From contig NZ_CP108414.1 of NCBI RefSeq assembly GCF_035978755.1, positions 2,976,001-3,040,000 of the forward strand: 64,000 nt of DNA. Reading direction: 5' to 3'. Below the pieces are notes generated by a model. That model saw only the letters and a program-made list of their open reading frames with translations, was not told where the DNA came from and searched no databases. Source of the DNA: Streptomyces sp. NBC_01298. Lineage in GTDB: Bacteria; Actinomycetota; Actinomycetes; Streptomycetales; Streptomycetaceae. Shown here piece after piece: positions 1 through 64,000 of the stretch. The position numbers were made by a program, and so were the translations under genes. Each line of letters starts with the position of its first letter. Positions within the stretch are counted from its first letter, which is position 1.

Positions 1-2676
1 GACGGCTCCGCCGTCACGGTCGTAGGTCTGGCTCTGGCGGACGAAGCCGGACAGGACGTTCTCGTCCTTGATCGTCCCGCCCTGTGCGTCGGGGACGCTG
101 ATGCTGCGCGTGCTGCCGTTGGCCAGGACGTCGCCGTCCATACCGCGCAGGTAAGTGGCGACGCTCTTGGTACGAGGGGCTTCGCTCGCGTTGCCGCTAC
201 CCGTCCTCGTGGTGACGGTGGCGTAGCCGCGGAACTGGTCCCAGGTGCGGGTCTTGGAGTCGGTGAACTCCGAGTCGTTGCGGTGCCAGGCGATGCCGCC
301 GCCGTACTCGTAGTCCGTGACCGTGGAGACCTGGCCGCCGACCCTGTCCTGCTGGGTCACGGACTGGACGACGATCTTGTTGAACCAGTCGTTGACCGGG
401 TCCGCGAAGGACTGGCCGGGCAGGTACCACTTGACCGGCATGCAGGCCATCGTGTTGCCGTCCTCGGAGGACGGCATCGTCCCCGCGAGGCGCGAGCACT
501 CGGGAGCCTTGTAGGCGACGTTGATCTGGCCACCGGTCTCGGTGGTGATCGTCTGGATGCGCGGACGCCGGTAGCTCGGCGCCGAAGCGTCCGTACCGTC
601 CGGCCGCCGGACGACGCCGTCGACACGGTTGGGGAACTGCGTCGGCTGGAACAGGACCGCGGGGAGCTTGATCGCGGTCTTGCCGTTGGTGGCGTTGCGC
701 TGGACCGAGTCCAGCCACAGCGTCGGGGACGTGCCGTCACCCGGGTCCTGGAAAGACTGCTTGAGGTCGTACCAGTCGACCGTGCGCCAGGCCGTACCCG
801 TCCAGACCTGAGTCGCGATCTGGGTGAACTTCTTCGTCGTGAAGTAGGTCGGGGAGAGGTTCAGGCACGTACCGGTCGCCGGGCACTCCTGGTCGATCGG
901 AGTGTCCGGCCAGGAAGCGGCGTTCGCCTTGACGCGCTGAGCGGTGTCCGTGCAGGTGACCGCCCCGATCACCACGCAGCGTTCGGCGTTCTTGATGTTG
1001 ATCTGGGCGGCCGGCTTCGCCGCGCCCTTCGCGGCTATCTGCTCGGGCAGGCGCTGGCCGTAGCCGATCCAGGTCGGGTAGGAGCCCCGCTGGTACTTCG
1101 TATTGGTGCCGGTGCCACCGTTCTGGCCGCCACCACGCCCGTAGTGGTTGTCTTCCTGCTCGTAGCGGTAGGTGACCAGGTTCTGGTGCGGGTCCACGAC
1201 GTAGTCGAGGTTCCACTGCCAGCCCAGCTGCTGCCACGTCCCGTTCGCCGGCGTCGTCGCGCCCAGGCACTTGTCCTGACCGCTGTTGAAGTACACCGGC
1301 ACCGTCGAGACCGACTTGGCCTCCGGGTCGGTGCCGTCGCCGCCGGGCAGGCGGTTGGAGCCGAAGAAGTACTGGGTGCCGTCGGTCGTGGTGACCTTGA
1401 AGGCCTCGCCCTTCCAGGCGGCGTTGCGCTGCCCGGTCAGACGCTCGATCTTCGTACCGTCCTCACCCTGGAGGTGATAGACGCAGCTCGTGTCGTCGCG
1501 GACGATCTGGCCCGAGTGGCCCGCCAGGTTCAGGGACAGGATCTCCCCGGCCCAGCACTCGTCACCCGACTCCGCGATCCCCGCGTCCTTACAGCCCTTG
1601 TAAGAACGCGAGATCGAGCCCGGACTCCAGTCCCAGCCCTCACCGAAACCGGACGCCTGCGCGTTCGTCGACGCCGTACGGCCGTCGATGGAGGAGGAGT
1701 CGTAGGCCAGGCCCACGCTCGGCCCCGCACCCGCGATCGCGGAGGGAACCTCGACCGTGTAGCCGTAGGTGAAGTTCGCGGCGTTCCCACCGGCCTGCCA
1801 CGACATGGACGGCGCCAGCGGGGTCGCGCTGTAGTCACCGCTCGCCCCCGACGGACCCGCCTCCACCGCGAGCGCGACGGCCTGCGTCGCCAGCATCCGC
1901 GGAGCGTCCGACGGAGCCGACTCGAACGTGCTCGTCTTCGCGGACACCGCCTTGGGAGCGTCGACCTCCGCGACCAGACGGCCCGAGGCGTCCTTGTGGG
2001 ACGCGACCGGCGTACGCGTCGTGCAGCCCGGCGCGCCCGGAGTGGTCAGCGCACAGTCGGGCAGACGCACCACGCGCGCACGGTCAGCCCAGTTCGCGCC
2101 AGTCGTCTTCGACCATGCCGAGACATCGAACCCGACCTGCACCTTCCCGGACGAGGCGCTGCCCGCCGCATCGGTCAGCGCGACGAGGACACCCCCGACA
2201 CCGGCCGCACGCGTCTTCGCCTCGTCCTTCACCTCCACCCGCAGCGAGCCCTCGCCGGAAGCGGAACCGGAAGTCGCGAATTCCGACAGCTTTGCCGAAT
2301 GCTTCGATCCCTTGGCGGAAGCAACCCAGACGGGCAAATCGCCGGCCTGAACCGACGGGCCGCCTATCGCGGAACCCGGCCCACCGGCAATGCCGAGCGG
2401 GACGGTTGCGGCACCGGACGGGACTTTCGCCTTGGCGTCCGGGTTCCACGCCTTACCGGCCGGCGCCTTGGCGTTGGCGGGTTTGGCATTCGAGCCCTTG
2501 ACGGGCTTGGTCTGCGGGAGCGCCGTATTCGGCGGCACCCACACCTTCGGCGGCTTCGCCACCGCTTCGACCACGGGCAAGCCCAGGCCGGAGATGAACA
2601 CCGCGAGCACGGCGACCATCGCAACACGTGGTCGCATCGCGCGCGCACGCGAATGCAAACCACTCTGCCGAGACAA
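1..2676 (-). CDS. RHS-family secreted protein, N-terminal part (truncated by window edge)
   Basis: The first 892 codons of a very large exported protein that continues past the left edge. After a basic start comes a hydrophobic stretch (VAMVAVLAVFISGLGLPVVEA) that looks like a signal peptide, then a Pro/Lys/Ala-rich linker. Near residues 320-360 are the YDSSSIDGR and FGEGWDW signatures, followed by paired cysteines and YYFFGSN-like strands typical of the N-terminal half of bacterial RHS/YD-repeat proteins. In that family the RHS core forms a shell around a variable C-terminal toxin; neither the core nor the C terminus is visible here. The start chosen is TTG at 2676, six bases after GGGGGG; ATG at 2637 would also keep the signal peptide. 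It is divergent from the LamG/ricin protein across 259 bases. An open frame on the opposite strand (283-2778) is a shadow. Confidence 0.82.
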   Translation of the reverse strand, partial: MSRQSGLHSRARAMRPRVAMVAVLAVFISGLGLPVVEAVAKPPKVWVPPNTALPQTKPVKGSNAKPANAKAPAGKAWNPDAKAKVPSGAATVPLGIAGGPGSAIGGPSVQAGDLPVWVASAKGSKHSAKLSEFATSGSASGEGSLRVEVKDEAKTRAAGVGGVLVALTDAAGSASSGKVQVGFDVSAWSKTTGANWADRARVVRLPDCALTTPGAPGCTTRTPVASHKDASGRLVAEVDAPKAVSAKTSTFESAPSDAPRMLATQAVALAVEAGPSGASGDYSATPLAPSMSWQAGGNAANFTYGYTVEVPSAIAGAGPSVGLAYDSSSIDGRTASTNAQASGFGEGWDWSPGSISRSYKGCKDAGIAESGDECWAGEILSLNLAGHSGQIVRDDTSCVYHLQGEDGTKIERLTGQRNAAWKGEAFKVTTTDGTQYFFGSNRLPGGDGTDPEAKSVSTVPVYFNSGQDKCLGATTPANGTWQQLGWQWNLDYVVDPHQNLVTYRYEQEDNHYGRGGGQNGGTGTNTKYQRGSYPTWIGYGQRLPEQIAAKGAAKPAAQINIKNAERCVVIGAVTCTDTAQRVKANAASWPDTPIDQECPATGTCLNLSPTYFTTKKFTQIATQVWTGTAWRTVDWYDLKQSFQDPGDGTSPTLWLDSVQRNATNGKTAIKLPAVLFQPTQFPNRVDGVVRRPDGTDASAPSYRRPRIQTITTETGGQINVAYKAPECSRLAGTMPSSEDGNTMACMPVKWYLPGQSFADPVNDWFNKIVVQSVTQQDRVGGQVSTVTDYEYGGGIAWHRNDSEFTDSKTRTWDQFRGYATVTTRTGSGNASEAPRTKSVATYLRGMDGDVLANGSTRSISVPDAQGGTIKDENVLSGFVRQSQTYDRDGGAV

Positions 2677-2935
2677 CAAAATCCCCCCATGAAAAGGAAT
2701 GACAAGGTCCGCTTTCAACACTGCCCGGACAGCCGCACCTTAAAGAGAGGGGTATTCCTTCGTATAGATTTTCCTTAACATTCCCTTACATGATCAATGT
2801 CACTTGCCAGCCAATGCAATCTTTATTCCCATGAACCAGACATATTGCCTGACATCTCCTTTGACAGGTTTTCGGACAGCGAGCACCGTGCGCGTGACCT
2901 TCGTCCACCGACGCGCATAGCGAGGACTTGTGCCC
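2677..2935. promoter_or_regulatory. Divergent promoter region between the RHS and LamG/ricin genes
   Basis: This 259-base spacer is clearly richer in A and T than its surroundings, especially 2740-2880. It must hold the promoters of both divergent secreted-protein genes. No clean -35/-10 pair or long palindrome could be assigned by eye. Confidence 0.45.
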
Positions 2936-5900
2936 ATGAGGCCATCTTCTTCATCACCCGACCGCACGCCGGGGGCCCTCCGGCGTCGGCGGGCATCCGC
3001 GGCCGCGCTGCTGCCCCTGGCCGGCGCCGTCGTGCTGGCCCTCGGGGCCGGGTCGATCACCGCCCCGGAAGCCTTCGCGGCCGGCTCATCGAGCCCCGCG
3101 CCGAAGCCCGCGTCCCGCGCCGAGGCCGGGCCCACCGCCGAGCAGAAGGCCGTGGAAGCCGCGCTGGCCGAGGCCAAGCGCACGGGCAAGCCGGTGGCGG
3201 TAGAGCTTCTGACCGCTGCCGACTCGCAGACGTTCGCCAACCCCGGCGGCACCCTCACGATGGACGCCACGGCCGCTCCGGAGCGGGTGAAGCAGGCGAA
3301 CGGGTCGTGGAAGGCGATCGACACCACCCTCCGCGCGAACGCCGACGGGACCATATCCCCGGCGGTCGTTCCCTCCCCGTTGAGCATCTCCGGCGGCGGC
3401 AGCGGGCCGATGGCGACGATGACCACGGCCGACGGCAAGAAGCTGGCCTTCAAGACGCCCTTCAAGCTCCCCGAGCCGGTCCTCGAAGGCAACGACGCGC
3501 TCTACAAGAACGTCCTGCCCGACGTCGATCTGCGGCTGACCGCCACCCAGTTGGGCGGCTGGAGCCAGGTCCTGATCGTCCGCACCGCGCAGGCCGCCGC
3601 GAACCCGGCGCTGAAGAAGATCCGCCTCGGTGTGGACGCCCCCGGCCTGAAGACCACCGTCGACGCCGCGGGCAACATCAGCTTCGACGACGCCCAGGGC
3701 AAGGCCCGATTCACCAGCCCCACCTCCTTCATGTGGGACTCCACCAAGACGGCCCTGCCCGAGGCCGCCGCCCCGAAGGGCGGCGCGAAGAGCGGCAAGT
3801 CCGCGGGCGTCAGCGGCGCGGACACCGCCCCGCCGGCGGCGCCGGCCGCCGCCGACCGGGTCATCTCCTCCACCCCCGACGGCCCCGGCGACACCGCCCG
3901 CGTCAAGCCCATCGGCGTCAAGGCCGACGCCACCGGCATCGACCTGATCCCCGACACCTCCCTCCTCGGGCAGGGCACCGGCCCCTGGTACATCGACCCG
4001 GGCGTCAACCCGTCGGCCGACAACACCACCCGTGCCTGGTCGCAGGTCCAGGAGGCGTACCCCGACACCAACGAGTTCAACGGCACCAGCAGTGGTCAGG
4101 ACACCCCCGCCGCCGGCTACTGCGGCTACTCGACCTGCACCCGCAAGGGCCGCGAGCGCGCGTACTTCCAGGTCGGGATCAATTCGACGATCTACGGCAC
4201 CGAGGTCATCGACGCCCGGCTCCGCGCCACCGTCGTCTCCTCCTCCAGCCCCGGCACGGCCACCCCGATGGGCCTCTACCAGACCGGCCCCATCAACAAC
4301 CCCACCAGCTGGAACAACCAGCCCTGCGACAAGAACTCGCGCATGGGCGGCGGTTGCGTGAAGATCGGCGGCATCAACATCTCGGGAACGGGCGAAGTCC
4401 AGTACGACGTCACCACCCAGGTGCGCAACGCCGCCCGCGACCGCTGGCCCCACTTCACGTTCGGCTTCGCGCCGGACGACGAAGGCAACATGTACTACCG
4501 CCAGCGGTTCGGCAACACCCCGCACGTCTCGGTCACGTACGACATCCGCCCCACCATCGGCAACCTCCGCACCAGCCCCACCCCCGGCTTCGCCGCCACC
4601 GGCACCTACGCGGCCTGCCGCACCGCCGGCGCCGTGAACGCTTGGGACAACCCGGGCTGGATCGGCCTCAATTCCGACATCTCGGTGACCGTCGCCACCC
4701 ACTCGCCCACCGGTCGCCAGCTCCAGACGAACTTCGCGCTCGTGGACGAGGACGACAACGGCAGCGCCCAGTACGTCAACACGGGCTGGAACAGCTCTTC
4801 CGGTGATGTCACCGCCGGCTTCGGCGCGCTGAAGGACGGGCACAAGTACTACTGGTACTCGAACACGCAGGACGACACCCTGTGGAGCCCCGACAGCGAA
4901 CGCTGCTACTTCCTCGTCGACCGGACCTCGCCCTCCGCGTCGGTGACCTCGACCGACTTCCCGCTCTCCGGCACCACCGGGGCCCACCCCAAGCGGGTCG
5001 GCGAAGAGGGCACCTTCACCCTCGCCGGAGCGGACGACGCCCCCGCCGGCGGCGGCACCCGCAGCTCGGGCATCGCCTGCGCCCGGTGGACCACGGACCC
5101 GGTGAAGGCCGCCTCCGACTGGAACTGCACCGACTCCGACACCCGGATCATCAAGACCTTCACCAACGGCAAGGCAACCGTGAAGTTCACCCCGCAGGCC
5201 TGGGGCACCAACTACCTCTACCTGCAGACGCAGGACAACGCGGGCAACATGTCCCAGCCCGTCGCCCACAGCTTCTACGTCCCGTCGAACCCGAACAGCC
5301 CCGCGCCGATCTTCGGCGACATCAACGGTGACAAGAAGGCCGACGTCGTCCTCGCCGACGCCGCCGGCAACATCCGCCAGATCAACGGCGGCGGCGACCC
5401 CGCCACCTCGCCCGTGGCCCTCGCCCGCTCCAGCGTGAGCGGCAACGGCTGGAACGGCGTCCAGCTCACCCACCGCGGCAGCCTCGGCAACAAGAACGTC
5501 GACGACCTCCTGGCGCACGAACCGGGCAAGCCCAACCTCTACGCCTTCACCAACAACAGCACCGGCCTCGTCGACGGCCAGGCACCCATCGGCATCACCA
5601 AGCCCGGCTCCTGCGCCACCGCCGACTTCACCCCCCTCGACTGCGCCGCCCACGGGTTCAGCACCACCAACTGGACCAACGTCACCCAGATCGCCGCCTA
5701 CGGTTCCGTCACCGGTGACAGCAAGCCCGGCGGCGACATCAACCTGCCGCAGACCTCGCTCCTGTTCGTGGAGAACGGGCGCCTCTGGCTGGGCGTACCG
5801 GGTGCCACCAACCAGCTGGACTCCCCCGCGATCCTGCTCTCCGCCAACGACACCAAGTGGGACGGCTACGAGCTGCTCACCCCGGGCCGCGCCAAGGGCA

Positions 5901-7309
5901 CCGACTTCCCGACGCTGTGGGCCCGCAACAAGACCGACGGCGGCACCCTGCACACCTTCGGCATCACGGGCACCGCGGACGCGCCCGTCCTCACCGGCTT
6001 CACCGACCCCGCCGCCGGCCTCATCACCGGCAAGATCGACCCCGCCCGCTACCCGAAGGTCGGCTCCGACGGCGACCTCACCGGCGACAAGATCCCCGAC
6101 CTCTGGGCCGTGGACAAGGAGCAGCAGCTCGTCGCCTTCAACGGCCTCGGCACCGCCCCCAACGGCACATCGGTCCTCTACCCCACCGTCACCGGCATCG
6201 CCCCCGCCTTCACCCTCCAGGGCAACCTCAACACCCCGGCCTTCCAGTGGAAGCTGACCGCTGCGGCCGCCGGCAGGACGCCGAGCGCCGCCGGAAACAA
6301 GTTCCCCGCCTCCGTCGCGGGCGGCGTCACCTTCCCCGCCGCCGAGACCATCGAAGGCCGCAGCACCGCCTACGCGGCGTTCAACGGCGCGCAGGCGGCC
6401 ATCACCGCCACCGGCGCCTCCCTCGACACCCGCAAGAGCTTCACCATCAGCACCTGGGCCAAGTCCGGCCCGGCCGGCGGCATCGTCGCCAGCCAGGACA
6501 ACACCCGCAACAGCGCCTTCACCCTCTACGCCGACCCGGCCACCACCTCGTGGCGGTTCGCCCTGGCCAAGGGCGACGTGGACGGCTGGTCGTACGACTG
6601 GTCCGACAACGCCAACGACGCGGCCCGGTTCCATGCGAACACCTGGACCCGCCTGACCGCCGTCTACAACGCCGAGACCGGCTTGATGAGCCTGTACGTC
6701 AACGGCGTCCTCGCCGCGAGCGGCAACCACGCGGCCGCCACCGGCTCGGCCCCGACCGGACCGCTGGTCCTAGGCCGCTACAAGGTCAACGGGCAGCCGG
6801 ACTACTTCGTCGACTTCGTCGGCGGCATCAGCAACTTCGCCGCCTTCCCCTACGCGGCCGCCCCCACCGCCACCAGCGCGACCACCAAGATCGCGCTGGC
6901 CTCCACCGGCACCAAGTGCGCGGACCTGGCGTCCGACGGCAACACGGTGCAGATCTGGGACTGCAACGAGATCGGTGGCGGACTCGCCCAGCAGTTCGAG
7001 GTCCGGGCCGACGGCACCGTGCGCATCCAGGGCAAGTGCGTGGACGCCAAGGACGCCGGTACCGGCAACGGCACGCCGGTCCAGGCCGTCGACTGCCACA
7101 ACCACCCGGCGCAGCAGTTCCTGGCCCGCGCCGACGGCAGCCTCCACAACCCGGTCTCCGGTCGCTGCCTCGACCTGAACCGCGGTGACACGACGAACGG
7201 GGTCCAGCTCCAGCTCTGGGACTGCAACCGGACCGCCGCGCAGCGCTGGTCCGTCACCGCCCTGGCCACCGCGACGCTGCCGCTGCCGAGTTACGACGCG
7301 GCAGCTTGA
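2936..7309 (+). CDS. Secreted LamG and ricin-lectin domain protein
   Basis: A 1457-residue exported protein. Residues 1-48 are a long signal peptide with a run of arginines, a hydrophobic core and an AFA cleavage site. Residues about 70-560 are a beta-rich region rich in Asn and Gly. FG-GAP/VCBS-like segments (FGDINGDKKADVV near 790, DLTGDKIPDLW near 1046) follow, then a LamG-type jelly roll at about 1142-1309 and a ricin B trefoil at about 1315-1450 with three Cys- and QxF/QxW-type subrepeats. The last two are carbohydrate-binding folds, so a surface or glycan-binding role is inferred. ATG 2936 has GAGGA nine bases upstream; GTG 2930 would have only three. No catalytic domain was recognised. 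Its divergent partner is an RHS protein, a pairing that suggests a shared job at the cell surface. Confidence 0.85.
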   Translation: MRPSSSSPDRTPGALRRRRASAAALLPLAGAVVLALGAGSITAPEAFAAGSSSPAPKPASRAEAGPTAEQKAVEAALAEAKRTGKPVAVELLTAADSQTFANPGGTLTMDATAAPERVKQANGSWKAIDTTLRANADGTISPAVVPSPLSISGGGSGPMATMTTADGKKLAFKTPFKLPEPVLEGNDALYKNVLPDVDLRLTATQLGGWSQVLIVRTAQAAANPALKKIRLGVDAPGLKTTVDAAGNISFDDAQGKARFTSPTSFMWDSTKTALPEAAAPKGGAKSGKSAGVSGADTAPPAAPAAADRVISSTPDGPGDTARVKPIGVKADATGIDLIPDTSLLGQGTGPWYIDPGVNPSADNTTRAWSQVQEAYPDTNEFNGTSSGQDTPAAGYCGYSTCTRKGRERAYFQVGINSTIYGTEVIDARLRATVVSSSSPGTATPMGLYQTGPINNPTSWNNQPCDKNSRMGGGCVKIGGINISGTGEVQYDVTTQVRNAARDRWPHFTFGFAPDDEGNMYYRQRFGNTPHVSVTYDIRPTIGNLRTSPTPGFAATGTYAACRTAGAVNAWDNPGWIGLNSDISVTVATHSPTGRQLQTNFALVDEDDNGSAQYVNTGWNSSSGDVTAGFGALKDGHKYYWYSNTQDDTLWSPDSERCYFLVDRTSPSASVTSTDFPLSGTTGAHPKRVGEEGTFTLAGADDAPAGGGTRSSGIACARWTTDPVKAASDWNCTDSDTRIIKTFTNGKATVKFTPQAWGTNYLYLQTQDNAGNMSQPVAHSFYVPSNPNSPAPIFGDINGDKKADVVLADAAGNIRQINGGGDPATSPVALARSSVSGNGWNGVQLTHRGSLGNKNVDDLLAHEPGKPNLYAFTNNSTGLVDGQAPIGITKPGSCATADFTPLDCAAHGFSTTNWTNVTQIAAYGSVTGDSKPGGDINLPQTSLLFVENGRLWLGVPGATNQLDSPAILLSANDTKWDGYELLTPGRAKGTDFPTLWARNKTDGGTLHTFGITGTADAPVLTGFTDPAAGLITGKIDPARYPKVGSDGDLTGDKIPDLWAVDKEQQLVAFNGLGTAPNGTSVLYPTVTGIAPAFTLQGNLNTPAFQWKLTAAAAGRTPSAAGNKFPASVAGGVTFPAAETIEGRSTAYAAFNGAQAAITATGASLDTRKSFTISTWAKSGPAGGIVASQDNTRNSAFTLYADPATTSWRFALAKGDVDGWSYDWSDNANDAARFHANTWTRLTAVYNAETGLMSLYVNGVLAASGNHAAATGSAPTGPLVLGRYKVNGQPDYFVDFVGGISNFAAFPYAAAPTATSATTKIALASTGTKCADLASDGNTVQIWDCNEIGGGLAQQFEVRADGTVRIQGKCVDAKDAGTGNGTPVQAVDCHNHPAQQFLARADGSLHNPVSGRCLDLNRGDTTNGVQLQLWDCNRTAAQRWSVTALATATLPLPSYDAAA

Positions 7310-7558
7310 GCCACCCACGCCCCACACGTACCCCACGCGCATCCATGGGTGGGTTACGCCAGTAACTTCGTTCGAGATTGGGTGGGATGTGAGGTTTGAC
7401 AGGTAGTTGATCACGCTTGAGGGGGAACAAGCCGGTCTGGGCTGGTTTCTTGATGATCACCTGCGCCAGGGTGGGGGCACGACGTCGCGTCCACACCCCC
7501 GGCGGTTGGCCAACCGTCTTGGACCACAGCCGTTTTGCTTAACTGGAGGACTTGAATC

Positions 7559-7873
7559 ATGGCAAGCACCCGCAGCATCCGCCTGATGGCGGCCGCCGCA
7601 TCGCTCCCCCTCGCCTTCGCGCTCCTCTCGGGCGTCGCCCAGGCCGACAACGGGGCCGGCGCGGCCGGGACCGCGTCGAACGCGGCCCTCGCCGGGGTCC
7701 TCGGCAGCGGGGTCGGCGGCAGCAACGCCGGCAACTCCTCCACCGCCCAGCAGGTCGCCTCGGGCTTCGGTGCCTCCAACCAGAACAACGGTGCCCAGGC
7801 CAACGGTTCGGGCTTCACCGCGATCGGCCAGTCCAACTCGCACGAGTCCTTCATCTACAACCCCCTCCCGTAG
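7559..7873 (+). CDS. Small secreted Asn/Gly/Ser-rich protein
   Basis: A 104-residue protein with a clear signal peptide (hydrophobic core, cleavage after VAQA near residue 29). The mature part of about 75 residues has no Cys and very few charged residues, and is dominated by G, N, S, A and Q, with spaced elements such as ASNQNNGAQ and AIGQSN. GGAGGA lies eight bases before ATG, and a perfect hairpin follows the stop. It is not a chaplin (no chaplin domain) and does not match what I recall of rodlins. The N/Q/G/S spacing is reminiscent of amyloid-forming surface proteins, but that is only an impression. Function unknown. Confidence 0.75.
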   Translation: MASTRSIRLMAAAASLPLAFALLSGVAQADNGAGAAGTASNAALAGVLGSGVGGSNAGNSSTAQQVASGFGASNQNNGAQANGSGFTAIGQSNSHESFIYNPLP

Positions 7874-7912
7874 TTCCGGCCGGGGCCCCGCCCCGGTCGC
7901 GCACGCCCTTCC

Positions 7913-7950
7913 GCCGAGCCCCGCCCTCCCCCCGGAGGGCGGGGCTCGGC
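7913..7950 (+). terminator. Perfect 17-bp hairpin terminator
   Basis: Arms 7913-7929 and 7934-7950 (GCCGAGCCCCGCCCTCC and its exact complement) with a CCCC loop. No T tract follows, as is usual in Streptomyces. It lies 40 bases after the small secreted protein gene. Confidence 0.85.
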
Positions 7951-8093
7951 GCGTCGGGCCAAGAGGGGACGAGCGGCCCGGACGAAGGGGACCTTTGGCC
8001 ACGGATGGGCGGCCCGGGGGTGGGCTAGCTTGCCCGAGTGGGCCTGCCGCACGTGCGCCGGCGGGACCCCGTCCCGAGAGAGAGGCGCCCCGC

Positions 8094-8501
8094 ATGACCG
8101 GCACCGAACACCGCGTCCTCCCGCTCCGTTTGGAGGCCGCGCCCGCGCCCGTCCCGGTCCGGGGCGTCTTCGTGTACCGCAGCGACCGGCCCTACGAGAT
8201 CTCCCTCGACTTCGAGGGTGCCGGGATGCACCTCGCCCACTGGGTCTTCTCCCGGGAACTGCTGCTCGACGGCCAGGTCTGCGCCACCGGCGAGGGCGAC
8301 ATCCAGGTGTGGCCGCGCTGGAAGGGCACCGAGCCGCGGGTTTTCCTCGCCTTCAGCAACGGCGCGCAGTCCTGCGTGGTGTCCGCCCGGGCCAAGGACG
8401 TACAGGCGCTGTGCCGCCGGATGACCGAGCTGGTACCGCGCGGCCGGGAACACCGGTACTACGACCTCGACGCCGAGCTGAGCGCCCTCCTGCCCAGCTG
8501 A
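8094..8501 (+). CDS. SsgA-like sporulation/cell-division protein (SALP)
   Basis: A 135-residue cytoplasmic protein matching the SsgA/SsgB family, which in Streptomyces controls septum placement and peptidoglycan remodelling during sporulation. Family-like segments include YRSDRPYEISLDF, the WVFSRELL strand, GEGDIQVWP and the C-terminal region around YDLDAELSALL. Length agrees with the usual 130-145 residues. ATG 8094 is chosen because GAGAGAGG sits about eight bases upstream; the open frame extends farther upstream but would run through the preceding terminator. Which of the several SALP paralogues this is cannot be decided from the window. Confidence 0.9.
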   Translation: MTGTEHRVLPLRLEAAPAPVPVRGVFVYRSDRPYEISLDFEGAGMHLAHWVFSRELLLDGQVCATGEGDIQVWPRWKGTEPRVFLAFSNGAQSCVVSARAKDVQALCRRMTELVPRGREHRYYDLDAELSALLPS

Positions 8502-8607
8502 ACCGGCTGGACCGGCCGAACCCGGTGAACCCGGTGCAACCGCAGTCGTACCGGGCGCGTCTTCACGGCTGACACCGTTCCCCGTCTCTCGGAATCGAGG
8601 GGACGCC

Positions 8608-9144
8608 ATGAACCGTCCACGCCGCCGGCAGGCCACCGCACTGGGGTTGGGCGCACTGCTCGCCGCCACTCTGGCCTTCGCCGCACCGGCCTCCGCCGCA
8701 GCCACGACCGCAACCCCGGCCACACCCGCCACCACCACCGCCACCGCCACGCCGCTCGTCGTCAATGCCCGCTGGGGCGGTCACTGCACGTACGACCGGG
8801 TGGTCGTCGACCTGCGGGGATACGTACCCGAGGTCACCGTGACCCCCGTCCCGAAGCTGGTCTACGACGGGTCCGGCAAGCCCGTCCCGCTGGCCGGGCG
8901 GTACTTCCTGGAGATCCGTCTGCACCCCGCCGCCGGACACGACGAAGCGGGCAACAACGTCTACCTCGGGCCCAAGCTCGTCAAGATCTACCTGCCCAAG
9001 CTGAAGGGCCTCGCCCTCACCGGCGACTACGAGGGGTACGTCACCCTCGGCGCCGCCTTCGACACCAAGCCCGCCTACACCTCGTTCAAGCTGCACGCCC
9101 CGGAGCGCTTCGTCCTGGACGTCGCGCACCCGAACGTCTGCTGA
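8608..9144 (+). CDS. Secreted AMIN-like domain protein
   Basis: A 178-residue exported protein. The N terminus (RPRRRQ, hydrophobic core, APASA cleavage site near residue 31) may use Sec or Tat. A Thr/Ala/Pro linker is followed by a compact beta-rich domain from about residue 50 (VVNARWGGHCTYDRVVVDL to the ERFVLDVAHP end), which fits the AMIN-like family of actinobacterial secreted and lipoprotein domains, thought to bind cell-wall glycans. No lipobox Cys is present, so it should be released or non-covalently retained. GAGGGGA precedes the ATG. Function is inferred only from the fold family. Confidence 0.75.
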   Translation: MNRPRRRQATALGLGALLAATLAFAAPASAAATTATPATPATTTATATPLVVNARWGGHCTYDRVVVDLRGYVPEVTVTPVPKLVYDGSGKPVPLAGRYFLEIRLHPAAGHDEAGNNVYLGPKLVKIYLPKLKGLALTGDYEGYVTLGAAFDTKPAYTSFKLHAPERFVLDVAHPNVC

Positions 9145-9178
9145 GCACGCACCGCCGGCGGGAGACCGGGCCCGGCCG

Positions 9179-9904
9179 CTACCGGTGCTCGGGGTTCGGG
9201 AAGTCGAAGCGGCAGCCCGCGTCCCACAGGGAGCGCTGGTTGCCGTGCGCCGGCATCCCGCCGGCCCGCTTGAGCAGGGCGGCCAGATGCATGAGGTTCC
9301 AGCTCATGAAGGTCGTGTTCCGGTTGGTGAAATCGTTCTCGGGACCGCCGGATCCGGGGTCCAGGTACGAGGGCCCGGGTCCGGCCTCGCCGATCCATCC
9401 GGCGTCGGCCTGCGGGGGGATCGCGTAGCCGAGGTGCTGGAGGCTGTAGAGGATGTTCATGGCGCAGTGCTTGACGCCGTCCTCGTTGCCGGTGATCAGC
9501 GCCCCGCCCACGCGCCCGTAATAGGCGTACTGGCCCTGCTCGTTCAGGATCGACGAGCAGGCGTAGAGCCGCTCGATGACCTGCTTCATCACCGAGCTGT
9601 TGTCCCCGAGCCAGATCGGGCCGCACAGCACCAGGATGTCGGCGTCCATGATCTGGCTGTAGAGCACCGGCCACTGATCGTCGTCCCAGCCGTGGTCGGT
9701 CATATCGGGCCAGACACCGGTGGCGATGTCGTGGTCGACGGCCCGGATGAGCGAGGTCCGGACCCCGGCCGCCTCCATCACCGCGCGGCTCTTCCCGATC
9801 AGGCCCTCGGTGTTGCTGGGCTCGGGCGATCGCTTGAGCGTGCAGTTGACGTACACGGCGGTGAGGTCGGAGTAGTCGAGGTCCTGCGCGGGGTCGGTAG
9901 CCAC
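9179..9904 (-). CDS. NAD(P)H-dependent flavodoxin-type oxidoreductase
   Basis: A 241-residue protein of the NADPH-dependent FMN reductase/flavodoxin-fold family. Strand 1 leads into TAVYVNCTLKRSPEPSNT (phosphate-binding turn of the FMN site), followed by ADILVLCGPIWLGDNSSVMK, the classical second FMN loop, and later GALITGNEDGVKH. It should reduce FMN or quinone-like acceptors in the cytosol; the substrate is unknown. GTG 9904 starts the conserved part (MATDPAQDLDYSD); an upstream extension to 10210 is open but would run into the cobalamin riboswitch on the other strand. It is convergent with the AMIN-like gene and divergent from cbiM. Confidence 0.82.
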   Translation of the reverse strand: MATDPAQDLDYSDLTAVYVNCTLKRSPEPSNTEGLIGKSRAVMEAAGVRTSLIRAVDHDIATGVWPDMTDHGWDDDQWPVLYSQIMDADILVLCGPIWLGDNSSVMKQVIERLYACSSILNEQGQYAYYGRVGGALITGNEDGVKHCAMNILYSLQHLGYAIPPQADAGWIGEAGPGPSYLDPGSGGPENDFTNRNTTFMSWNLMHLAALLKRAGGMPAHGNQRSLWDAGCRFDFPNPEHR

Positions 9905-10023
9905 CCGTCCAGCCTCGCCGGGGCCCGGCGCGGCCGCCACCGGACCGCATCCGTCCGGGGCCGCCGCGGCCCGGCCCGACGGGGGCGGGTTTGTGACCGG
10001 TCCGTGCGGCCGACTAGGGTCAG

Positions 10024-10191
10024 CGGGCCTTGGTGTTCGGGAAACCGGTGGGAAACCGGTGCGGCCCTCGCCACTGTGATCGGGAAGTCCGGCTCCACTC
10101 CTGCGGGAAAGCCACTGGGCTGCGCGGGAGGTTCCGCGCTGCCCGGGAAGGCGGGGCATGGACGTCAACCCGTGAGCCAGGAGACCGGCCG
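10024..10191 (+). ncRNA. Cobalamin (AdoCbl) riboswitch upstream of cbiMNQO
   Basis: The leader of cbiM holds the conserved cobalamin-riboswitch core: GAAAGCCACTGGGC at 10107-10120, GGGAAGG at 10144-10150, and the B12 box GAGCCAGGAGACCGGCC at 10174-10190, with a GGCC closing element at 10026 that can pair with GGCC at 10187. The order and spacing match the family. The expected effect is to lower expression of the cobalt transporter when coenzyme B12 is plentiful. Confidence 0.92.
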
Positions 10192-10236
10192 GGGCGCGTT
10201 GTCCATCCACGAGGTGCTGGAGAGGTCTCCCTACCC

Positions 10237-10956
10237 ATGCATATAGCCGAGGGGTTCCTGCCCCCTTTGCACGCGGTCGCCTGGGGCGCCGCGTCCGCCC
10301 CCTTCGTCGTCCACGGCGTCCGCGCGCTCACCCGCGAGGTGAAGGCCAACCCGGAGAGCACGCTGCTGCTCGGTGCGTCCGGGGCCTTCACCTTCGTCCT
10401 GTCCGCCCTGAAGATCCCGTCGGTGACCGGCAGTTGCTCGCACCCCACGGGCACCGGGCTCGGGGCGATCCTGTTCCGGCCGCCGATCATGGCGGTGCTG
10501 GGCACGATCACCCTGCTGTTCCAGGCCCTGCTGCTGGCGCACGGCGGGCTCACCACCCTCGGCGCCAACGTCTTCTCGATGGCCATCGCCGGCCCGTGGG
10601 CGGGTTACGCCGTCTACCGGCTGCTGCGCACGTCCGGGCTCCCGCTGATGGTGACCGTCTTCTTCGGCGCCTTCTTCGCCGACCTGGTCACCTACTGCGT
10701 CACCAGCGTGCAGCTCGCCCTGGCCTTCCCCGACCCGGCCTCCGGTGTCGCGGGCTCGCTCGCGAAGTTCGGGGGGATCTTCGCGGTCACGCAGATCCCG
10801 CTGGCCGTGAGCGAGGGGCTGCTGACCGTCCTGGTGATGCGGCTACTGATGGCGTCGAGCAAGTCGGACCTGGTCAGGCTGGGTGTCGCGAAGCTGACGG
10901 CCCCCCGTACCGGTGGTGGTACCGGTACGGCCACCGGAGAGAAGGCGGCGGCCTGA
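10237..10956 (+). CDS. cbiM: Cobalt ECF transporter substrate-binding membrane protein CbiM
   Basis: A 239-residue integral membrane S component of the group-I cobalt ECF transporter. It begins MHIAEGFLP; the N-terminal Met-His pair is part of the metal-binding site in CbiM/NikM proteins, which settles the start at 10237 rather than the longer upstream frame that would run through the riboswitch. Several hydrophobic helices follow, with the conserved [19 protein letters not shown] loop. It starts a tight cbiM-cbiN-cbiQ-cbiO operon (overlaps of 1-4 bases or gaps of 3) that imports Co2+ for B12 synthesis. Its C-terminal tail is Gly/Thr/Ala-rich. Confidence 0.95.
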
Positions 10957-11312
10957 TGAGCGGGATGTCCAAGAATACGAAGATCAACGGCCTGCTGCTG
11001 CTCCTGGTGGCGGCGCTGGCCGTGCTGCCGATCGCCCTGGGGCTGGGCGAGGGCAAGGAGGAGCCCTTCACGGGCGCCGACGCGCAGGCGGAGGCCGCGA
11101 TCACCGAGCTGAAGCCGGATTACGAGCCCTGGTTCTCCCCTCTCTACGAGCCCCCCTCCGGCGAGGTCGAGTCCGCGCTGTTCGCCCTGCAGGCGGCACT
11201 GGGCGCGGGCGTGCTCGCGTACTACTTCGGCGTCCGCAAGGGCCGCCGCCAGGGGGCCGCTGCCGCCGCCGCTGCCACCACCACCGCCACCGCCACCGGC
11301 CCGGAGGCCTAG
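10956..11312 (+). CDS. cbiN: Cobalt transport protein CbiN
   Basis: A 118-residue protein with two membrane helices (residues about 10-29 and 75-93) around an extracellular segment containing FTGADAQAEAAI and PDYEPWFSPLYEPPSGEVESALFALQA, the CbiN signature. It helps CbiM load Co2+. Its ATG overlaps the cbiM stop by one base (TGATG). The C terminus is a low-complexity Ala/Thr run. Confidence 0.93.
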   Translation: MSGMSKNTKINGLLLLLVAALAVLPIALGLGEGKEEPFTGADAQAEAAITELKPDYEPWFSPLYEPPSGEVESALFALQAALGAGVLAYYFGVRKGRRQGAAAAAAATTTATATGPEA

Positions 11313-11315
11313 GCG

Positions 11316-12065
11316 GTGCTGCCGATCGACGTGGCCGCGCACAGCAGTCGCTGGCGCGGCCGGCACCCGCTGGAGAAGGCCCTGCTCGGGATCGGGCTGA
11401 CGGTCACCGCCGTGTGCCTGCCGCCCTGGCCCGGCGGGCCGCTGGTGGCCGCCGCCACCCTCGCCGTGCTGCTCGGCCCGGCCGGAGTGGCCGGCCGGCA
11501 GCTCTGGCGGGCCTTCCGGATCCCGCTCGGCTTCTGCTTCACCGGGGCGCTGCCGCTGCTGTTCGCGGTCGGCGGCCCCACGGGGCCGGTCTCCCTGGCC
11601 CCCGACGGCCCCCGGACCGCCGCCGAACTGCTGCTGCGTACCTCGGCGGCCTCGCTCGGACTGCTGCTGTTCGCGTTCACCACCCCGGTCTCCGACGTCC
11701 TGCCCCGGCTGGTCCGGGCCGGGGTGCCGGCCCCGGTGGTGGACGTCGCGCTGGTCATGTACCGGATCGGCTTCCTGCTGCTCGACTCCATGGCCCAGGT
11801 CCGCCGGGCCCAGGCGGCCCGGCTCGGGCACACCGGTCGGGCGGCGGTGTGGCGTTCCCTGGCGGGGCTCGCCGCCACCTCCTTCGTACGGGCCTTCGAC
11901 CGCGCGGCCAAGCTCCAGGCGGGGCTGGCCGGACGCGGCTACGACGGCGCCCTGCGGGTCCTCGTACCGGAGGCGGCCCTGTCGTGGCGCTTCCTGACGG
12001 CCACCGCGGGCCTGCTGGCGGCCCTGATCACCCTGACCCTCACCCTGAAGGGGCTCTTCTTGTGA
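11316..12065 (+). CDS. cbiQ: Cobalt ECF transporter transmembrane component CbiQ
   Basis: A 249-residue T component coupling CbiM/N to the ATPase. It opens with the typical HSSRWRGRHPLEKALLG motif, has hydrophobic helices, and near residues 165-210 carries the Ala-Arg-Gly coupling motifs (RRAQAARLGH and AGLAGRGYDG) that contact the ATPase. GTG start, three bases after cbiN. Confidence 0.93.
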   Translation: MLPIDVAAHSSRWRGRHPLEKALLGIGLTVTAVCLPPWPGGPLVAAATLAVLLGPAGVAGRQLWRAFRIPLGFCFTGALPLLFAVGGPTGPVSLAPDGPRTAAELLLRTSAASLGLLLFAFTTPVSDVLPRLVRAGVPAPVVDVALVMYRIGFLLLDSMAQVRRAQAARLGHTGRAAVWRSLAGLAATSFVRAFDRAAKLQAGLAGRGYDGALRVLVPEAALSWRFLTATAGLLAALITLTLTLKGLFL

Positions 12066-12895
12066 ACCCGGTGGCCACCCCCCTGATCGAGCTGTCCGGC
12101 GCGGGCTACGCCTACGAGGACGGCCCGGCGGTCCTGACCGGCGTCGACTTCGCCATCGCGCCGGGCCGGGCGCTGGCCCTGCTGGGCCGCAACGGCAGCG
12201 GCAAGACCACGCTGATGCGGCTGCTCAGCGGCGGCCTGCGGCCCGGCGCGGGATCGCTGCGGCTGGACGGCACGGAGGTCTCGTACGGCCGGGCCGGGCT
12301 GACCCGGCTGCGTACGTCCGTCCAGCTCGTGGTGCAGGACCCCGACGACCAGCTGTTCGCGGCCTCGGTCGAACAGGACGTGTCCTTCGGCCCGATGAAC
12401 CTGGGGCTCCCCGCTCCGGAGGTCCGCGCCCGCGTGGACTCGGCCCTCGCCGCCCTGGACATCACCCCGCTCCGGGACCGCCCCACCCACCTGCTCTCCT
12501 ACGGTCAGCGCAAGCGCGCGGCGATCGCCGGGGCGGTGGCGATGGCTCCACGGGTGCTGATCCTGGACGAGCCGACGGCCGGGCTCGACCCGGACGGCCA
12601 GGAGCGGCTCCTCGACGTCCTCGCCGGCCTGCGGGCGTCCGGCACCACGGTGGTGATGGCCACCCACGACGTGGACCTGGCGGTCCGCTGGGCCGACGAC
12701 GCGGCGGTCCTGACCCCGACGGGCATCCGCTTCGGCCCGGCCGAGGCCCTCCTCTCGGACCCGTCCCTCCTCACCTCGGCGGGCCTGCGGCCGGCCTGGT
12801 CCCCGGCGGTGGCCGCGCTGTTGCGGGCCCACGGCCTGCTGGCGGCGGACGCCCCCGGGCCCCGTAATCCCGAGGCGCTGGCCGCCTGGCAGTAG
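12062..12895 (+). CDS. cbiO: Cobalt ECF transporter ATP-binding protein CbiO
   Basis: A 277-residue ABC ATPase that energises the transporter. Visible motifs are Walker A GRNGSGKTT (42-50), Q-loop VVQDPDDQLFA (the DxDDQ form typical of ECF ATPases, near 90-100), signature LLSYGQRKR (144-152), Walker B RVLILDEP (164-171) and the switch His in MATHDVD. GTG overlaps the cbiQ stop by four bases (GTGA). It is the last gene of the operon. Confidence 0.95.
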   Translation: MNPVATPLIELSGAGYAYEDGPAVLTGVDFAIAPGRALALLGRNGSGKTTLMRLLSGGLRPGAGSLRLDGTEVSYGRAGLTRLRTSVQLVVQDPDDQLFAASVEQDVSFGPMNLGLPAPEVRARVDSALAALDITPLRDRPTHLLSYGQRKRAAIAGAVAMAPRVLILDEPTAGLDPDGQERLLDVLAGLRASGTTVVMATHDVDLAVRWADDAAVLTPTGIRFGPAEALLSDPSLLTSAGLRPAWSPAVAALLRAHGLLAADAPGPRNPEALAAWQ

Positions 12896-12910
12896 GTAGG
12901 TTCGCGGTTC

Positions 12911-13636
12911 GTGATGATGATCGAGACATCGAGCGAGCCACTGTCCCTCCGGTGGGACGGCGAAGAACTGGTGGACGCGGTCGGCGGGTTCCGCCGCTGG
13001 CCCCCGGACGGGACCGAGCACTCCGGTGGGTTGCGTTACCCGCGCGCATTCGACCGGGCCGCACACTCGCCCTCCGGCCGCTGGGCAGTGATCTACACGG
13101 AGCGCGGCACGAAGGCCCTGCTCCTGGACGGCGAGCGGATCGCGCGCGAGCTGAGCCGCAGCTCCTACCAGGCCTCGGCCTACGACTACCCGATCGTGCT
13201 CGGCACGCTGCCGGACGGCAGCGGCCCGCGAGCCCCGGGACTTCTTCCACTCCCGGCTCGCCGTGAGTCCGGACGGACGGCGCCTGCTCTCCGCCGGCTG
13301 GGTGTGGAGCCCCGGGCACTGCGTACGGCCGAGCTGGGCGTCTGGTCCTGCGCCCAGGGGCGCTGGACGCACCGCAGCGGCGGCGGCGACGACTGGGGAA
13401 CCGTCGTCCCGTGCGGCGGGAGCCGTGTCATGTCCCTGTACGGCCACCCGCGCCTGATCGAAGCCACCGACGGCACCGTCCTCGCACAGTGGCCCGAGGT
13501 GGCGGTCTCCCGCCGGGACGGGGCGTACGGGGTCACCCACATCCCCTCGCCGGTGACGGCCCTCCACCCCGACGGGTCCCGCCTGGCCGTCGCCGTGGAG
13601 ACCGGCATCGCGGTCCTCGATCTCCCCCAAACCTAG
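12911..13636 (+). pseudogene. Beta-propeller-like protein with a frameshifted, shortened middle (probable decayed gene)
   Basis: The open frame gives 241 residues. The first about 100 (SLRWDGEELVDAVGGFRRWP to AYDYPIVLGTLPDG) and the last about 100 (RTAELGVWSCAQGRW to the end) resemble a Streptomyces WD40-like cytoplasmic family that I remember as about 330 residues long. Between 13227 and 13326 the family-like sequence PRDFFHSRLAVSPDGRR, LLSAGWVWSPGHCV sits in another frame, so the translated middle is nonsense. Two internal deletions that shifted the frame in opposite directions explain this and leave the frame open. Sequencing error alone would not explain the missing segments. Function of the family is unknown. 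It lies between cbiO and a PadR gene. Confidence 0.62.
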
Positions 13637-13645
13637 GATGGCCGC

Positions 13646-14203
13646 ATGTCGCTCCCGCACGCCATCCTCACCGCCCTGCTCGAGAAGCCCTCGTCGGGGC
13701 TGGAGCTGACCCGGCGGTTCGACAAGTCGATCGGGTACTTCTGGTCCGCGACGCACCAGCAGATCTACCGGGAGCTCGGCCGGCTGGAGGAGGCCGGGCT
13801 GATCCGGGCACTGCCCAGCGAGGGGCCCGTACGGGGACAGAAGAAGGAGTACGAGGTACTGCCCGCCGGGAGCGCGGAGCTGGCGCGGTGGGTCGGGGAG
13901 CGTCAGGATCCCAAGCCGGTGCGGGATCCCCTGCTGCTGCGGATCCGGGCGGCCGCGGTCGTGGGGCCGCAGGGCCTGGCCGCGGAGCTGCGGCGGCATC
14001 TGGAGCTGCACCGGGCCCAGTTGGCCGTGTACGAGGGCATCGAGGAGAAGGACTTCCCGGCCGGCCGGGACTCCGACGAGGACCGGCTGCGGCGTGTCGT
14101 GCTGCACGCGGGAACCGGGCTGGAGACCTTCTGGCTGCGCTGGCTGGAGGAGGCCCTCGCCGAGGTGGAGGGCATGACCGGCGGGACCGGTCGGCAGACC
14201 TGA
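13646..14203 (+). CDS. PadR-family transcriptional regulator
   Basis: A 185-residue regulator. The N-terminal winged helix (AILTALLEKPSSGLELTRRF, YFWSATHQQIYRELGRLEEAGLI and the wing GQKKEYEVLPAG) matches PadR proteins. The C-terminal helical Vir-like dimerisation domain (residues about 95-175) contains the RRHLELHRAQLAVYE coiled segment. Such proteins usually repress nearby genes in response to small aromatic or drug-like ligands. Its target is not evident here: neighbours are the decayed propeller gene upstream and the EF-hand gene convergent. Confidence 0.88.
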   Translation: MSLPHAILTALLEKPSSGLELTRRFDKSIGYFWSATHQQIYRELGRLEEAGLIRALPSEGPVRGQKKEYEVLPAGSAELARWVGERQDPKPVRDPLLLRIRAAAVVGPQGLAAELRRHLELHRAQLAVYEGIEEKDFPAGRDSDEDRLRRVVLHAGTGLETFWLRWLEEALAEVEGMTGGTGRQT

Positions 14204-14247
14204 CGCGCGCCCCCGGCCCGGCAGGGGGCCAGAGGCGGCGCGGGGAC

Positions 14248-14460
14248 TTACTTGTTCAGGGAGGCCCAGAACTCGTCGAAGCTCAGCAGGCCGTCGTCGT
14301 TCGAGTCCTTCGCGGCGATCACGGCCTCCGCGACCGGGCCGGTGACGAACGGGTCGCCCATCGCCGCCATCGCCGAACGGAACTCGTCGGCCGTCACGAA
14401 GCCGTCACCGTTCACGTCGAACTTGCCGAACGTCGTCCGTGCGCTCTCGATGTCCGCCAC
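14248..14460 (-). CDS. Small EF-hand calcium-binding protein
   Basis: A 70-residue calmodulin-like protein with two EF-hand loops: residues 15-26 (DVNGDGFVTADE) and 52-63 (DSNDDGLLSFDE), both with acidic residues at positions 1, 3/5 and 12. It is cytoplasmic and resembles the small Cab-type proteins of Streptomyces, proposed as Ca2+ buffers or sensors. GTG 14460 is chosen because GAAGGGG lies eight bases upstream; GTG 14469 would overlap that site. Confidence 0.9.
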   Translation of the reverse strand: MADIESARTTFGKFDVNGDGFVTADEFRSAMAAMGDPFVTGPVAEAVIAAKDSNDDGLLSFDEFWASLNK

Positions 14461-14469
14461 TGGGTCCAC

Positions 14470-14714
14470 CCCTTCTTGGTGCTTGTTGACCGGCTCAGGG
14501 TAGCGGCATGCCCGCCCCCCTCACGCCCCGGGTCCCGTTCGAGCGGCAGATAGAAATTCAATTACTCTTCCGTAGTGCGGAAGCGATAATTCCAGCCAAC
14601 AATTCAAGCCCCCACTTGTCACGCTCCGGGACCACCGCATAACGTAGCGACATTGCCGCCACACCGGGAGCGCAGGGCTCCCAGGGACAAGCGGCAACAA
14701 GGGCGATCACACAG
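14470..14714. promoter_or_regulatory. AT-richer leader of the cyclodipeptide synthase operon
   Basis: Divergent spacer between the EF-hand and cyclodipeptide synthase genes. Around 14549-14610 the sequence is conspicuously A/T-rich. Short inverted repeats are visible: CTTCCG/CGGAAG at 14567-14583 and GGGAGC/GCTCCC at 14666-14682. Either could be an operator or leader hairpin; neither is proven. Confidence 0.35.
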
Positions 14715-15521
14715 GTGACGATCACAGCTGACGCATCATTCGAAGTTCTGCCCTTCACCCGCACTTGCCACCACATCTGGGAAGACGGCGACCATGTGCT
14801 CATCGGAGTGAGCCCCGGAAACAGCTACTTCAGCTCCGAGCGCATAACCAGCCTCTCCCGGTGGGCCACGACCCGCTTCGCACAGGTCGACTTCGTCTAC
14901 GCAGACCTCCACGTGGACAGGATGTTCGCCGCCTTCGGCTACACCCGGGAACACGCGGAGAAGCGTGCGACAAAGGAAATCAAGGCAGTCCGGCGAAGAA
15001 TTCTGAAGGGTGTGGAGGAATCAGGACCTCCGCACGCCGAGATCCGAGTGAGGGCACTGTCGGAGTTCCAGGAGAACCCCGTCTACCAACTTCTGCACCG
15101 GCGCGTGCTCCATTTCCTGGAGACCGACGACAAATTCCGCAAGGGCTGCGAGGAAATGGCCCTGCATTTTGTCGGTTCCAAGTTGCGGGAAGGTGAATCA
15201 ATCACCGACGCACAGTTGCAGGTGTGTTTCGATTACATGGCGGCCGAGCTGCCGTTCTTCATCGACACCCCGAGCATTCTCGACGTGCCGTCCTCCGTGG
15301 CGGCCTACCACGTCAAGATGCCGATGACCGACCTCCTGTTCGCGCGCGGTGGGGGACTGCGCGCGACGAGGAACCAGGCATACGCCGTGGTGCGCCCCGA
15401 GCCGGACGAAAAGGCGCAGAGCAACCCGAACCACCCGACCACGAGCACGAGCACGAGCACGCACGCGAACGCGCACACCGCACCAACCGAAGGGACCGTC
15501 GATGAGCGTCGAGCAGCTTGA
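14715..15521 (+). CDS. tRNA-dependent cyclodipeptide synthase, NYH type
   Basis: A 268-residue enzyme that joins two amino acids from aminoacyl-tRNAs into a 2,5-diketopiperazine. The family signature HVLIGVSPGNSYF (27-39) supplies the catalytic Ser33 (equivalent to AlbC Ser37) and Asn36. The second signature YMAAELPFF places Tyr174 and Glu178 (AlbC Tyr178/Glu182), and AAYH gives Tyr198-His199, so Asn/Tyr/His place it in the NYH subfamily. A basic helix near 83-98 (KRATKEIKAVRRR) fits tRNA binding. The last about 35 residues are an unusual Thr/Ser/His low-complexity tail. The start is GTG, with only a weak AAGG upstream. It overlaps the P450 gene by 20 bases, so the two are translated together. 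The amino acids used cannot be read reliably; the CYP121-like partner makes an aromatic product such as cyclo(Tyr-Tyr) the first guess. Confidence 0.93.
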   Translation: MTITADASFEVLPFTRTCHHIWEDGDHVLIGVSPGNSYFSSERITSLSRWATTRFAQVDFVYADLHVDRMFAAFGYTREHAEKRATKEIKAVRRRILKGVEESGPPHAEIRVRALSEFQENPVYQLLHRRVLHFLETDDKFRKGCEEMALHFVGSKLREGESITDAQLQVCFDYMAAELPFFIDTPSILDVPSSVAAYHVKMPMTDLLFARGGGLRATRNQAYAVVRPEPDEKAQSNPNHPTTSTSTSTHANAHTAPTEGTVDERRAA

Positions 15522-16740
15522 GGGCACCGGGCAGACCACCGAGCCCCTCATCGACTTCCCGCTCTCGCGGCGCGGCGACGTGCTCCCCGAGGAGTGCACC
15601 TGGCTGCGCGAGAAGGCGCCCGTCGCGAAGGTCCGTACCCTCACCGGGGATCCGGCCTGGCTGGTGAGCAGCTACGCGCTGGCCAAGCAGGTGCTGGAGG
15701 ACGAACGCTTCAGCCTCAAGGACACGGCGGGCGACGGCGTCCCGCGCCAGTACGCGCTGACGATCCCGCCCGAGGTCGTCAACAACATGGGCAACATCAA
15801 CAGCGCCGGACTGCGCAACGCGGTCATGAAGGCGCTCAACCCGCGACAGAAGGGCCTGCAGGACCGGCTGCGCGCCACGGCCGGCGAGCTCATAGACCAG
15901 CTCCTCGCCGAAGGGGGGCCCGCCGACCTGCGGGCCGGCTTCGCCGATCCCTTCTCTGCGGCCATGCACTGCCAGGTGCTGGGCGTGCCGTTCGAGGACT
16001 GGCGCCGGCTGATGTCGGGGCTGGACGTCGCGTTCATGACCGCGCGCGAACCGTTCGCCGACTCCGCGCTCAACTGGTACAAGGACGTCGGCTACTTCGA
16101 GCAGCAGCTGAAGGCGCAGCTGGCGCTTCCTGCCGAGGAGCGTACGGGGCTCCTCGGCAAGTTCGCCGAGCTGAAGGAGGCGGACCAGGAGTCGGCGCAC
16201 CTGACCGACGACATGTTCGCCACCGTCGCCGTCTCCCTCTTCGGGGCCGGCGCCGTCTCCACCTCCGCCTTCCTGACCCTGGCGGTCCTGGCGCTGCTGC
16301 AGAAGCCCGAGCTGATCGGGTACCTGCGCAAGCATCCGGAGCGCATGGGGAAGGCCGTGGACGAGCTGCTCCGCTGGAACCTGTCCGTCGGCGACGGCCT
16401 GCCGCGCATCGCGATGGCGGACATCCAGGTCGGGGACGTGCTGGTCAAGGAGGGCGAGCTGGTGCTCGTCCTGCTGGAGGGGGCCAACTTCGACCCCGAG
16501 GCCTTCGAGAACCCCGACGAGCTGGACCTGGAGCGCGAGAGCCCCAACGCCAACCTCGCCTTCGGCGCCGGCCGGCACTTCTGCCCGGCTTCCGCGCTGG
16601 GCCGGGCGCACGCCGAGATCGCGCTGGAGGTGCTGGTCGAGCGGCTGCCCGAGCTGCGTCTCGCGGTGCCGGCGGAGAACCTCGTGTGGCGGACCGGCTT
16701 CATCAAGCGCCTTCCCGAGCGGCTCCCCGTCGCCTGGTGA
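15502..16740 (+). CDS. Cytochrome P450 of the CYP121 (mycocyclosin synthase) type
   Basis: A 412-residue P450 that should oxidise the cyclodipeptide made by the upstream gene. Haem-binding FGAGRHFCPA places the thiolate at Cys361; the I-helix segment is LFGAGAVSTSAF and the ExxR-type motif is EVDELLRW-like (DELLRWN). From memory it is strikingly similar to Mycobacterium tuberculosis CYP121: PPEVVNNMGNI, VAFM, NWYKD and GDVLVKEGELVLVLLEGANFDP align. Equivalents of CYP121 Asn85, Phe168, Trp182 and Ser237 are kept, but the Gln385-Arg386 pair appears as Ile401-Lys402. Related CDPS-linked P450s in Streptomyces also attach guanine or couple aromatic rings, so the reaction is open. An AGGGA site precedes the ATG. 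Confidence 0.93.
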   Translation: MSVEQLEGTGQTTEPLIDFPLSRRGDVLPEECTWLREKAPVAKVRTLTGDPAWLVSSYALAKQVLEDERFSLKDTAGDGVPRQYALTIPPEVVNNMGNINSAGLRNAVMKALNPRQKGLQDRLRATAGELIDQLLAEGGPADLRAGFADPFSAAMHCQVLGVPFEDWRRLMSGLDVAFMTAREPFADSALNWYKDVGYFEQQLKAQLALPAEERTGLLGKFAELKEADQESAHLTDDMFATVAVSLFGAGAVSTSAFLTLAVLALLQKPELIGYLRKHPERMGKAVDELLRWNLSVGDGLPRIAMADIQVGDVLVKEGELVLVLLEGANFDPEAFENPDELDLERESPNANLAFGAGRHFCPASALGRAHAEIALEVLVERLPELRLAVPAENLVWRTGFIKRLPERLPVAW

Positions 16741-16764
16741 GGAGGCGGCGGTGAGCGGTCCAAA

Positions 16765-16797
16765 GTGCCCCGGGAGCTGTGCGAGCTCCCGGGGCAC
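16765..16797. terminator. Perfect 14-bp hairpin between convergent genes
   Basis: Arms 16765-16778 (GTGCCCCGGGAGCT) and 16784-16797, loop GTGCG. It ends the cyclodipeptide operon and probably also the convergent propeller-lipoprotein transcript. Confidence 0.85.
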
Positions 16798-16837
16798 GGC
16801 CGTCTCCTGCGCACTCGCGCGAGCGCGCGCTCGCGGC

Positions 16838-18025
16838 CTACCGGAAGATGCCGGTGTGGCCGAGGGAGTAGCGGCCGGGCTGCGGGTAGACGGCGAGGCC
16901 GTGCGGGCCGCTGCCCACCGGGATCTTGGCGAGCTGCTTGCCGGTGGTGGTGTCGATGGCGTAGACCTCGGAGTTGTAACGGCCCGAGAGCCACAGCACC
17001 TTGCCGTCGGCGGAGACCCCGCCCATGTCGGGACTGCCGCCGTCGGGCAGCTCCCACTTCTTGGTCAGCTTGTTCTGCGTGAAGTCGAAGACGGAGACGG
17101 ACCCTTCGCCCCGGTTGGAGACGTACATCTCCTTGGAGTCGCGGCTGACGTACAGGCCGTGGCAGCCCTTTCCGGTGGGCAGCAGCTTGGGGGTCTCGAA
17201 CTTATCGCCGCCGAGCACCCACATGCCGTGCGCCATCATGTCCGCGACGTAGAAGGTCTTTCCGTCCGGCGAGACCTTGACGTCCTGAGGCATCGCTCCC
17301 TCGAAGGGGAGCTTCTGCTGGCCGATGACCTCCATCTTCTCGGTGTCGACCTTGAGCAGTTCGCCGGAGAACTCGCAGCTCACGATGAAGTAGCGGCCGT
17401 CCGCGGAGAAGTCCGCGTGGTTGACGCCGAAGCAGGTCACCGGGACGGTCTTCACGCGGTCCATCGTGTGCGGATCGCGGAAGACCAGCTCCTTGTCCAT
17501 GGAGGCCATGACCACCGCGTACTTGCCGTTGGGCGTGAAGTACAGGTTGTACGGGTCGTGCACTTCCACGGGCTTTCCGGCCTCGCCGGTGGCCGGGTTG
17601 ATCGGGGTGAGCGTGTGGCCCCGGTTGTTGTTGACCCAGAGGGTCTTCATGTCCCAGGAGGGGACCACGTGCTGGGGCTGGATGCCGACGGGGATGGTGT
17701 CGATGACCTTGTACGTGACCGGGTCGATGACGGACACCGTGTTGGAGCTGGTGTTCGGCACGTAGACGCGGGACGGGAAGTCCTTGACCACCGGGGAGAG
17801 CTTGTTCGGCCGGTCGGCCGCGTAGACGTCGTTCGGATCGAGGAGCGGCGGCATGCCGGCGAGGCCCGGCGGCACGGCGGGCACGGCCTTGGCGGGCACG
17901 GCGGGCCCCTTCGTGCCGAGCGCCTCGGCGGGTCCCTTGTCGGCCGCTCCGCAGCCGGCGAGGGCGGCGAGGACCAGGCCGGCCAGCAGCGCGGTGGCCT
18001 TCCGGGGAAGGCGGGTGGTCGTCAT
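16838..18025 (-). CDS. YVTN/YncE-type beta-propeller lipoprotein
   Basis: A 395-residue lipoprotein: lipobox LAALAGC puts the lipidated Cys at 25, followed by an Ala/Pro/Lys linker. From about residue 85 repeated blades of the YVTN type are visible (RVYVPNTSSNTVSVIDPVT, TLWVNNNRGHTLTPINPAT, FYVADMMAHGMWVL, MYVSNRGEGSVSVFD, LWLSGRYNSEVYAIDT), making a seven-bladed propeller outside the membrane. Such proteins are often surface antigens or partners of redox enzymes; no catalytic residues could be assigned. Its ATG overlaps the stop of the deacetylase-like gene by four bases, so the two are co-expressed and may act together on the envelope. Confidence 0.85.
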   Translation of the reverse strand: MTTTRLPRKATALLAGLVLAALAGCGAADKGPAEALGTKGPAVPAKAVPAVPPGLAGMPPLLDPNDVYAADRPNKLSPVVKDFPSRVYVPNTSSNTVSVIDPVTYKVIDTIPVGIQPQHVVPSWDMKTLWVNNNRGHTLTPINPATGEAGKPVEVHDPYNLYFTPNGKYAVVMASMDKELVFRDPHTMDRVKTVPVTCFGVNHADFSADGRYFIVSCEFSGELLKVDTEKMEVIGQQKLPFEGAMPQDVKVSPDGKTFYVADMMAHGMWVLGGDKFETPKLLPTGKGCHGLYVSRDSKEMYVSNRGEGSVSVFDFTQNKLTKKWELPDGGSPDMGGVSADGKVLWLSGRYNSEVYAIDTTTGKQLAKIPVGSGPHGLAVYPQPGRYSLGHTGIFR

Positions 18026-18828
18026 GGGGTCAGCAGCTCCGTGGTGGTCACCGCGCGCAGTTCGCGGCGTGCGAGTTCTTCGAGGAGGGGCGGCATCGCG
18101 TCGACCGTGTCCGCGTAGCCGAAGTGCAGGCTCACCACCGATCCGGCGTGGATCGGGCCGATGACGGTGCGGACGACGGTCGCGGCACCGGGCGAGGTGA
18201 AGTCGAGGGAGTCCACGTCGTACGAGAGGACGTGCGGGTAGCCCGCCCGCTGGGCCAGTTTTCGCACCAGGGGGGCGGCGTACTGGGTCTGGGACGGGCG
18301 GAACCAGGTGCCGATGGATCCGGTCAGCCGTTTGAGCCGGTCGGCGCAGCCGGTGATCTCGGCGTACGCCTGCTCCTCGGGCAGGGTGTTGATCGCGAGG
18401 TGGCGCTGGGTGTGGTTGCCGAGCTCGTGGCCGCCGTCCAGGATCCGGCGGGCCATCTCCGGGTGGGCGTCGAGCCAGGCACCGATGGCCAGGACCGTGA
18501 CCCGCGCGCCCGCCCGCTCCGCCTCGGCGAGCACCGCCTTGGCGATGGCGGGGTCGCCGTTGCCGTGGAAGGTGAGCGCGACGCCGGACCCGCCGCGGGG
18601 TCCGTGCCCGATCTCCACGGGCTGACCGGCGAACCGGCGCGGGGCGGGGGCCGCCTTCGCCGGCGCGGCCTTGCCCGGGGCCGCCTTGTCCGGGGCCGCC
18701 GGTCTGTCCGGGGCGGCCTTCGCCGGGGCCGCGGGGCCGGCGGGGGCACTACAGGCGGCGGCGAGGGCGCCGGCGGCGACCGCCGCGCCGGCACGGAGAG
18801 CGGATCGGCGGTCCGGGTAGCAGAGCAC
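18022..18828 (-). CDS. Polysaccharide deacetylase-like (NodB/CE4) lipoprotein with altered active site
   Basis: A 268-residue exported protein. The N terminus has a twin-arginine-like DRRSALRAG followed by lipobox LAAAC (Cys26) and a Pro/Ala/Lys linker to about residue 65. The NodB fold runs from about 75 to the end: HELGNHTQRHL keeps the two zinc-binding His residues (HxxxH motif), and WFRPSQTQY is a variant third motif. The first motif, normally TFDDG with the catalytic base and metal Asp, reads TFHGNGD, so the canonical Asp pair is missing. It may be a variant deacetylase or a non-catalytic glycan binder. The start codon GTG 18828 lacks a clear ribosome-binding site. Co-transcribed with the downstream propeller lipoprotein. 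Confidence 0.82.
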   Translation of the reverse strand: MLCYPDRRSALRAGAAVAAGALAAACSAPAGPAAPAKAAPDRPAAPDKAAPGKAAPAKAAPAPRRFAGQPVEIGHGPRGGSGVALTFHGNGDPAIAKAVLAEAERAGARVTVLAIGAWLDAHPEMARRILDGGHELGNHTQRHLAINTLPEEQAYAEITGCADRLKRLTGSIGTWFRPSQTQYAAPLVRKLAQRAGYPHVLSYDVDSLDFTSPGAATVVRTVIGPIHAGSVVSLHFGYADTVDAMPPLLEELARRELRAVTTTELLTP

Positions 18829-19236
18829 CCGCCCATTTAAGGGGTGGATGCCCGTCTAGCTATTGATTGACCCAATTCAGGACCTTCGCCCGAACCGGTG
18901 CCACCCGGTGACCGTCCGCTATGTGATCAACGATTCACTCACAGCGGTTGATATTTATGCGCTAATTACGAGGTGGGTGGCCCATCTCACCTAAGATTTA
19001 GGTAGAAAGTCTTAGGATATGCACACTTATGTCCAACTTGGGACTTTTGGCATTTGGTCCCTCGTCTGCCATAGTCGGAACCACGGCTTCCCGTTGACCC
19101 GAGCGAAGTCCCCGCCGAGGATCACACCCCCTTCGATCCTCGGCACACCCATGAAACCCCCGCAGCGCCCCACAACGGCGACAGGGGGTTTCTGGCGTTC
19201 AAGAGGGTTTTCGCCGTTCAAGGGGGTTTCCGGCGC
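18829..19236. other. 408-base AT-rich intergenic region
   Basis: No convincing gene. 18855-19060 is markedly AT-rich for this genome and probably holds the promoter of the deacetylase-like/propeller operon. It contains a palindrome at 18989-19003 and, at its right end, part of a triple repeat. A 64-codon minus-strand frame (19027-19221) has the wrong codon bias and was rejected. Confidence 0.6.
18989..19003. promoter_or_regulatory. Possible operator palindrome ACCTAA-GAT-TTAGGT
   Basis: Two perfect 6-base arms around GAT, about 160 bases upstream of the deacetylase-like gene and inside an AT-rich block. It shares TTAGGT with iron-regulator (DmdR/IdeR) boxes but lacks the full 19-base symmetry. 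Regulator unknown. Confidence 0.35.
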
Positions 19237-19240
19237 TCAG
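19184..19240. repeat. Three imperfect 18-20-base direct repeats
   Basis: Units at 19184-19203, 19203-19222 and 19223-19240, each of the form GGGTTTyCGGCGyTCAAG. They overlap the stop codon and 3' flank of the ATP-binding gene. Likely a replication-slippage product; no function evident. Confidence 0.6.
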
Positions 19241-19749
19241 GGGCCCTGCCGGTCGGCGACCCGCATCTCGAACCAGGTGATCTTTCCGCGCGGCAGCAGG
19301 TCCGCGCCCCAGCGGTCCGAGAGCTTGTCGACGAGGAACAGCCCCCGCCCGGTGGTGTCCATCTCGTGCACCGGCATCAGGCAGGGCAGCCCGCGCGAGG
19401 GGTCGCGCACCTCCACGCGGATCCAGCCGCGCCGCCTGAGCATGCGTAAACCGAAGGAACGGGCTCCGGTGTGCCGGACGGCGTTGCCCACGAGCTCCGA
19501 GACCAGCAGGACCGTGTGCTCGGCGATCTGCGGCGACAGCCCCCACAGGCGCACGACCACGCACTGCGTCAGCCGGCGGGCGGTGCTCGCCGATTCGGGC
19601 ATCGAGGGCAGCGTCACCTCCGCCTCGGCCGGGCTTCCGTACAACTCCAGCGCTTTGAGGCCCAGTTCGTCCTCCAGGGCCGCCGTGAGCCGTACGGCGG
19701 AAGCGCTACTGCGCTGCCGCGGCTGTTCCACACCCTCCAGACCCGCCAT
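19237..19749 (-). CDS. RsbW-like ATP-binding anti-sigma/regulatory kinase
   Basis: A 170-residue single-domain histidine-kinase-type ATPase (HATPase_c_2). The N-box HTVLLVSELVGNAVRHTGA (residues about 85-103) holds the Mg/ATP Asn, and the G-box region is GRGLFLVDKLSDRWGA. There is no His phosphorylation domain. This type is very abundant in Streptomyces, where members act as anti-sigma factors or as partners of BldG-like antagonists. The partner is not encoded next door. ATG 19749 gives the usual MAGLEGV-type start; ATG 19773 is possible. The stop lies within a triple direct repeat. Confidence 0.88.
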   Translation of the reverse strand: MAGLEGVEQPRQRSSASAVRLTAALEDELGLKALELYGSPAEAEVTLPSMPESASTARRLTQCVVVRLWGLSPQIAEHTVLLVSELVGNAVRHTGARSFGLRMLRRRGWIRVEVRDPSRGLPCLMPVHEMDTTGRGLFLVDKLSDRWGADLLPRGKITWFEMRVADRQGP

Positions 19750-19800
19750 GCACCCATCATGGAGGGCCACCATGGCCGTTCGGGCCGTTCCGCGGGAAAA

Positions 19801-19831
19801 GACCCCCCGGGATCACGGAGCCCGGGGGGTC
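19801..19831 (-). terminator. Hairpin terminator after the enoyl-CoA hydratase gene
   Basis: Arms GACCCCCCGGG (19801-19811) and CCCGGGGGGTC (19821-19831), nine-base loop. It lies about 160 bases past the hydratase stop and upstream of the ATP-binding gene. Confidence 0.75.
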
Positions 19832-19989
19832 GCACTGGCATATGCAATCGGCAACCCGGAGGTCGCCGCGCACCCCTGACCTGCGGTGACGCACCGCAAA
19901 GCGATGATCACCCTGAGTGGATCAGCGACCGCTCTTAAGGCCGCCTTAAGGCCTGGCTAATCCACCCGCAGGGAGGATCCCCCCGCGGC

Positions 19990-20757
19990 CTAGAGGAACT
20001 TCGCCTTCCCCGGACCCTCCTCGACGAAGCTGCGCATCCCGCGCTCGCGGTCCTCGGTGGCGAACAGGCCCGCGAACCAGCCCCGTTCGATGGTCAACCC
20101 GGTGTCGATGTCGGTCTCCAGCCCCGCGTCCACGCACTCCTTGGCGGCGCGCAGCGCGAGGGCCGGGCCCTGCGCGAGCTTCGCGGCCCACGCGTGCGCC
20201 TGCTCGTAGACCTCGGCGGCCGGGACCACCCGGTCCACGAGGCCGAGGGCCAGCGCCTCGTCGGCCTTGACCATGCGGCCGGTGAAGATGAGGTCCTTGG
20301 CCTTGGAGGGGCCGATCAGCCGGGACAGCCGCTGGGTGCCGCCCGCGCCGGGGATCAGGCCGAGCAGGATCTCGGGCTGGCCGAGCTTCGCGTTGTCTCC
20401 GGCGATCCGGTAGTCCGCACAGAGGGCCAGCTCGCAGCCGCCGCCCAGCGCGTAGCCGGTGACGGCCGCGACCACGGGCTTGGGGATCTTGGCCACGGCG
20501 GTGAAGGCGTCCTGCAGTCCGCGGGACCGGGCCACCATGGCCGCGTGGTCCATCGTCTGCATCTCCTTGATGTCCGCGCCGGCCGCGAACACCTTCTCGC
20601 CGCCGTAGATGACGACCGTACGGACGTCGGCCCGGTCGGTCGCCTCCACGGCGAGCTCGCGCAGCCGGTCCTGGGTGGCGATGTCCAGGGCGTTCATGGG
20701 CGGCCGGTCCAGCCGGATGACGCCGACGCCTTCGGAGACTTCGAGAGAGATGGTCAT
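19990..20757 (-). CDS. Enoyl-CoA hydratase/isomerase
   Basis: A 255-residue crotonase-fold enzyme. The oxyanion-hole segments are FAAGADIKEM (near 57-66) and GYALGGGCELALCADYRIA (near 100-118). The second block QPEILLGLIPGAGGTQRL carries Glu residues at the positions used for hydration. It should add water to trans-2-enoyl-CoA in fatty-acid or amino-acid breakdown. It is a monocistronic gene with an unusually poor ribosome-binding site. Length is normal for the family. Confidence 0.92.
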   Translation of the reverse strand: MTISLEVSEGVGVIRLDRPPMNALDIATQDRLRELAVEATDRADVRTVVIYGGEKVFAAGADIKEMQTMDHAAMVARSRGLQDAFTAVAKIPKPVVAAVTGYALGGGCELALCADYRIAGDNAKLGQPEILLGLIPGAGGTQRLSRLIGPSKAKDLIFTGRMVKADEALALGLVDRVVPAAEVYEQAHAWAAKLAQGPALALRAAKECVDAGLETDIDTGLTIERGWFAGLFATEDRERGMRSFVEEGPGKAKFL

Positions 20758-20787
20758 ACGGGAAGGTTAGCGCCGGTTAACGGCGAG

Positions 20788-20820
20788 TGGCCCGGTGCCG
20801 TGGGTCACAGCACCGGGCCA
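20788..20820 (-). terminator. Hairpin terminator after the first L,D-transpeptidase gene
   Basis: Arms TGGCCCGGTGC (20788-20798) and its exact complement (20810-20820), 11-base loop, 40 bases beyond the transpeptidase stop. Confidence 0.75.
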
Positions 20821-20859
20821 CCAGAACGCCGGTCCACCAGAACTACGGACCGACCGGAG

Positions 20860-22086
20860 TCACTTGATCCACTCCGCCCAGTCCATGTTCCAGCCGTTGA
20901 GGCCGTTGTCGGGGGCGACGGTCTTGTCCTTGGAGTTCTTCACGATGACCACGTCGCCGATGATCGACTCGTTGAAGAACCAAGCCGCGGGCTGGCTGCC
21001 GTCACCGGCGCCGCGGATGTCCTTCAGGCCCACGCAGCCGTGACTGACGTTCTCGGAGCCGAACGTGCCGGACGAGGCCCAGTAGTTGCCGTGGACGAAG
21101 GTGCCGGAGGTGGTCAGCCGCATCGCGTGCGGGACGTCGGAGATGTCGTACTCCCCGCCGAAGCCGACGGTGGCGCCGTTCATCCGGGTCACCTTGTACT
21201 TCTCGCTGATGACCATCTGCCCGTTGTACGTGGTGTTCGCGGGGGCGCCGGCGGTGATCGGGATGTTCTTGAGCACCGCGCCGTCGCGGACCACGCTCAT
21301 CTGGTGCTCGGCGGCATCGACGGTGGTGACCTGGGAGCGGCCGACCTTGAAGGTGACCGTACGGGTCTGCTTGCCGTAGACCCCCGGGCGGCCTTCGACT
21401 CCGTCGAGCTCCAGCTTCAGGGTGACCTTGGTGCCCGCGGCCCAGTACTTCTCGGGGCGGAAGTCCAGGCGGTCGTTGCCGAACCAGTGGCCCTCGACCG
21501 GTACGGCCGGATCGGCCGTCACCGTGATGGCCTTCTCGACGGCCTCGGGGTTGGTGATGCCGCGGGAGAAGTTGATCGAGACCGGCATGCCCACGCCGAC
21601 CGTCGATCCGTCTTCGGGGGTGTACTGGCCGATGAAGGTGTTGGCGGGCGTGAGCGTCGTGAAGGTGGTGTCCTTCGCGGACTCCCGGCCGGCCTCGTCC
21701 TTGGCCACCGCGTGCACCTTGTACTCGGTGGCGGAGGCGAGGTTGCGGGCGGGCTCCCAGCTCGCGCCGTCCGCGGCGAGCTTGCCCTCCACCGCGTTGC
21801 CCTTGGTGTCGGCGACCGTCACCGTGGTGAGCTTGCCGCCGGTGCTGGTTATCTTGAGGATGCCGCTGGTCGCGACCTCCTTGGCCCCGTCGTCCGGCTT
21901 GACGCTCACGACGGCCTTCGACGCCTCGGTACCGGTCGTGCCGGTCAGCCCGTCTCCGCCACCGCTCCCGCCGTCGCCACCCGCGTTTCCGCCACCGCTG
22001 CACGCGCTGGTGAACAGCAGGGCCGCGCCCAGCAGGAGGGCCGGCAGGCCGGTGCGGGCGCGGCCGCGTATCGGCTGCAGGTTCAC
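20860..22086 (-). CDS. L,D-transpeptidase lipoprotein with two Ig-like domains
   Basis: A 408-residue lipoprotein that forms 3-3 peptidoglycan cross-links or attaches ligands to the wall. Lipobox LLFTSAC puts the lipidated Cys at 29, followed by a Gly-rich linker. Two Ig-like domains (about 60-150 and 155-255) precede the YkuD catalytic domain, which contains HGNYWA and SHGCVGL with nucleophile Cys351. A short aromatic C-terminal segment (GWNMDWAEW) is typical of actinobacterial LdtMt2-like enzymes. GTG 22086 has GGGGAG seven bases upstream and is preferred to ATG 22101. It is closely related to the gene at 26211-27440. Confidence 0.9.
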   Translation of the reverse strand: MNLQPIRGRARTGLPALLLGAALLFTSACSGGGNAGGDGGSGGGDGLTGTTGTEASKAVVSVKPDDGAKEVATSGILKITSTGGKLTTVTVADTKGNAVEGKLAADGASWEPARNLASATEYKVHAVAKDEAGRESAKDTTFTTLTPANTFIGQYTPEDGSTVGVGMPVSINFSRGITNPEAVEKAITVTADPAVPVEGHWFGNDRLDFRPEKYWAAGTKVTLKLELDGVEGRPGVYGKQTRTVTFKVGRSQVTTVDAAEHQMSVVRDGAVLKNIPITAGAPANTTYNGQMVISEKYKVTRMNGATVGFGGEYDISDVPHAMRLTTSGTFVHGNYWASSGTFGSENVSHGCVGLKDIRGAGDGSQPAAWFFNESIIGDVVIVKNSKDKTVAPDNGLNGWNMDWAEWIK

Positions 22087-22214
22087 TCTTGTTCTCCCCA
22101 TGTCCCCCGCGCGCGGACAGTCGCGCGCTTCATCGCCAGGAAATCACATGGGGGATCACGAGACGGTACGGTCGTGTCACCGTTCCGTCCCAAGAGTGGT
22201 GCGGGCGCCGGGAG

Positions 22215-22946
22215 TCAGTCCTCCGTGCCGGGCTTGGTGCCCCAGACGTAGACGGCGTCGCCCTCGGTGAGCAGGTCCCACAGGCGCCGCGCGTCGGGGA
22301 CGGTGAGGTTGACGCAGCCGGCCGAGCCGCCGTGGGCGTACAGGTTGCCGGGGCGGCCGTGCAGGGCCTGGCCCTCGTCGAAGAACTGGGCGTAGGGCAT
22401 CGGGGAGTCGGGGTAGAGCGTGGACACGTGGTCCTCGCTGCGCCAGTAGACCTCGTGCCAGCCGGGGCGGGTCTCCTCCTCGTCGCGTCCGGTGCGGACG
22501 GGCACGGGCGGGAAGACCACCGTGCGGCCGCGCTGCACCCACAGGATCTGGCGCTCCAGGTCCACGCAGGTCACCCGGTGGGAACGGACCGGACAGTCGC
22601 CGGCGGCGTTGGGGTTCGCGCGGGCGGCGACCGCGACCATGGTGCGGAAGGTGACCAGCCCCGCGTAGCCGTCGGCGGGCCGGATCGCGTTGGCGCGCTG
22701 GAAGGTGCGGATCGCCTCGCAGTCCCCGGTGTCCTGTGTCCCGTCGGCCGTCCGGCGCAGGTGGCGCTCCAGCTCGCGCTGGTAGGGGCCGGTCCCGGCG
22801 GTGCACGCCGCCTCGGCAGGGGCCGACGGGGAGGGGGAAGGGGCCGCCACGGCCGCCGCCTGCGGCGGGGCGAGGGCGGCCGCCGTGAGGATCGCGGCCG
22901 TCACGGCAGCCCTGCCGATCGCGCCTGCCGCACACCCTGTGCTCAT
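22215..22946 (-). CDS. Secreted L,D-transpeptidase with peptidoglycan-binding-like domain
   Basis: A 243-residue exported enzyme. The signal peptide (about 1-37) is followed by a Cys-containing helical PG_binding_1-like segment (ELERHLRRTADGTQDTGDCEAIRTFQRAN), then the YkuD domain with HGGSAGCVNL and nucleophile Cys211. It is much shorter than the two neighbouring lipoprotein enzymes and lacks Ig domains and a lipobox, so it is probably released to work in the wall. GAGGAGG precedes the ATG by five bases. Confidence 0.88.
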   Translation of the reverse strand: MSTGCAAGAIGRAAVTAAILTAAALAPPQAAAVAAPSPSPSAPAEAACTAGTGPYQRELERHLRRTADGTQDTGDCEAIRTFQRANAIRPADGYAGLVTFRTMVAVAARANPNAAGDCPVRSHRVTCVDLERQILWVQRGRTVVFPPVPVRTGRDEEETRPGWHEVYWRSEDHVSTLYPDSPMPYAQFFDEGQALHGRPGNLYAHGGSAGCVNLTVPDARRLWDLLTEGDAVYVWGTKPGTED

Positions 22947-23055
22947 ACGGGCCTCCTCGCGCCCGCCGGCCGGGCCGTCGGGTCCGAGCCAACCGGACCC
23001 GCCCGGCCCCGGCGCGCCGGGTGGGCCGGCAGGGTCACCGGCCCACCCGGGCGGC

Positions 23056-25257
23056 CTACTCGGCGGGCCGCTTCGGGCCCTTGCCCTTCCCCTTGCCCTT
23101 GTCCTTGCCGCCCTTGCCGCCCTTGCCGTGGTCGTCCCGCTTGTTCTCCAGGGTGATCACCACGCGGTGGTCCGGGGTGTTCTCGTCCAGGTGGAGCGGA
23201 CCCGTGACCCGGTTCCGCGGCAGGACGTAGCCCTCCGGGACCGCCGTCTCGACCACGTAGTACCAGCCGTCCTCCAGGTTCGGGAACGAGCACTCCCCGG
23301 CCCCGTCGGTCGCACAGCCCTCCGTCACCTTGCGGTCGGGGTTGATGCCGCGCGTCTGGAGGCCGACGGTGCTGTTGGTCTCCTTCCACACCTCGAAGAC
23401 CGCCCCGCGCAGGGGGCGCTTCGTCTTCGCGTCCTTCTTCAGGACCTCGATCAAGCCGTCGCGGTCGGGCTCCTCGGTCCGCTCGTCCGTGACACCGACG
23501 ACGAGGCCGGTCGTCACGTGGCTCTCGTCGAGGTCGAAGGGCGTGACCCGGTTCGCCGGCAGGTCGTAGCCGGCCGGTGCCTGCGTCTCCCGCCAGTAGT
23601 ACCGCTCGCCGACCGGGAGCTGGACCGTGCAGCTGCCCTGCGCGTCGGTGGTGCAGGACCCGGCGAGCTGCACGTCGGGGTCGGCTCCGTCGGTCTGCAG
23701 GCCCGCAACGCCGTTGGCCTCGCGCCACAGCTCGAAGCGGGCGCCGGGCAGCAGCGCCCCGCCGTCCGCGTCGGACTTGCGCAGCACCACTTCGGCGCTG
23801 CCCGGGAGCTTGGTGTTGCTCATGGTGGCGCTCACGCCCTCGGCCGCGTTCTGCGCGGTCAGCGTCAGCTCCACGACGGGGTTCGCTGCGAGCTCGTAGC
23901 CGGCCGGGGCCTGGGTCTCGCGCCAGTAGTACGTGCCGGGCGCCACGGTGCCGGAGCAGATGCCGTTCGCCGGGGTGACGCAGTCGGTGACCTTGGTGTC
24001 CCCGCCGGGGCTCGTGAACTGGGCTCCGGGGGTGCCGTTGGTCTCCCGCCACAGCTCGTACGTGGCTCCGGCCAGCGGCAGGCCGCCGGTGTCCTGCTTG
24101 AGGACCGAGACCTTGCCCGTGACCGGGACGGTGTTCCCGCAGTCGGGCAGGTCCCCGTTGAACGGGTACGCGTGGAACTCCTGGCCGCCGCCCGCGGTGC
24201 TGGTGTGGACGAGCCCGCCGGTGGTGAAGAAGCGGCCGTTGGTCCCGGGCAGGGTGACGGTGGTGGTCGAGGCCTGCTCGCCGACGAGCACGCTGCCCTG
24301 GAACTGTCCGGTGCCGACCAGCTGGACGGTGGTGGCGTCGGGGAAGTTCCACAGGAGCCGGGTGCGGTAGCCGTTCCAGGGGTCCGCTCCGGCACCGGTG
24401 TCGTTGATGCTGCCGGCGTAGGTGTTGATCGTGCGGCTGGTGCCCAGGACGTTGACCAGGACGGTGGCGGTGGCCGGGATCCGGTCGAAGCGGAAGCCGA
24501 TGGCGCCGTTGCCCGCGCTGACCAGGTCGAAGTCCACGTTGAAGACCTGGAGCGGGGAGGTGTTGTCCCCGGTGAAGACGGTGGTGCCGTCCTGGTTGAC
24601 GGCGGTGCCCGTGGCCGGGCGCGGGCTGCCGTCGACCCGGGCGTAGCACCGGCTGGCCGCGGTGAGCTGGTCGCGCAGGCCGGCGTAGGGGGTGATGGCG
24701 GCGGGGTCCGCCGCCAGCGGGCCGGTGACGGTGCCGGGCCCAGGGGCGGTGCCCGCGTGGCGGACGACTCCGTCGTCCGAGATCAGCCGCTGGTCGACGG
24801 CGATGTTGACGTTGCGGCCGGTGGTGAGGAAGTCGGATCCCGACGGGGGCCGCACGAGCGAACCCGCGCCGACGACGCCGATGTTGTAACCGCCGCCCGC
24901 CGCCAGGTTCTTGTTCTGGTCGAAGCTGCCGAGGACGACGACCTTGCCCTCGGCCTCGGCGGCGCGCTCACGGACGAGGAAGTCGGCGCCGACGAAGATG
25001 TTGATGCCCTCGTCGTAGCCGTTGGGGTCGGTGCCGACCTCGATCGGCGGGAACACGGGCGGGCACCCGGCCCCCAGGCAGGGACCGAGCCCGCCCGGCA
25101 GCGGGGCCCGCAGGGCCGCGGCGTGCCGGGCCGGAGCCGGCTGCTGTCCGCCGGGGCCCGGCGCGGGCGGCGCCGCCAGGGCCGCGGGGGCACCTGCGGC
25201 CAGTACGGCCCCGAGGGCGAGCCCCAGGGGCCCGAGGGTCCACTTCCTTGCTGACAT
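23056..25257 (-). CDS. Secreted choice-of-anchor-A protein with three SpaA (prealbumin-like) repeats
   Basis: A 733-residue surface-type protein. A signal peptide (1-29) leads to a Pro/Gly linker, then a choice-of-anchor A domain (about 60-370; NIFVGADFLV, ASTTTVTLPGTNGRFFTTGG). Three SpaA-type domains start near 378, 484 and 599; each has a first-strand Lys, ELWRETN-like strand, a Cys pair and an E-box (WRETQAPAGY twice, VVETAVPEGY in the third). In Gram-positive pilins such Lys and Glu residues support internal isopeptide bonds. The C terminus is a Lys/Gly tail (GKGGKGGKDKGKGKGKG) with no LPxTG and no membrane helix. An adhesin or scaffold held by its basic tail is inferred. ATG 25257 opens the signal peptide; an upstream extension to 25371 is unlikely. 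Confidence 0.85.
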   Translation of the reverse strand: MSARKWTLGPLGLALGAVLAAGAPAALAAPPAPGPGGQQPAPARHAAALRAPLPGGLGPCLGAGCPPVFPPIEVGTDPNGYDEGINIFVGADFLVRERAAEAEGKVVVLGSFDQNKNLAAGGGYNIGVVGAGSLVRPPSGSDFLTTGRNVNIAVDQRLISDDGVVRHAGTAPGPGTVTGPLAADPAAITPYAGLRDQLTAASRCYARVDGSPRPATGTAVNQDGTTVFTGDNTSPLQVFNVDFDLVSAGNGAIGFRFDRIPATATVLVNVLGTSRTINTYAGSINDTGAGADPWNGYRTRLLWNFPDATTVQLVGTGQFQGSVLVGEQASTTTVTLPGTNGRFFTTGGLVHTSTAGGGQEFHAYPFNGDLPDCGNTVPVTGKVSVLKQDTGGLPLAGATYELWRETNGTPGAQFTSPGGDTKVTDCVTPANGICSGTVAPGTYYWRETQAPAGYELAANPVVELTLTAQNAAEGVSATMSNTKLPGSAEVVLRKSDADGGALLPGARFELWREANGVAGLQTDGADPDVQLAGSCTTDAQGSCTVQLPVGERYYWRETQAPAGYDLPANRVTPFDLDESHVTTGLVVGVTDERTEEPDRDGLIEVLKKDAKTKRPLRGAVFEVWKETNSTVGLQTRGINPDRKVTEGCATDGAGECSFPNLEDGWYYVVETAVPEGYVLPRNRVTGPLHLDENTPDHRVVITLENKRDDHGKGGKGGKDKGKGKGKGPKRPAE

Positions 25258-25433
25258 GACGCTCCGTCCGTTGCCCGCCGCCGCGTGCGGGCGGGCCCGT
25301 ACAGGCTGGCGGCGGGCTCCGGCGAGCCGGGCGGACCGACACTCCCCCGCTACGGCATTCCGGTACGACAATCACCCGACTGGGGCGTCGGCCCGGAAGG
25401 CGGGGCGGGTGCGGGAAGCGGCGGTCCCGCGGG

Positions 25434-26096
25434 TCAGAATCCCGGGTTCTTGCCCTCGGCCACGGTCCTGACCCTCTGGACCTGGACCTTCGCGATGTGC
25501 TCCAGGGCCCCGGGTTCGGTTTCGGTCGTGTAGAGGTACGCGACGACCGTGCCGATGCGCATGACGCCCTTCGCGGTGGCGTCGTCCACGAACGCGTCGG
25601 TCTTGTCGGCTCCCGAAGCCACGGTCACCGGCTTCGAGGCCTCCTTGTGCTCGGCGGACGACTTCCGCTCCGTGTCGGCCAGGCTCTTCATGGCGGTGCC
25701 CGCCTGCTCGGCCGTCTCGAACGAGTAGAGCCTGAACTCCATGCGCGTACCGTCCGAGTCGCCCCGGACCTCCATGTCCTTCCCCGCGACGGCGACCAGC
25801 CCGGCGCAGGTCGCCCCCGTCTTCTCGGCGCAGTGCTGGACCGCCTCGGTCCCCTGCACCATGAAGGGGTCGCCCCCGACCATCACGTCGCTCACGCTCT
25901 CCTCGACCGGGAGCGCGTGCATCAGCGCGGTCGGGTCCAGCCGGACGACCTGCGACGGCGCCGACCCCTGCCGGGTCTCGCCGGGGAAGGACGGAGCCAG
26001 GCCGCCGCCCGCCGCCGGGCTCCCGCCCTCCTGGCAGCCCGTCAGCCCCAGCACCAGCGCCGCCGCCACGGCGGCTCCCCGTATGGCAGCCTTCAC
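25434..26096 (-). CDS. Lipoprotein of unknown function
   Basis: A 220-residue lipoprotein: lipobox LGLTGC with Cys21, a Gly/Pro linker, then an alpha/beta domain from about residue 50 with two Cys (HCAEKTGATC) and the segment EFRLYSFETAEQAGTAMKSLA. The latter resembles the repeated strand-helix units of actinobacterial membrane-anchored domains, but no named family is certain. GTG start with GAGGGG seven bases upstream. It lies between the SpaA adhesin and an L,D-transpeptidase on the same strand, suggesting an envelope role. Confidence 0.78.
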   Translation of the reverse strand: MKAAIRGAAVAAALVLGLTGCQEGGSPAAGGGLAPSFPGETRQGSAPSQVVRLDPTALMHALPVEESVSDVMVGGDPFMVQGTEAVQHCAEKTGATCAGLVAVAGKDMEVRGDSDGTRMEFRLYSFETAEQAGTAMKSLADTERKSSAEHKEASKPVTVASGADKTDAFVDDATAKGVMRIGTVVAYLYTTETEPGALEHIAKVQVQRVRTVAEGKNPGF

Positions 26097-26210
26097 GTGA
26101 ATTCCCCTCGAGCCGGTCGCCCCCGCACATCGCCGACGATCCGAGTGCCATGATCACGTAAGCGTCGGCCTCCGCATCCGGCGGGCCCCCGGCCGATGAC
26201 CCGGGAAGGG

Positions 26211-27440
26211 TCAGCCGATCGCGGAGCCCGCGACCCAGGCGGGCCAGGACATGTTCCAGCCGCCCAAGCCGTTGTCCGGGGCGACCGTCTTGTCCTGCGA
26301 GTTCACGACCTCCACCACGTCGCCGACCAGGGTCCGGTCGAAGAACCAGCCGGCCGGGGTGTCCGAGCCGCCGCCCTTGTTGTCGCGCAGGCCGATGCAG
26401 CCGTGGCTGACGTTGGTGGAGCCGAAGGTGTCGGGGCTGGCCCAGTAGTTGCCGTGCAGGAAGGTGCCGGAGCGGGTGAGGCGGATGGCGTGCGGCACGT
26501 CGGGGATGTCGTACTCGCCGCCGAAGCCCACCGTCTGCCCGTTCATCCGGGTGACGTCGAAGAGCTCCATCACCACCATCTTCCCGTTGTAGGTCATGTT
26601 CTTCGGGGCCCCGGCGGTGATCGGGACGGTGGACAGCAGTTCGCCGTCGCGCCGGACCTCCATGGTGTGCGCGGCCGCGTCGACGGTGGAGATCTGGGAG
26701 CGGCCGACGGTGAAGCGCAGGGTCTTGTCCTGGATGCCGTAGGAGCCGGGCGCCCCCTCGACGTCCCGCAGGCCGAGCTTGACGGTGACCTCGGTGCCGG
26801 GCTTCCAGTAGGTCTTGGGCCGGAAGTCCAGGCGCTCGTCGCCGAACCAGTGGCCCACCACCTCCACGGCCGGGTCCGAGGTGATCGTGATGGCCCGCTC
26901 CACATCGGCGCGGCGTTCGATGGACCGGCTGAACCCGAAGGAGATGATCATGCCGGTGCCGACGGTCGAACGGTTCTCGGGCTTGAAGTAGCCGATGAAC
27001 CGCTCCTCGGGAACGTAGGTGGTGAAGGTGGTGTGCCGGGCCTGGCGGCGGTTGTGCCCGTCGAGCGCGACCGCGTCCACGGTGTACTTGGCCGCGAGCG
27101 CGAGCCGGCCCTGCGCCGGGTCGGGGCTCCAGCTGAGCCCGTCGACGGCGATGGCGCCGGGCACCGTCTCCTGCTGGGCGTCCTCCACCTTGGTGACCAC
27201 GACCCGCTCCAGGCGGCCCTCGGGCACGGTGACCCTCAGCGGGCCCTCGGCCGGCACCCCCTTCGTATTGTCCTCGGGACTGATCCTGATCGCCTCGTCC
27301 GGTGACCGGGGTTTGCCGGGCAGCTGGATCTCGATCGGGGAGCCGCCGTTCTCGGTGCATCCGGCCAGGCCTCCGAGGAGGCCCGCCCATACCGCCACGG
27401 CGGCCAAGCCCGCCCCTGCCCGCCTCGTCAGAAGAGTCAC
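26211..27440 (-). CDS. L,D-transpeptidase lipoprotein with two Ig-like domains (second copy)
   Basis: A 409-residue paralogue of the gene at 20860-22086. Lipobox LGGLAGC, Ig-like domains around 55-145 and 150-250, then the YkuD domain with HGNYWASPDTFGSTNVSHGC and nucleophile Cys348, and the aromatic GWNMSWPAW tail. Same role: peptidoglycan 3-3 cross-linking outside the membrane. GTG 27440 follows GGAGGA at a short distance. A much longer frame open to 29978 lies antisense to glgX and was discarded. Two paralogues so close suggest a local duplication with the adhesin between them. Confidence 0.9.
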   Translation of the reverse strand: MTLLTRRAGAGLAAVAVWAGLLGGLAGCTENGGSPIEIQLPGKPRSPDEAIRISPEDNTKGVPAEGPLRVTVPEGRLERVVVTKVEDAQQETVPGAIAVDGLSWSPDPAQGRLALAAKYTVDAVALDGHNRRQARHTTFTTYVPEERFIGYFKPENRSTVGTGMIISFGFSRSIERRADVERAITITSDPAVEVVGHWFGDERLDFRPKTYWKPGTEVTVKLGLRDVEGAPGSYGIQDKTLRFTVGRSQISTVDAAAHTMEVRRDGELLSTVPITAGAPKNMTYNGKMVVMELFDVTRMNGQTVGFGGEYDIPDVPHAIRLTRSGTFLHGNYWASPDTFGSTNVSHGCIGLRDNKGGGSDTPAGWFFDRTLVGDVVEVVNSQDKTVAPDNGLGGWNMSWPAWVAGSAIG

Positions 27441-27611
27441 GTTCCTCCAACGACCGGCCCCCTCCGGGGGAAACGTGGGCGCGGCCCACGTTCCAGGCAG
27501 GGCAGTCCGGGCAGAACAGTGGGAAGGACCAGACGGGGGCGGGCCCCGGCCGGGACGCCGGGGCCGCATCTCCCCCACCCCCGCAGGTACCGAGAGCCGT
27601 GGAGGCGGGCA

Positions 27612-30050
<2,439 letters not shown>

Positions 30051-30065
30051 GCATGCGGCGGGGGC

Positions 30066-30131
30066 GCGGTGGGCGTTCGGCGGGGCACGGTGGGCGTTCG
30101 GCGGCGGCGCGGTAGGCGTTCGGCGGCGGCG
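30066..30131. repeat. Three tandem 22-base repeats after glgX
   Basis: Units start at 30066, 30088 and 30110, each containing GGGCGTTCGGCGG or GGCGTTCGGCGG, with a fourth decayed copy to about 30141. They lie in the untranslated gap between glgX and the next gene. Confidence 0.7.
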
Positions 30132-30156
30132 CGCGGGCGTTCACGGGTCCGCGCCC

Positions 30157-30204
30157 CGGGTGGACTCGGGGTGGACCCGGGGTGACCCCGGGGTGGACCC
30201 GGGG
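30157..30204. repeat. Tandem 11-12-base repeats (CGGGGTGGACCC type)
   Basis: Four units of roughly CGGGGTGGACCC run just upstream of the CDP-alcohol phosphotransferase promoter region. The unit contains GGGT/ACCC self-complementarity, so the transcript could fold, perhaps ending glgX transcription. Confidence 0.6.
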
Positions 30205-30292
30205 CGGGAGCGCCCGAACGCCCTGCGATGATGTGCCCTTCGTACGGATCGCACGCACGCACGCATATACGGATGTTCGAGGGGTTGTGTCG

Positions 30293-31033
30293 ATGGCGAG
30301 TGTCGGGACCGCGCTGCGGGAGCTGCGCGGGGCGCAGAAGTCGGCGAAGGGGGTGTCGCTCTACTCCCGGTTCGTCAACCGGCCCGTCGGGCGGTACCTG
30401 GCCGCCGGGTCGTACGCGCTCGGGCTCACCCCGAACCAGGTGACCCTGATCAGCGCCGCCCTGAGCTTCGCGGGCGCGGCCGCCGTCGCCCTGGCCTCGC
30501 CCTCGTGGGGGCTGGGGATCGCGGTGTGGGCCCTGCTCGCCGTCGGCTTCGCCTTCGACTCCGCCGACGGGCAGCTCGCGCGGCTGCGCGGGGGCGGCAG
30601 TGCGGCGGGCGAGTGGCTGGACCACGTCGTGGACTGCGCGAAGCTCACCTCGCTGCACACCTGCGTACTGATCGCCTTCTACCGCTTCCCCGAGGCCTAC
30701 GGGGTCGGCGGCGGGGCGCACGGAGCCTCGGCCGGCTGGCTGCTGGTGCCGCTCGGCTTCCAACTCGCCGCGGTCGTCACCTTCTTCGGCGGGCTGCTGA
30801 CCGAGAAGCTCAAGCCGAAGCCGGAGTCGGGAAGCGCGGCCGCCGCGCCGTCGTCCCTGCGCGCGGTGGCGCTGCTGCCCGTGGACTACGGGGTGTTCTG
30901 CCTGGTGTTCCTGCTCCTCGGCGGAGGCGATGTGTTCCGCTGGGCGTACGCCGGAGCGGGCGTGATCGCCGCGCTGTTCCTGGTGGCGTTCCTCGCGAAG
31001 TGGTTCCGGGAACTCAGCGCCGTACCCCGTTGA
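30293..31033 (+). CDS. CDP-alcohol phosphatidyltransferase family membrane protein
   Basis: A 246-residue membrane enzyme with about six helices. The family motif D-x2-DG-x2-AR-x8-G-x3-D-x3-D is intact (DSADGQLAR with GEWLDHVVD following), so it should transfer a phospho-alcohol head group from a CDP-linked donor to an acceptor alcohol. Acceptor and donor are unknown. ATG 30293 has GAGGGG nine bases upstream. It is convergent with a TagD-like cytidylyltransferase, the type of enzyme that makes CDP-glycerol or a similar donor, which may link the two functionally. Confidence 0.88.
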   Translation: MASVGTALRELRGAQKSAKGVSLYSRFVNRPVGRYLAAGSYALGLTPNQVTLISAALSFAGAAAVALASPSWGLGIAVWALLAVGFAFDSADGQLARLRGGGSAAGEWLDHVVDCAKLTSLHTCVLIAFYRFPEAYGVGGGAHGASAGWLLVPLGFQLAAVVTFFGGLLTEKLKPKPESGSAAAAPSSLRAVALLPVDYGVFCLVFLLLGGGDVFRWAYAGAGVIAALFLVAFLAKWFRELSAVPR

Positions 31034-31068
31034 TCCGGGCCGGCGCCGGCCGCCGTGCGCGGCCCGGA
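31034..31068. terminator. Hairpin between convergent genes
   Basis: TCCGGGCC (31034-31041) pairs with GGCCCGGA (31061-31068); the loop is itself GC-rich and foldable (GGCGCCGGCC). It sits directly after one stop and 17 bases from the other. Confidence 0.6.
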
Positions 31069-31084
31069 CCCGCCGTCGCTCCGC

Positions 31085-31573
31085 TCAGCCCCGCTGTTCG
31101 TTGGCGAGCGGCTGCGACAGCACGTCCAGGGCCCGGCGCAGCTGGGTGCTGGAGGTGTGGACCGTGTACGGGAAGTAGACGACCTCGACCCCGTGGACGG
31201 CGAAGTCCCTTTCCAGCTGGTCCCCCTTGGGGGTGCCGCGCCAGTCGTCGCCCTTGAATATGACGTCGAACCGGACTTGTTTCCATGTTTCGACCTTGTC
31301 CGGGACGGTCTCCACAAAAGCCGCATCCACGTACTGGACGCTGCGGACGATCTCCAGCCGCTCGACGAGCGGTATCACCGGGCGGCGCCCCTTGGCGAGT
31401 TCCGCCATTTCATCGGACACGACCCCCGCCACCAGGTAGTCGCACTGACTCCGGGCATGGCGAAGGATGTTGAGGTGTCCGATGTGAAAGAGGTCGTAGG
31501 CACCCGGTGCGTAGCCGACGCGGTGAGGTCTACGCCCAGGCTCAGCAAATTCGGACAAATCCTTCTCCGTCAC
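31085..31573 (-). CDS. Nucleotidyltransferase, glycerol-3-phosphate cytidylyltransferase (TagD)-like
   Basis: A 162-residue HxGH-motif enzyme: GAYDLFHIGHLNILRHAR holds the CTP-binding HIGH motif, and VHTSSTQLRR stands where TagD has its RTxGISTT loop. KGDDW is the usual middle motif. It should make CDP-glycerol or a related CDP-alcohol from CTP and the phosphorylated alcohol. GTG start with GGGGGA six bases upstream. It lies at the border of the exopolysaccharide region and may supply a phospho-alcohol decoration or teichoic-acid-like polymer. Confidence 0.85.
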   Translation of the reverse strand: MTEKDLSEFAEPGRRPHRVGYAPGAYDLFHIGHLNILRHARSQCDYLVAGVVSDEMAELAKGRRPVIPLVERLEIVRSVQYVDAAFVETVPDKVETWKQVRFDVIFKGDDWRGTPKGDQLERDFAVHGVEVVYFPYTVHTSSTQLRRALDVLSQPLANEQRG

Positions 31574-31700
31574 GTGATATCCCCCAGAAGCCGCACACCT
31601 CGGTGTGGCGGATTAGCAGACAATAGCGTGCACGTTCCCTGTGTTGCCGGTGAACGAATAGGGTGACGTGCGCATCATCCTGGTGAGAGGGGGACGTCCA

Positions 31701-32936
31701 GTGTCGAAATCCGGTCAGCGGCGCCTACTGCTGGTTTCCACGAATTACGCCCCCGAGCACACGGGCATCGGCCCGTACGCCACCCAGATCGCGGAGCACT
31801 GGGCGGATCTCGGCCACGAGACCCACGTCCTGGCGGGCATGCCCCACTACCCGGCGTGGTCCGTCGAGCCGGAGTACAAGGGGGCGCTCCGGCGCACGGA
31901 ACAGCGCGCGGGCGTGACCGTGCACCGGCGCGCGCACACCGTCCCCCCGCGCCAGACCGCCGTCCGCCGGGCCCTTTTCGAAGGATCGATTCTGCTGCAC
32001 GGCTCCGTGGCCCCGCCGCGGATGGCGAAGCCGGACGCGGTCCTCGCCCAGATGCCGAGCCTGGCCGGCGGCCTGCTGGCCGCGCGCCTCGCCGCGCGCT
32101 GGAAGGTCCCCTTCGTCCCGGTCGTCCAGGACCTGATGGGCGCCGCCGCCGCGCAGAGCGGGATCAGCGGCGGGGACAAGGCGGCCGCGTTCGCCGGGCG
32201 GGCCGAGGCCCACGCCCTGAAGCGGGCGGCCCTCGTCGGTGTGATCCACGAGACGTTCGTCGACCGGGTCGTGGGCATGGGCGTGGACCCCCAGCGGATC
32301 CGGCTCGTGCCGAACTGGTCCCACGTGGCACTGCCCACCAAGCCGCGCGGCCGGACCCGCCACCACCTCGGATGGGCTCCCGACCAGACCGTCGTCCTTC
32401 ACTCCGGGAACATGGGGCTCAAGCAGGGGCTGGAGGTCCTCGTCGGCGCCGCCCGGCTGGACCCGAGCGTCCGGTTCGTGCTGATGGGCGACGGCAGCCA
32501 GCGCTCCGCCCTCGCCGACCTGGCCGCCGACGTCCCCAATCTCGACATCATCCCCCCTGCCGCCGACGGCGAGTTCCCGGATATCCTCGCCGCGGCGGAC
32601 GTGCTCGCGGTCACGCAGCACGCCGCCGTGATGGACATGAGCGTGCCGTCCAAGCTGACCTCGTACTTCCAGGCCGGCCGTCCCGTCGTCGCCTCCGTCG
32701 CGGCGCTGGGCGGGACCGCCCAGGAAGTGGAGCGCTCGGGCGCGGGGGTGCTCGTACCGCCGGAGAACCCGGAGGCCCTGCTCAAGGCCGTACGGGCGCT
32801 GGCGCAGGACCCCGCGGGCGCGGACGCGCTGGGGGCGGCCGGACCGCGCCACGTGGCGGCGCACCTGAGCCGTGAGGCGGGCCTGGCCCGCATCGACGCA
32901 CTGATGGACGAAGCACTTGGGGGAACCCGGCCGTGA
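31701..32936 (+). CDS. Glycosyltransferase, GT4 (WcaI-like)
   Basis: A 411-residue GT-B enzyme. The N-terminal domain opens LLLVSTNYAPEHTGIGPY and contains GMPHYPAW, as in WcaI-type colanic acid glycosyltransferases. The C-terminal donor domain has VVLHSGNMGLKQGLE and LAVTQHAAVMDMSVPSKLTSYF. It adds a sugar to the lipid-linked repeat unit on the cytoplasmic face. GTG 31701 follows GGGGGAC by six bases and is preferred to 31668. It heads a three-gene operon with four-base overlaps (glycosyltransferase, Wzz-like protein, flippase). Confidence 0.88.
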   Translation: MSKSGQRRLLLVSTNYAPEHTGIGPYATQIAEHWADLGHETHVLAGMPHYPAWSVEPEYKGALRRTEQRAGVTVHRRAHTVPPRQTAVRRALFEGSILLHGSVAPPRMAKPDAVLAQMPSLAGGLLAARLAARWKVPFVPVVQDLMGAAAAQSGISGGDKAAAFAGRAEAHALKRAALVGVIHETFVDRVVGMGVDPQRIRLVPNWSHVALPTKPRGRTRHHLGWAPDQTVVLHSGNMGLKQGLEVLVGAARLDPSVRFVLMGDGSQRSALADLAADVPNLDIIPPAADGEFPDILAAADVLAVTQHAAVMDMSVPSKLTSYFQAGRPVVASVAALGGTAQEVERSGAGVLVPPENPEALLKAVRALAQDPAGADALGAAGPRHVAAHLSREAGLARIDALMDEALGGTRP

Positions 32937-34702
32937 TCGAGACCAACCGCCCCGCAGCGGCTCCGGCCGAGGACGAACCGGACCTGCTCCGGGACCAGTT
33001 CCGCCAGCTCCTGCGCTACCGCCGGCTCATCCTCGCGGGCGTGGGAATCGGCCTGCTCGGCGGGGTCTACCTCGGCGTCTCCACGGCGGACACCTACGTG
33101 GCCACCGCCGACATCGTGCTGCGCGCGCCCACCGACGACCCCTTCAACCCGAGCCTCGCCCCCGACAAGGCGATCAACATCGGCTCGGAGCGGCAGGTCG
33201 CGCTCTCCAGCTCCATAGCCAACGAGGCCGCGAAGAAGCTCGGGGTCTCGGCCGCCGACTTCTCGGCCCTGCGCGCCGGTCTGCAGGTGACCAACCCCCC
33301 TCAGACGATGGTGCTGCGCTTCACCTACACCGCCGCCTCCCCCGCCGAGGCCGCCACCCGCGCCAACGCGATGACCGAGGCCTACCTGCTCAAGCGGCAG
33401 GAGGCCCTCGACGTCACCCGCGACAAGATGGTCAAGGGCTACCAGGAGCAGCGCGATCCGGTGGCCAAGCAGCTCGAAGACCTGACCAAGCAGACCACCG
33501 GCATGCCGGCCGGTCCGGCGCGCGACGCCGCGTACGCCGCCAAGACCGACCAGCAGAGCAAGATCAACACGCTCAACGGCAACATCGCCAAGCTCAAGGC
33601 CCTGGACATGACCCCGGGCCGGGTCACCAGCACCGCCGTCCCGCCCCACGGGGCCGACGGCCCCGGACTGCCCATGTCGCTCGCGCTCGGCGCGGCCGTG
33701 GGCCTGGCCCTCGGCCTGCTCGGCGCCTGGGTGCGCCTCGTCTTCGACCCGGCCCCGCGCTCCGAGGGCGACGTCGCCCGCGCCCTGCGCGCTCCCGTCC
33801 TGGGCTCCCTGCCCCGGGGCAAGGCCGACGGCGGGCCGCTGCTCGCCGCGGGCGAGGAGGACCCCCGGCTGGCCGAGGAGTTCCGCTCGGTGGCCTTCCG
33901 GCTCGCCTACGACGCCCGCTTCGCGGACCGGCGCCGCCTCCTGGTGGTCGCCCCGCGCGGCAGCAGCGAGATCGCCGCCGCCGTGGCGGTGAACCTGGCC
34001 GCCTCCTTCGCGGAGACCGGCAAGGACGTGCTCCTCATCGAGGCCGACCTGCGCACCCCGGTGCTGGCCAGCCAGCTGCCCACCGACGCCTCCGGCCGGC
34101 CCAACTGGAGCAAGTCCAAGGGGGGCGCGGGCGCGCAGCACGCGGAGACCGAGTGGCCCGACGGCCGCCAGCTCCTGGTGGACGCCGGGGAGTCGGGCAG
34201 CTTCGACCTGATCCCGGGCGAGCGGGTGCGCAACGTGCCCCGCGCACTGACCTCGCAGCGGGCCACCCGGCTGATCTCCGAGGCCGACTCCCCCAACTCC
34301 ACCGTCGTGGTGCTCGCCCCGCCCGTGCTCTCCTACGCCGACGCCCTCGCGCTCGTCGACCGCGTAGACGGGGTCCTGGTGGTCTGCAACCCCGGTGCGG
34401 TGCGCCGCACCGACCTCTCCCGCATCCGCGAGCTGATCAGCGGAGCCGGCGGCACGGTGCTCGGCGCCGTCCTGCACGCGCCGCTGCCGGGCGAGAAGAA
34501 GCGCGGCCTCGGCCGGGCCCCCAAGGGCGGCGGCCCCGCCGCCGAGGACCCCCGGCCCGCGCCCCCGGCCGCGCCCTCGCCCCGCTCGCGCGAGCCGCAG
34601 CCGATCCCGTACGAGGTGGCCGCCGCCGACGCCTCGCAGCACATCCCGGGCGACGGCACCGACACGGTCGCCCTGCGTACGGTCCGCACGGGCCGGCGGT
34701 GA
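32933..34702 (+). CDS. Wzz-type chain-length protein fused to a degenerate tyrosine-kinase domain
   Basis: A 589-residue membrane protein. Wzz domain: helix at about 33-53, periplasmic-type region, second helix near 244-266 (LPMSLALGAAVGLALGLLGAW). The C-terminal part resembles a bacterial tyrosine kinase, but the P-loop reads APRGSSEIAAAVAVNLA without the GKS/T Lys, and the Walker A' strand is VLLIEADLRTP with Glu for the first Asp. No Tyr cluster ends the protein. It probably controls polymer length or export as a structural partner rather than as a kinase. Starts inside the glycosyltransferase stop (GTGA). Confidence 0.85.
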   Translation: MIETNRPAAAPAEDEPDLLRDQFRQLLRYRRLILAGVGIGLLGGVYLGVSTADTYVATADIVLRAPTDDPFNPSLAPDKAINIGSERQVALSSSIANEAAKKLGVSAADFSALRAGLQVTNPPQTMVLRFTYTAASPAEAATRANAMTEAYLLKRQEALDVTRDKMVKGYQEQRDPVAKQLEDLTKQTTGMPAGPARDAAYAAKTDQQSKINTLNGNIAKLKALDMTPGRVTSTAVPPHGADGPGLPMSLALGAAVGLALGLLGAWVRLVFDPAPRSEGDVARALRAPVLGSLPRGKADGGPLLAAGEEDPRLAEEFRSVAFRLAYDARFADRRRLLVVAPRGSSEIAAAVAVNLAASFAETGKDVLLIEADLRTPVLASQLPTDASGRPNWSKSKGGAGAQHAETEWPDGRQLLVDAGESGSFDLIPGERVRNVPRALTSQRATRLISEADSPNSTVVVLAPPVLSYADALALVDRVDGVLVVCNPGAVRRTDLSRIRELISGAGGTVLGAVLHAPLPGEKKRGLGRAPKGGGPAAEDPRPAPPAAPSPRSREPQPIPYEVAAADASQHIPGDGTDTVALRTVRTGRR

Positions 34703-35940
34703 ACCGGCGCGCACTCGCGGCGGTCGCCTCGGTACTGGACCAGGCCGCGTCCAGCGCCACCAACATCCTGGTCCTGGTGCTGGCCGCCCGGCTCTCCTCG
34801 GCGGCCGGCTTCGCCGACTTCTCGATGGTCTACGTGACCTTCACCGTGCTGCTCGGCCTGAACATGGCCTACGTCGGCCAGCCCCTGGTGCTGGAGAAGG
34901 ATCCGAGCCTCCTCGCCACGGCCTGCCGCTCGGGCCTCGCCTTCACCGGCGCCGCCTCGGCGGCGGTGGGAGCCGTACTGGCCCTCCTGGGACTGCTCCT
35001 GCCCGGCGCGACGGGGTGGGCGTTCCTCGCGCTGGGACTCGTACTGCCCCTGGTGCTGCTGCAGGACGGGCTGCGCTACTGCTTCTCCGCCCTGCGGGCT
35101 CCCGGGCGGGCCCTGGCCGCCGACGCGCTGCGCCTCGCCTGCGTGGTGAGCGCGCTGCTGCTCCAGCCCGAGGGGGCCCCGGCCGGGCGGCTGGTGCTGG
35201 TGTGGGGGGTCTCGGCGCTGCCCGCGCTGGCGCTCGGCCTGTGGCTGCTGCGGCCCTCGGTGCGGGGCGCGGCCGGCGCCACCGATCTGAGGCCGTACCT
35301 GCGGCGCGGGTACCTGGGGCAGCGGTTCGTGGTCGAGTTCGCCGTGGGCAACGGCTCCAGCCAGCTCGCCGTCCTCGGACTCGGCGTCTTCGCGACCCCG
35401 CTGGCCGTGGGCGCGCTGCGCGGCGCCACCACCCTCTTCGGGCCGCTGAACGTGCTGTTCAACTCCGCGAACTCCTTCGGCCCGCCCGTCGTCGGCCGGG
35501 CGTCCGGGAAGCGGGGCGTGGTGCGGCTGACCGCCCTGATGGGCGGCGCGCTCGCGGTGACCGGCGCCGCGTGGGGGGCCGTGCTCTACGCGCTGCCGGA
35601 GCGGGCCGGCCGCGCCCTGCTCGGCGACACCTGGCGGGCGGCGGCCGCGCTGCTGCCCGCGACCGGCGCCCAGTACGCCGTCATGGGGCTCGGCACCTGC
35701 GCGCTGCTGACCCTGCGGGTGCTGAACCCGAAGGCCACCCTCTCGCTCCAGGTGGTCTTCTCGCTGCTGTCGGTCGGGCTGCTGCTGGGCGGGTACGCCG
35801 TCTGGGGCGTGGCCGGGGCCGCGTGGGGCCTCGCCCTCGGCTCCGCCTCGAAGGCGGCGGCGGGCTGGCTGCGCGTGGCCCGGCTGCCGGCCCCCGAAGC
35901 CGCGGCGGCCACCACCGCCGACCAGGTCCGGGCGGTCTGA
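34699..35940 (+). CDS. Wzx-type polysaccharide flippase
   Basis: A 413-residue membrane protein with about 12 hydrophobic helices and short basic loops, resembling MATE/PST-family O-unit flippases. Visible hallmarks are an amphipathic Arg-containing N terminus (MNRRALAAVASVLDQAASSATN) and the central SQLAVLGLGVFATPLAVGALRGATTLFGPLNVLFN segment. It should move the undecaprenyl-linked repeat unit across the membrane. GTG overlaps the preceding stop by four bases. Family identity rests on topology and context. Confidence 0.8.
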   Translation: MNRRALAAVASVLDQAASSATNILVLVLAARLSSAAGFADFSMVYVTFTVLLGLNMAYVGQPLVLEKDPSLLATACRSGLAFTGAASAAVGAVLALLGLLLPGATGWAFLALGLVLPLVLLQDGLRYCFSALRAPGRALAADALRLACVVSALLLQPEGAPAGRLVLVWGVSALPALALGLWLLRPSVRGAAGATDLRPYLRRGYLGQRFVVEFAVGNGSSQLAVLGLGVFATPLAVGALRGATTLFGPLNVLFNSANSFGPPVVGRASGKRGVVRLTALMGGALAVTGAAWGAVLYALPERAGRALLGDTWRAAAALLPATGAQYAVMGLGTCALLTLRVLNPKATLSLQVVFSLLSVGLLLGGYAVWGVAGAAWGLALGSASKAAAGWLRVARLPAPEAAAATTADQVRAV

Positions 35941-35948
35941 GGCCGGGC

Positions 35949-36057
35949 TCCCGGTCAGGCCCGGGTGTCCTGCCAGGCCCGGGTGTCCCGGTCAGGCCCG
36001 GGTGTCCTGCCAGGCCCGGGTGTCCCGGTCAGGCCTGGGTGTCCCGGTCAGGCCGGC
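35949..36057. repeat. Six tandem 18-19-base repeats between convergent genes
   Basis: Alternating units TCCCGGTCAGGCCCGGGTG and TCCTGCCAGGCCCGGGTG. The last unit runs over the stop codon of the TetR gene. Each unit contains the self-complementary CCCGGG, so the RNA can fold on either strand. Confidence 0.8.
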
Positions 36058-36629
36058 GTATCGCCGAAGCCCGCTTCGATCAGGGCGAACAAGTCCCGCA
36101 TGGCGCGGCGCTGGTCCTCCTGGCCGCGGATCAGGCTCGCGGTGTCCATCACGAACCGGGCCAGCGCCGCGGACCTGAGATCACCCTCGGGGGCTCCGGC
36201 CTCGGCCGCGATGGCGGCGGCGAGCGCGAACTCGTGGCGCCGCCACATCCGGTCCCAGTACTCCACCAGTTCCGGCGTCTCCCGGACCAGGGTGAGGTGG
36301 GCGATCACCGCCGGATCGTCGATCCGGCGGGTCGCCCGGGTCTCCACGAAGTGCTCGCGCAGGGAGTGCAGCACCGACTGCCCGGGCGCGCGGTCCCGTA
36401 CCGCCGAGACGAGCGCGGCCTCGATGTCCTCGTCCTCGTCGAAGACCAGGGCTTCCTTGCTCGGGAAGTGCTTGAACAGCGTGGTCACCGAGACGTCGGC
36501 CTCCTCGGCCACCTCACGGACGCCGACCTTGTCGTACCCGCGCTCCAGGAACAGGCGCAGCGCGGCATCGGCGAGGGCCTTGCGGGTCTGGGCCTTCTTG
36601 CGCTCGCGGCGCCCCACTGTCTCGGTCAT
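36048..36629 (-). CDS. TetR-family transcriptional regulator
   Basis: A 193-residue regulator. The helix-turn-helix (residues about 13-60) reads ALADAALRLFLERGYDKVGVREVAEEADVSVTTLFKHF, standard for TetR. The ligand domain has no recognisable subfamily signature. ATG 36629. An inverted repeat 33-57 bases upstream is a candidate self-operator. The gene separates two parts of the exopolysaccharide locus, but no specific target can be named. Confidence 0.9.
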   Translation of the reverse strand: MTETVGRRERKKAQTRKALADAALRLFLERGYDKVGVREVAEEADVSVTTLFKHFPSKEALVFDEDEDIEAALVSAVRDRAPGQSVLHSLREHFVETRATRRIDDPAVIAHLTLVRETPELVEYWDRMWRRHEFALAAAIAAEAGAPEGDLRSAALARFVMDTASLIRGQEDQRRAMRDLFALIEAGFGDTPA

Positions 36630-36661
36630 GGGACCACTGTACCGACGGCACGTATCCGGTG

Positions 36662-36686
36662 CACAAGTTGACCGACTGCACTTGTG
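36662..36686. promoter_or_regulatory. Candidate TetR operator upstream of its own gene
   Basis: CACAAGT (36662-36668) and ACTTGTG (36680-36686) form perfect 7-base arms with an 11-base spacer, located just before the TetR start, where self-repression sites usually sit. Confidence 0.45.
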
Positions 36687-36709
36687 GAGCAGTTACGGCA
36701 GCTCCGTGG

Positions 36710-38218
36710 TCAGCGCAGGGAGGTGGCCCGGTCCTGCCGGTACGTGGCCACGAGCGCCAGGCACATCCCCGCGATGGCGATCCGGCCCGAGGCCTGGAGG
36801 AGCGGCCCGCGCAACAGGATGAAGGAGTACCCCGCGACCAGCGGGACCACCGTCGAGATCAGACTGCCCGGCGGCGAGCTGCGCCGGGCGCGCTTCGCGT
36901 AGCGCCGGTCGACGCGGGCGGAGGCGTACCCCATCCCCAGGAGTCCCGCCCCCATGCCCAGCGGCCCGAAGTCGATCCACAGCTCGGCCCAGATCGGGGA
37001 GGACAGGTTGGTGTTGACCGTGCCCATCCACTGGCCGACCATCACGCCGGTGTCGCGCGGCTTGCCCGACCACACCGAGCGCGGCACCGCGAAGAAGACC
37101 GACCCCGCGAGCTGGCGCCCGTAGGAGTGCCCGGGACCGGACTCCGCGAAGGTGATGGTGTTGGCGAACATGCCGATCTGGTCGTAGTCCTTGAGCGCCA
37201 TCGGCTCCAGGAACGAGGTCGTCTCGACCGGCTTGTAGTTCTTCTCGTCGTAGCGGAAGCGGTCCGCGAACGGGAAGATCAGGAGGGCGACCACCACGGC
37301 CATGGACAGCGCCACCCGGTACATCGCGGCGCTCACCGGGAAGACGGTGAAGAGCATCGCGAACATGACCGTCAGGAACCAGTAGCGCGGGTTCGAGATC
37401 GGATTGTTGACGATCAGGTTGAGGACCATGAGCGCCGACCAGGTGACGATGATCGACACCTTGCGGCGGGCGAACTTCGAGGTGATCAGCCAGCGCGTGT
37501 ACAGCAGCAGCGCCAGCAGGGCGGGGACCGTGCCGAAGCCGCGCAGCAGCGCCTGCCCCGCCTGGCCGTCCTGGGAGACGCCCGCCTCCTCGATGCCCGC
37601 GATGATCTCCTGGCGGCTGGAGAAGAACACCGCCGGGCCGCCCAGCTTCACGATCAGGGCCGCGCTGCCCAGGAACGCCACGGCCGTGAGCAGGTACAGC
37701 CGCCGCCGGTGCGCCATGACCGGGCGCGGCTCCTTCAGCGAACCGCCCGCGCGGCCCGCCGGCCGGTGCCGGGCCAGCAGCACGCCCACGTCGAAGGCGG
37801 CGCAGCCCAGCAGGACCAGGCCGATGGCGGCGGTGAGGTCGGAGCGCGGGCCGACGACGGGGGTCGGGACCTGGCCGAGGACGGCCTGGGCGAGGGGGGC
37901 CACGCCCATGGCCATGTAGACGAAGAGCCAGAAGGAGCCCTGGAGGAGCTTGCGGCGGCTGGTCAGCACCATCGCCGAGAGCCGGGCGCCCGCGTACATG
38001 GTGAGCAGGAGCTGGAGCCAGAAGGCCGCGTCGTGCTGGCCGGCGCCGGTCTGCACCGCGACGAACAGCGGCAGGAAGACGGTGAACCCGAGGGCCAGCG
38101 GGACGGAGAGCGCCCGCGAGAGCAGCGTCCGCGGGGTGGTGACCCTGCCCCAGGTCTTGTCGTCACCCGGGCGCGGAGGCACCGGCCGGGCGACGGCCCC
38201 GCGTATGTCGGTCGCCAC
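36710..38218 (-). CDS. Wzy-type polysaccharide polymerase
   Basis: A 502-residue membrane protein with about ten helices and one long outside loop (around FRYDEKNYKPVETTSFLEPM to GKPRDTGVMVGQWMG), as in O-antigen polymerases of the Wzy family. It would join repeat units on the outer face of the membrane. GTG 38218 follows GGGGG by six to seven bases. It is transcribed away from the acetyltransferase/glycosyltransferase pair and shares their promoter region. Confidence 0.8.
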   Translation of the reverse strand: MATDIRGAVARPVPPRPGDDKTWGRVTTPRTLLSRALSVPLALGFTVFLPLFVAVQTGAGQHDAAFWLQLLLTMYAGARLSAMVLTSRRKLLQGSFWLFVYMAMGVAPLAQAVLGQVPTPVVGPRSDLTAAIGLVLLGCAAFDVGVLLARHRPAGRAGGSLKEPRPVMAHRRRLYLLTAVAFLGSAALIVKLGGPAVFFSSRQEIIAGIEEAGVSQDGQAGQALLRGFGTVPALLALLLYTRWLITSKFARRKVSIIVTWSALMVLNLIVNNPISNPRYWFLTVMFAMLFTVFPVSAAMYRVALSMAVVVALLIFPFADRFRYDEKNYKPVETTSFLEPMALKDYDQIGMFANTITFAESGPGHSYGRQLAGSVFFAVPRSVWSGKPRDTGVMVGQWMGTVNTNLSSPIWAELWIDFGPLGMGAGLLGMGYASARVDRRYAKRARRSSPPGSLISTVVPLVAGYSFILLRGPLLQASGRIAIAGMCLALVATYRQDRATSLR

Positions 38219-38330
38219 GCTTGCCCCCACCCCCTGTGCCTGATCCGGGCGCAGTCTAGTCTGACGCGGTCGGCGCCCGGGGAGGCGCCTCGGGAGGCGC
38301 CGTCGGGGGCCGGACTGTGAGGGGGTGCCC

Positions 38331-38870
38331 GTGCGTGATCTTCCTGCCTTCACGCTCGCCGGATACGACAAGGGGCGCGGGCGGCTGACGCAGGCGCTCT
38401 GGTTCGCCGTGATGAACACGCTCTTCATGAGCTGGCTGTGTCCCGCCCGGCTGCGGGTCGCGCTGCTGCGCGCCTTCGGGGCGCGGATCGGCGAAGGGGT
38501 GCTGATCCGCCACAAGGTGCGGGTGCTGTGGCCCTGGAAGCTGACCGTGGGCGACCACGCGTGGATCGGCGAGGGCGCCTGGATACTCAACCTGGAGCCG
38601 GTGACGATCGGCGCGCACGCCTGCCTCTCGCAGGAGGCGCTGCTGTGCACCGGCTCGCACGACCACCGGGCCGCCGACTTCCGCTACCGCAACGCGCCGA
38701 TCACCGTCGGGGACGGCGCGTGGGTGGCCGTACGGGCCACCGTGCTGGCCGGCGTGACCCTCGGCCGCTGCGCGGTCGCGGGCGCCGGGTCCGTGGTCCA
38801 CAAGGACCTCCCCGCCCTGACCCTGCAGACCCAGGACGGGCACCGCCGCCCGGTCGAGGATCCGAAGTGA
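38331..38870 (+). CDS. WcaF-type acetyltransferase (left-handed beta-helix)
   Basis: A 179-residue hexapeptide-repeat O-acetyltransferase. Family-like N terminus (FTLAGYDKGRGRLTQALWFAVMNTLFMSW), then hexapeptide turns (IGEGVLIRHKVRV, VTIGAHACLSQEALLCTGSHDH with the likely catalytic His, ITVGDGAWVAVRATVLAGVTLG). It should acetylate a sugar of the polymer using acetyl-CoA. GTG 38331 is five bases after GAGGGGG; GTG 38325 is the alternative. It overlaps the next gene by four bases. Confidence 0.88.
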   Translation: MRDLPAFTLAGYDKGRGRLTQALWFAVMNTLFMSWLCPARLRVALLRAFGARIGEGVLIRHKVRVLWPWKLTVGDHAWIGEGAWILNLEPVTIGAHACLSQEALLCTGSHDHRAADFRYRNAPITVGDGAWVAVRATVLAGVTLGRCAVAGAGSVVHKDLPALTLQTQDGHRRPVEDPK

Positions 38871-39994
38871 GCGCCGCCTTGAGAGTTCTGCACGCCGTCA
38901 CCCTGCACTCCCCCACGCACGCCTTCGGCGGGCCGGTACGGGTCGCGCTGAACCTGGCCAAGGGGCTGCGGGCCCGCGGGCACGAGGCGAACCTGCTGGC
39001 GCTGGGCGAGGGGTTCCCGGAGCCCTGGCCGACCTCGGTGGAAGGGGTCCCCGCGAAGCTCTTCCCCGCCCGGCGCCTGCTCCCCCTCGGCTTCAGCGGG
39101 ATGACCTCGCCGGCCCTGCTGGCCTCCGCGGGCCGCCTGGTGCGGGGCGCGGACGTGGTCCACGTGCACCTGGCGCGGGACCTGGTCACCCTGCCCGTCG
39201 CCCTGGCGGCGCTGCGGGCCGGCAAACCGCTGGTCCTGCAGACCCACGGCATGGTCGACCCGAGCGGGAAGCTGCTGGCCAAGGTGCTGGACGCGCTGGC
39301 GGTGCGCCGCCTCCTGCGCGGCGCCGACGCGCTGCTGTACCTCACCCCGCACGAGCGCGAGGGCCTCGACGCGGTGGTCGGGGCGCCGCTCCCGAACACC
39401 GTCCGGCTCGTCAACGGCACCCCGGCCCAGGAGGAGCGCCCCGCCCCGTCCGGGCCCCCGCGGATCCTCTACTCGGCCCGCCTGCAGGCCCGTAAGCGCC
39501 CGGTGGACTTCGTGGACGCCGCCCCGGCCGTCCTGGCGGCGCACCCGGACGCGGAGTTCGTGGTGGCCGGCCCGGACGAGGGCGAGCTCGCGGCGGTCCG
39601 CGCCCGGATCACGGAGCTGGGCCTCTCCGCCCGCTTCACGGTGCCGGGCGCCCTGTCCGGCGCGGAGGTCCTGACGGAGCTGCGCCGCGCCCACGTCTAC
39701 GTACTGCCCTCCGTGGACGAGCCGTTCCCGATGTCGGTCCTGGAAGCCCTGTCGGTGGGCGTCCCGTCGGTGGTGACCCACTCCAACGGCCTGGCCCGCG
39801 ACATCGCCCGCGCGGGCGCGGGCCGCGCGGTGGACCCGGGCCCGGCCGGCGTCGCGGAGGCGGTCCTGTCCCTCCTGGACCCGGCCGAGAACACCACGGC
39901 CTCGAAGGCCGCCCGCGAACTGGCGTCGTCCGCCTTCTCGATGGACGCGGTCCTGGACACCCTGCTGCCGGTGTACGAGCGCATCTCACGCTGA
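38867..39994 (+). CDS. Glycosyltransferase, GT4
   Basis: A 375-residue GT-B glycosyltransferase. N-terminal acceptor domain: LRVLHAVTLHSPTHAFGGPVR with the glycine-rich loop, and DVVHVHLARD. C-terminal donor domain: ILYSARLQARKRPVDFVDA and the EX7E-type segment DEPFPMSVLEALSVGVPSV. Adds a sugar to the exopolysaccharide unit; specificity not readable. GTG start within the acetyltransferase stop (GTGA). Confidence 0.9.
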   Translation: MSAALRVLHAVTLHSPTHAFGGPVRVALNLAKGLRARGHEANLLALGEGFPEPWPTSVEGVPAKLFPARRLLPLGFSGMTSPALLASAGRLVRGADVVHVHLARDLVTLPVALAALRAGKPLVLQTHGMVDPSGKLLAKVLDALAVRRLLRGADALLYLTPHEREGLDAVVGAPLPNTVRLVNGTPAQEERPAPSGPPRILYSARLQARKRPVDFVDAAPAVLAAHPDAEFVVAGPDEGELAAVRARITELGLSARFTVPGALSGAEVLTELRRAHVYVLPSVDEPFPMSVLEALSVGVPSVVTHSNGLARDIARAGAGRAVDPGPAGVAEAVLSLLDPAENTTASKAARELASSAFSMDAVLDTLLPVYERISR

Positions 39995-40017
39995 GAGGGC
40001 CGGCCCGCGGTCCTGTC

Positions 40018-40230
40018 TCAGAGCCCGCGGCGGGTTTCGTCGACCACCGGGAGGGCGCCGACGCGGCGGCGCTTGGCCACGCTCGCGTAGACCGCGAGGC
40101 CGATGCCGCCCGCGACCATCATGATGACTCCGACCAGGTCGAGGTTGACGCTCCGCAGCTGCCAGTCGCTCGCGAAGGTGAGGATGGCCCCCACCACGAT
40201 CAGTCCTATGCAACCGCTGATGCCCCTCAT
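40018..40230 (-). CDS. Small two-helix membrane protein (DUF6458-like)
   Basis: A 70-residue membrane protein. Two helices (residues about 5-22 GCIGLIVVGAILTFAS and 30-50 VGVIMMVAGGIGLAVYA) are followed by a basic RRR tail. It resembles a small actinobacterial family of unknown function (DUF6458 as I recall it). ATG 40230 has GGAGG eight bases upstream, so the longer MLEAN start is rejected. Confidence 0.8.
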   Translation of the reverse strand: MRGISGCIGLIVVGAILTFASDWQLRSVNLDLVGVIMMVAGGIGLAVYASVAKRRRVGALPVVDETRRGL

Positions 40231-40308
40231 GGGATTCGCCTCCAGCATTGGGGACGGGGTCCAGCCCCGCCCTGTGGAGGCGCGGATGCCCCCGATGCGG
40301 GAACGGAA

Positions 40309-40345
40309 ACGCCCCCACGGCCCGGGGCACGGGCAGCGGGGGCGT
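40309..40345 (-). terminator. Weak hairpin after the lipoprotein gene
   Basis: ACGCCCCC (40309-40316) pairs with GGGGGCGT (40338-40345), with a 21-base loop that is itself partly foldable. Just past the stop of the minus-strand lipoprotein gene. Confidence 0.45.
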
Positions 40346-40359
40346 CGTGCGCAAGGGAG

Positions 40360-41046
40360 TTACGCGGAAGGGATCCAGGCGTAGCAGCCGTTCGAGACGA
40401 ACTGGGTCGTGCCCGACGGGATCTTGGCGGTGATCTTCTCGCCCGGCTTCGGCGGGGTCAGCGGGCCCGAGGCGAGGGCGGCGCCGTCCTTGCCCTTGGC
40501 CTCCCAGACGCACGTGGTGCTCTGGGTCAGCGCACGGTAGGTGCCCGCCGCCGGGGACTGCTTCGTACCGTCGGGGAAGCCCTTCGCGGCAACGGCGAGG
40601 AGCGGCTTCTGCTCGGGGCAGAGGTAGGTGATCGCGTCCTTCGCGCCCGGGATCTCCCCGGCCACGAGGGCGCCGACCGCAGCGTCCTTGTCCCGCTTCG
40701 CCGTGCGCTCCACCCGCTGGCAGGCCTCCTGGCCGCTCTGCAGGACGGCCGCGGGGTCGGTCTTCTCCGGGACCCGGCCGCTCAGGTACTGCTTCTGCGG
40801 CGCGGTGAAGCTGCCCGTCTTCGGGACGAGCTTCGTGTCCGGCAGGACGGGACCCGTCGGCTTCGCGTCCGCCGGGGGCTGCGACGGGGCGACCGAGGCG
40901 TCGGCCGGGTCGGGCGCCGAGGAGGCGGCCGGCGGCTTGGGCGAGGCGGCCGAGGCTTCGGCCTTGCCGTCGCCGCCCGAACTGCAGGCCGTCAGCGTCA
41001 GGGCGGCGGCCAGCAGGACGGCGGCCGCCGCGGAGCGTCGGTACAT
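40360..41046 (-). CDS. Lipoprotein of unknown function
   Basis: A 228-residue lipoprotein: MYRRS, hydrophobic core, lipobox LTLTAC with Cys21, then a long Ala/Pro/Ser/Lys linker to about residue 60. The folded part (SFTAPQKQYLSGRVPEKTDPAAVLQSGQEACQRVERTAK to the end) has four Cys and ends NGCYAWIPSA. No family recognised. It follows the large secreted propeller protein on the same strand, separated by a strong terminator, and lies within the polysaccharide locus. Confidence 0.75.
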   Translation of the reverse strand: MYRRSAAAAVLLAAALTLTACSSGGDGKAEASAASPKPPAASSAPDPADASVAPSQPPADAKPTGPVLPDTKLVPKTGSFTAPQKQYLSGRVPEKTDPAAVLQSGQEACQRVERTAKRDKDAAVGALVAGEIPGAKDAITYLCPEQKPLLAVAAKGFPDGTKQSPAAGTYRALTQSTTCVWEAKGKDGAALASGPLTPPKPGEKITAKIPSGTTQFVSNGCYAWIPSA

Positions 41047-41077
41047 GAGGTGGCTCCCGTACGTATGAGATGCGTGT

Positions 41078-41111
41078 GCGGGGCCCGGCCGTCGAAACGG
41101 CCGGGCCCCGC
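41078..41111 (-). terminator. Perfect 15-bp hairpin terminator with CGAA tetraloop
   Basis: Arms GCGGGGCCCGGCCGT (41078-41092) and its complement (41097-41111). It lies 15 bases past the stop of the minus-strand propeller/LamG gene. Confidence 0.88.
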
Positions 41112-41125
41112 ACTCCGTCAAGCGG

Positions 41126-43903
41126 TTACTTCGCGCCGAAGGTGAGGGTCAGCTGCGGCTTGGCGTCCACGGCCGTGGACTCCGAGGACCAGATCCACAG
41201 CGGGTCGGTACCCGTGCTCGTCAGGCCCAGGCTGTAGCTGCCGCCCAGCACCGCGGAGAGCGCCGCGGTGTCCAGCGGCGTGCTCTGGACCGCCGACCCG
41301 TCCGGCAGGCCCGCGAAGGAGCCGATCGGGGTGGTGCCCAGGGTGGGCTTGCTCTTGAAGGTCGTTCCCGCACCGCTCCAGGTACCGGTGACCGGGACCA
41401 CGGAGACCGTGTCGATGGTGCCGGCGGTCGCCGAGGTCGTGGTCTTGACCTGGAGGGACGCGGACTTCAGCACCGTGCCGGCCGGAGCGGCCGGGATGTC
41501 GAAGCGCAGGTACGTCTCGTAGGCCTGGGTCCCGCGGACGGCCAGCGAGGTGGACGTGCCGTAGGCGGTGCTGGGGGCGCCCTGGTTGATGTAGGTGTCC
41601 TCGGTCGCGGTGACCTTGGAGACCGTGTCGGTGGCGGCCTTCGCCAGGGTGTAGTGGTTCTTGATCTGGGCCTCGGTCAGCACCTTCGGGTAGACGGCCG
41701 TCTCGTCGATCTGGCCGGCGAAGAAGTTGCTGGTCGGGCGGGAGGACCAGCCGGCGAGGTTGTCGCCGCCGACGTGCCAGTAGCCCTCGATCGCCTGGGA
41801 GCCGGTGGTGCTGGAGCTGTCCTTGGCCTTGCCGTCCACGTACAGCGCCATGCCGGAGGGGCCCTGGGTGGCGACGACGTGGTGCCACTTGTTGTCGTTG
41901 AACGTGTCCAGCAGTCCGGTGGAGATCGTCTTCGTCGAGCCCGGGTTGACCCCGAAGAAGATCCGGCCGGTGTTGGTCATGTAGATGTTCTTGTCGTACT
42001 GGTTGCTGTTGCGGTCCAGGTTGTTGCCGAAACCGATCAGCTTGCCGCCGCGCGTGGTGTTCGTCTTGAACCAGGTCTCCAGCGTGTAGCTGCTGCCGAC
42101 CGTCTGGCGGTGGTCGCTGTACACCTGCTGGCTGGTGCCGTTGAAGCCCATGGCCGTGCTGGCGCCGGTGACCGCGCCCGGGGTCTGGCGCAGCGCCGGG
42201 GCGTTGAGCTGGATGCCGCTGGTGTTGCCCGAGACCGAGGAGTCGGCCACGTACGGGCTGACGACGTCGTCGTAGCGCCAGTACAGGTTGGCGCCGTCCT
42301 CGCGGACCTGGTTCGGGTACGCGCTGACCGCGGTCGGGACCGAGACCGAGGTGGTGGCCGACAGGGCGCTGGTGTTGCCCGCCGCGTCGGTGGCGGTGAC
42401 CCGGTAGCTGTAGGACGCGCCGGCCTTGACCGTGGTGTCCGTCCAGGAGGCCTGCTGGCGCAGCCACTCCAGGGAGCTCGCGCTGACGGTGGCGATCGGG
42501 GTCGCGGAGCCGTTGCGGTAGATGCGGTAGGTCAGCTTGCTGTCGTCCGCGTCGTAGCTGGCGCGCCAGCGGACCTGGACCTCGCCGGGCTTGACGCTGG
42601 AGACGCTGGAGACCGGGGTGGTCGGGGCGCCGACGTCGCCGGTGGAGGCGAAGCGGGTCAGGGCCTGCTGGGCCTTGCCGTTGATGAGGGTGAACTCACC
42701 GCCGACCCACATGTACTTGGTGGAGTCCTTCTCCGCGATGGCCATCACGCGCGGGCCGATGCCCTCGCCGAGGCCGTCGTTGGCGGTGGGGTGCCAGCCG
42801 AGCTTCGCCGGGCTGCGCACGAAGCCGTTCACGGCGGAGGGGGCGTCGAGGCCGCCGTTGCCCCAGTCGGTCAGCTGCGCCAGCAGGAAGTGGCGCTTGC
42901 CGTCGGGGTACTGGCCCTCGGAGCTGCAGTTGTGCGCGTGCGAGGAGCTGTAGAGGACTCCGTCGTACGGCAGCACGGCCTGGGTGGCGCCCAGGCACTG
43001 GTCGCGCCACTTCTCGCTGTAGTCGGTGGCGAGGGCGACGCGGCCGTCGAAGCCGCCCGTGCCCTCGGCGCCGGTGTAGTAGCCCGTGGAGTCGGCCGTG
43101 ATGGACTTGATGACCGACGTCGAGGGGATGGTGCCGTACGTCTTGGTGACGGCCCCGGTGGTGGCGTTCACGACGGCCAGCGCGTGGCTCTGGGAGCCGT
43201 TGACCGTGAAGAAGTCGCCGCCGAGCAGGATGTTCTTGCCGTCGTTGCTGAGCTGGAGCGCACGGCCCGGCTCGTCGACGTTGGCGGTGAACGGCTTGAG
43301 CGCACCGGAGGTGGCGTCGACCGCGGCGAACCGCTCACGGGTCGAACCCTCGACGGCGGTGAAGTCTCCTGCCGCGTACAGGGTGCTGTCGGTGACGGCC
43401 AGCGCGCGCACGGTGGACGGGAACTTCGGGTCGAACGAGGCCTTGGGGGTGCAGGTCGCGATGTCGATGGCGGCGACGCTGGAGACCGGGGTTCCGTTGA
43501 CGGCGCCGAAGTAGCCGCCCGCGTACAGGGTCTTCTTGTCCTTCGAGACGGTGAGGGCGCGCACGGTCGCGCTGCCGTCGCCGCCGGTGAAGGAGAGCTT
43601 GCAGGAGGTGGGGGCGCCGGTCGACGCGTCGAGCGCGACGAAGTTCACGGCTTCCTGCTCCGCGCCGGCCCCGCCGGTGGGCGGGCGGACGGCCGAGAAG
43701 GTGCCGCCGGCGAAGACCGTGCCGTTGGCCTCGGCCATCGCCCACACGATCCCGTTGGGCTGCCACGTCGGCAGGTTGTCGGCGGTGAAGGCCACCGGCT
43801 GCGTGATGGCCGACGCCTCGGGTATCAGCACCAGGCCTATCGCGGTGCCGGCCCCGGCCAGTGACAGGGCGAGGGCAGCAGTCAGCCCTCTGGATCTACG
43901 CAT
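41126..43903 (-). CDS. Large secreted beta-propeller/FN3/LamG protein with C-terminal DNRLRE-like domain
   Basis: A 925-residue exported protein. Signal peptide about 1-33. Residues about 35-420 form a propeller with repeated GGTFSAV, AGGYFGAVNG, AAGDFTAVEG, LGGDFFTVNG and VGGEFTLING strands. An FN3 domain follows (about 430-520), then a LamG jelly roll (about 550-715; TLETWFKTNTTRGGKLIGFGN, NKWHHVVATQGPSG) and a C-terminal beta-sandwich (about 730-925; EDTYINQGAPSTAYGTSTSL, LRFDIPAAPAG) of the DNRLRE type. All are extracellular binding modules; no catalytic site seen. ATG 43903 follows GGGGGG. Its position between glycosyltransferase genes and gmd suggests it binds or organises the exported polymer. 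Confidence 0.87.
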   Translation of the reverse strand: MRRSRGLTAALALSLAGAGTAIGLVLIPEASAITQPVAFTADNLPTWQPNGIVWAMAEANGTVFAGGTFSAVRPPTGGAGAEQEAVNFVALDASTGAPTSCKLSFTGGDGSATVRALTVSKDKKTLYAGGYFGAVNGTPVSSVAAIDIATCTPKASFDPKFPSTVRALAVTDSTLYAAGDFTAVEGSTRERFAAVDATSGALKPFTANVDEPGRALQLSNDGKNILLGGDFFTVNGSQSHALAVVNATTGAVTKTYGTIPSTSVIKSITADSTGYYTGAEGTGGFDGRVALATDYSEKWRDQCLGATQAVLPYDGVLYSSSHAHNCSSEGQYPDGKRHFLLAQLTDWGNGGLDAPSAVNGFVRSPAKLGWHPTANDGLGEGIGPRVMAIAEKDSTKYMWVGGEFTLINGKAQQALTRFASTGDVGAPTTPVSSVSSVKPGEVQVRWRASYDADDSKLTYRIYRNGSATPIATVSASSLEWLRQQASWTDTTVKAGASYSYRVTATDAAGNTSALSATTSVSVPTAVSAYPNQVREDGANLYWRYDDVVSPYVADSSVSGNTSGIQLNAPALRQTPGAVTGASTAMGFNGTSQQVYSDHRQTVGSSYTLETWFKTNTTRGGKLIGFGNNLDRNSNQYDKNIYMTNTGRIFFGVNPGSTKTISTGLLDTFNDNKWHHVVATQGPSGMALYVDGKAKDSSSTTGSQAIEGYWHVGGDNLAGWSSRPTSNFFAGQIDETAVYPKVLTEAQIKNHYTLAKAATDTVSKVTATEDTYINQGAPSTAYGTSTSLAVRGTQAYETYLRFDIPAAPAGTVLKSASLQVKTTTSATAGTIDTVSVVPVTGTWSGAGTTFKSKPTLGTTPIGSFAGLPDGSAVQSTPLDTAALSAVLGGSYSLGLTSTGTDPLWIWSSESTAVDAKPQLTLTFGAK

Positions 43904-44155
43904 GAGCCCCCCAGGGCAATTGCCCGGCTTGAATGGCTGGTTCGGCATCTATCGGAACAGCCATATGTACTGGCGCAGACTAGGGCTCACGCGAAGGCCT
44001 GGTCACCACCCTTGACCCATTGCATACCAACTTGGAATCAACGGGTCCGGCGTGGATGGAGCACTACGGACATACGGCAGATTTGCCCCGGTCATGCCCG
44101 CCGTTGGCTGCGCGAATGACCGGGACAGGGCAAATCGTAGGCGAAATATATGGCC

Positions 44156-45169
44156 TCAGCGGTCGATGCGGACGCTGGCGCCCGCCAGTTGGTCCTCGAC
44201 CTGCCGGATATCGGAATCCACCATGATCCGGGCCAGTTCGGCCACCAGGACGGTCGGCTTCCAGCCAAGCAGGTCATGGGCCTTGGACGCGTCCCCGATC
44301 AGGGCGTCGACCTCGCTGGGGCGCTCGTACTTGGGGTCGTAGCGCACGTGCTCGTTCCAGTCGAGACCGGCGTGCGCGAAGGAGGCCTCGACGAACTCGC
44401 GGACGGTGGCGGCGACTCCGGTGGCCACGACGTAGTCGGTGGCCTCGTCCTGCTGGAGCATGCGCCACATGGCGTCCACGTACTCCGGGGCGTAGCCCCA
44501 GTCGCGGACGGCGTCGAGGTTGCCGAGGTAGAGCTTCTCCTGGAGACCGGCCTTGATGCGGGCGACCGCGCGGGTGATCTTGCGGGTCACGAAGGTCTCG
44601 CCGCGGCGCGGGGACTCGTGGTTGAAGAGGATCCCGTTGACGGCGAACATTCCGTACGCCTCGCGGTAGTTCACCGTCGTCCAGTACGCGAACACCTTCG
44701 CGGCGCCGTACGGGCTGCGCGGGTGGAACGGGGTGGCCTCGTTCTGCGGGGGCGGGGTGGCGCCGAACATCTCCGAGGAGGAGGCCTGGTAGATGCGGGT
44801 GTCCACGCCGCTCGCCCGGATCGCCTCCAGCAGGCGCAGGGCGCCGAGGCCGGTCACGTCGCCGGTGTAGAGCGGGGCGTCGAAGGAGACGCGGACGTGG
44901 GACTGGGCGCCCAGGTTGTAGACCTCGTCGGGGCGTATCTCGCGGAGCAGGTTCACCAGGGCGACGCCGTCGGAGAGATCGGCGTGGTGCAGGACGAGGG
45001 AGCGGTTCGCCGTCTGCGGGTCCTGGTAGATGTGGTCGATCCGCTCCGTGTTGAAGCTGGAGGACCGCCGCACGAGCCCGTGCACCGTGTAGCCCTTGGA
45101 GAGCAGGAGCTCTGCGAGGTACGAGCCGTCCTGCCCGGTGACGCCGGTGATCAGCGCGGTCTTGCCCAT
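44156..45169 (-). CDS. gmd: GDP-mannose 4,6-dehydratase
   Basis: A 337-residue short-chain dehydrogenase converting GDP-D-mannose to GDP-4-keto-6-deoxymannose with NADP(H). The Rossmann motif is [16 protein letters not shown] (7-22); the catalytic block includes SSSEMFG (Thr/Ser and Glu) and YGAAK (YxxxK), and [15 protein letters not shown] is the GDP-mannose-dehydratase signature. Length is typical. It is divergent from fcl across 716 bases; together they make GDP-L-fucose. Confidence 0.96.
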
Positions 45170-45885
45170 TGGGTCCCCCTGGGGATCGTTGCGGTGCGGT
45201 CGGGGCTGCGCCCCGGAGTACAGGGGCTGCGGTTCGGGGCGGGGCCCCTAGTGTGGCTGGGGCGCGGCCCCGGATGTGGCTCGGGGTCACGCCTCGTCGT
45301 GCGGGTCGATGTGGGCCCCGGGCGTGACTCGGGGCAGCGCACCGGTGTTCGGGCCGGCCGCCTGGTGCGGAGTGGGGCCGGGCCCGGGATGCTGTACGGG
45401 GTCCGCCCCCAGGGGGCTGGGGACGGTACCGGATAGGTGCTCGATAGGTACCGGATGGGTACCGTACACGTTCCGTCCGGAGCCCCTGCCGCCGGATCCG
45501 GCCCCCTCGCCCCCTTGCGGGGCGGTATGTACCGACCTGGCCGGTACCCGCCCAAATCCGCCTCCCCTACGGGCCTTCCGAGCCCGGGCCGCGCCAACCC
45601 GGCCGTCCGGCGTTTGAGGACCGGGGTCCGGGCAAGACCGGGGAACGGGCGAAGGGCGGGGAACGGGCGAAGGGCGGGTAGGGGAACTCCGCCCCGCGCG
45701 GCGGAAGCCCAGCCGCCGGCCCGGCGCAGGACGCGGTGCGGGAGGCGGCCCGCGGCCGGTCCCCAAGCGGGGTCCGGGCCGCGGCCCGGGGTGGCCCCCG
45801 AAGCCGGGTCCGGAGGGTTCGGCACCGGAGCGGGCCGGGGGCTCCCCCGTAAAGCCGCGGACGGCGGACTGGCATCATCGGCGGT
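45170..45885. other. 716-base intergenic region between gmd and fcl
   Basis: No gene supported; both promoters must lie here. 45180-45420 is G/C-rich with recurring GGGGC blocks. 45424-45470 has several GGTACCGGAT-like units. 45549-45640 resembles a recurrent Streptomyces intergenic element (CCCAAATCCGCC ... CCGGCGTTTGAGGACCGGGG). 45640-45675 is a perfect tandem duplication. Confidence 0.6.
45640..45675. repeat. Perfect tandem duplication of 18 bases
   Basis: GGGGAACGGGCGAAGGGC at 45640-45657 and again at 45658-45675, upstream of fcl. Confidence 0.8.
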
Positions 45886-46887
45886 ATGACAAGTTCGCCG
45901 TTCCTGCCCCCGAACGCCCGCGTCTTCGTCGCCGGACACCGCGGCCTCGTGGGGTCCGCGGTCGTCCGCCGGCTCACCGCCGACGGGTACGAGGTGCTCA
46001 CCCGCGGCCGCGCCGACCTCGACCTGCGCGATGCCGCCGCGACCGCGGCGTACCTGAGGGACGTCCGGCCCGACGCCGTCGTCCTGGCCGCCGCCAAGGT
46101 CGGCGGGATCATGGCCAACAGCACGTTCCCGGTGCAGTTCCTGGAGGACAACCTCAGGATCCAGCTGAGCGTCGTCGCCGGGGCGCACGCCGCGGAGGTC
46201 GGCCGGCTGCTGTTCCTCGGCTCCTCCTGCATCTACCCCAAGCTGGCCCCGCAGCCCATCAGCGAGGACGCCCTGCTGACCGGCCCGCTGGAGCCGACGA
46301 ACGAGGCGTACGCGCTGGCGAAGATCGCCGGCATCGTCCAGGTCCAGTCGTACCGCAAGCAGTACGGGGCCTCGTACATCTCCGCCATGCCCACGAACCT
46401 CTACGGCCCGGGCGACAACTTCGACCTGGAGTCCTCGCACGTCCTGCCCGCCCTCATCCGGCGCTTCCACGAGGCCGCCGCCGAGGGCCGCGAGGAGGTC
46501 GCGCTGTGGGGTTCGGGCACGCCCCGGCGGGAGTTCCTGCACGTGGACGACCTGGCCGCCGCCTGCGCCGTGCTGCTGCGCGAGTACGACGGCGCCGAGC
46601 CGGTCAACATCGGCTGCGGCGAGGACCTGACCATCAAGGCCCTCGCGGAGACCGTCGCCGAGGTGACCGGCTTCCGGGGCAGGCTCGCCTGGGACACCTC
46701 CAAGCCCGACGGGACGCCCCGCAAGCTGCTGGACGTGACCCGGCTGCGCGGGCTCGGCTGGAAGCCCGCGATCCCGCTGCGCGAGGGCATCGCCTCCACG
46801 TACGCCTGGTGGCGCGAGCAGAGCGACGGACCGGGCAACGGACAGAGCACCGGCCAGAGCGACGGCCCGACGGGCACGCGGAGCTGA
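45886..46887 (+). CDS. fcl: GDP-L-fucose synthase
   Basis: A 333-residue epimerase/reductase making GDP-L-fucose from the Gmd product with NADPH. Rossmann motif VAGHRGLVGSAVVRRL; LGSSCIYPKLAPQP carries the catalytic Ser and Cys; NEAYALAKIAG is the YxxxK motif; PTNLYGPGDNFD follows. The last about 20 residues are a low-complexity Gly/Ser/Asp tail. Divergent partner is gmd, and the initiating transferase gene converges with only 24 bases between. Confidence 0.95.
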   Translation: MTSSPFLPPNARVFVAGHRGLVGSAVVRRLTADGYEVLTRGRADLDLRDAAATAAYLRDVRPDAVVLAAAKVGGIMANSTFPVQFLEDNLRIQLSVVAGAHAAEVGRLLFLGSSCIYPKLAPQPISEDALLTGPLEPTNEAYALAKIAGIVQVQSYRKQYGASYISAMPTNLYGPGDNFDLESSHVLPALIRRFHEAAAEGREEVALWGSGTPRREFLHVDDLAAACAVLLREYDGAEPVNIGCGEDLTIKALAETVAEVTGFRGRLAWDTSKPDGTPRKLLDVTRLRGLGWKPAIPLREGIASTYAWWREQSDGPGNGQSTGQSDGPTGTRS

Positions 46888-46911
46888 TCCCAAGCGAGGC
46901 GCCCCGGTGCC

Positions 46912-48387
46912 TCAGTACGCTCCGCGACCGTCGACGACGGCGCGGAGCGTGCGGCCCATGACGTCGACGTCACTGGTGAACGACCAGTTGTCCACGTACT
47001 GCAGGTCGAGCTGGATCGTTTCGTCCCACGAGAGGTCGGAGCGCCCGCTGATCTGCCACAGCCCGGTCATCCCCGGCCGCACCGCGAGCCGGCGCAGTTC
47101 GACCTCGTCGTACTCGGCCACCTCCTCCGGGAGCGGCGGCCGCGGGCCGACCAGGGACATGTTGCCCGCCACCACATTGATCAGCTGGGGCAGTTCGTCC
47201 ATGGACGTGCGGCGCAGCAGCCGGCCCACGCGGGTCACGCGCGGATCGCGGCGCATCTTGAACATGAGGCCGTCGTTCTCGTTGGCCCCGGACAGCTCGG
47301 CCTTGCGCGCATCGGCGTCCACGACCATCGTGCGGAACTTCCACATGACGAACGGGACCCCGTCGCGGCCTATGCGCCGCTGGCGGTAGAAGGCCGGTCC
47401 GCGCGAGCCGAAGCGGATGGCCAGGACCATCGCGAGGAAGGCCGGCGACAGCAGGACCAGTCCGAGCGCCGCGCCCGCCCGGTCCAGTACCGACTTCAGC
47501 AGGGGCTGCATGCCGCGGCTCACCGGGGGCGCCACCCGCAGTATGGCCAGGCCGCCCGCGGACAGGGTCTGCAGCCGCTTGACGGAGACCTCCACCAGGC
47601 CGGGGAAGACCGCCAGTTCGAGCCCGGCGTCGTGCAGGGCCCAGGAGATCCGCCGCAGCCGCTCTCCCGCCAGCTGCGCCCCCGGTGCGACGAGCACCAG
47701 GTCGGCACGGTGGGTGGCGACGGCGCCGAGCACGGCGGTGGAGTCCCCGTTCGGGGCCTGCGCCGTCGTGGAGCCGAGCCGCGCGGCCACGGGGACCCCG
47801 CTGTCGAGTCCGCCGGGACCCACCGGGACCACGCCGACCACCACGTACGGGTGGTCGGTGCGCGCGGCGAGGTGTCCTATGACGGACTCGGCGGCGGCGG
47901 GCTCGCCGACGACCAGCACCCGGCTCACCGCCTGGGCCTCGCGCCGGGCGGCGGAGAGGCGGCGGTAGGTCAGCTTGTGGCAGGCGACGGTGAGGAGCAG
48001 AGCGGGTACGAGGGCGCCGAGTGCGGACAGCCGGGGGGTGTTCTCCCCCGTGACCACGCGGGCCACGGCCAGTACGCCGATCAGAATCAGCCAGTCGTGT
48101 ACGACCGGCAGAACTCCCCGGGATTCGCCGAGCACGCGGCCCGCGTAGCGCCGGCGCACCAGCTGCACGCCGGTCCATGCCAGGGCCGCGCCGAGGGCGC
48201 AGAACAGCGGCCGGGCCTGCTGAGCGGCCCCGAAGACCAGGCCGACGGGGACTCCCGCGCCGATCAGGTCCGCAGCGACCGCGGCGGGCAGGTACCAACG
48301 GGCCTTGTCACCGAGGCCCCGCGCCGGCATGGCCGCCAACCGGGCAGCACCGGCCACTCTTTGCACAGGTATATGGACATGCCTCAT
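46912..48387 (-). CDS. Polyprenyl-phosphate sugar-1-phosphate transferase (exopolysaccharide initiation)
   Basis: A 491-residue membrane enzyme of the polyprenol-phosphate hexose-1-phosphate transferase family, which loads the first sugar onto undecaprenyl phosphate. The N-terminal half has four to five helices and a CoA-binding-like domain (SRVLVVGEPAAAESVIGHL). The C-terminal catalytic domain has the re-entrant helix (LGLVLLSPAFLAMVLAIRF), FYRQRRIGRDG, KFRTM, DELPQLINVVAGNMSLVGPRP and the PGMTGLWQ motif. ATG 48387 follows GGGGGG. It starts assembly of the polymer built by the surrounding genes. Confidence 0.93.
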   Translation of the reverse strand: MRHVHIPVQRVAGAARLAAMPARGLGDKARWYLPAAVAADLIGAGVPVGLVFGAAQQARPLFCALGAALAWTGVQLVRRRYAGRVLGESRGVLPVVHDWLILIGVLAVARVVTGENTPRLSALGALVPALLLTVACHKLTYRRLSAARREAQAVSRVLVVGEPAAAESVIGHLAARTDHPYVVVGVVPVGPGGLDSGVPVAARLGSTTAQAPNGDSTAVLGAVATHRADLVLVAPGAQLAGERLRRISWALHDAGLELAVFPGLVEVSVKRLQTLSAGGLAILRVAPPVSRGMQPLLKSVLDRAGAALGLVLLSPAFLAMVLAIRFGSRGPAFYRQRRIGRDGVPFVMWKFRTMVVDADARKAELSGANENDGLMFKMRRDPRVTRVGRLLRRTSMDELPQLINVVAGNMSLVGPRPPLPEEVAEYDEVELRRLAVRPGMTGLWQISGRSDLSWDETIQLDLQYVDNWSFTSDVDVMGRTLRAVVDGRGAY

Positions 48388-48822
48388 GGGCCCCCCTGGC
48401 ACGTGGTCTTTCAGACGGTGGCGCGAGTCCCCGGCTTCCCCAGGCAGCGGACATCAGACGCACCGGGAAACAGTACGACAAACGCCCGTACGTTAAATGC
48501 CGTTTCCGGGAACCGGACATCTTGTTGCCCAAGCGTTAGCGGTCGGCGGTCCGCATTCCACCCCCGGACGCCCCCGGACGCCCCCCGGGCGCCCCCGGGG
48601 GCTTGCGGGCGCCCCCCGGGACGGCCCCCCTCTCATTCCAAAGTGAATGTTCCGCATACCGGATACGTCTCTTCGGACAACGAACGATTTCAGGCCAACC
48701 TTTTGACGCGGCCCTGACATCACGGCGCTCAAGTGGCACTCTTCGACCGTTCTTCGCACCAGCCCGATCTGCCCGGAGGCCCACCCAGCCATCCGGAACC
48801 CCCCTTGCAGAAGGAGTCTGCG
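48388..48822. other. 435-base divergent intergenic region
   Basis: Separates the initiating transferase from the M4 protease gene. 48549-48625 is almost pure G/C with CCCCCGGGCGCCCCCGGGGG-type self-complementary runs that should fold tightly. 48628-48715 is AT-richer and probably holds the protease promoter. No gene seen. Confidence 0.55.
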
Positions 48823-51093
48823 TTGAGTCCCACCCCCCAGCGGCGTGCCACCACGGCCGGCGCGCTTGTTGCCGCGGCCGCTCTCCTCGCCGTAGGCATC
48901 CAGACCGGAACCGCCACCGCCGACGCCACCGCGTCGAAGGCCGCTTCGGTCGCCCAGGTCAACCCGGGCGCGGAAAACCGCGCACTCAGCGCTTCGGAGC
49001 GTGCGACGCTCCTGGCCGAGGCCAACTCCACCTCCGCGCAGGCGGCCAAGGCCCTCGGCCTCGCCGGCACGGAGAAGCTCATCGTCCGCGACGTGGTCAA
49101 GGACGCGGACGGCACCACGCACACCACGTACGAGCGCACCTACAACGGCATACCGGTGCTCGGCGGTGACCTGACCGTCCACGCCAAGGGCGGCGTCACC
49201 AAGAGCGTCACCAAGGCCACCAACGCCGACATCAAGGTCGCGGACACCACCGCCACCGTCACCCCGGCCTCGGCCGACGCCGCGGCGGTCTCCTCCGCCA
49301 ACGCGGCGGGCTCCAAGGACGCCAAGGCGTCCAAGGGCGCCCGCAAGGTGATCTGGGCCGCCGACGGCGTCCCGGTCCTCGCCTTCGAGACGGTCGTCGG
49401 CGGAGTCCAGCACGACGGCACGCCGAGCGAACTGCACGTGATCAGCAACGCCAAGACCGGCGCGAAGATCACCCAGTGGCAGGCCATCGAGACCGGCACC
49501 GGCAACACCATGTACAGCGGTCAGGTCACCCTGGGCACCTCCCCCTCGGGCAGCAACTTCACGCTGACCGACGCCGGGCGCGGCAGCCACAAGACCTACG
49601 ACCTCAACGGTGGCACCGGCAGCGGCACGGGCACCCTCTTCTCCGGCCCGGACGACATCTGGGGCACCGGCGCCGCCTCCAGCCGGGAGACCGCGGGCGC
49701 GGACGCGCACTACGGCGCCCAGCTGACGTGGGACTACTACAAGAACGTGCACGGCCGCAACGGCCTGCGCAACGACGGCGTGGCCCCGTACAGCCGGGTC
49801 CACTACGGCAGCGCGTACGTCAACGCGTTCTGGAGCGACTCCTGCTTCTGCATGACCTACGGCGACGGCACCAGCAACACGCACCCGCTGACGTCGATCG
49901 ACGTGGCCGCGCACGAGATGACCCACGGTCTGACCTCGGTCACCGGCAACATGACCTACTCGGGCGAGTCCGGCGGCCTGAACGAGGCGACCTCCGACAT
50001 CTTCGCGGCGGCCGTCGAGTTCAACGCCAACAACCCGCAGGACGTCGGCGACTACCTGGTCGGCGAGAAGATCGACATCAACGGCGACGGCACGCCGCTG
50101 CGCTACATGGACAAGCCGAGCAAGGACGGCGGCTCCAAGGACGCCTGGTACTCGGGCATCGGATCCATCGACGTCCACTACTCCTCGGGTCCGGCCAACC
50201 ACTGGTACTACCTGGCCTCCGAGGGCTCCGGCGCCAAGGTCGTCAACGGGGTCAGCTACAACTCGCCGACCTCCGACGGCCTGCCGGTCACCGCGATCGG
50301 CCGCGACGCCGCCTCGAAGATCTGGTTCCGCGCGCTGACGGTGGGCTACTTCAAGTCGACCACCAACTACGCCGACGCCCGCGTCCAGACGCTGAAGGCC
50401 GCGGCGGACCTCTACGGCCTGGGCTCGACCACCTACAACAACGCGGCCAACGCGTGGGCGGCCATCAACGTCGGTCCCCGCATCGTCGCCGGTGTCTCGG
50501 TCACCAACCCCGGTAACCAGAACACCGTCACGGGCAGCGCCGCCAGCCTCCAGATCCAGGCCAGCAGCACCAACGCCGGCGCCCTGAGCTACGCGGCGAC
50601 CGGTCTGCCGACCGGTCTGTCGATCAACTCCTCGACCGGCCTGATCTCCGGGACCGCCTCCACCGCCGGTACGTACAACACGACGGTCACGGTGACGGAC
50701 TCGGCGAGCCAGACCGGTACGGCGTCCTTCGTCTGGACCGTCGGTACCTCGCAGCAGACGGTGTTCGAGAACACCACCGACTACGCGATCGCCGACAACG
50801 CGACGGTCGACTCCCCGCTCACCGTGAACCGCACGGGCAACGCCCCGAGCACGCTCAAGGTGGACGTGAACATCCTGCACACGTACATCGGTGACCTGAA
50901 GGTCGACCTCGTCGCCCCCGACGGCACCCTGTACAACCTGCACAACCGCACCGGCGGCAGCGCGGACAACATCATCAAGTCCGTCACGGTCAACGCCTCC
51001 TCCGAGGTCGCCCAGGGCGTCTGGAAGCTCCGGGTCAACGACAACGCGAACCTCGACACCGGCAAGATCGACAGCTGGAAGCTCACCTTCTGA
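48823..51093 (+). CDS. Secreted M4 (thermolysin-family) metalloprotease
   Basis: A 756-residue zinc protease. TTG 48823 is the start: AAGGAG lies six bases upstream, and a signal peptide (TTAGALVAAAALLAVGIQTGTATA) follows at once. The FTP/PepSY propeptide (about 50-230) is followed by the catalytic domain with H364-E365-M-T-H368 and, 20 residues on, Glu388 in GGLNEATSD, the spacing of thermolysin. DVHYSSGPANHW is the conserved His-containing active-site segment. C-terminal modules are an Ig-like He_PIG domain (about 565-640) and a P/proprotein-convertase-type beta domain (about 650-756). It degrades extracellular protein after self-processing. Confidence 0.94.
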   Translation: MSPTPQRRATTAGALVAAAALLAVGIQTGTATADATASKAASVAQVNPGAENRALSASERATLLAEANSTSAQAAKALGLAGTEKLIVRDVVKDADGTTHTTYERTYNGIPVLGGDLTVHAKGGVTKSVTKATNADIKVADTTATVTPASADAAAVSSANAAGSKDAKASKGARKVIWAADGVPVLAFETVVGGVQHDGTPSELHVISNAKTGAKITQWQAIETGTGNTMYSGQVTLGTSPSGSNFTLTDAGRGSHKTYDLNGGTGSGTGTLFSGPDDIWGTGAASSRETAGADAHYGAQLTWDYYKNVHGRNGLRNDGVAPYSRVHYGSAYVNAFWSDSCFCMTYGDGTSNTHPLTSIDVAAHEMTHGLTSVTGNMTYSGESGGLNEATSDIFAAAVEFNANNPQDVGDYLVGEKIDINGDGTPLRYMDKPSKDGGSKDAWYSGIGSIDVHYSSGPANHWYYLASEGSGAKVVNGVSYNSPTSDGLPVTAIGRDAASKIWFRALTVGYFKSTTNYADARVQTLKAAADLYGLGSTTYNNAANAWAAINVGPRIVAGVSVTNPGNQNTVTGSAASLQIQASSTNAGALSYAATGLPTGLSINSSTGLISGTASTAGTYNTTVTVTDSASQTGTASFVWTVGTSQQTVFENTTDYAIADNATVDSPLTVNRTGNAPSTLKVDVNILHTYIGDLKVDLVAPDGTLYNLHNRTGGSADNIIKSVTVNASSEVAQGVWKLRVNDNANLDTGKIDSWKLTF

Positions 51094-51140
51094 CCCCCAC
51101 CGGGGCCGCGGGTGAACCAGAGCTGATCCGCTAGACCACG

Positions 51141-51174
51141 GGGCCGCCCGGGAGAAGACCTCCCCGGGCGGCCC
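51141..51174 (+). terminator. Perfect 12-bp hairpin after the M4 protease gene
   Basis: Arms GGGCCGCCCGGG (51141-51152) and its complement (51163-51174), ten-base loop, followed by TGTTCC. Lies 48 bases past the stop. Confidence 0.82.
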
Positions 51175-51272
51175 TGTTCCATTGGCCCCGGCCCGAGAGG
51201 GTCCGGCGCCCCTGAGGGCCGGGACCTTCGGCGCCGTCCGGTGGGCGGCCGCGGGGTCATAGTGGAATTCAG

Positions 51273-51296
51273 CGAACCTACGGAACCGTAGGTTCG
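51273..51296. promoter_or_regulatory. Perfect 24-bp operator-like palindrome
   Basis: Arms CGAACCTACGG (51273-51283) and CCGTAGGTTCG (51286-51296) around AA, 23 bases before the nitronate-monooxygenase start and overlapping the likely promoter. The symmetry and length fit a TetR-type dimer site. The regulator is not adjacent. Confidence 0.7.
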
Positions 51297-51318
51297 GGTG
51301 ATTCCGAGGACGTGACCC

Positions 51319-52779
51319 ATGCCGCAGACCCCCACGAACGCCCCCGCCGCGCAGCACCCCTGGCTCATCCAGGGCGGCATGGGCGTCGGCGTCTCCGGCT
51401 GGCGGCTGGCCCGGGCCGTCTCCGGCGAGGGCCAGCTGGGCGTGGTCTCGGGCACGGCCCTGGACGTCGTACTGGCCCGCGTGCTGCAGACCGGAGACCC
51501 CGGCGGCCACGCCCGCCGGGCCCTGGCGGCCTTCCCGCTGCCGGAGCTGGCCCAGTCCGCCCTCGACCTCTACTTCCGCGAGGAGGGCCTCGCGGACGGC
51601 GTGGCGATGCGCACCACCCCGCGACTGCGGGCGACGGGCGGATCGCAGGCCGAGATCCTCACCGTCCTCGGCAACTTCGTCGAGGTCTGGCTCGCCAAGG
51701 AGGGACATGACGGTGTCATCGGCATCAACTACCTGGAGAAGATCCAGCTCGCCACGGCCCCCGCGATGTTCGGCGCGATCCTGGCAGGCGTCGACTACGT
51801 GCTCGTGGGCGCGGGAGTCCCCGGTCAGATCCCTGCCCTCGCCTCGAGGCTGGCGCGCTACGAACGCTGCGTGAGCAAGATCCACGTCGAGGGGGACGAG
51901 GAGGAGCTCGAGCACCTCTTCGACCCCGCGGCCCTGCTCGCCGGGCACCTGCCCGGCCCGCTGCGCCGCCCCCACGTGCTGGCCATCGTCTCGCTCCCGG
52001 TCCTGGCCACCTACCTGGCCCGGGACGAGATCACCCGGCCCGACGGCTTCGTGATCGAGACCAGCCAGGCCGGCGGCCACAGCGCCCCGCCGCGCGGGCC
52101 GATGAAGCTCGACGAGGACGGCGAACCGGTCTACGGCCCGCGCGACAACCCCGACCTGGCCAAGATGGCGGCGCTCGGGCTGCCGTTCTGGCTCGCCGGC
52201 GGCCAGGCCAGCCCCGAGGCCGTGGCCGGGGCGCTCGCCGAGGGCGCGACCGGGGTCCAGATCGGCAGCGCCTTCGCCCTGTGCGAGGAGTCGGGCATGG
52301 CCCGCCACCTGCGCGAGGAACTGCTGGAGCGGGCCCACGCGGGCACCCTCTCGGTCCGCAACGACCCCGAGGCCTCCCCGACTTCCTTCCCGTTCAAGGT
52401 GGCGGACCTGCCGGGGACGGTCTCCGAGCCGGAGGTGTCCGAGGCCCGGCGCCGGGTCTGCGACCTCGGCTTCCTGCGCACTCCCGTACGGGGTCCGCGC
52501 GGCCTGGCCTACCGGTGTGCGGCCGAGCCGGTGGCCGCGTACGTCCGCAAGGGCGGCCAGGCCTCCGACACCAAGGGCCGCCAGTGCCTGTGCAACGGGC
52601 TGCTGGCCACGATCGGGCTGGCCCAGCGGCGGCCGCACGGCCGGGTGGAGCCCCCGCTGGTGACGATCGGCAAGGACCTGTCCTTCCTCCCGGAGCTCGC
52701 CCCGAACGCCGAGCCGTACGCGGCCGCGGACGTGGTGCGGTGGCTCGCGGCGGGCGCGGAGCAGCCCGCCGGCCGCTGA
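51319..52779 (+). CDS. Nitronate monooxygenase-like FMN enzyme (long form)
   Basis: A 486-residue FMN-dependent TIM-barrel enzyme of the nitronate monooxygenase/2-nitropropane dioxygenase family. Family motifs are LIQGGMGVGVSG (FMN phosphate/Met-Gly region), VLVGAGVPGQIP, ETSQAGGHSAPP with the catalytic His, WLAGGQASPEAV and GATGVQIGSAFALCEESG. It exceeds the usual 320-360 residues: a C-terminal region of about 130 residues (FKVADLPGT to the end) with a Cys pair in GRQCLCNGLLATIG is an extension. This longer form also resembles PfaD-like enoyl reductases, so the natural substrate is uncertain. A perfect palindrome covers its promoter. Confidence 0.85.
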   Translation: MPQTPTNAPAAQHPWLIQGGMGVGVSGWRLARAVSGEGQLGVVSGTALDVVLARVLQTGDPGGHARRALAAFPLPELAQSALDLYFREEGLADGVAMRTTPRLRATGGSQAEILTVLGNFVEVWLAKEGHDGVIGINYLEKIQLATAPAMFGAILAGVDYVLVGAGVPGQIPALASRLARYERCVSKIHVEGDEEELEHLFDPAALLAGHLPGPLRRPHVLAIVSLPVLATYLARDEITRPDGFVIETSQAGGHSAPPRGPMKLDEDGEPVYGPRDNPDLAKMAALGLPFWLAGGQASPEAVAGALAEGATGVQIGSAFALCEESGMARHLREELLERAHAGTLSVRNDPEASPTSFPFKVADLPGTVSEPEVSEARRRVCDLGFLRTPVRGPRGLAYRCAAEPVAAYVRKGGQASDTKGRQCLCNGLLATIGLAQRRPHGRVEPPLVTIGKDLSFLPELAPNAEPYAAADVVRWLAAGAEQPAGR

Positions 52780-52791
52780 GACCCCGAGGCA

Positions 52792-52832
52792 CGTGAAGGG
52801 CCCGGCTCCCCTGGGGAGCCGGGCCCTTCACG
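52792..52832. terminator. Very long perfect hairpin between convergent genes
   Basis: A 20-base arm at 52792-52811 pairs exactly with 52813-52832 around the CCCCTGGGG apex. It starts 13 bases after one stop and ends 16 bases before the other, so it serves both strands. Confidence 0.9.
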
Positions 52833-52847
52833 CGCGGCGGTCGCGGA

Positions 52848-53366
52848 TCAGCCGATGGAGCGGAAGACCGAGTCGAGGATGGCCGAGGTCCCGTCGGCCG
52901 GTGCGGCGGCGGCGCGTCCGCCCATGCCGCGGTCCTCGTCGTCGCGCCAGTCGTCACGGCGGTCGTCGTCGTGCCGTCCGTCGTGGCGGCCGTGGTGGTC
53001 CCAGTCGTCGGTCGGCTTGAAGTAGACCGAGCGGACCTCCAGGTCGTCCGCCCGCTCGCCCGGCTCCAGCGTCTCCACGGGGTGGCCGCCGCAGGAGCGG
53101 TCCTCGAACAGCACCGCCAGCGAGTCCGTGTCGTTGCGCACCCAGAAGGCCGGGTGGTTCCGGGAGGCGTTCGTCAGCTGGTAGCAGGTGTCGTTGTCGG
53201 CGGGCTCGATCCGGCCGTGCCGCGTGTCACCGTCGTCGCTGTACCGGTAGTGCAGCGTGCCGAGGTCCTCACGGTCGTCGTGGTCGTTGGCGTACGACAG
53301 TCCGGCGGTCGGCAGGACGAGCGCGAGGGCGCCCGTGAGCGCGATGGCGGTGGTGCGAAGACGCAT
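52848..53366 (-). CDS. Secreted His/Asp-rich small protein
   Basis: A 172-residue exported protein. Signal peptide MRLRTTAIALTGALALVLPTAGLSYA. The folded part (about 35-118) has two Cys and a beta-inhibitor/beta-gamma-crystallin-like look (CYQLTNASRNHPAFWVRNDTD, LAVLFEDRSCGG). It is followed by a very acidic/His-rich stretch (WDHHGRHDGRHDDDRRDDW) and a hydrophobic end (AILDSVFRSIG). The His/Asp cluster could bind metal; that is inference. ATG 53366; longer upstream frame lacks support. Confidence 0.78.
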   Translation of the reverse strand: MRLRTTAIALTGALALVLPTAGLSYANDHDDREDLGTLHYRYSDDGDTRHGRIEPADNDTCYQLTNASRNHPAFWVRNDTDSLAVLFEDRSCGGHPVETLEPGERADDLEVRSVYFKPTDDWDHHGRHDGRHDDDRRDDWRDDEDRGMGGRAAAAPADGTSAILDSVFRSIG

Positions 53367-53575
53367 GGGAAGTCCGTTCCTCGGGTTCCTCGGGTTCCTC
53401 GGATGCCAGGTCCGGTGGCATCCGCGGGCAGCGTAGGAGCGGACCGGCCCGATGAAACGATTCGGCACGGCAGCCCGTTCGAAGGTTCACCCTCCCGGTC
53501 CCTTCCGGCACCGCACGCGCGTCCGCCCCGGATCCGCGTGGGATCCGGAGCGGACGAGGAGGCCCGACGGGCGAC

Positions 53576-55156
53576 TCAGACGGCTGCCCGCTCCGCCGGC
53601 GCGGAGCCCTGGCCCGGCACCGGCACCGGCACCGGCACCGGCACCGAGCCCTTGTCATCGGACCCGGACCCGGACCCGGATCCGGACCCGGCCGCGGCCG
53701 CGGCCGCCGGACGGCGGACCAGCACGATCAGGATCAGCGCCCCCGCCAGGCCCATCGCCCCCGAGACCCAGAAGGTGTCGCGCAGCCCGCTCGCGAAGGC
53801 CGCCTCCACCCAGTGCCGGGCCGCCGGGGCCGCGTGCAGCAGTTGTCCGGCCCCGCCGCCGGCCAGTACCTCGGCCGTACCGTGCGGCTGGCCGGAGCCG
53901 GCCAGACCGTCCTCCAGGCCGGACTGGAAGACCGCGCCGAGCACCGCGATGCCGAGGGCCATGCCCAGCTGGCGCGCGGTGTTGAGGGCGCCGCCCGCCA
54001 TGCCCGCCCGGGCCGGGGGCACGGCCCCCATCGCGGCGGCCGCGAGGGCCGGGGAGATCATGCCGACGCCCAGACCGGTGATCGCCAGTCCGGCGACCAG
54101 GGCCGTCCAGCCGTCCCCGGCGTCCAGCATCCAGCCCATGAGCAGAGCGCCCGCGCCGATCAGGAACAGCCCGCCGCCGATGGTGATCCGGGCCGGGGCC
54201 CCGTGCATCAGCTTGCCGGTCACGGCGGCGACCACGAAGGCGGCCAGGCTCATCGGCAGCATCGTCAGACCGGCGGCGACCGGGCCCATGCCCTCGGCGC
54301 TCTGCAGCCACAGGGAGACGTACATCATGTACCCGAAGGCGGCGCCGGACATCAGCAGCGCGGCGGCCATGACGGCCACGAAGGTCGGGCTGCGGAACAG
54401 CGAGAGGTCCAGCATCGGTCGGGAGCTGCGCAGTTCGACCAGGACGAACGCGGCGAAGGCGGCGGCGCTCAGGGCGAACAGGGCCAGGGTGGTCGCGGAG
54501 GTCCAGCCGTTCTCGCCGACCCGGATCAGGGCATAGGTGACCGCCGCGGCGCCGGTGGTGAAGGTGGCCATGCCGGGCAGGTCCAGGCCCTTGGCGTGCG
54601 GGTCCCGGGACTCGGAGACGGCCTTGAGGGTGACGTACACGGCGAGGGCGCAGACCGGCAGGTTGATGAAGAAGATCCAGCGCCAGCCGAACTGCTCGGT
54701 GAGCAGCCCGCCGATGATCGGGCCGGCCGCGGCGGCGGCTCCGTTGACCGCGCCCCAGACGCCGAAGGCGACGCCCCGGTCGCGTCCCTGGTAGGCGGAG
54801 CTGAGCAGGGCCATGGTGGTGGCGAACATCGCGGCGCCGCCGATGCCCTGGACTGCGCGGAAGGCGATCAGCGCGGCGGGTCCGCTCGCCAGACCGCAGG
54901 CGAGGGAGGCGGCGGCGAAGAGCCCGAGCCCGCCGAGGTAGACGCGGCGCCGGCCGATCCGGTCGGCGAGCGAACCGGCGCCCAGCAGCAGGGCGGCGAG
55001 GGCGAGGGCGTAGATATCCATCACCCACTGGAGGTCCGAGAAGCCCGTCCGCATGTCGGCGGCCATGTCGGGCAGGGCGACGGTCACGATCGTGACGTCG
55101 ACCAGGAGCATGAAGGCTCCGAGACACACCGCCGTCAACGGCAGCCATTTGCGCAT
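53576..55156 (-). CDS. MFS drug-efflux transporter, DHA2 (14-helix) family
   Basis: A 526-residue proton antiporter with 14 hydrophobic helices. Motif A is GSLADRIGRRRVYL, and the helix-1 sequence CLGAFMLLVDVTIVTVALPDMA is the DHA2 signature with the membrane-embedded Asp. Motif C is GPIIGGLLTEQFGWRW. The C-terminal tail (GSGSGSGSGSDDKG, then VPVPVPVPVPG) comes from two hexanucleotide repeats in the gene. GAGGAG lies eight bases before ATG 55156. Divergent from a double-Lrp regulator that probably controls it. Confidence 0.93.
   Translation of the reverse strand: MRKWLPLTAVCLGAFMLLVDVTIVTVALPDMAADMRTGFSDLQWVMDIYALALAALLLGAGSLADRIGRRRVYLGGLGLFAAASLACGLASGPAALIAFRAVQGIGGAAMFATTMALLSSAYQGRDRGVAFGVWGAVNGAAAAAGPIIGGLLTEQFGWRWIFFINLPVCALAVYVTLKAVSESRDPHAKGLDLPGMATFTTGAAAVTYALIRVGENGWTSATTLALFALSAAAFAAFVLVELRSSRPMLDLSLFRSPTFVAVMAAALLMSGAAFGYMMYVSLWLQSAEGMGPVAAGLTMLPMSLAAFVVAAVTGKLMHGAPARITIGGGLFLIGAGALLMGWMLDAGDGWTALVAGLAITGLGVGMISPALAAAAMGAVPPARAGMAGGALNTARQLGMALGIAVLGAVFQSGLEDGLAGSGQPHGTAEVLAGGGAGQLLHAAPAARHWVEAAFASGLRDTFWVSGAMGLAGALILIVLVRRPAAAAAAGSGSGSGSGSDDKGSVPVPVPVPVPGQGSAPAERAAV
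53615..53689. repeat. Two coding hexanucleotide repeats in the MFS gene
   Basis: Five copies of CGGCAC (53615-53644) and five near-perfect GGACCC units (53660-53689, one GGATCC). They encode the Pro-Val and Gly-Ser dipeptide runs at the transporter C terminus, so length changes stay in frame. Confidence 0.85.
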
Positions 55157-55304
55157 GGGGGTTTCTCCTCGGATCACGGCGGGGCAGGAACCGGGGGGCG
55201 GTGCCCCGGTGGACCCAAGGTCGCAGCGACCGGCCCCCATCCCCCACCCAGCGGCCCCCTGCCGACGGATTTCCCTCATGCGAGCTTCCGGGATGATGGA
55301 AACC

Positions 55305-56306
55305 ATGCATGACATGGAGCTGGACGCCTTCGACCGGTCGCTGATCCAGGCCCTCACCATCGACGGCCGGGCCCCCTTCAGCCGGCTCGCCGAGGTGCTG
55401 GAGGTCTCGGACCAGACCGTCGTACGCCGCTACCGGCGTCTGCGGACCACCGGCCTGATCCGGGTCGTCGGACTGCCCCTGGGCAGCCGCGTCGGACTGT
55501 TCGAGTCCTGGCTGCGGATCCAGTGCGCCCCCGACGCGGCGCTCCCGGTGGCCGAGGCCCTGGCCCGCCGCCCGGACATCGCGTGGGTCAACCTGAACGC
55601 GGGCGGCACCGAGATCCACTGCATGACCCGGGCCCGCACCCGCCGGGACCGCGACACCCTGCTGCTGGAGAAGCTGCCGAGCACCCGCCGGGTGACCGGC
55701 ATCAGCGCCCACACCATCCTGCGCAAGTTCTTCGGCGGGCCGGACGCGTGGGCGGGCATGGACCTGCTGCGCCCCGGCCAGATCGCCGCCCTGGAACGGC
55801 CGGCCGTCGAGCCGGGGCCGCAGCGGTACGCGCTGGACGAGCCGGAGCTCGCGCTGCTCGCGGTGCTGGGCCGGGACGGCCGCGCGGGTTACCCGGAACT
55901 GGCGCGCGCCGCCGGCCTGTCGGAGTCCACCACCCGGCGCCGGCTGGAGCGGCTGCGCGAACTCGGGGCGATCTTCTTCGACGTGGAGTTCACGCCCTCG
56001 CTCCTCGGCTACGAGGCGGAGGCGACGCTGGTGCTGACGGTCCCGCCGGCCCGCCTGGCGCAGGTGGGGACGGCCCTGGCGGGCCACCGCGAGGTGGCCT
56101 TCGCGGCCGCGATGACCGGGGCCGCCTCCCTGATGGCGGTGGTGGTGTGCCGGGACACCGACGAGCTGTACACCTACCTGACCGAGCGGATCGGCGCCGT
56201 GGAGGGCGTGGGGCAGGTGGAGGTGATCCCGGTCCTGCGCAGCGTCAAGCGGGCCGGGATGCTGGTGGAGGACGGGCGGCTGGTGGATCCGCCGCCCGCC
56301 CCCTGA
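55305..56306 (+). CDS. Lrp/AsnC-family regulator with two fused units
   Basis: A 333-residue regulator made of two AsnC-like halves. First helix-turn-helix: LDAFDRSLIQALTIDGRAPFSRLAEVLEVSDQTVVRRYRRLRTTGLI; second: ELALLAVLGRDGRAGYPELARAAGLSESTTRRRLERLRELGAI near residue 185. RAM-like ligand domains follow each (SWLRIQCAPDAALPVAEAL; TLVLTVPPARLAQVGTAL). It is divergent from the MFS transporter gene 148 bases away and likely regulates it. The start could be ATG 55278, 55293, 55296 or 55305; none has a clear Shine-Dalgarno. Confidence 0.88.
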   Translation: MHDMELDAFDRSLIQALTIDGRAPFSRLAEVLEVSDQTVVRRYRRLRTTGLIRVVGLPLGSRVGLFESWLRIQCAPDAALPVAEALARRPDIAWVNLNAGGTEIHCMTRARTRRDRDTLLLEKLPSTRRVTGISAHTILRKFFGGPDAWAGMDLLRPGQIAALERPAVEPGPQRYALDEPELALLAVLGRDGRAGYPELARAAGLSESTTRRRLERLRELGAIFFDVEFTPSLLGYEAEATLVLTVPPARLAQVGTALAGHREVAFAAAMTGAASLMAVVVCRDTDELYTYLTERIGAVEGVGQVEVIPVLRSVKRAGMLVEDGRLVDPPPAP

Positions 56307-56319
56307 ACCGCCGGGGCGG

Positions 56320-58968
56320 TTACCGCAGCACCACACCGCCTCCCGCCGCGTCGGTGTCCGCGCCCGTGGCGGGGCCGGCGACCAGGCCCAGTTCGGCCGG
56401 GGTCGCCAGCAGCGGGTGCGCCGGCAGGATCCGTACGGTGTAGCCGAAGGGCCCCGTACGGTCGAGGGCGAGCGGGCCCTCATACAGCCAGCGGCCCTCC
56501 AGGTCGGGTCCGCCGGCGGGCTTGAGCGGGAAGGCCCGCCCGCCCTGGATCACGTCCTGCGCGTCGACCCGGCCCGCGACGGCCTGCACCTCCACGTCCT
56601 CGGGCGCGAGGGCGTCGAGGGAGACCTGCACGCGCAGGGTGAGGGTGGCCCCGAGTTCGGCGGTGCCGCCGACCGGGCCCGCGGTCAGGGCCTCCACGTG
56701 CTCGACGGTGAGCTGCGGCCAGGCCGCGCGGACCCGCCCCTTCCACCAGGCGAGGTCCCGCGCCGCGTCCGGGGTCAGGGCGCGGTGGGAGAGCGCGGCC
56801 GGAGCGTAGAGCCGCTCCACGTACTCCCGCACCATGCGGCCCGCGAGCACCTTGGGCCCCAGGGAGACCAGGGTGCGCCGGACCATCTCGATCCACCGCA
56901 CCGGGAGTCCGGCCTGTCCGGCCCGGTCGTAGAACCGGGGGGCGACCCGGCCCTCGATCAGGTCGTAGAGGGCGTTCGCCTCCAGGTCGTCGCGGCGGTC
57001 CTCGTCCGCGCCGAGTCCGTCGGCGGTCGGGATGGCCCAGCCGAAGTCCGGCTCGAACCACTCGTCCCACCACCCGTCCAGGACGGAGAGGTTGAGGCAG
57101 CCGTTGAGCGCCGCCTTCATCCCGCTGGTGCCGCAGGCCTCCAGCGGGCGCAGCGGGTTGTTGAGCCAGACGTCGCAGCCGGGGTAGAGCTTCTGGGCCA
57201 TGGCCATGCCGTAGTCGGGCAGGAACACGATCCGGTGGCGCACGCGGGGGTCGTCCGCGAAGCGCACCAGTTCCTGGACGAGCCGCTTGCCGCCGTCGTC
57301 GGCGGGGTGCGCCTTGCCCGCGACCACGATCTGCACGGGCCGGTCCGGGTCCAGCAGCAGGCGGCGCAGCCGGTCGGGGTCGCGCAGCATCAGCGTGAGC
57401 CGCTTGTAGGACGGCACCCGGCGGGCGAAGCCGATGGTCAGCACGTCCGGGTCGAGGACCGAGTCCACCCAGCCGAGCTCGGCGTCGGCGGCCCCGCGCT
57501 GGCGCCAGGAGGCGCGCAGGCGGTCGCGTACCTCTTGGACGAGCTGCTCCCTGAGCACCCGGCGCAGGTCCCAGACGTCCTGGTCGGGGATGTCCGCGAC
57601 GGCGTCCCAGCGCTGCGAGCCGCCGACGGAGAGCGCGTCCTCGGTGCGGCCGGCGCCGATCTGCTTCGCGCCGAGCTTCACCACCTCGGGCGCCACCCAG
57701 GTCGGGGCGTGCACGCCGTTGGTCACCGAGGTGATGGGGACGTCGGCGGGGTCGAAGCCCGGCCACAGCCCGGCGAACATGCCGCGGCTGACGGCGCCGT
57801 GCAGGGTGGAGACCCCGTTGGCCCGCTGGGCGAGGCGCAGGCCCATCACCGCCATGTTGAACACCCCGGGGTCGCCGCCGGGGTACGTCTCGGCGCCGAG
57901 GGCCAGGATCCGGTCGACGGGTACGCCGGCCAGTTCGCCGCCGTCGCCGAAGTGGCGGGCGACCAGGGCCCGGTCGAAGCGGTCGATGCCGGCGGGGACG
58001 GGGGTGTGCGTGGTGAACACGGTGCCGGCCCGGACGGCTTCGACGGCGGCGTCGAAGCCGAGTCCCTGCTGCCCCTCCAGTTCTCTTATGCGCTCCAGCC
58101 CGAGGAAGCCGGCGTGGCCCTCGTTGGTGTGGAAGACCTCGGGGTCGGGATGCCCGGTGATCCGGCAGTAGGCCCTGACGGCCCGCACTCCCCCGATCCC
58201 CAGCAGCATCTCCTGGAGCAGCCGGTGGTCGCTGCCTCCCCCGTACAGCCGGTCGGTCACCTCGCGGGCGACGGCGTCGTTGTCCTCGACGTCGGAGTCG
58301 AGGAGCAGCAGCGGCACCCGGCCGACGCGGGCCTGCCAGACGTGCGCGTGCAGGGCCCGGCCGCCGGGGAGGCTCAGGGACACCCGCGCGGGGGTCCCGT
58401 CCTCCTCGCGCACGAGCGCGAGGGGCAGTTCGTTGGGGTCGAGCACCGGGTAGTGCTCCTGCTGCCAGCCGTCCCGGGAGAGGGACTGGCGGAAGTAGCC
58501 GTGCCGGTAGAGGAGTCCGACACCGATGAGGGGGACGCCGAGGTCGCTGGCGGCCTTGAGGTGGTCCCCGGCGAGGATCCCGAGCCCGCCGGAGTACTGG
58601 GGCAGGGCGGCGGTGATCCCGAACTCGGGCGAGAAGTAGGCGATGCCGGCGGGCAGCTCCGCGGCCGCCTCGTGGCTCTGGTACCACCTCCCGCCGTGGA
58701 CGTAGTCATCGAGGTCGGCGGCCGCGACGGCGAGCCGCCTCAGGAACCGCCGGTCCCCGGCGAGCTCGGTGATCCGCGCGGCGGACACGGCGCCGAGCAG
58801 CCGGACGGGATCCGCGCCGGCGGCTTGCCAGCCCTCGGGATCGACGGATTGGAACAGCTCACGTGTCTCGCCGTGCCAGGACCAGCGCAGGTTGCGCGCG
58901 AGGTCGGCGAGCGGCGAGAGGGTCTCGGGGAGGACGGGGCGCACGGTGAATCGACGGATAGCCTTCAC
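56320..58968 (-). CDS. glgP: Alpha-glucan (glycogen) phosphorylase
   Basis: An 882-residue pyridoxal-phosphate enzyme that releases glucose-1-phosphate from alpha-1,4-glucans. An N-terminal DUF3417 segment (RRFTVRPVLPETLSPLADLARNLRWSWH) marks the actinobacterial GlgP type. Further motifs: FSPEFGITAALPQYSGGLGILAGDH, VFHTNEGHAGFL, TVFTTHTPVPAG, SVTNGVHAPTW, and EACGTSGMKAALNG with the PLP-binding Lys. GTG 58968 is preferred (AAGG eight bases upstream) to 58977. Divergent from glgE; together with GlgX it recycles the glucan built by GlgE. Confidence 0.95.
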   Translation of the reverse strand: MKAIRRFTVRPVLPETLSPLADLARNLRWSWHGETRELFQSVDPEGWQAAGADPVRLLGAVSAARITELAGDRRFLRRLAVAAADLDDYVHGGRWYQSHEAAAELPAGIAYFSPEFGITAALPQYSGGLGILAGDHLKAASDLGVPLIGVGLLYRHGYFRQSLSRDGWQQEHYPVLDPNELPLALVREEDGTPARVSLSLPGGRALHAHVWQARVGRVPLLLLDSDVEDNDAVAREVTDRLYGGGSDHRLLQEMLLGIGGVRAVRAYCRITGHPDPEVFHTNEGHAGFLGLERIRELEGQQGLGFDAAVEAVRAGTVFTTHTPVPAGIDRFDRALVARHFGDGGELAGVPVDRILALGAETYPGGDPGVFNMAVMGLRLAQRANGVSTLHGAVSRGMFAGLWPGFDPADVPITSVTNGVHAPTWVAPEVVKLGAKQIGAGRTEDALSVGGSQRWDAVADIPDQDVWDLRRVLREQLVQEVRDRLRASWRQRGAADAELGWVDSVLDPDVLTIGFARRVPSYKRLTLMLRDPDRLRRLLLDPDRPVQIVVAGKAHPADDGGKRLVQELVRFADDPRVRHRIVFLPDYGMAMAQKLYPGCDVWLNNPLRPLEACGTSGMKAALNGCLNLSVLDGWWDEWFEPDFGWAIPTADGLGADEDRRDDLEANALYDLIEGRVAPRFYDRAGQAGLPVRWIEMVRRTLVSLGPKVLAGRMVREYVERLYAPAALSHRALTPDAARDLAWWKGRVRAAWPQLTVEHVEALTAGPVGGTAELGATLTLRVQVSLDALAPEDVEVQAVAGRVDAQDVIQGGRAFPLKPAGGPDLEGRWLYEGPLALDRTGPFGYTVRILPAHPLLATPAELGLVAGPATGADTDAAGGGVVLR

Positions 58969-59508
58969 GCGTTCCACCTTCGCAGGGGATTACGGGTCGG
59001 AGCGGCCGCACCACGCTGTGCACCGCGAGCGTCACCCTCGGAAGGCTAGCGCCGCCCGCCCCACCCGGCCATGGCGCCTCGAGCGCGCCCCCGCCGTGCG
59101 TACGGGCCGCCCGCGTGCTCCGGGCCGTACGGCCTCGGCGAGTTCGGGCGGTCCCGCGCAAGGGCACAGCGGGGGTGTGGACATCCGTTAGTCCCATCCG
59201 AGTTGACGGAGCATCGGCGGGTGTTGGGCCGCCGAGCGCGGGCACGCGTTCCAGTACGTACGAGTAGTTAACCGAGCGCTCGGGTTGGGCCGAGCTGGAG
59301 TGGGAAGGGCTCCTCGGGTACAGCGCACGGCGCACCCCGGAACCGCCTCCCCGCCACCCGAGTGAACGCGGACAGGAGCGGCCATGCCCGCAGCCCAGCC
59401 GTCTTCCGAGCGGCTAGAAACAGAGCGAACAGAGCGTGCACTACCAGCTGCCCCGGCGGCTGGCCTGTTGTCACCGAGCCCTGCGAACTGCCCCCAGGTG
59501 ATCCCATC
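58969..59508. promoter_or_regulatory. 540-base divergent region between glgP and glgE
   Basis: No gene supported. It holds both promoters; CAGTACGTACGAGTAGTTAA at 59250-59270 is the least G/C-rich spot and contains a TAGTTA-like -10, and CCGAGCGCTCGG (59274-59285) is a 12-base palindrome beside it. An open plus-strand frame from 59362 reads into glgE but lacks coding character before 59509. Confidence 0.45.
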
Positions 59509-63194
<3,686 letters not shown>

Positions 63195-63346
63195 CGGCCG
63201 GCCCGGGGCGGGCGCGGCGAATGGGTCAACCGCCCGCCCCTGTACGGACCATCCTGACCCGACACTCGCACACACCGGAGAAGCAACCAGCACGATCCGG
63301 GACACAATGCGCATTCTTTGACGGCCCGGGGAAAGGACGCGACGCC

Positions 63347-64000
63347 ATGTCGGAGGCTGCATCCGCCCGGGATCGGCTCACCGCCGACCGGGCCGCCGGG
63401 ATCGGGCCCGGGATCGGACTCGGTCCACTGGAGCCCATGCTGCGGGCCTGGCTGCCCGCACAGCGCTGGTTCGCCGGCAAGGGCCGCGCCATCGGACGGC
63501 TCAGGACCGTCTCGGCGGCCGAACTGCTGCCCCCCGGGTCCGCCCCCGGGCTGCTGCACCTGCTGCTGGACGTGGACGGGGACTGCTACCAGCTCCTGCT
63601 CGGGATCCGCCCGAGCCCGCTGCCGCCGGCCCTGGCGCCCGCGCTGATCGGCCACCCCGAGCAGGGCCCGTACGCCGGCCAGTCGGTCTACGAGGGCCTC
63701 GGCGATCCGCGGCTCGCCTCGCTGCTGCTGGAGCGGCTGCGCTCCCCCGGCACCCTGGGCCCGCTCCGCTTCGACCGGGACCCGGCCGTCGTGATCCCCG
63801 AGGCGCCCACCCCCCGGCCGCTGTCCGGGGAACAGACCAACTCCTCGCTGATCTACGGGGATTCGTACATCCTGAAGATCTTCAGACGGGTCGGCCCCGG
63901 GGTCAATCCCGACCTGGAGCTGCCCCGCGCCCTGGCCGCCGCCGGCTGCGCCCGGGTGCCCGCGCCGGTCGCCTGGTACGAGGCCGAGCTGCCCGGCTCC
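63347..64000 (+). CDS. mak: Maltokinase (Pep2-type), N-terminal part, truncated by window edge
   Basis: The first 218 codons of an ATP-dependent maltose 1-kinase. The N-terminal cap region (LRAWLPAQRWFAGKGRAI) and the kinase entry (LSGEQTNSSLIYGDSYILKIFRRV with the ATP-binding Lys) match actinobacterial Mak/Pep2. GAAAGGA lies nine bases before ATG 63347. It follows treS by 152 bases and completes the trehalose-to-glucan pathway (TreS, Mak, GlgE). The C-terminal catalytic part lies outside the window. Confidence 0.93.
   Translation, partial: MSEAASARDRLTADRAAGIGPGIGLGPLEPMLRAWLPAQRWFAGKGRAIGRLRTVSAAELLPPGSAPGLLHLLLDVDGDCYQLLLGIRPSPLPPALAPALIGHPEQGPYAGQSVYEGLGDPRLASLLLERLRSPGTLGPLRFDRDPAVVIPEAPTPRPLSGEQTNSSLIYGDSYILKIFRRVGPGVNPDLELPRALAAAGCARVPAPVAWYEAELPGS

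Follow-up and report, generated by a model that had tools for sequence, protein, structure and literature searches.

A guanitrypmycin-type cyclodipeptide synthase-P450 operon in Streptomyces sp. NBC_01298, predicted to couple cyclo(Trp-Trp) to a nucleobase, and its conserved structured leader element

Clusters that pair a cyclodipeptide synthase (CDPS) with a cytochrome P450 have been described under the name gut in S. lavendulae NRRL B-2774, S. xanthophaeus NRRL B-5414, S. purpureus and K. azatica, and these gut clusters, together with ptm of K. mediocidica, couple cyclo(Trp-Trp) (cWW) to guanine and hypoxanthine (PMC7954767, PMC13122648). The cluster of NRRL B-5414 gives the guanitrypmycins, which consist of cyclo(Trp-Trp) plus hypoxanthine or guanine (PMC13122648, PMC7954767); gym clusters give mycocyclosin and guatyromycines (PMC10092475). 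In K. azatica, the gut cluster remained silent under standard conditions (PMC13122648). Here and below, PMC5816076, PMC7954767, PMC8164766, PMC10092475 and PMC11084333 are cited from excerpts. A leader RNA is not mentioned in the consulted parts of the accounts of the gut clusters (PMC7954767, PMC10092475, PMC13122648), and among the matches listed for open-licence PMC text there was no mention of a CDPS leader RNA.

The window analysed here is a stretch of 64,000 nucleotides from Streptomyces sp. NBC_01298, whose genome assembly comprises 9.7 Mb in five contigs, and the closest named relatives at its CDPS-P450 locus are Streptomyces (Table 1). An earlier note on this DNA had described an intact NYH-type CDPS and a P450 with a 20-base overlap and six catalytic residues, and all of these were found where it had placed them. 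The synthase (268 aa, GTG start codon) and the P450 (412 aa, ATG start codon; both from the ORF list) overlap at 15502-15521, the Pfam models for CDPS and p450 match with E values of 9.3e-87 and 2e-18, the family models PF16715 and TIGR04539 both recognize the synthase, and its catalytic set of Ser33, Asn36, Tyr174, Glu178, Tyr198 and His199 is complete. The statement that the cassette lacks a methyltransferase and a prenyltransferase also agrees with our Pfam scan, in which neither was seen among four neighbours. The note further closed the pathway with a perfect terminator. The 14-bp inverted repeat between the convergent genes is indeed perfect, and the 101-nt stretch around it folds with a z-score of -4.36, but the repeat is not followed by a T-run and was not called by the terminator scan. 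Because of these two points the repeat is a possible, candidate transcription end.

Table 1. Features of the CDPS-P450 locus (positions of the window)
Feature	Position	Strand	Evidence
Promoter-like site: TTGTCA (14616-14621), 18 nt, TAACGT (14640-14645)	14616..14645	+	sequence
Structured leader element, 43 nt	14654..14696	+	conservation, covariation, folds
Leader stem P1	14654-14659 with 14691-14696	+	nested structure
Leader stem P2, with 5-nt loop 14672-14676	14667-14671 with 14677-14681	+	nested structure
Leader CACA, and CC paired with GG	14660-14663 (CACA); 14664-14665 with 14684-14685 (CC/GG)	+	nested structure
Shine-Dalgarno-like AAGGG of the CDPS, 2 nt past P1	14699..14703	+	sequence
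NYH cyclodipeptide synthase (CDPS), W-type pocket; predicted cyclo(Trp-Trp) synthase, GutA type	14715..15521	+	ORF, family models, pocket
Cytochrome P450 of the GutD type; predicted to couple a nucleobase to cWW	15502..16740	+	structure matches, tree
Perfect 14-bp inverted repeat, 5-nt loop, between convergent genes	16765..16797 (arms 16765-16778/16784-16797)	.	fold of surrounding stretch

The substrate pocket of the synthase resembles those of cWW enzymes. The pocket positions were derived from AlbC numbering, by which several motifs printed in PMC5816076 were reproduced exactly. A cyclo(Tyr-Tyr) (cYY) or mycocyclosin reading, raised in the earlier note, is not supported by the pocket: the P1 motif is LGVALFFA, a tryptophan motif, with Ala196 at position 8, whereas the cYY type has VG(I/V)TMLFN, and the Asn at position 8 (N251 of Rv2275) of this group is essential for tyrosyl recognition (PMC5816076). 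For P2, the register that reproduces the cYY motifs gives MHFSVMP, which has no row in the pocket table (Table 2) in the excerpts of PMC5816076, and an alternative register, shifted by one at three places, gives MLHGVMP. With this second register, which is one of two for P2 and was picked with the printed table in view, LGVALFFA/MLHGVMP equals a printed Trp/Trp row of that table at 15/15 positions; the row carries no enzyme name. The window shares all its pocket letters with the CDPSs of S. lavendulae CCM 3239 and S. xanthophaeus NRRL B-5414. Three CDPSs are reported to form cWW as their main or sole product, at 62% (S. lavendulae), 100% (S. purpureus) and 73.2% (NRRL B-24484) (PMC5816076), and P1 at these loci reads LGVALFF(A/S). 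Judged from its sequence, the window CDPS is predicted to be a cyclo(Trp-Trp) synthase of the GutA type.

The P450 was placed among its relatives with a tree of 83 sequences (quick search, SH-aLRT support; long branches, CYP121 among them, were flagged). Besides the window and five solved chains, the rows were the named loci and, if of sufficient length, L002, L007-L020, L049-L053 and L126; identical P450s were entered once, and the 83 were taken from a collection in which 119 scored over 350 bits. A branch with support of 100 has CYP121, GymB1, 8q6x and 18 Y-pocket cassettes on one side and 54 W-pocket cassettes with the window on the other, and the pocket state (W or Y) of the partner synthase changes a single time across the 72 cassettes. 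Within this tree PtmB and the P450 of S. purpureus fall into one group with the window P450. The best solved relatives by bit score are 9o4d (649), PtmB (8yxt, 566), GymB1 (8q6z, 491) and CYP121 (1n40, 476). Compared with the named loci, 9o4d matches the P450 of S. purpureus at 99.7% identity, PtmB that of K. mediocidica (L096) at 100%, and GymB1 that of the second S. flavidovirens cassette, also at 100%. The likeness to CYP121 along the whole length, on which the earlier note had relied, holds for the alignment (residues 13-412, 55% identity), but the proposed membership of the CYP121-like clade does not, as the window P450 lies outside CYP121/GymB1/8q6x. We predict that it is a GutD-type enzyme coupling a nucleobase to cWW.

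Compared with the described clusters, the window cassette is closest to that of NRRL B-5414, where the P450 is 93% and the CDPS 87% identical. The two P450s have the same residue at 30/30 compared CYP121 active-site or heme-site positions (taken from PMC11084333), and searches of the NRRL B-5414 genome found a single CDPS (E up to 1e-10) and a single P450 of the group (E up to 1e-90), both of them orthologues of the window genes. The product, whose identity had seemed not obvious, can thus be predicted from an orthologous cassette of a guanitrypmycin strain, and guanine addition, one of the options named before, agrees with the gut-type assignment. Because of its W pocket, the 93% identity of its P450 to that of the guanitrypmycin strain and the position outside the CYP121/GymB1 clade, the cassette is of a known kind, and its enzymes appear to be a further case of the guanitrypmycin pathways. 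The window P450 is also 92% identical to that of S. lavendulae CCM 3239, a strain other than the studied NRRL B-2774, and 74% identical to that of S. purpureus JCM 3172. For GutD5414 and GutD5737 an identity of 57% is stated (PMC7954767), whereas we measured 76% between the sole candidate P450 of NRRL B-5414 and the S. purpureus P450; because of this difference, the main product may be the C3-3, the C3-4 or the guanine adduct.

The gut5414, gut2774 and gut5737 clusters share with the window the same CDPS and P450 pair, a W-pocket CDPS and the same downstream neighbours. In most Streptomyces loci the cassette occupies one chromosomal place, with genes for a YncE-like propeller and a deacetylase among those downstream, and this place is kept even at about 75% P450 identity, as in S. 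purpureus. These neighbours are absent from the Kitasatospora loci and a few others (e.g. L091, L093, L103, L104 and L107). For ptm of K. mediocidica (PtmB, PDB 8YXT) and gut24283 of K. azatica the same chemistry of cWW with guanine or hypoxanthine has been reported. PtmB is 66% identical to the window P450 and the leader element described below also precedes the K. mediocidica cluster, but the window's neighbours are absent from the surrounding 13 kb, and a small ORF and about 450 nt separate the element from the synthase, a gap which the window does not have. The gym clusters (GymB1, PDB 8Q6Z) and CYP121/Rv2275 have the CDPS-P450 layout in common with the window, with P450s that are 58% and 55% identical, respectively, and Streptomyces gym cassettes bear the same leader element; they differ in their cYY pocket and in their separate P450 clade.

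Two other readings of the enzymes were weighed. A cassette of the mycocyclosin type (CYP121/gym), in which a cyclo(Tyr-Tyr) synthase supplies a P450 that joins the two rings, would fit the closest solved CDPS structure, which is the cYY enzyme Rv2275 (219 bits; AlbC 169), the almost complete coverage of the P450 by CYP121, and the NCBIfam cyclodityrosine synthase model NF052540, which scores 274 bits on the window CDPS. This score is below the cut-off of 300, however, and the P1 motif with Ala196 for Asn and the place of the P450 outside the CYP121/GymB1 clade speak against the reading. In addition, the same genome holds a separate gym-type cassette elsewhere, which has the Y pocket and whose P450 shares 87% identity with GymB1. 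On pocket and clade we rejected a cYY or mycocyclosin product, which we regard as highly improbable. It is also very unlikely that the P450 dimerises cyclo(Trp-X) instead of adding a nucleobase. CDPS-linked P450s that dimerise Trp rings are known (PMC10092475), and NascB, NasF5053 and TtpB1 are among the matches, but they reach 164-187 bits, below PtmB (566) and 9o4d (649), the latter being the P450 of S. purpureus. This reading was rejected on the gap in bit score.

In an alignment of 24 upstream regions a strongly conserved block was discovered ahead of the CDPS. The leader element at 14654-14696 does not figure in the earlier note. The promoter-like site is mostly conserved across the same 24 regions, and a stricter consensus promoter scan made no call at it. 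Among 69 leaders, TANNNT begins 11 nt ahead of the element core in 50, and the Shine-Dalgarno-like motif begins at core offset 47-51 in 60. A small ORF comes after the element in several Kitasatospora loci, where the distance to the synthase is larger. The consensus pattern of the element occurs as a single copy in the 64-kb window, and another version of the pattern as a single copy in the genome.

Base pairing in the element was examined with two alignments, one for seeding (62 distinct cores from the 69 leaders) and one held out (37 of 42 distinct cores, those absent from the seed), for which the structure had been set beforehand. Among the 49 held-out loci, L266 was lost to the motif filter, although its element is recovered by the covariance model in L204, with 29.5 bits. 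In the seed alignment 97.5% of cells pair, 5/11 pairs change on both sides (as high in 2/500 shuffles), and 41 double-change cells stand against a shuffle mean of 12.5, with no shuffle as high and at most 8 in slid versions; RNAalifold returned the same stems plus CC/GG. In the held-out alignment 85.0% of cells pair, double changes occur in 6/11 pairs (12/500 shuffles as high), and there are 34 double-change cells against 13.2 in shuffles, again with no shuffle as high and with slides giving at most 3. Further pair types are at shuffle level there (402/500 reach the observed value), so that compensatory base changes out of sample are supported by the cell count but not by further pair types. 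Of the 37 held-out rows, 19 and 18 lack the outermost and the next pair of P1, in part because the stem forms there with a bulge or from other letters, and RNAalifold keeps only the two inner pairs of P1 in this set. Single-sequence folds take the same architecture in 62/62 seeds and 36/37 held-out sequences. The fold z-score is -4.26 for the window element (76-nt stretch) and lies between -0.6 and -1.5 in 6 of 10 members folded with shuffles. Loop positions 2 (C) and 5 (G) are invariant in 99/99 sequences, position 4 is variable, and CACACC is present in 95/99. The leader is thus well supported as a structured element, and likely acts as RNA, a state predicted from these patterns.

The element is tied to CDPS-P450 cassettes. 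A profile search of the collected loci placed the element before W as well as Y cassettes (133 rows, counting duplicates), and with the covariance model 122 elements (E up to 0.05) were found in 107/392 congeneric genomes. At 100/105 CDPS places an element lies upstream on the same strand, 11-235 nt before the first aligned CDPS residue, and conversely 100/107 elements of at least 43 bits precede a CDPS of that set; by manual reading, the remaining 7 stand ahead of CDPS or P450 sequence, which is broken in 6. Five CDPSs have no listed element: one of them has an element at 29.5 bits, and the other four have no P450 of the group within the 4-5 kb fetched. The source genome holds two elements by the covariance model, one for each cassette. 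In the congeneric sample, element and cassette type are linked nearly one to one. The model was trained partly on the loci counted here, and therefore the held-out set described above is the cleaner test. A wide spread of the element over the class was rejected, since a match was seen in only 14/394 genomes and 2/137 genera of a class-wide sample searched with filters that lose weak matches.

The best reading of the leader is that it is likely a regulatory RNA, perhaps a riboswitch. A coding sequence was rejected (by eye there is no in-frame start, and indels are not multiples of three). The main competitor, a double-stranded DNA operator for a repressor just past the promoter, is unlikely. 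The dyad symmetry of the element and the fixed distance of the -10-like box in 50/69 leaders would suit an operator, but the stems are nested with asymmetric conserved loops, the linker 3' of P2 varies in length (of 99 sequences, 51 have 2 nt and 48 have 3 nt), P1 re-forms from different sequences and with bulges, and the Shine-Dalgarno-like motif stands right behind P1 in 60/69. It is exceedingly improbable that the leader belongs to a listed RNA family, ANTAR-target RNAs included. The latter are widespread among actinobacteria and frequently cover a ribosome binding site in part, but they consist of two stem loops with six-base loops in which A1 and G4 are fixed (PMC8164766), whereas the element is one nested structure with a 5-nt loop, invariant C2 and G5, and a variable position 4. 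In Rfam, a gathering-level search of the whole window found a cobalamin riboswitch elsewhere only and nothing at the element, and in a loose search of 361 bases the two matches, both with human long RNAs, were at chance level (E 1.6 and 8.4). Loose searches with two distant members gave one chance-level animal RNA family each, far under the gathering score, and a listed family was rejected on these results.

Taken together, we consider it probable that this gut-type CDPS-P450 operon leads to cyclo(Trp-Trp) coupled to hypoxanthine or guanine, the predicted product, and that it is headed by a co-varying element, likely a 5' RNA that would set the amount of synthase. In this scheme the synthase would use two Trp-tRNAs to form cyclo(Trp-Trp), and the P450, translated from the overlapping start, would oxidise the indole and join the nucleobase. 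With a transcript start predicted at about 14651, P1 would lie at the transcript 5' end, 2 nt before the Shine-Dalgarno sequence; its forming or opening may alter ribosome access, perhaps switched by a ligand or protein at the conserved CACA/GGGACU internal loop. Small translational riboswitches at 5' ends include preQ1 and SAM-II. Like these, the leader is a compact structure beside a Shine-Dalgarno sequence, but it has no Rfam match at gathering score. More tentatively, and with less than even confidence, we propose that Streptomyces and its relatives have in this leader a new class of riboswitch, which would control the chemically different cWW and cYY CDPS-P450 pathways and, in a divergent form, small LuxR-type regulators, and would sense a metabolite common to all three. 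A free purine base is a candidate ligand, because both P450 groups consume one.

A tyrosine reading would send chemists after the wrong product, and if the leader acts as proposed, it offers a handle on switching these clusters. A natural switch common to the cWW and cYY pathways could, if true, be used to wake silent clusters; such a switch would also count as an orphan class of regulatory RNA, with a gene set that limits the possible ligands.

Divergent copies of the element may also precede small LuxR-type regulators, which we take as a lead. Weak model matches (29.7-40.3 bits) lie directly upstream of a 115-aa LuxR-type (GerE) protein, and among 19 loci with homologues of this protein model matches were found directly upstream in 9. 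Six of these had been found earlier, and the three new ones score 30.5, 23.4 and 16.2 bits, of which 16.2 is below significance. By eye, the core is shared by 14/19 loci. In single folds, 7/8 of these leaders form an outer stem plus a hairpin whose loop has 5 nt, with a z-score under -2 in only 2/8; the leader of L197 does not take this fold. The LuxR-type leaders had no match at gathering score in Rfam 15.

Second cassettes were also counted among 18 sampled genomes that have a CDPS at least 82% identical to that of the window; another CDPS (E up to 1e-50) was present in 8 of them. All 8 second copies have the Y pocket, and their partner P450s are 85-88% identical to GymB1.

Streptomyces sp. 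NBC_01298 carries a second CDPS-P450 cassette, and its sequence indicates that this is likely its mycocyclosin/guatyromycine-type cassette. The synthase pocket reads VGITMLFN, which is of the tyrosine type, the P450 is 87% identical to GymB1, the P450 of the gym cassettes, and a separate copy of the leader element, the conserved and likely RNA structure ahead of the synthase, belongs to this cassette.

A single open frame covers both the synthase and the P450 in L093 (5215-7224) and L103 (1155-3596), and these frames are apparent natural fusions of the two enzymes. At the chromosomal place shared by most gut-type cassettes of Streptomyces, five loci (L079, L080, L101, L105 and L108; about 5700-7200) retain an intact P450 frame with only remnants of the synthase. 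The dN/dS of these orphan P450s was 0.13-0.16 for pairs among L079, L080 and L108, and 0.38-0.45 for pairs involving L101 or L105. Because all five genomes have a cassette with a tyrosine-type pocket elsewhere, the orphan P450s may use another ring as substrate.

In several Kitasatospora and related clusters, a small ORF starting with MRNRE..AVAAACR or similar separates the leader element from the synthase. A divergent form of the leader precedes a 115-aa LuxR-type regulator in other loci (L195, L196, L197, L200, L209-L211, L273 and L274), and several of these copies have their own CCACGGGGGUC hairpin. In the window, the gene for an EF-hand-like protein bearing DVNGDGFVTADEF and DSNDDGLLSFDEF is divergent from the CDPS-P450 operon.

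Locations of additional features in the window and the compared loci
Feature	Location	Strand	Remarks
Second CDPS-P450 cassette, own genome	C1 (own-genome contig):1190974-1192843		locus handles L002, L023, L156
Cobalamin riboswitch	window 10014-10207	+	96.7 bits
EF-hand-like protein, 73 aa	window 14248-14469	-	motif by eye
Small ORF between leader and synthase	L096 from 4748		also L092, L094, L098, L102
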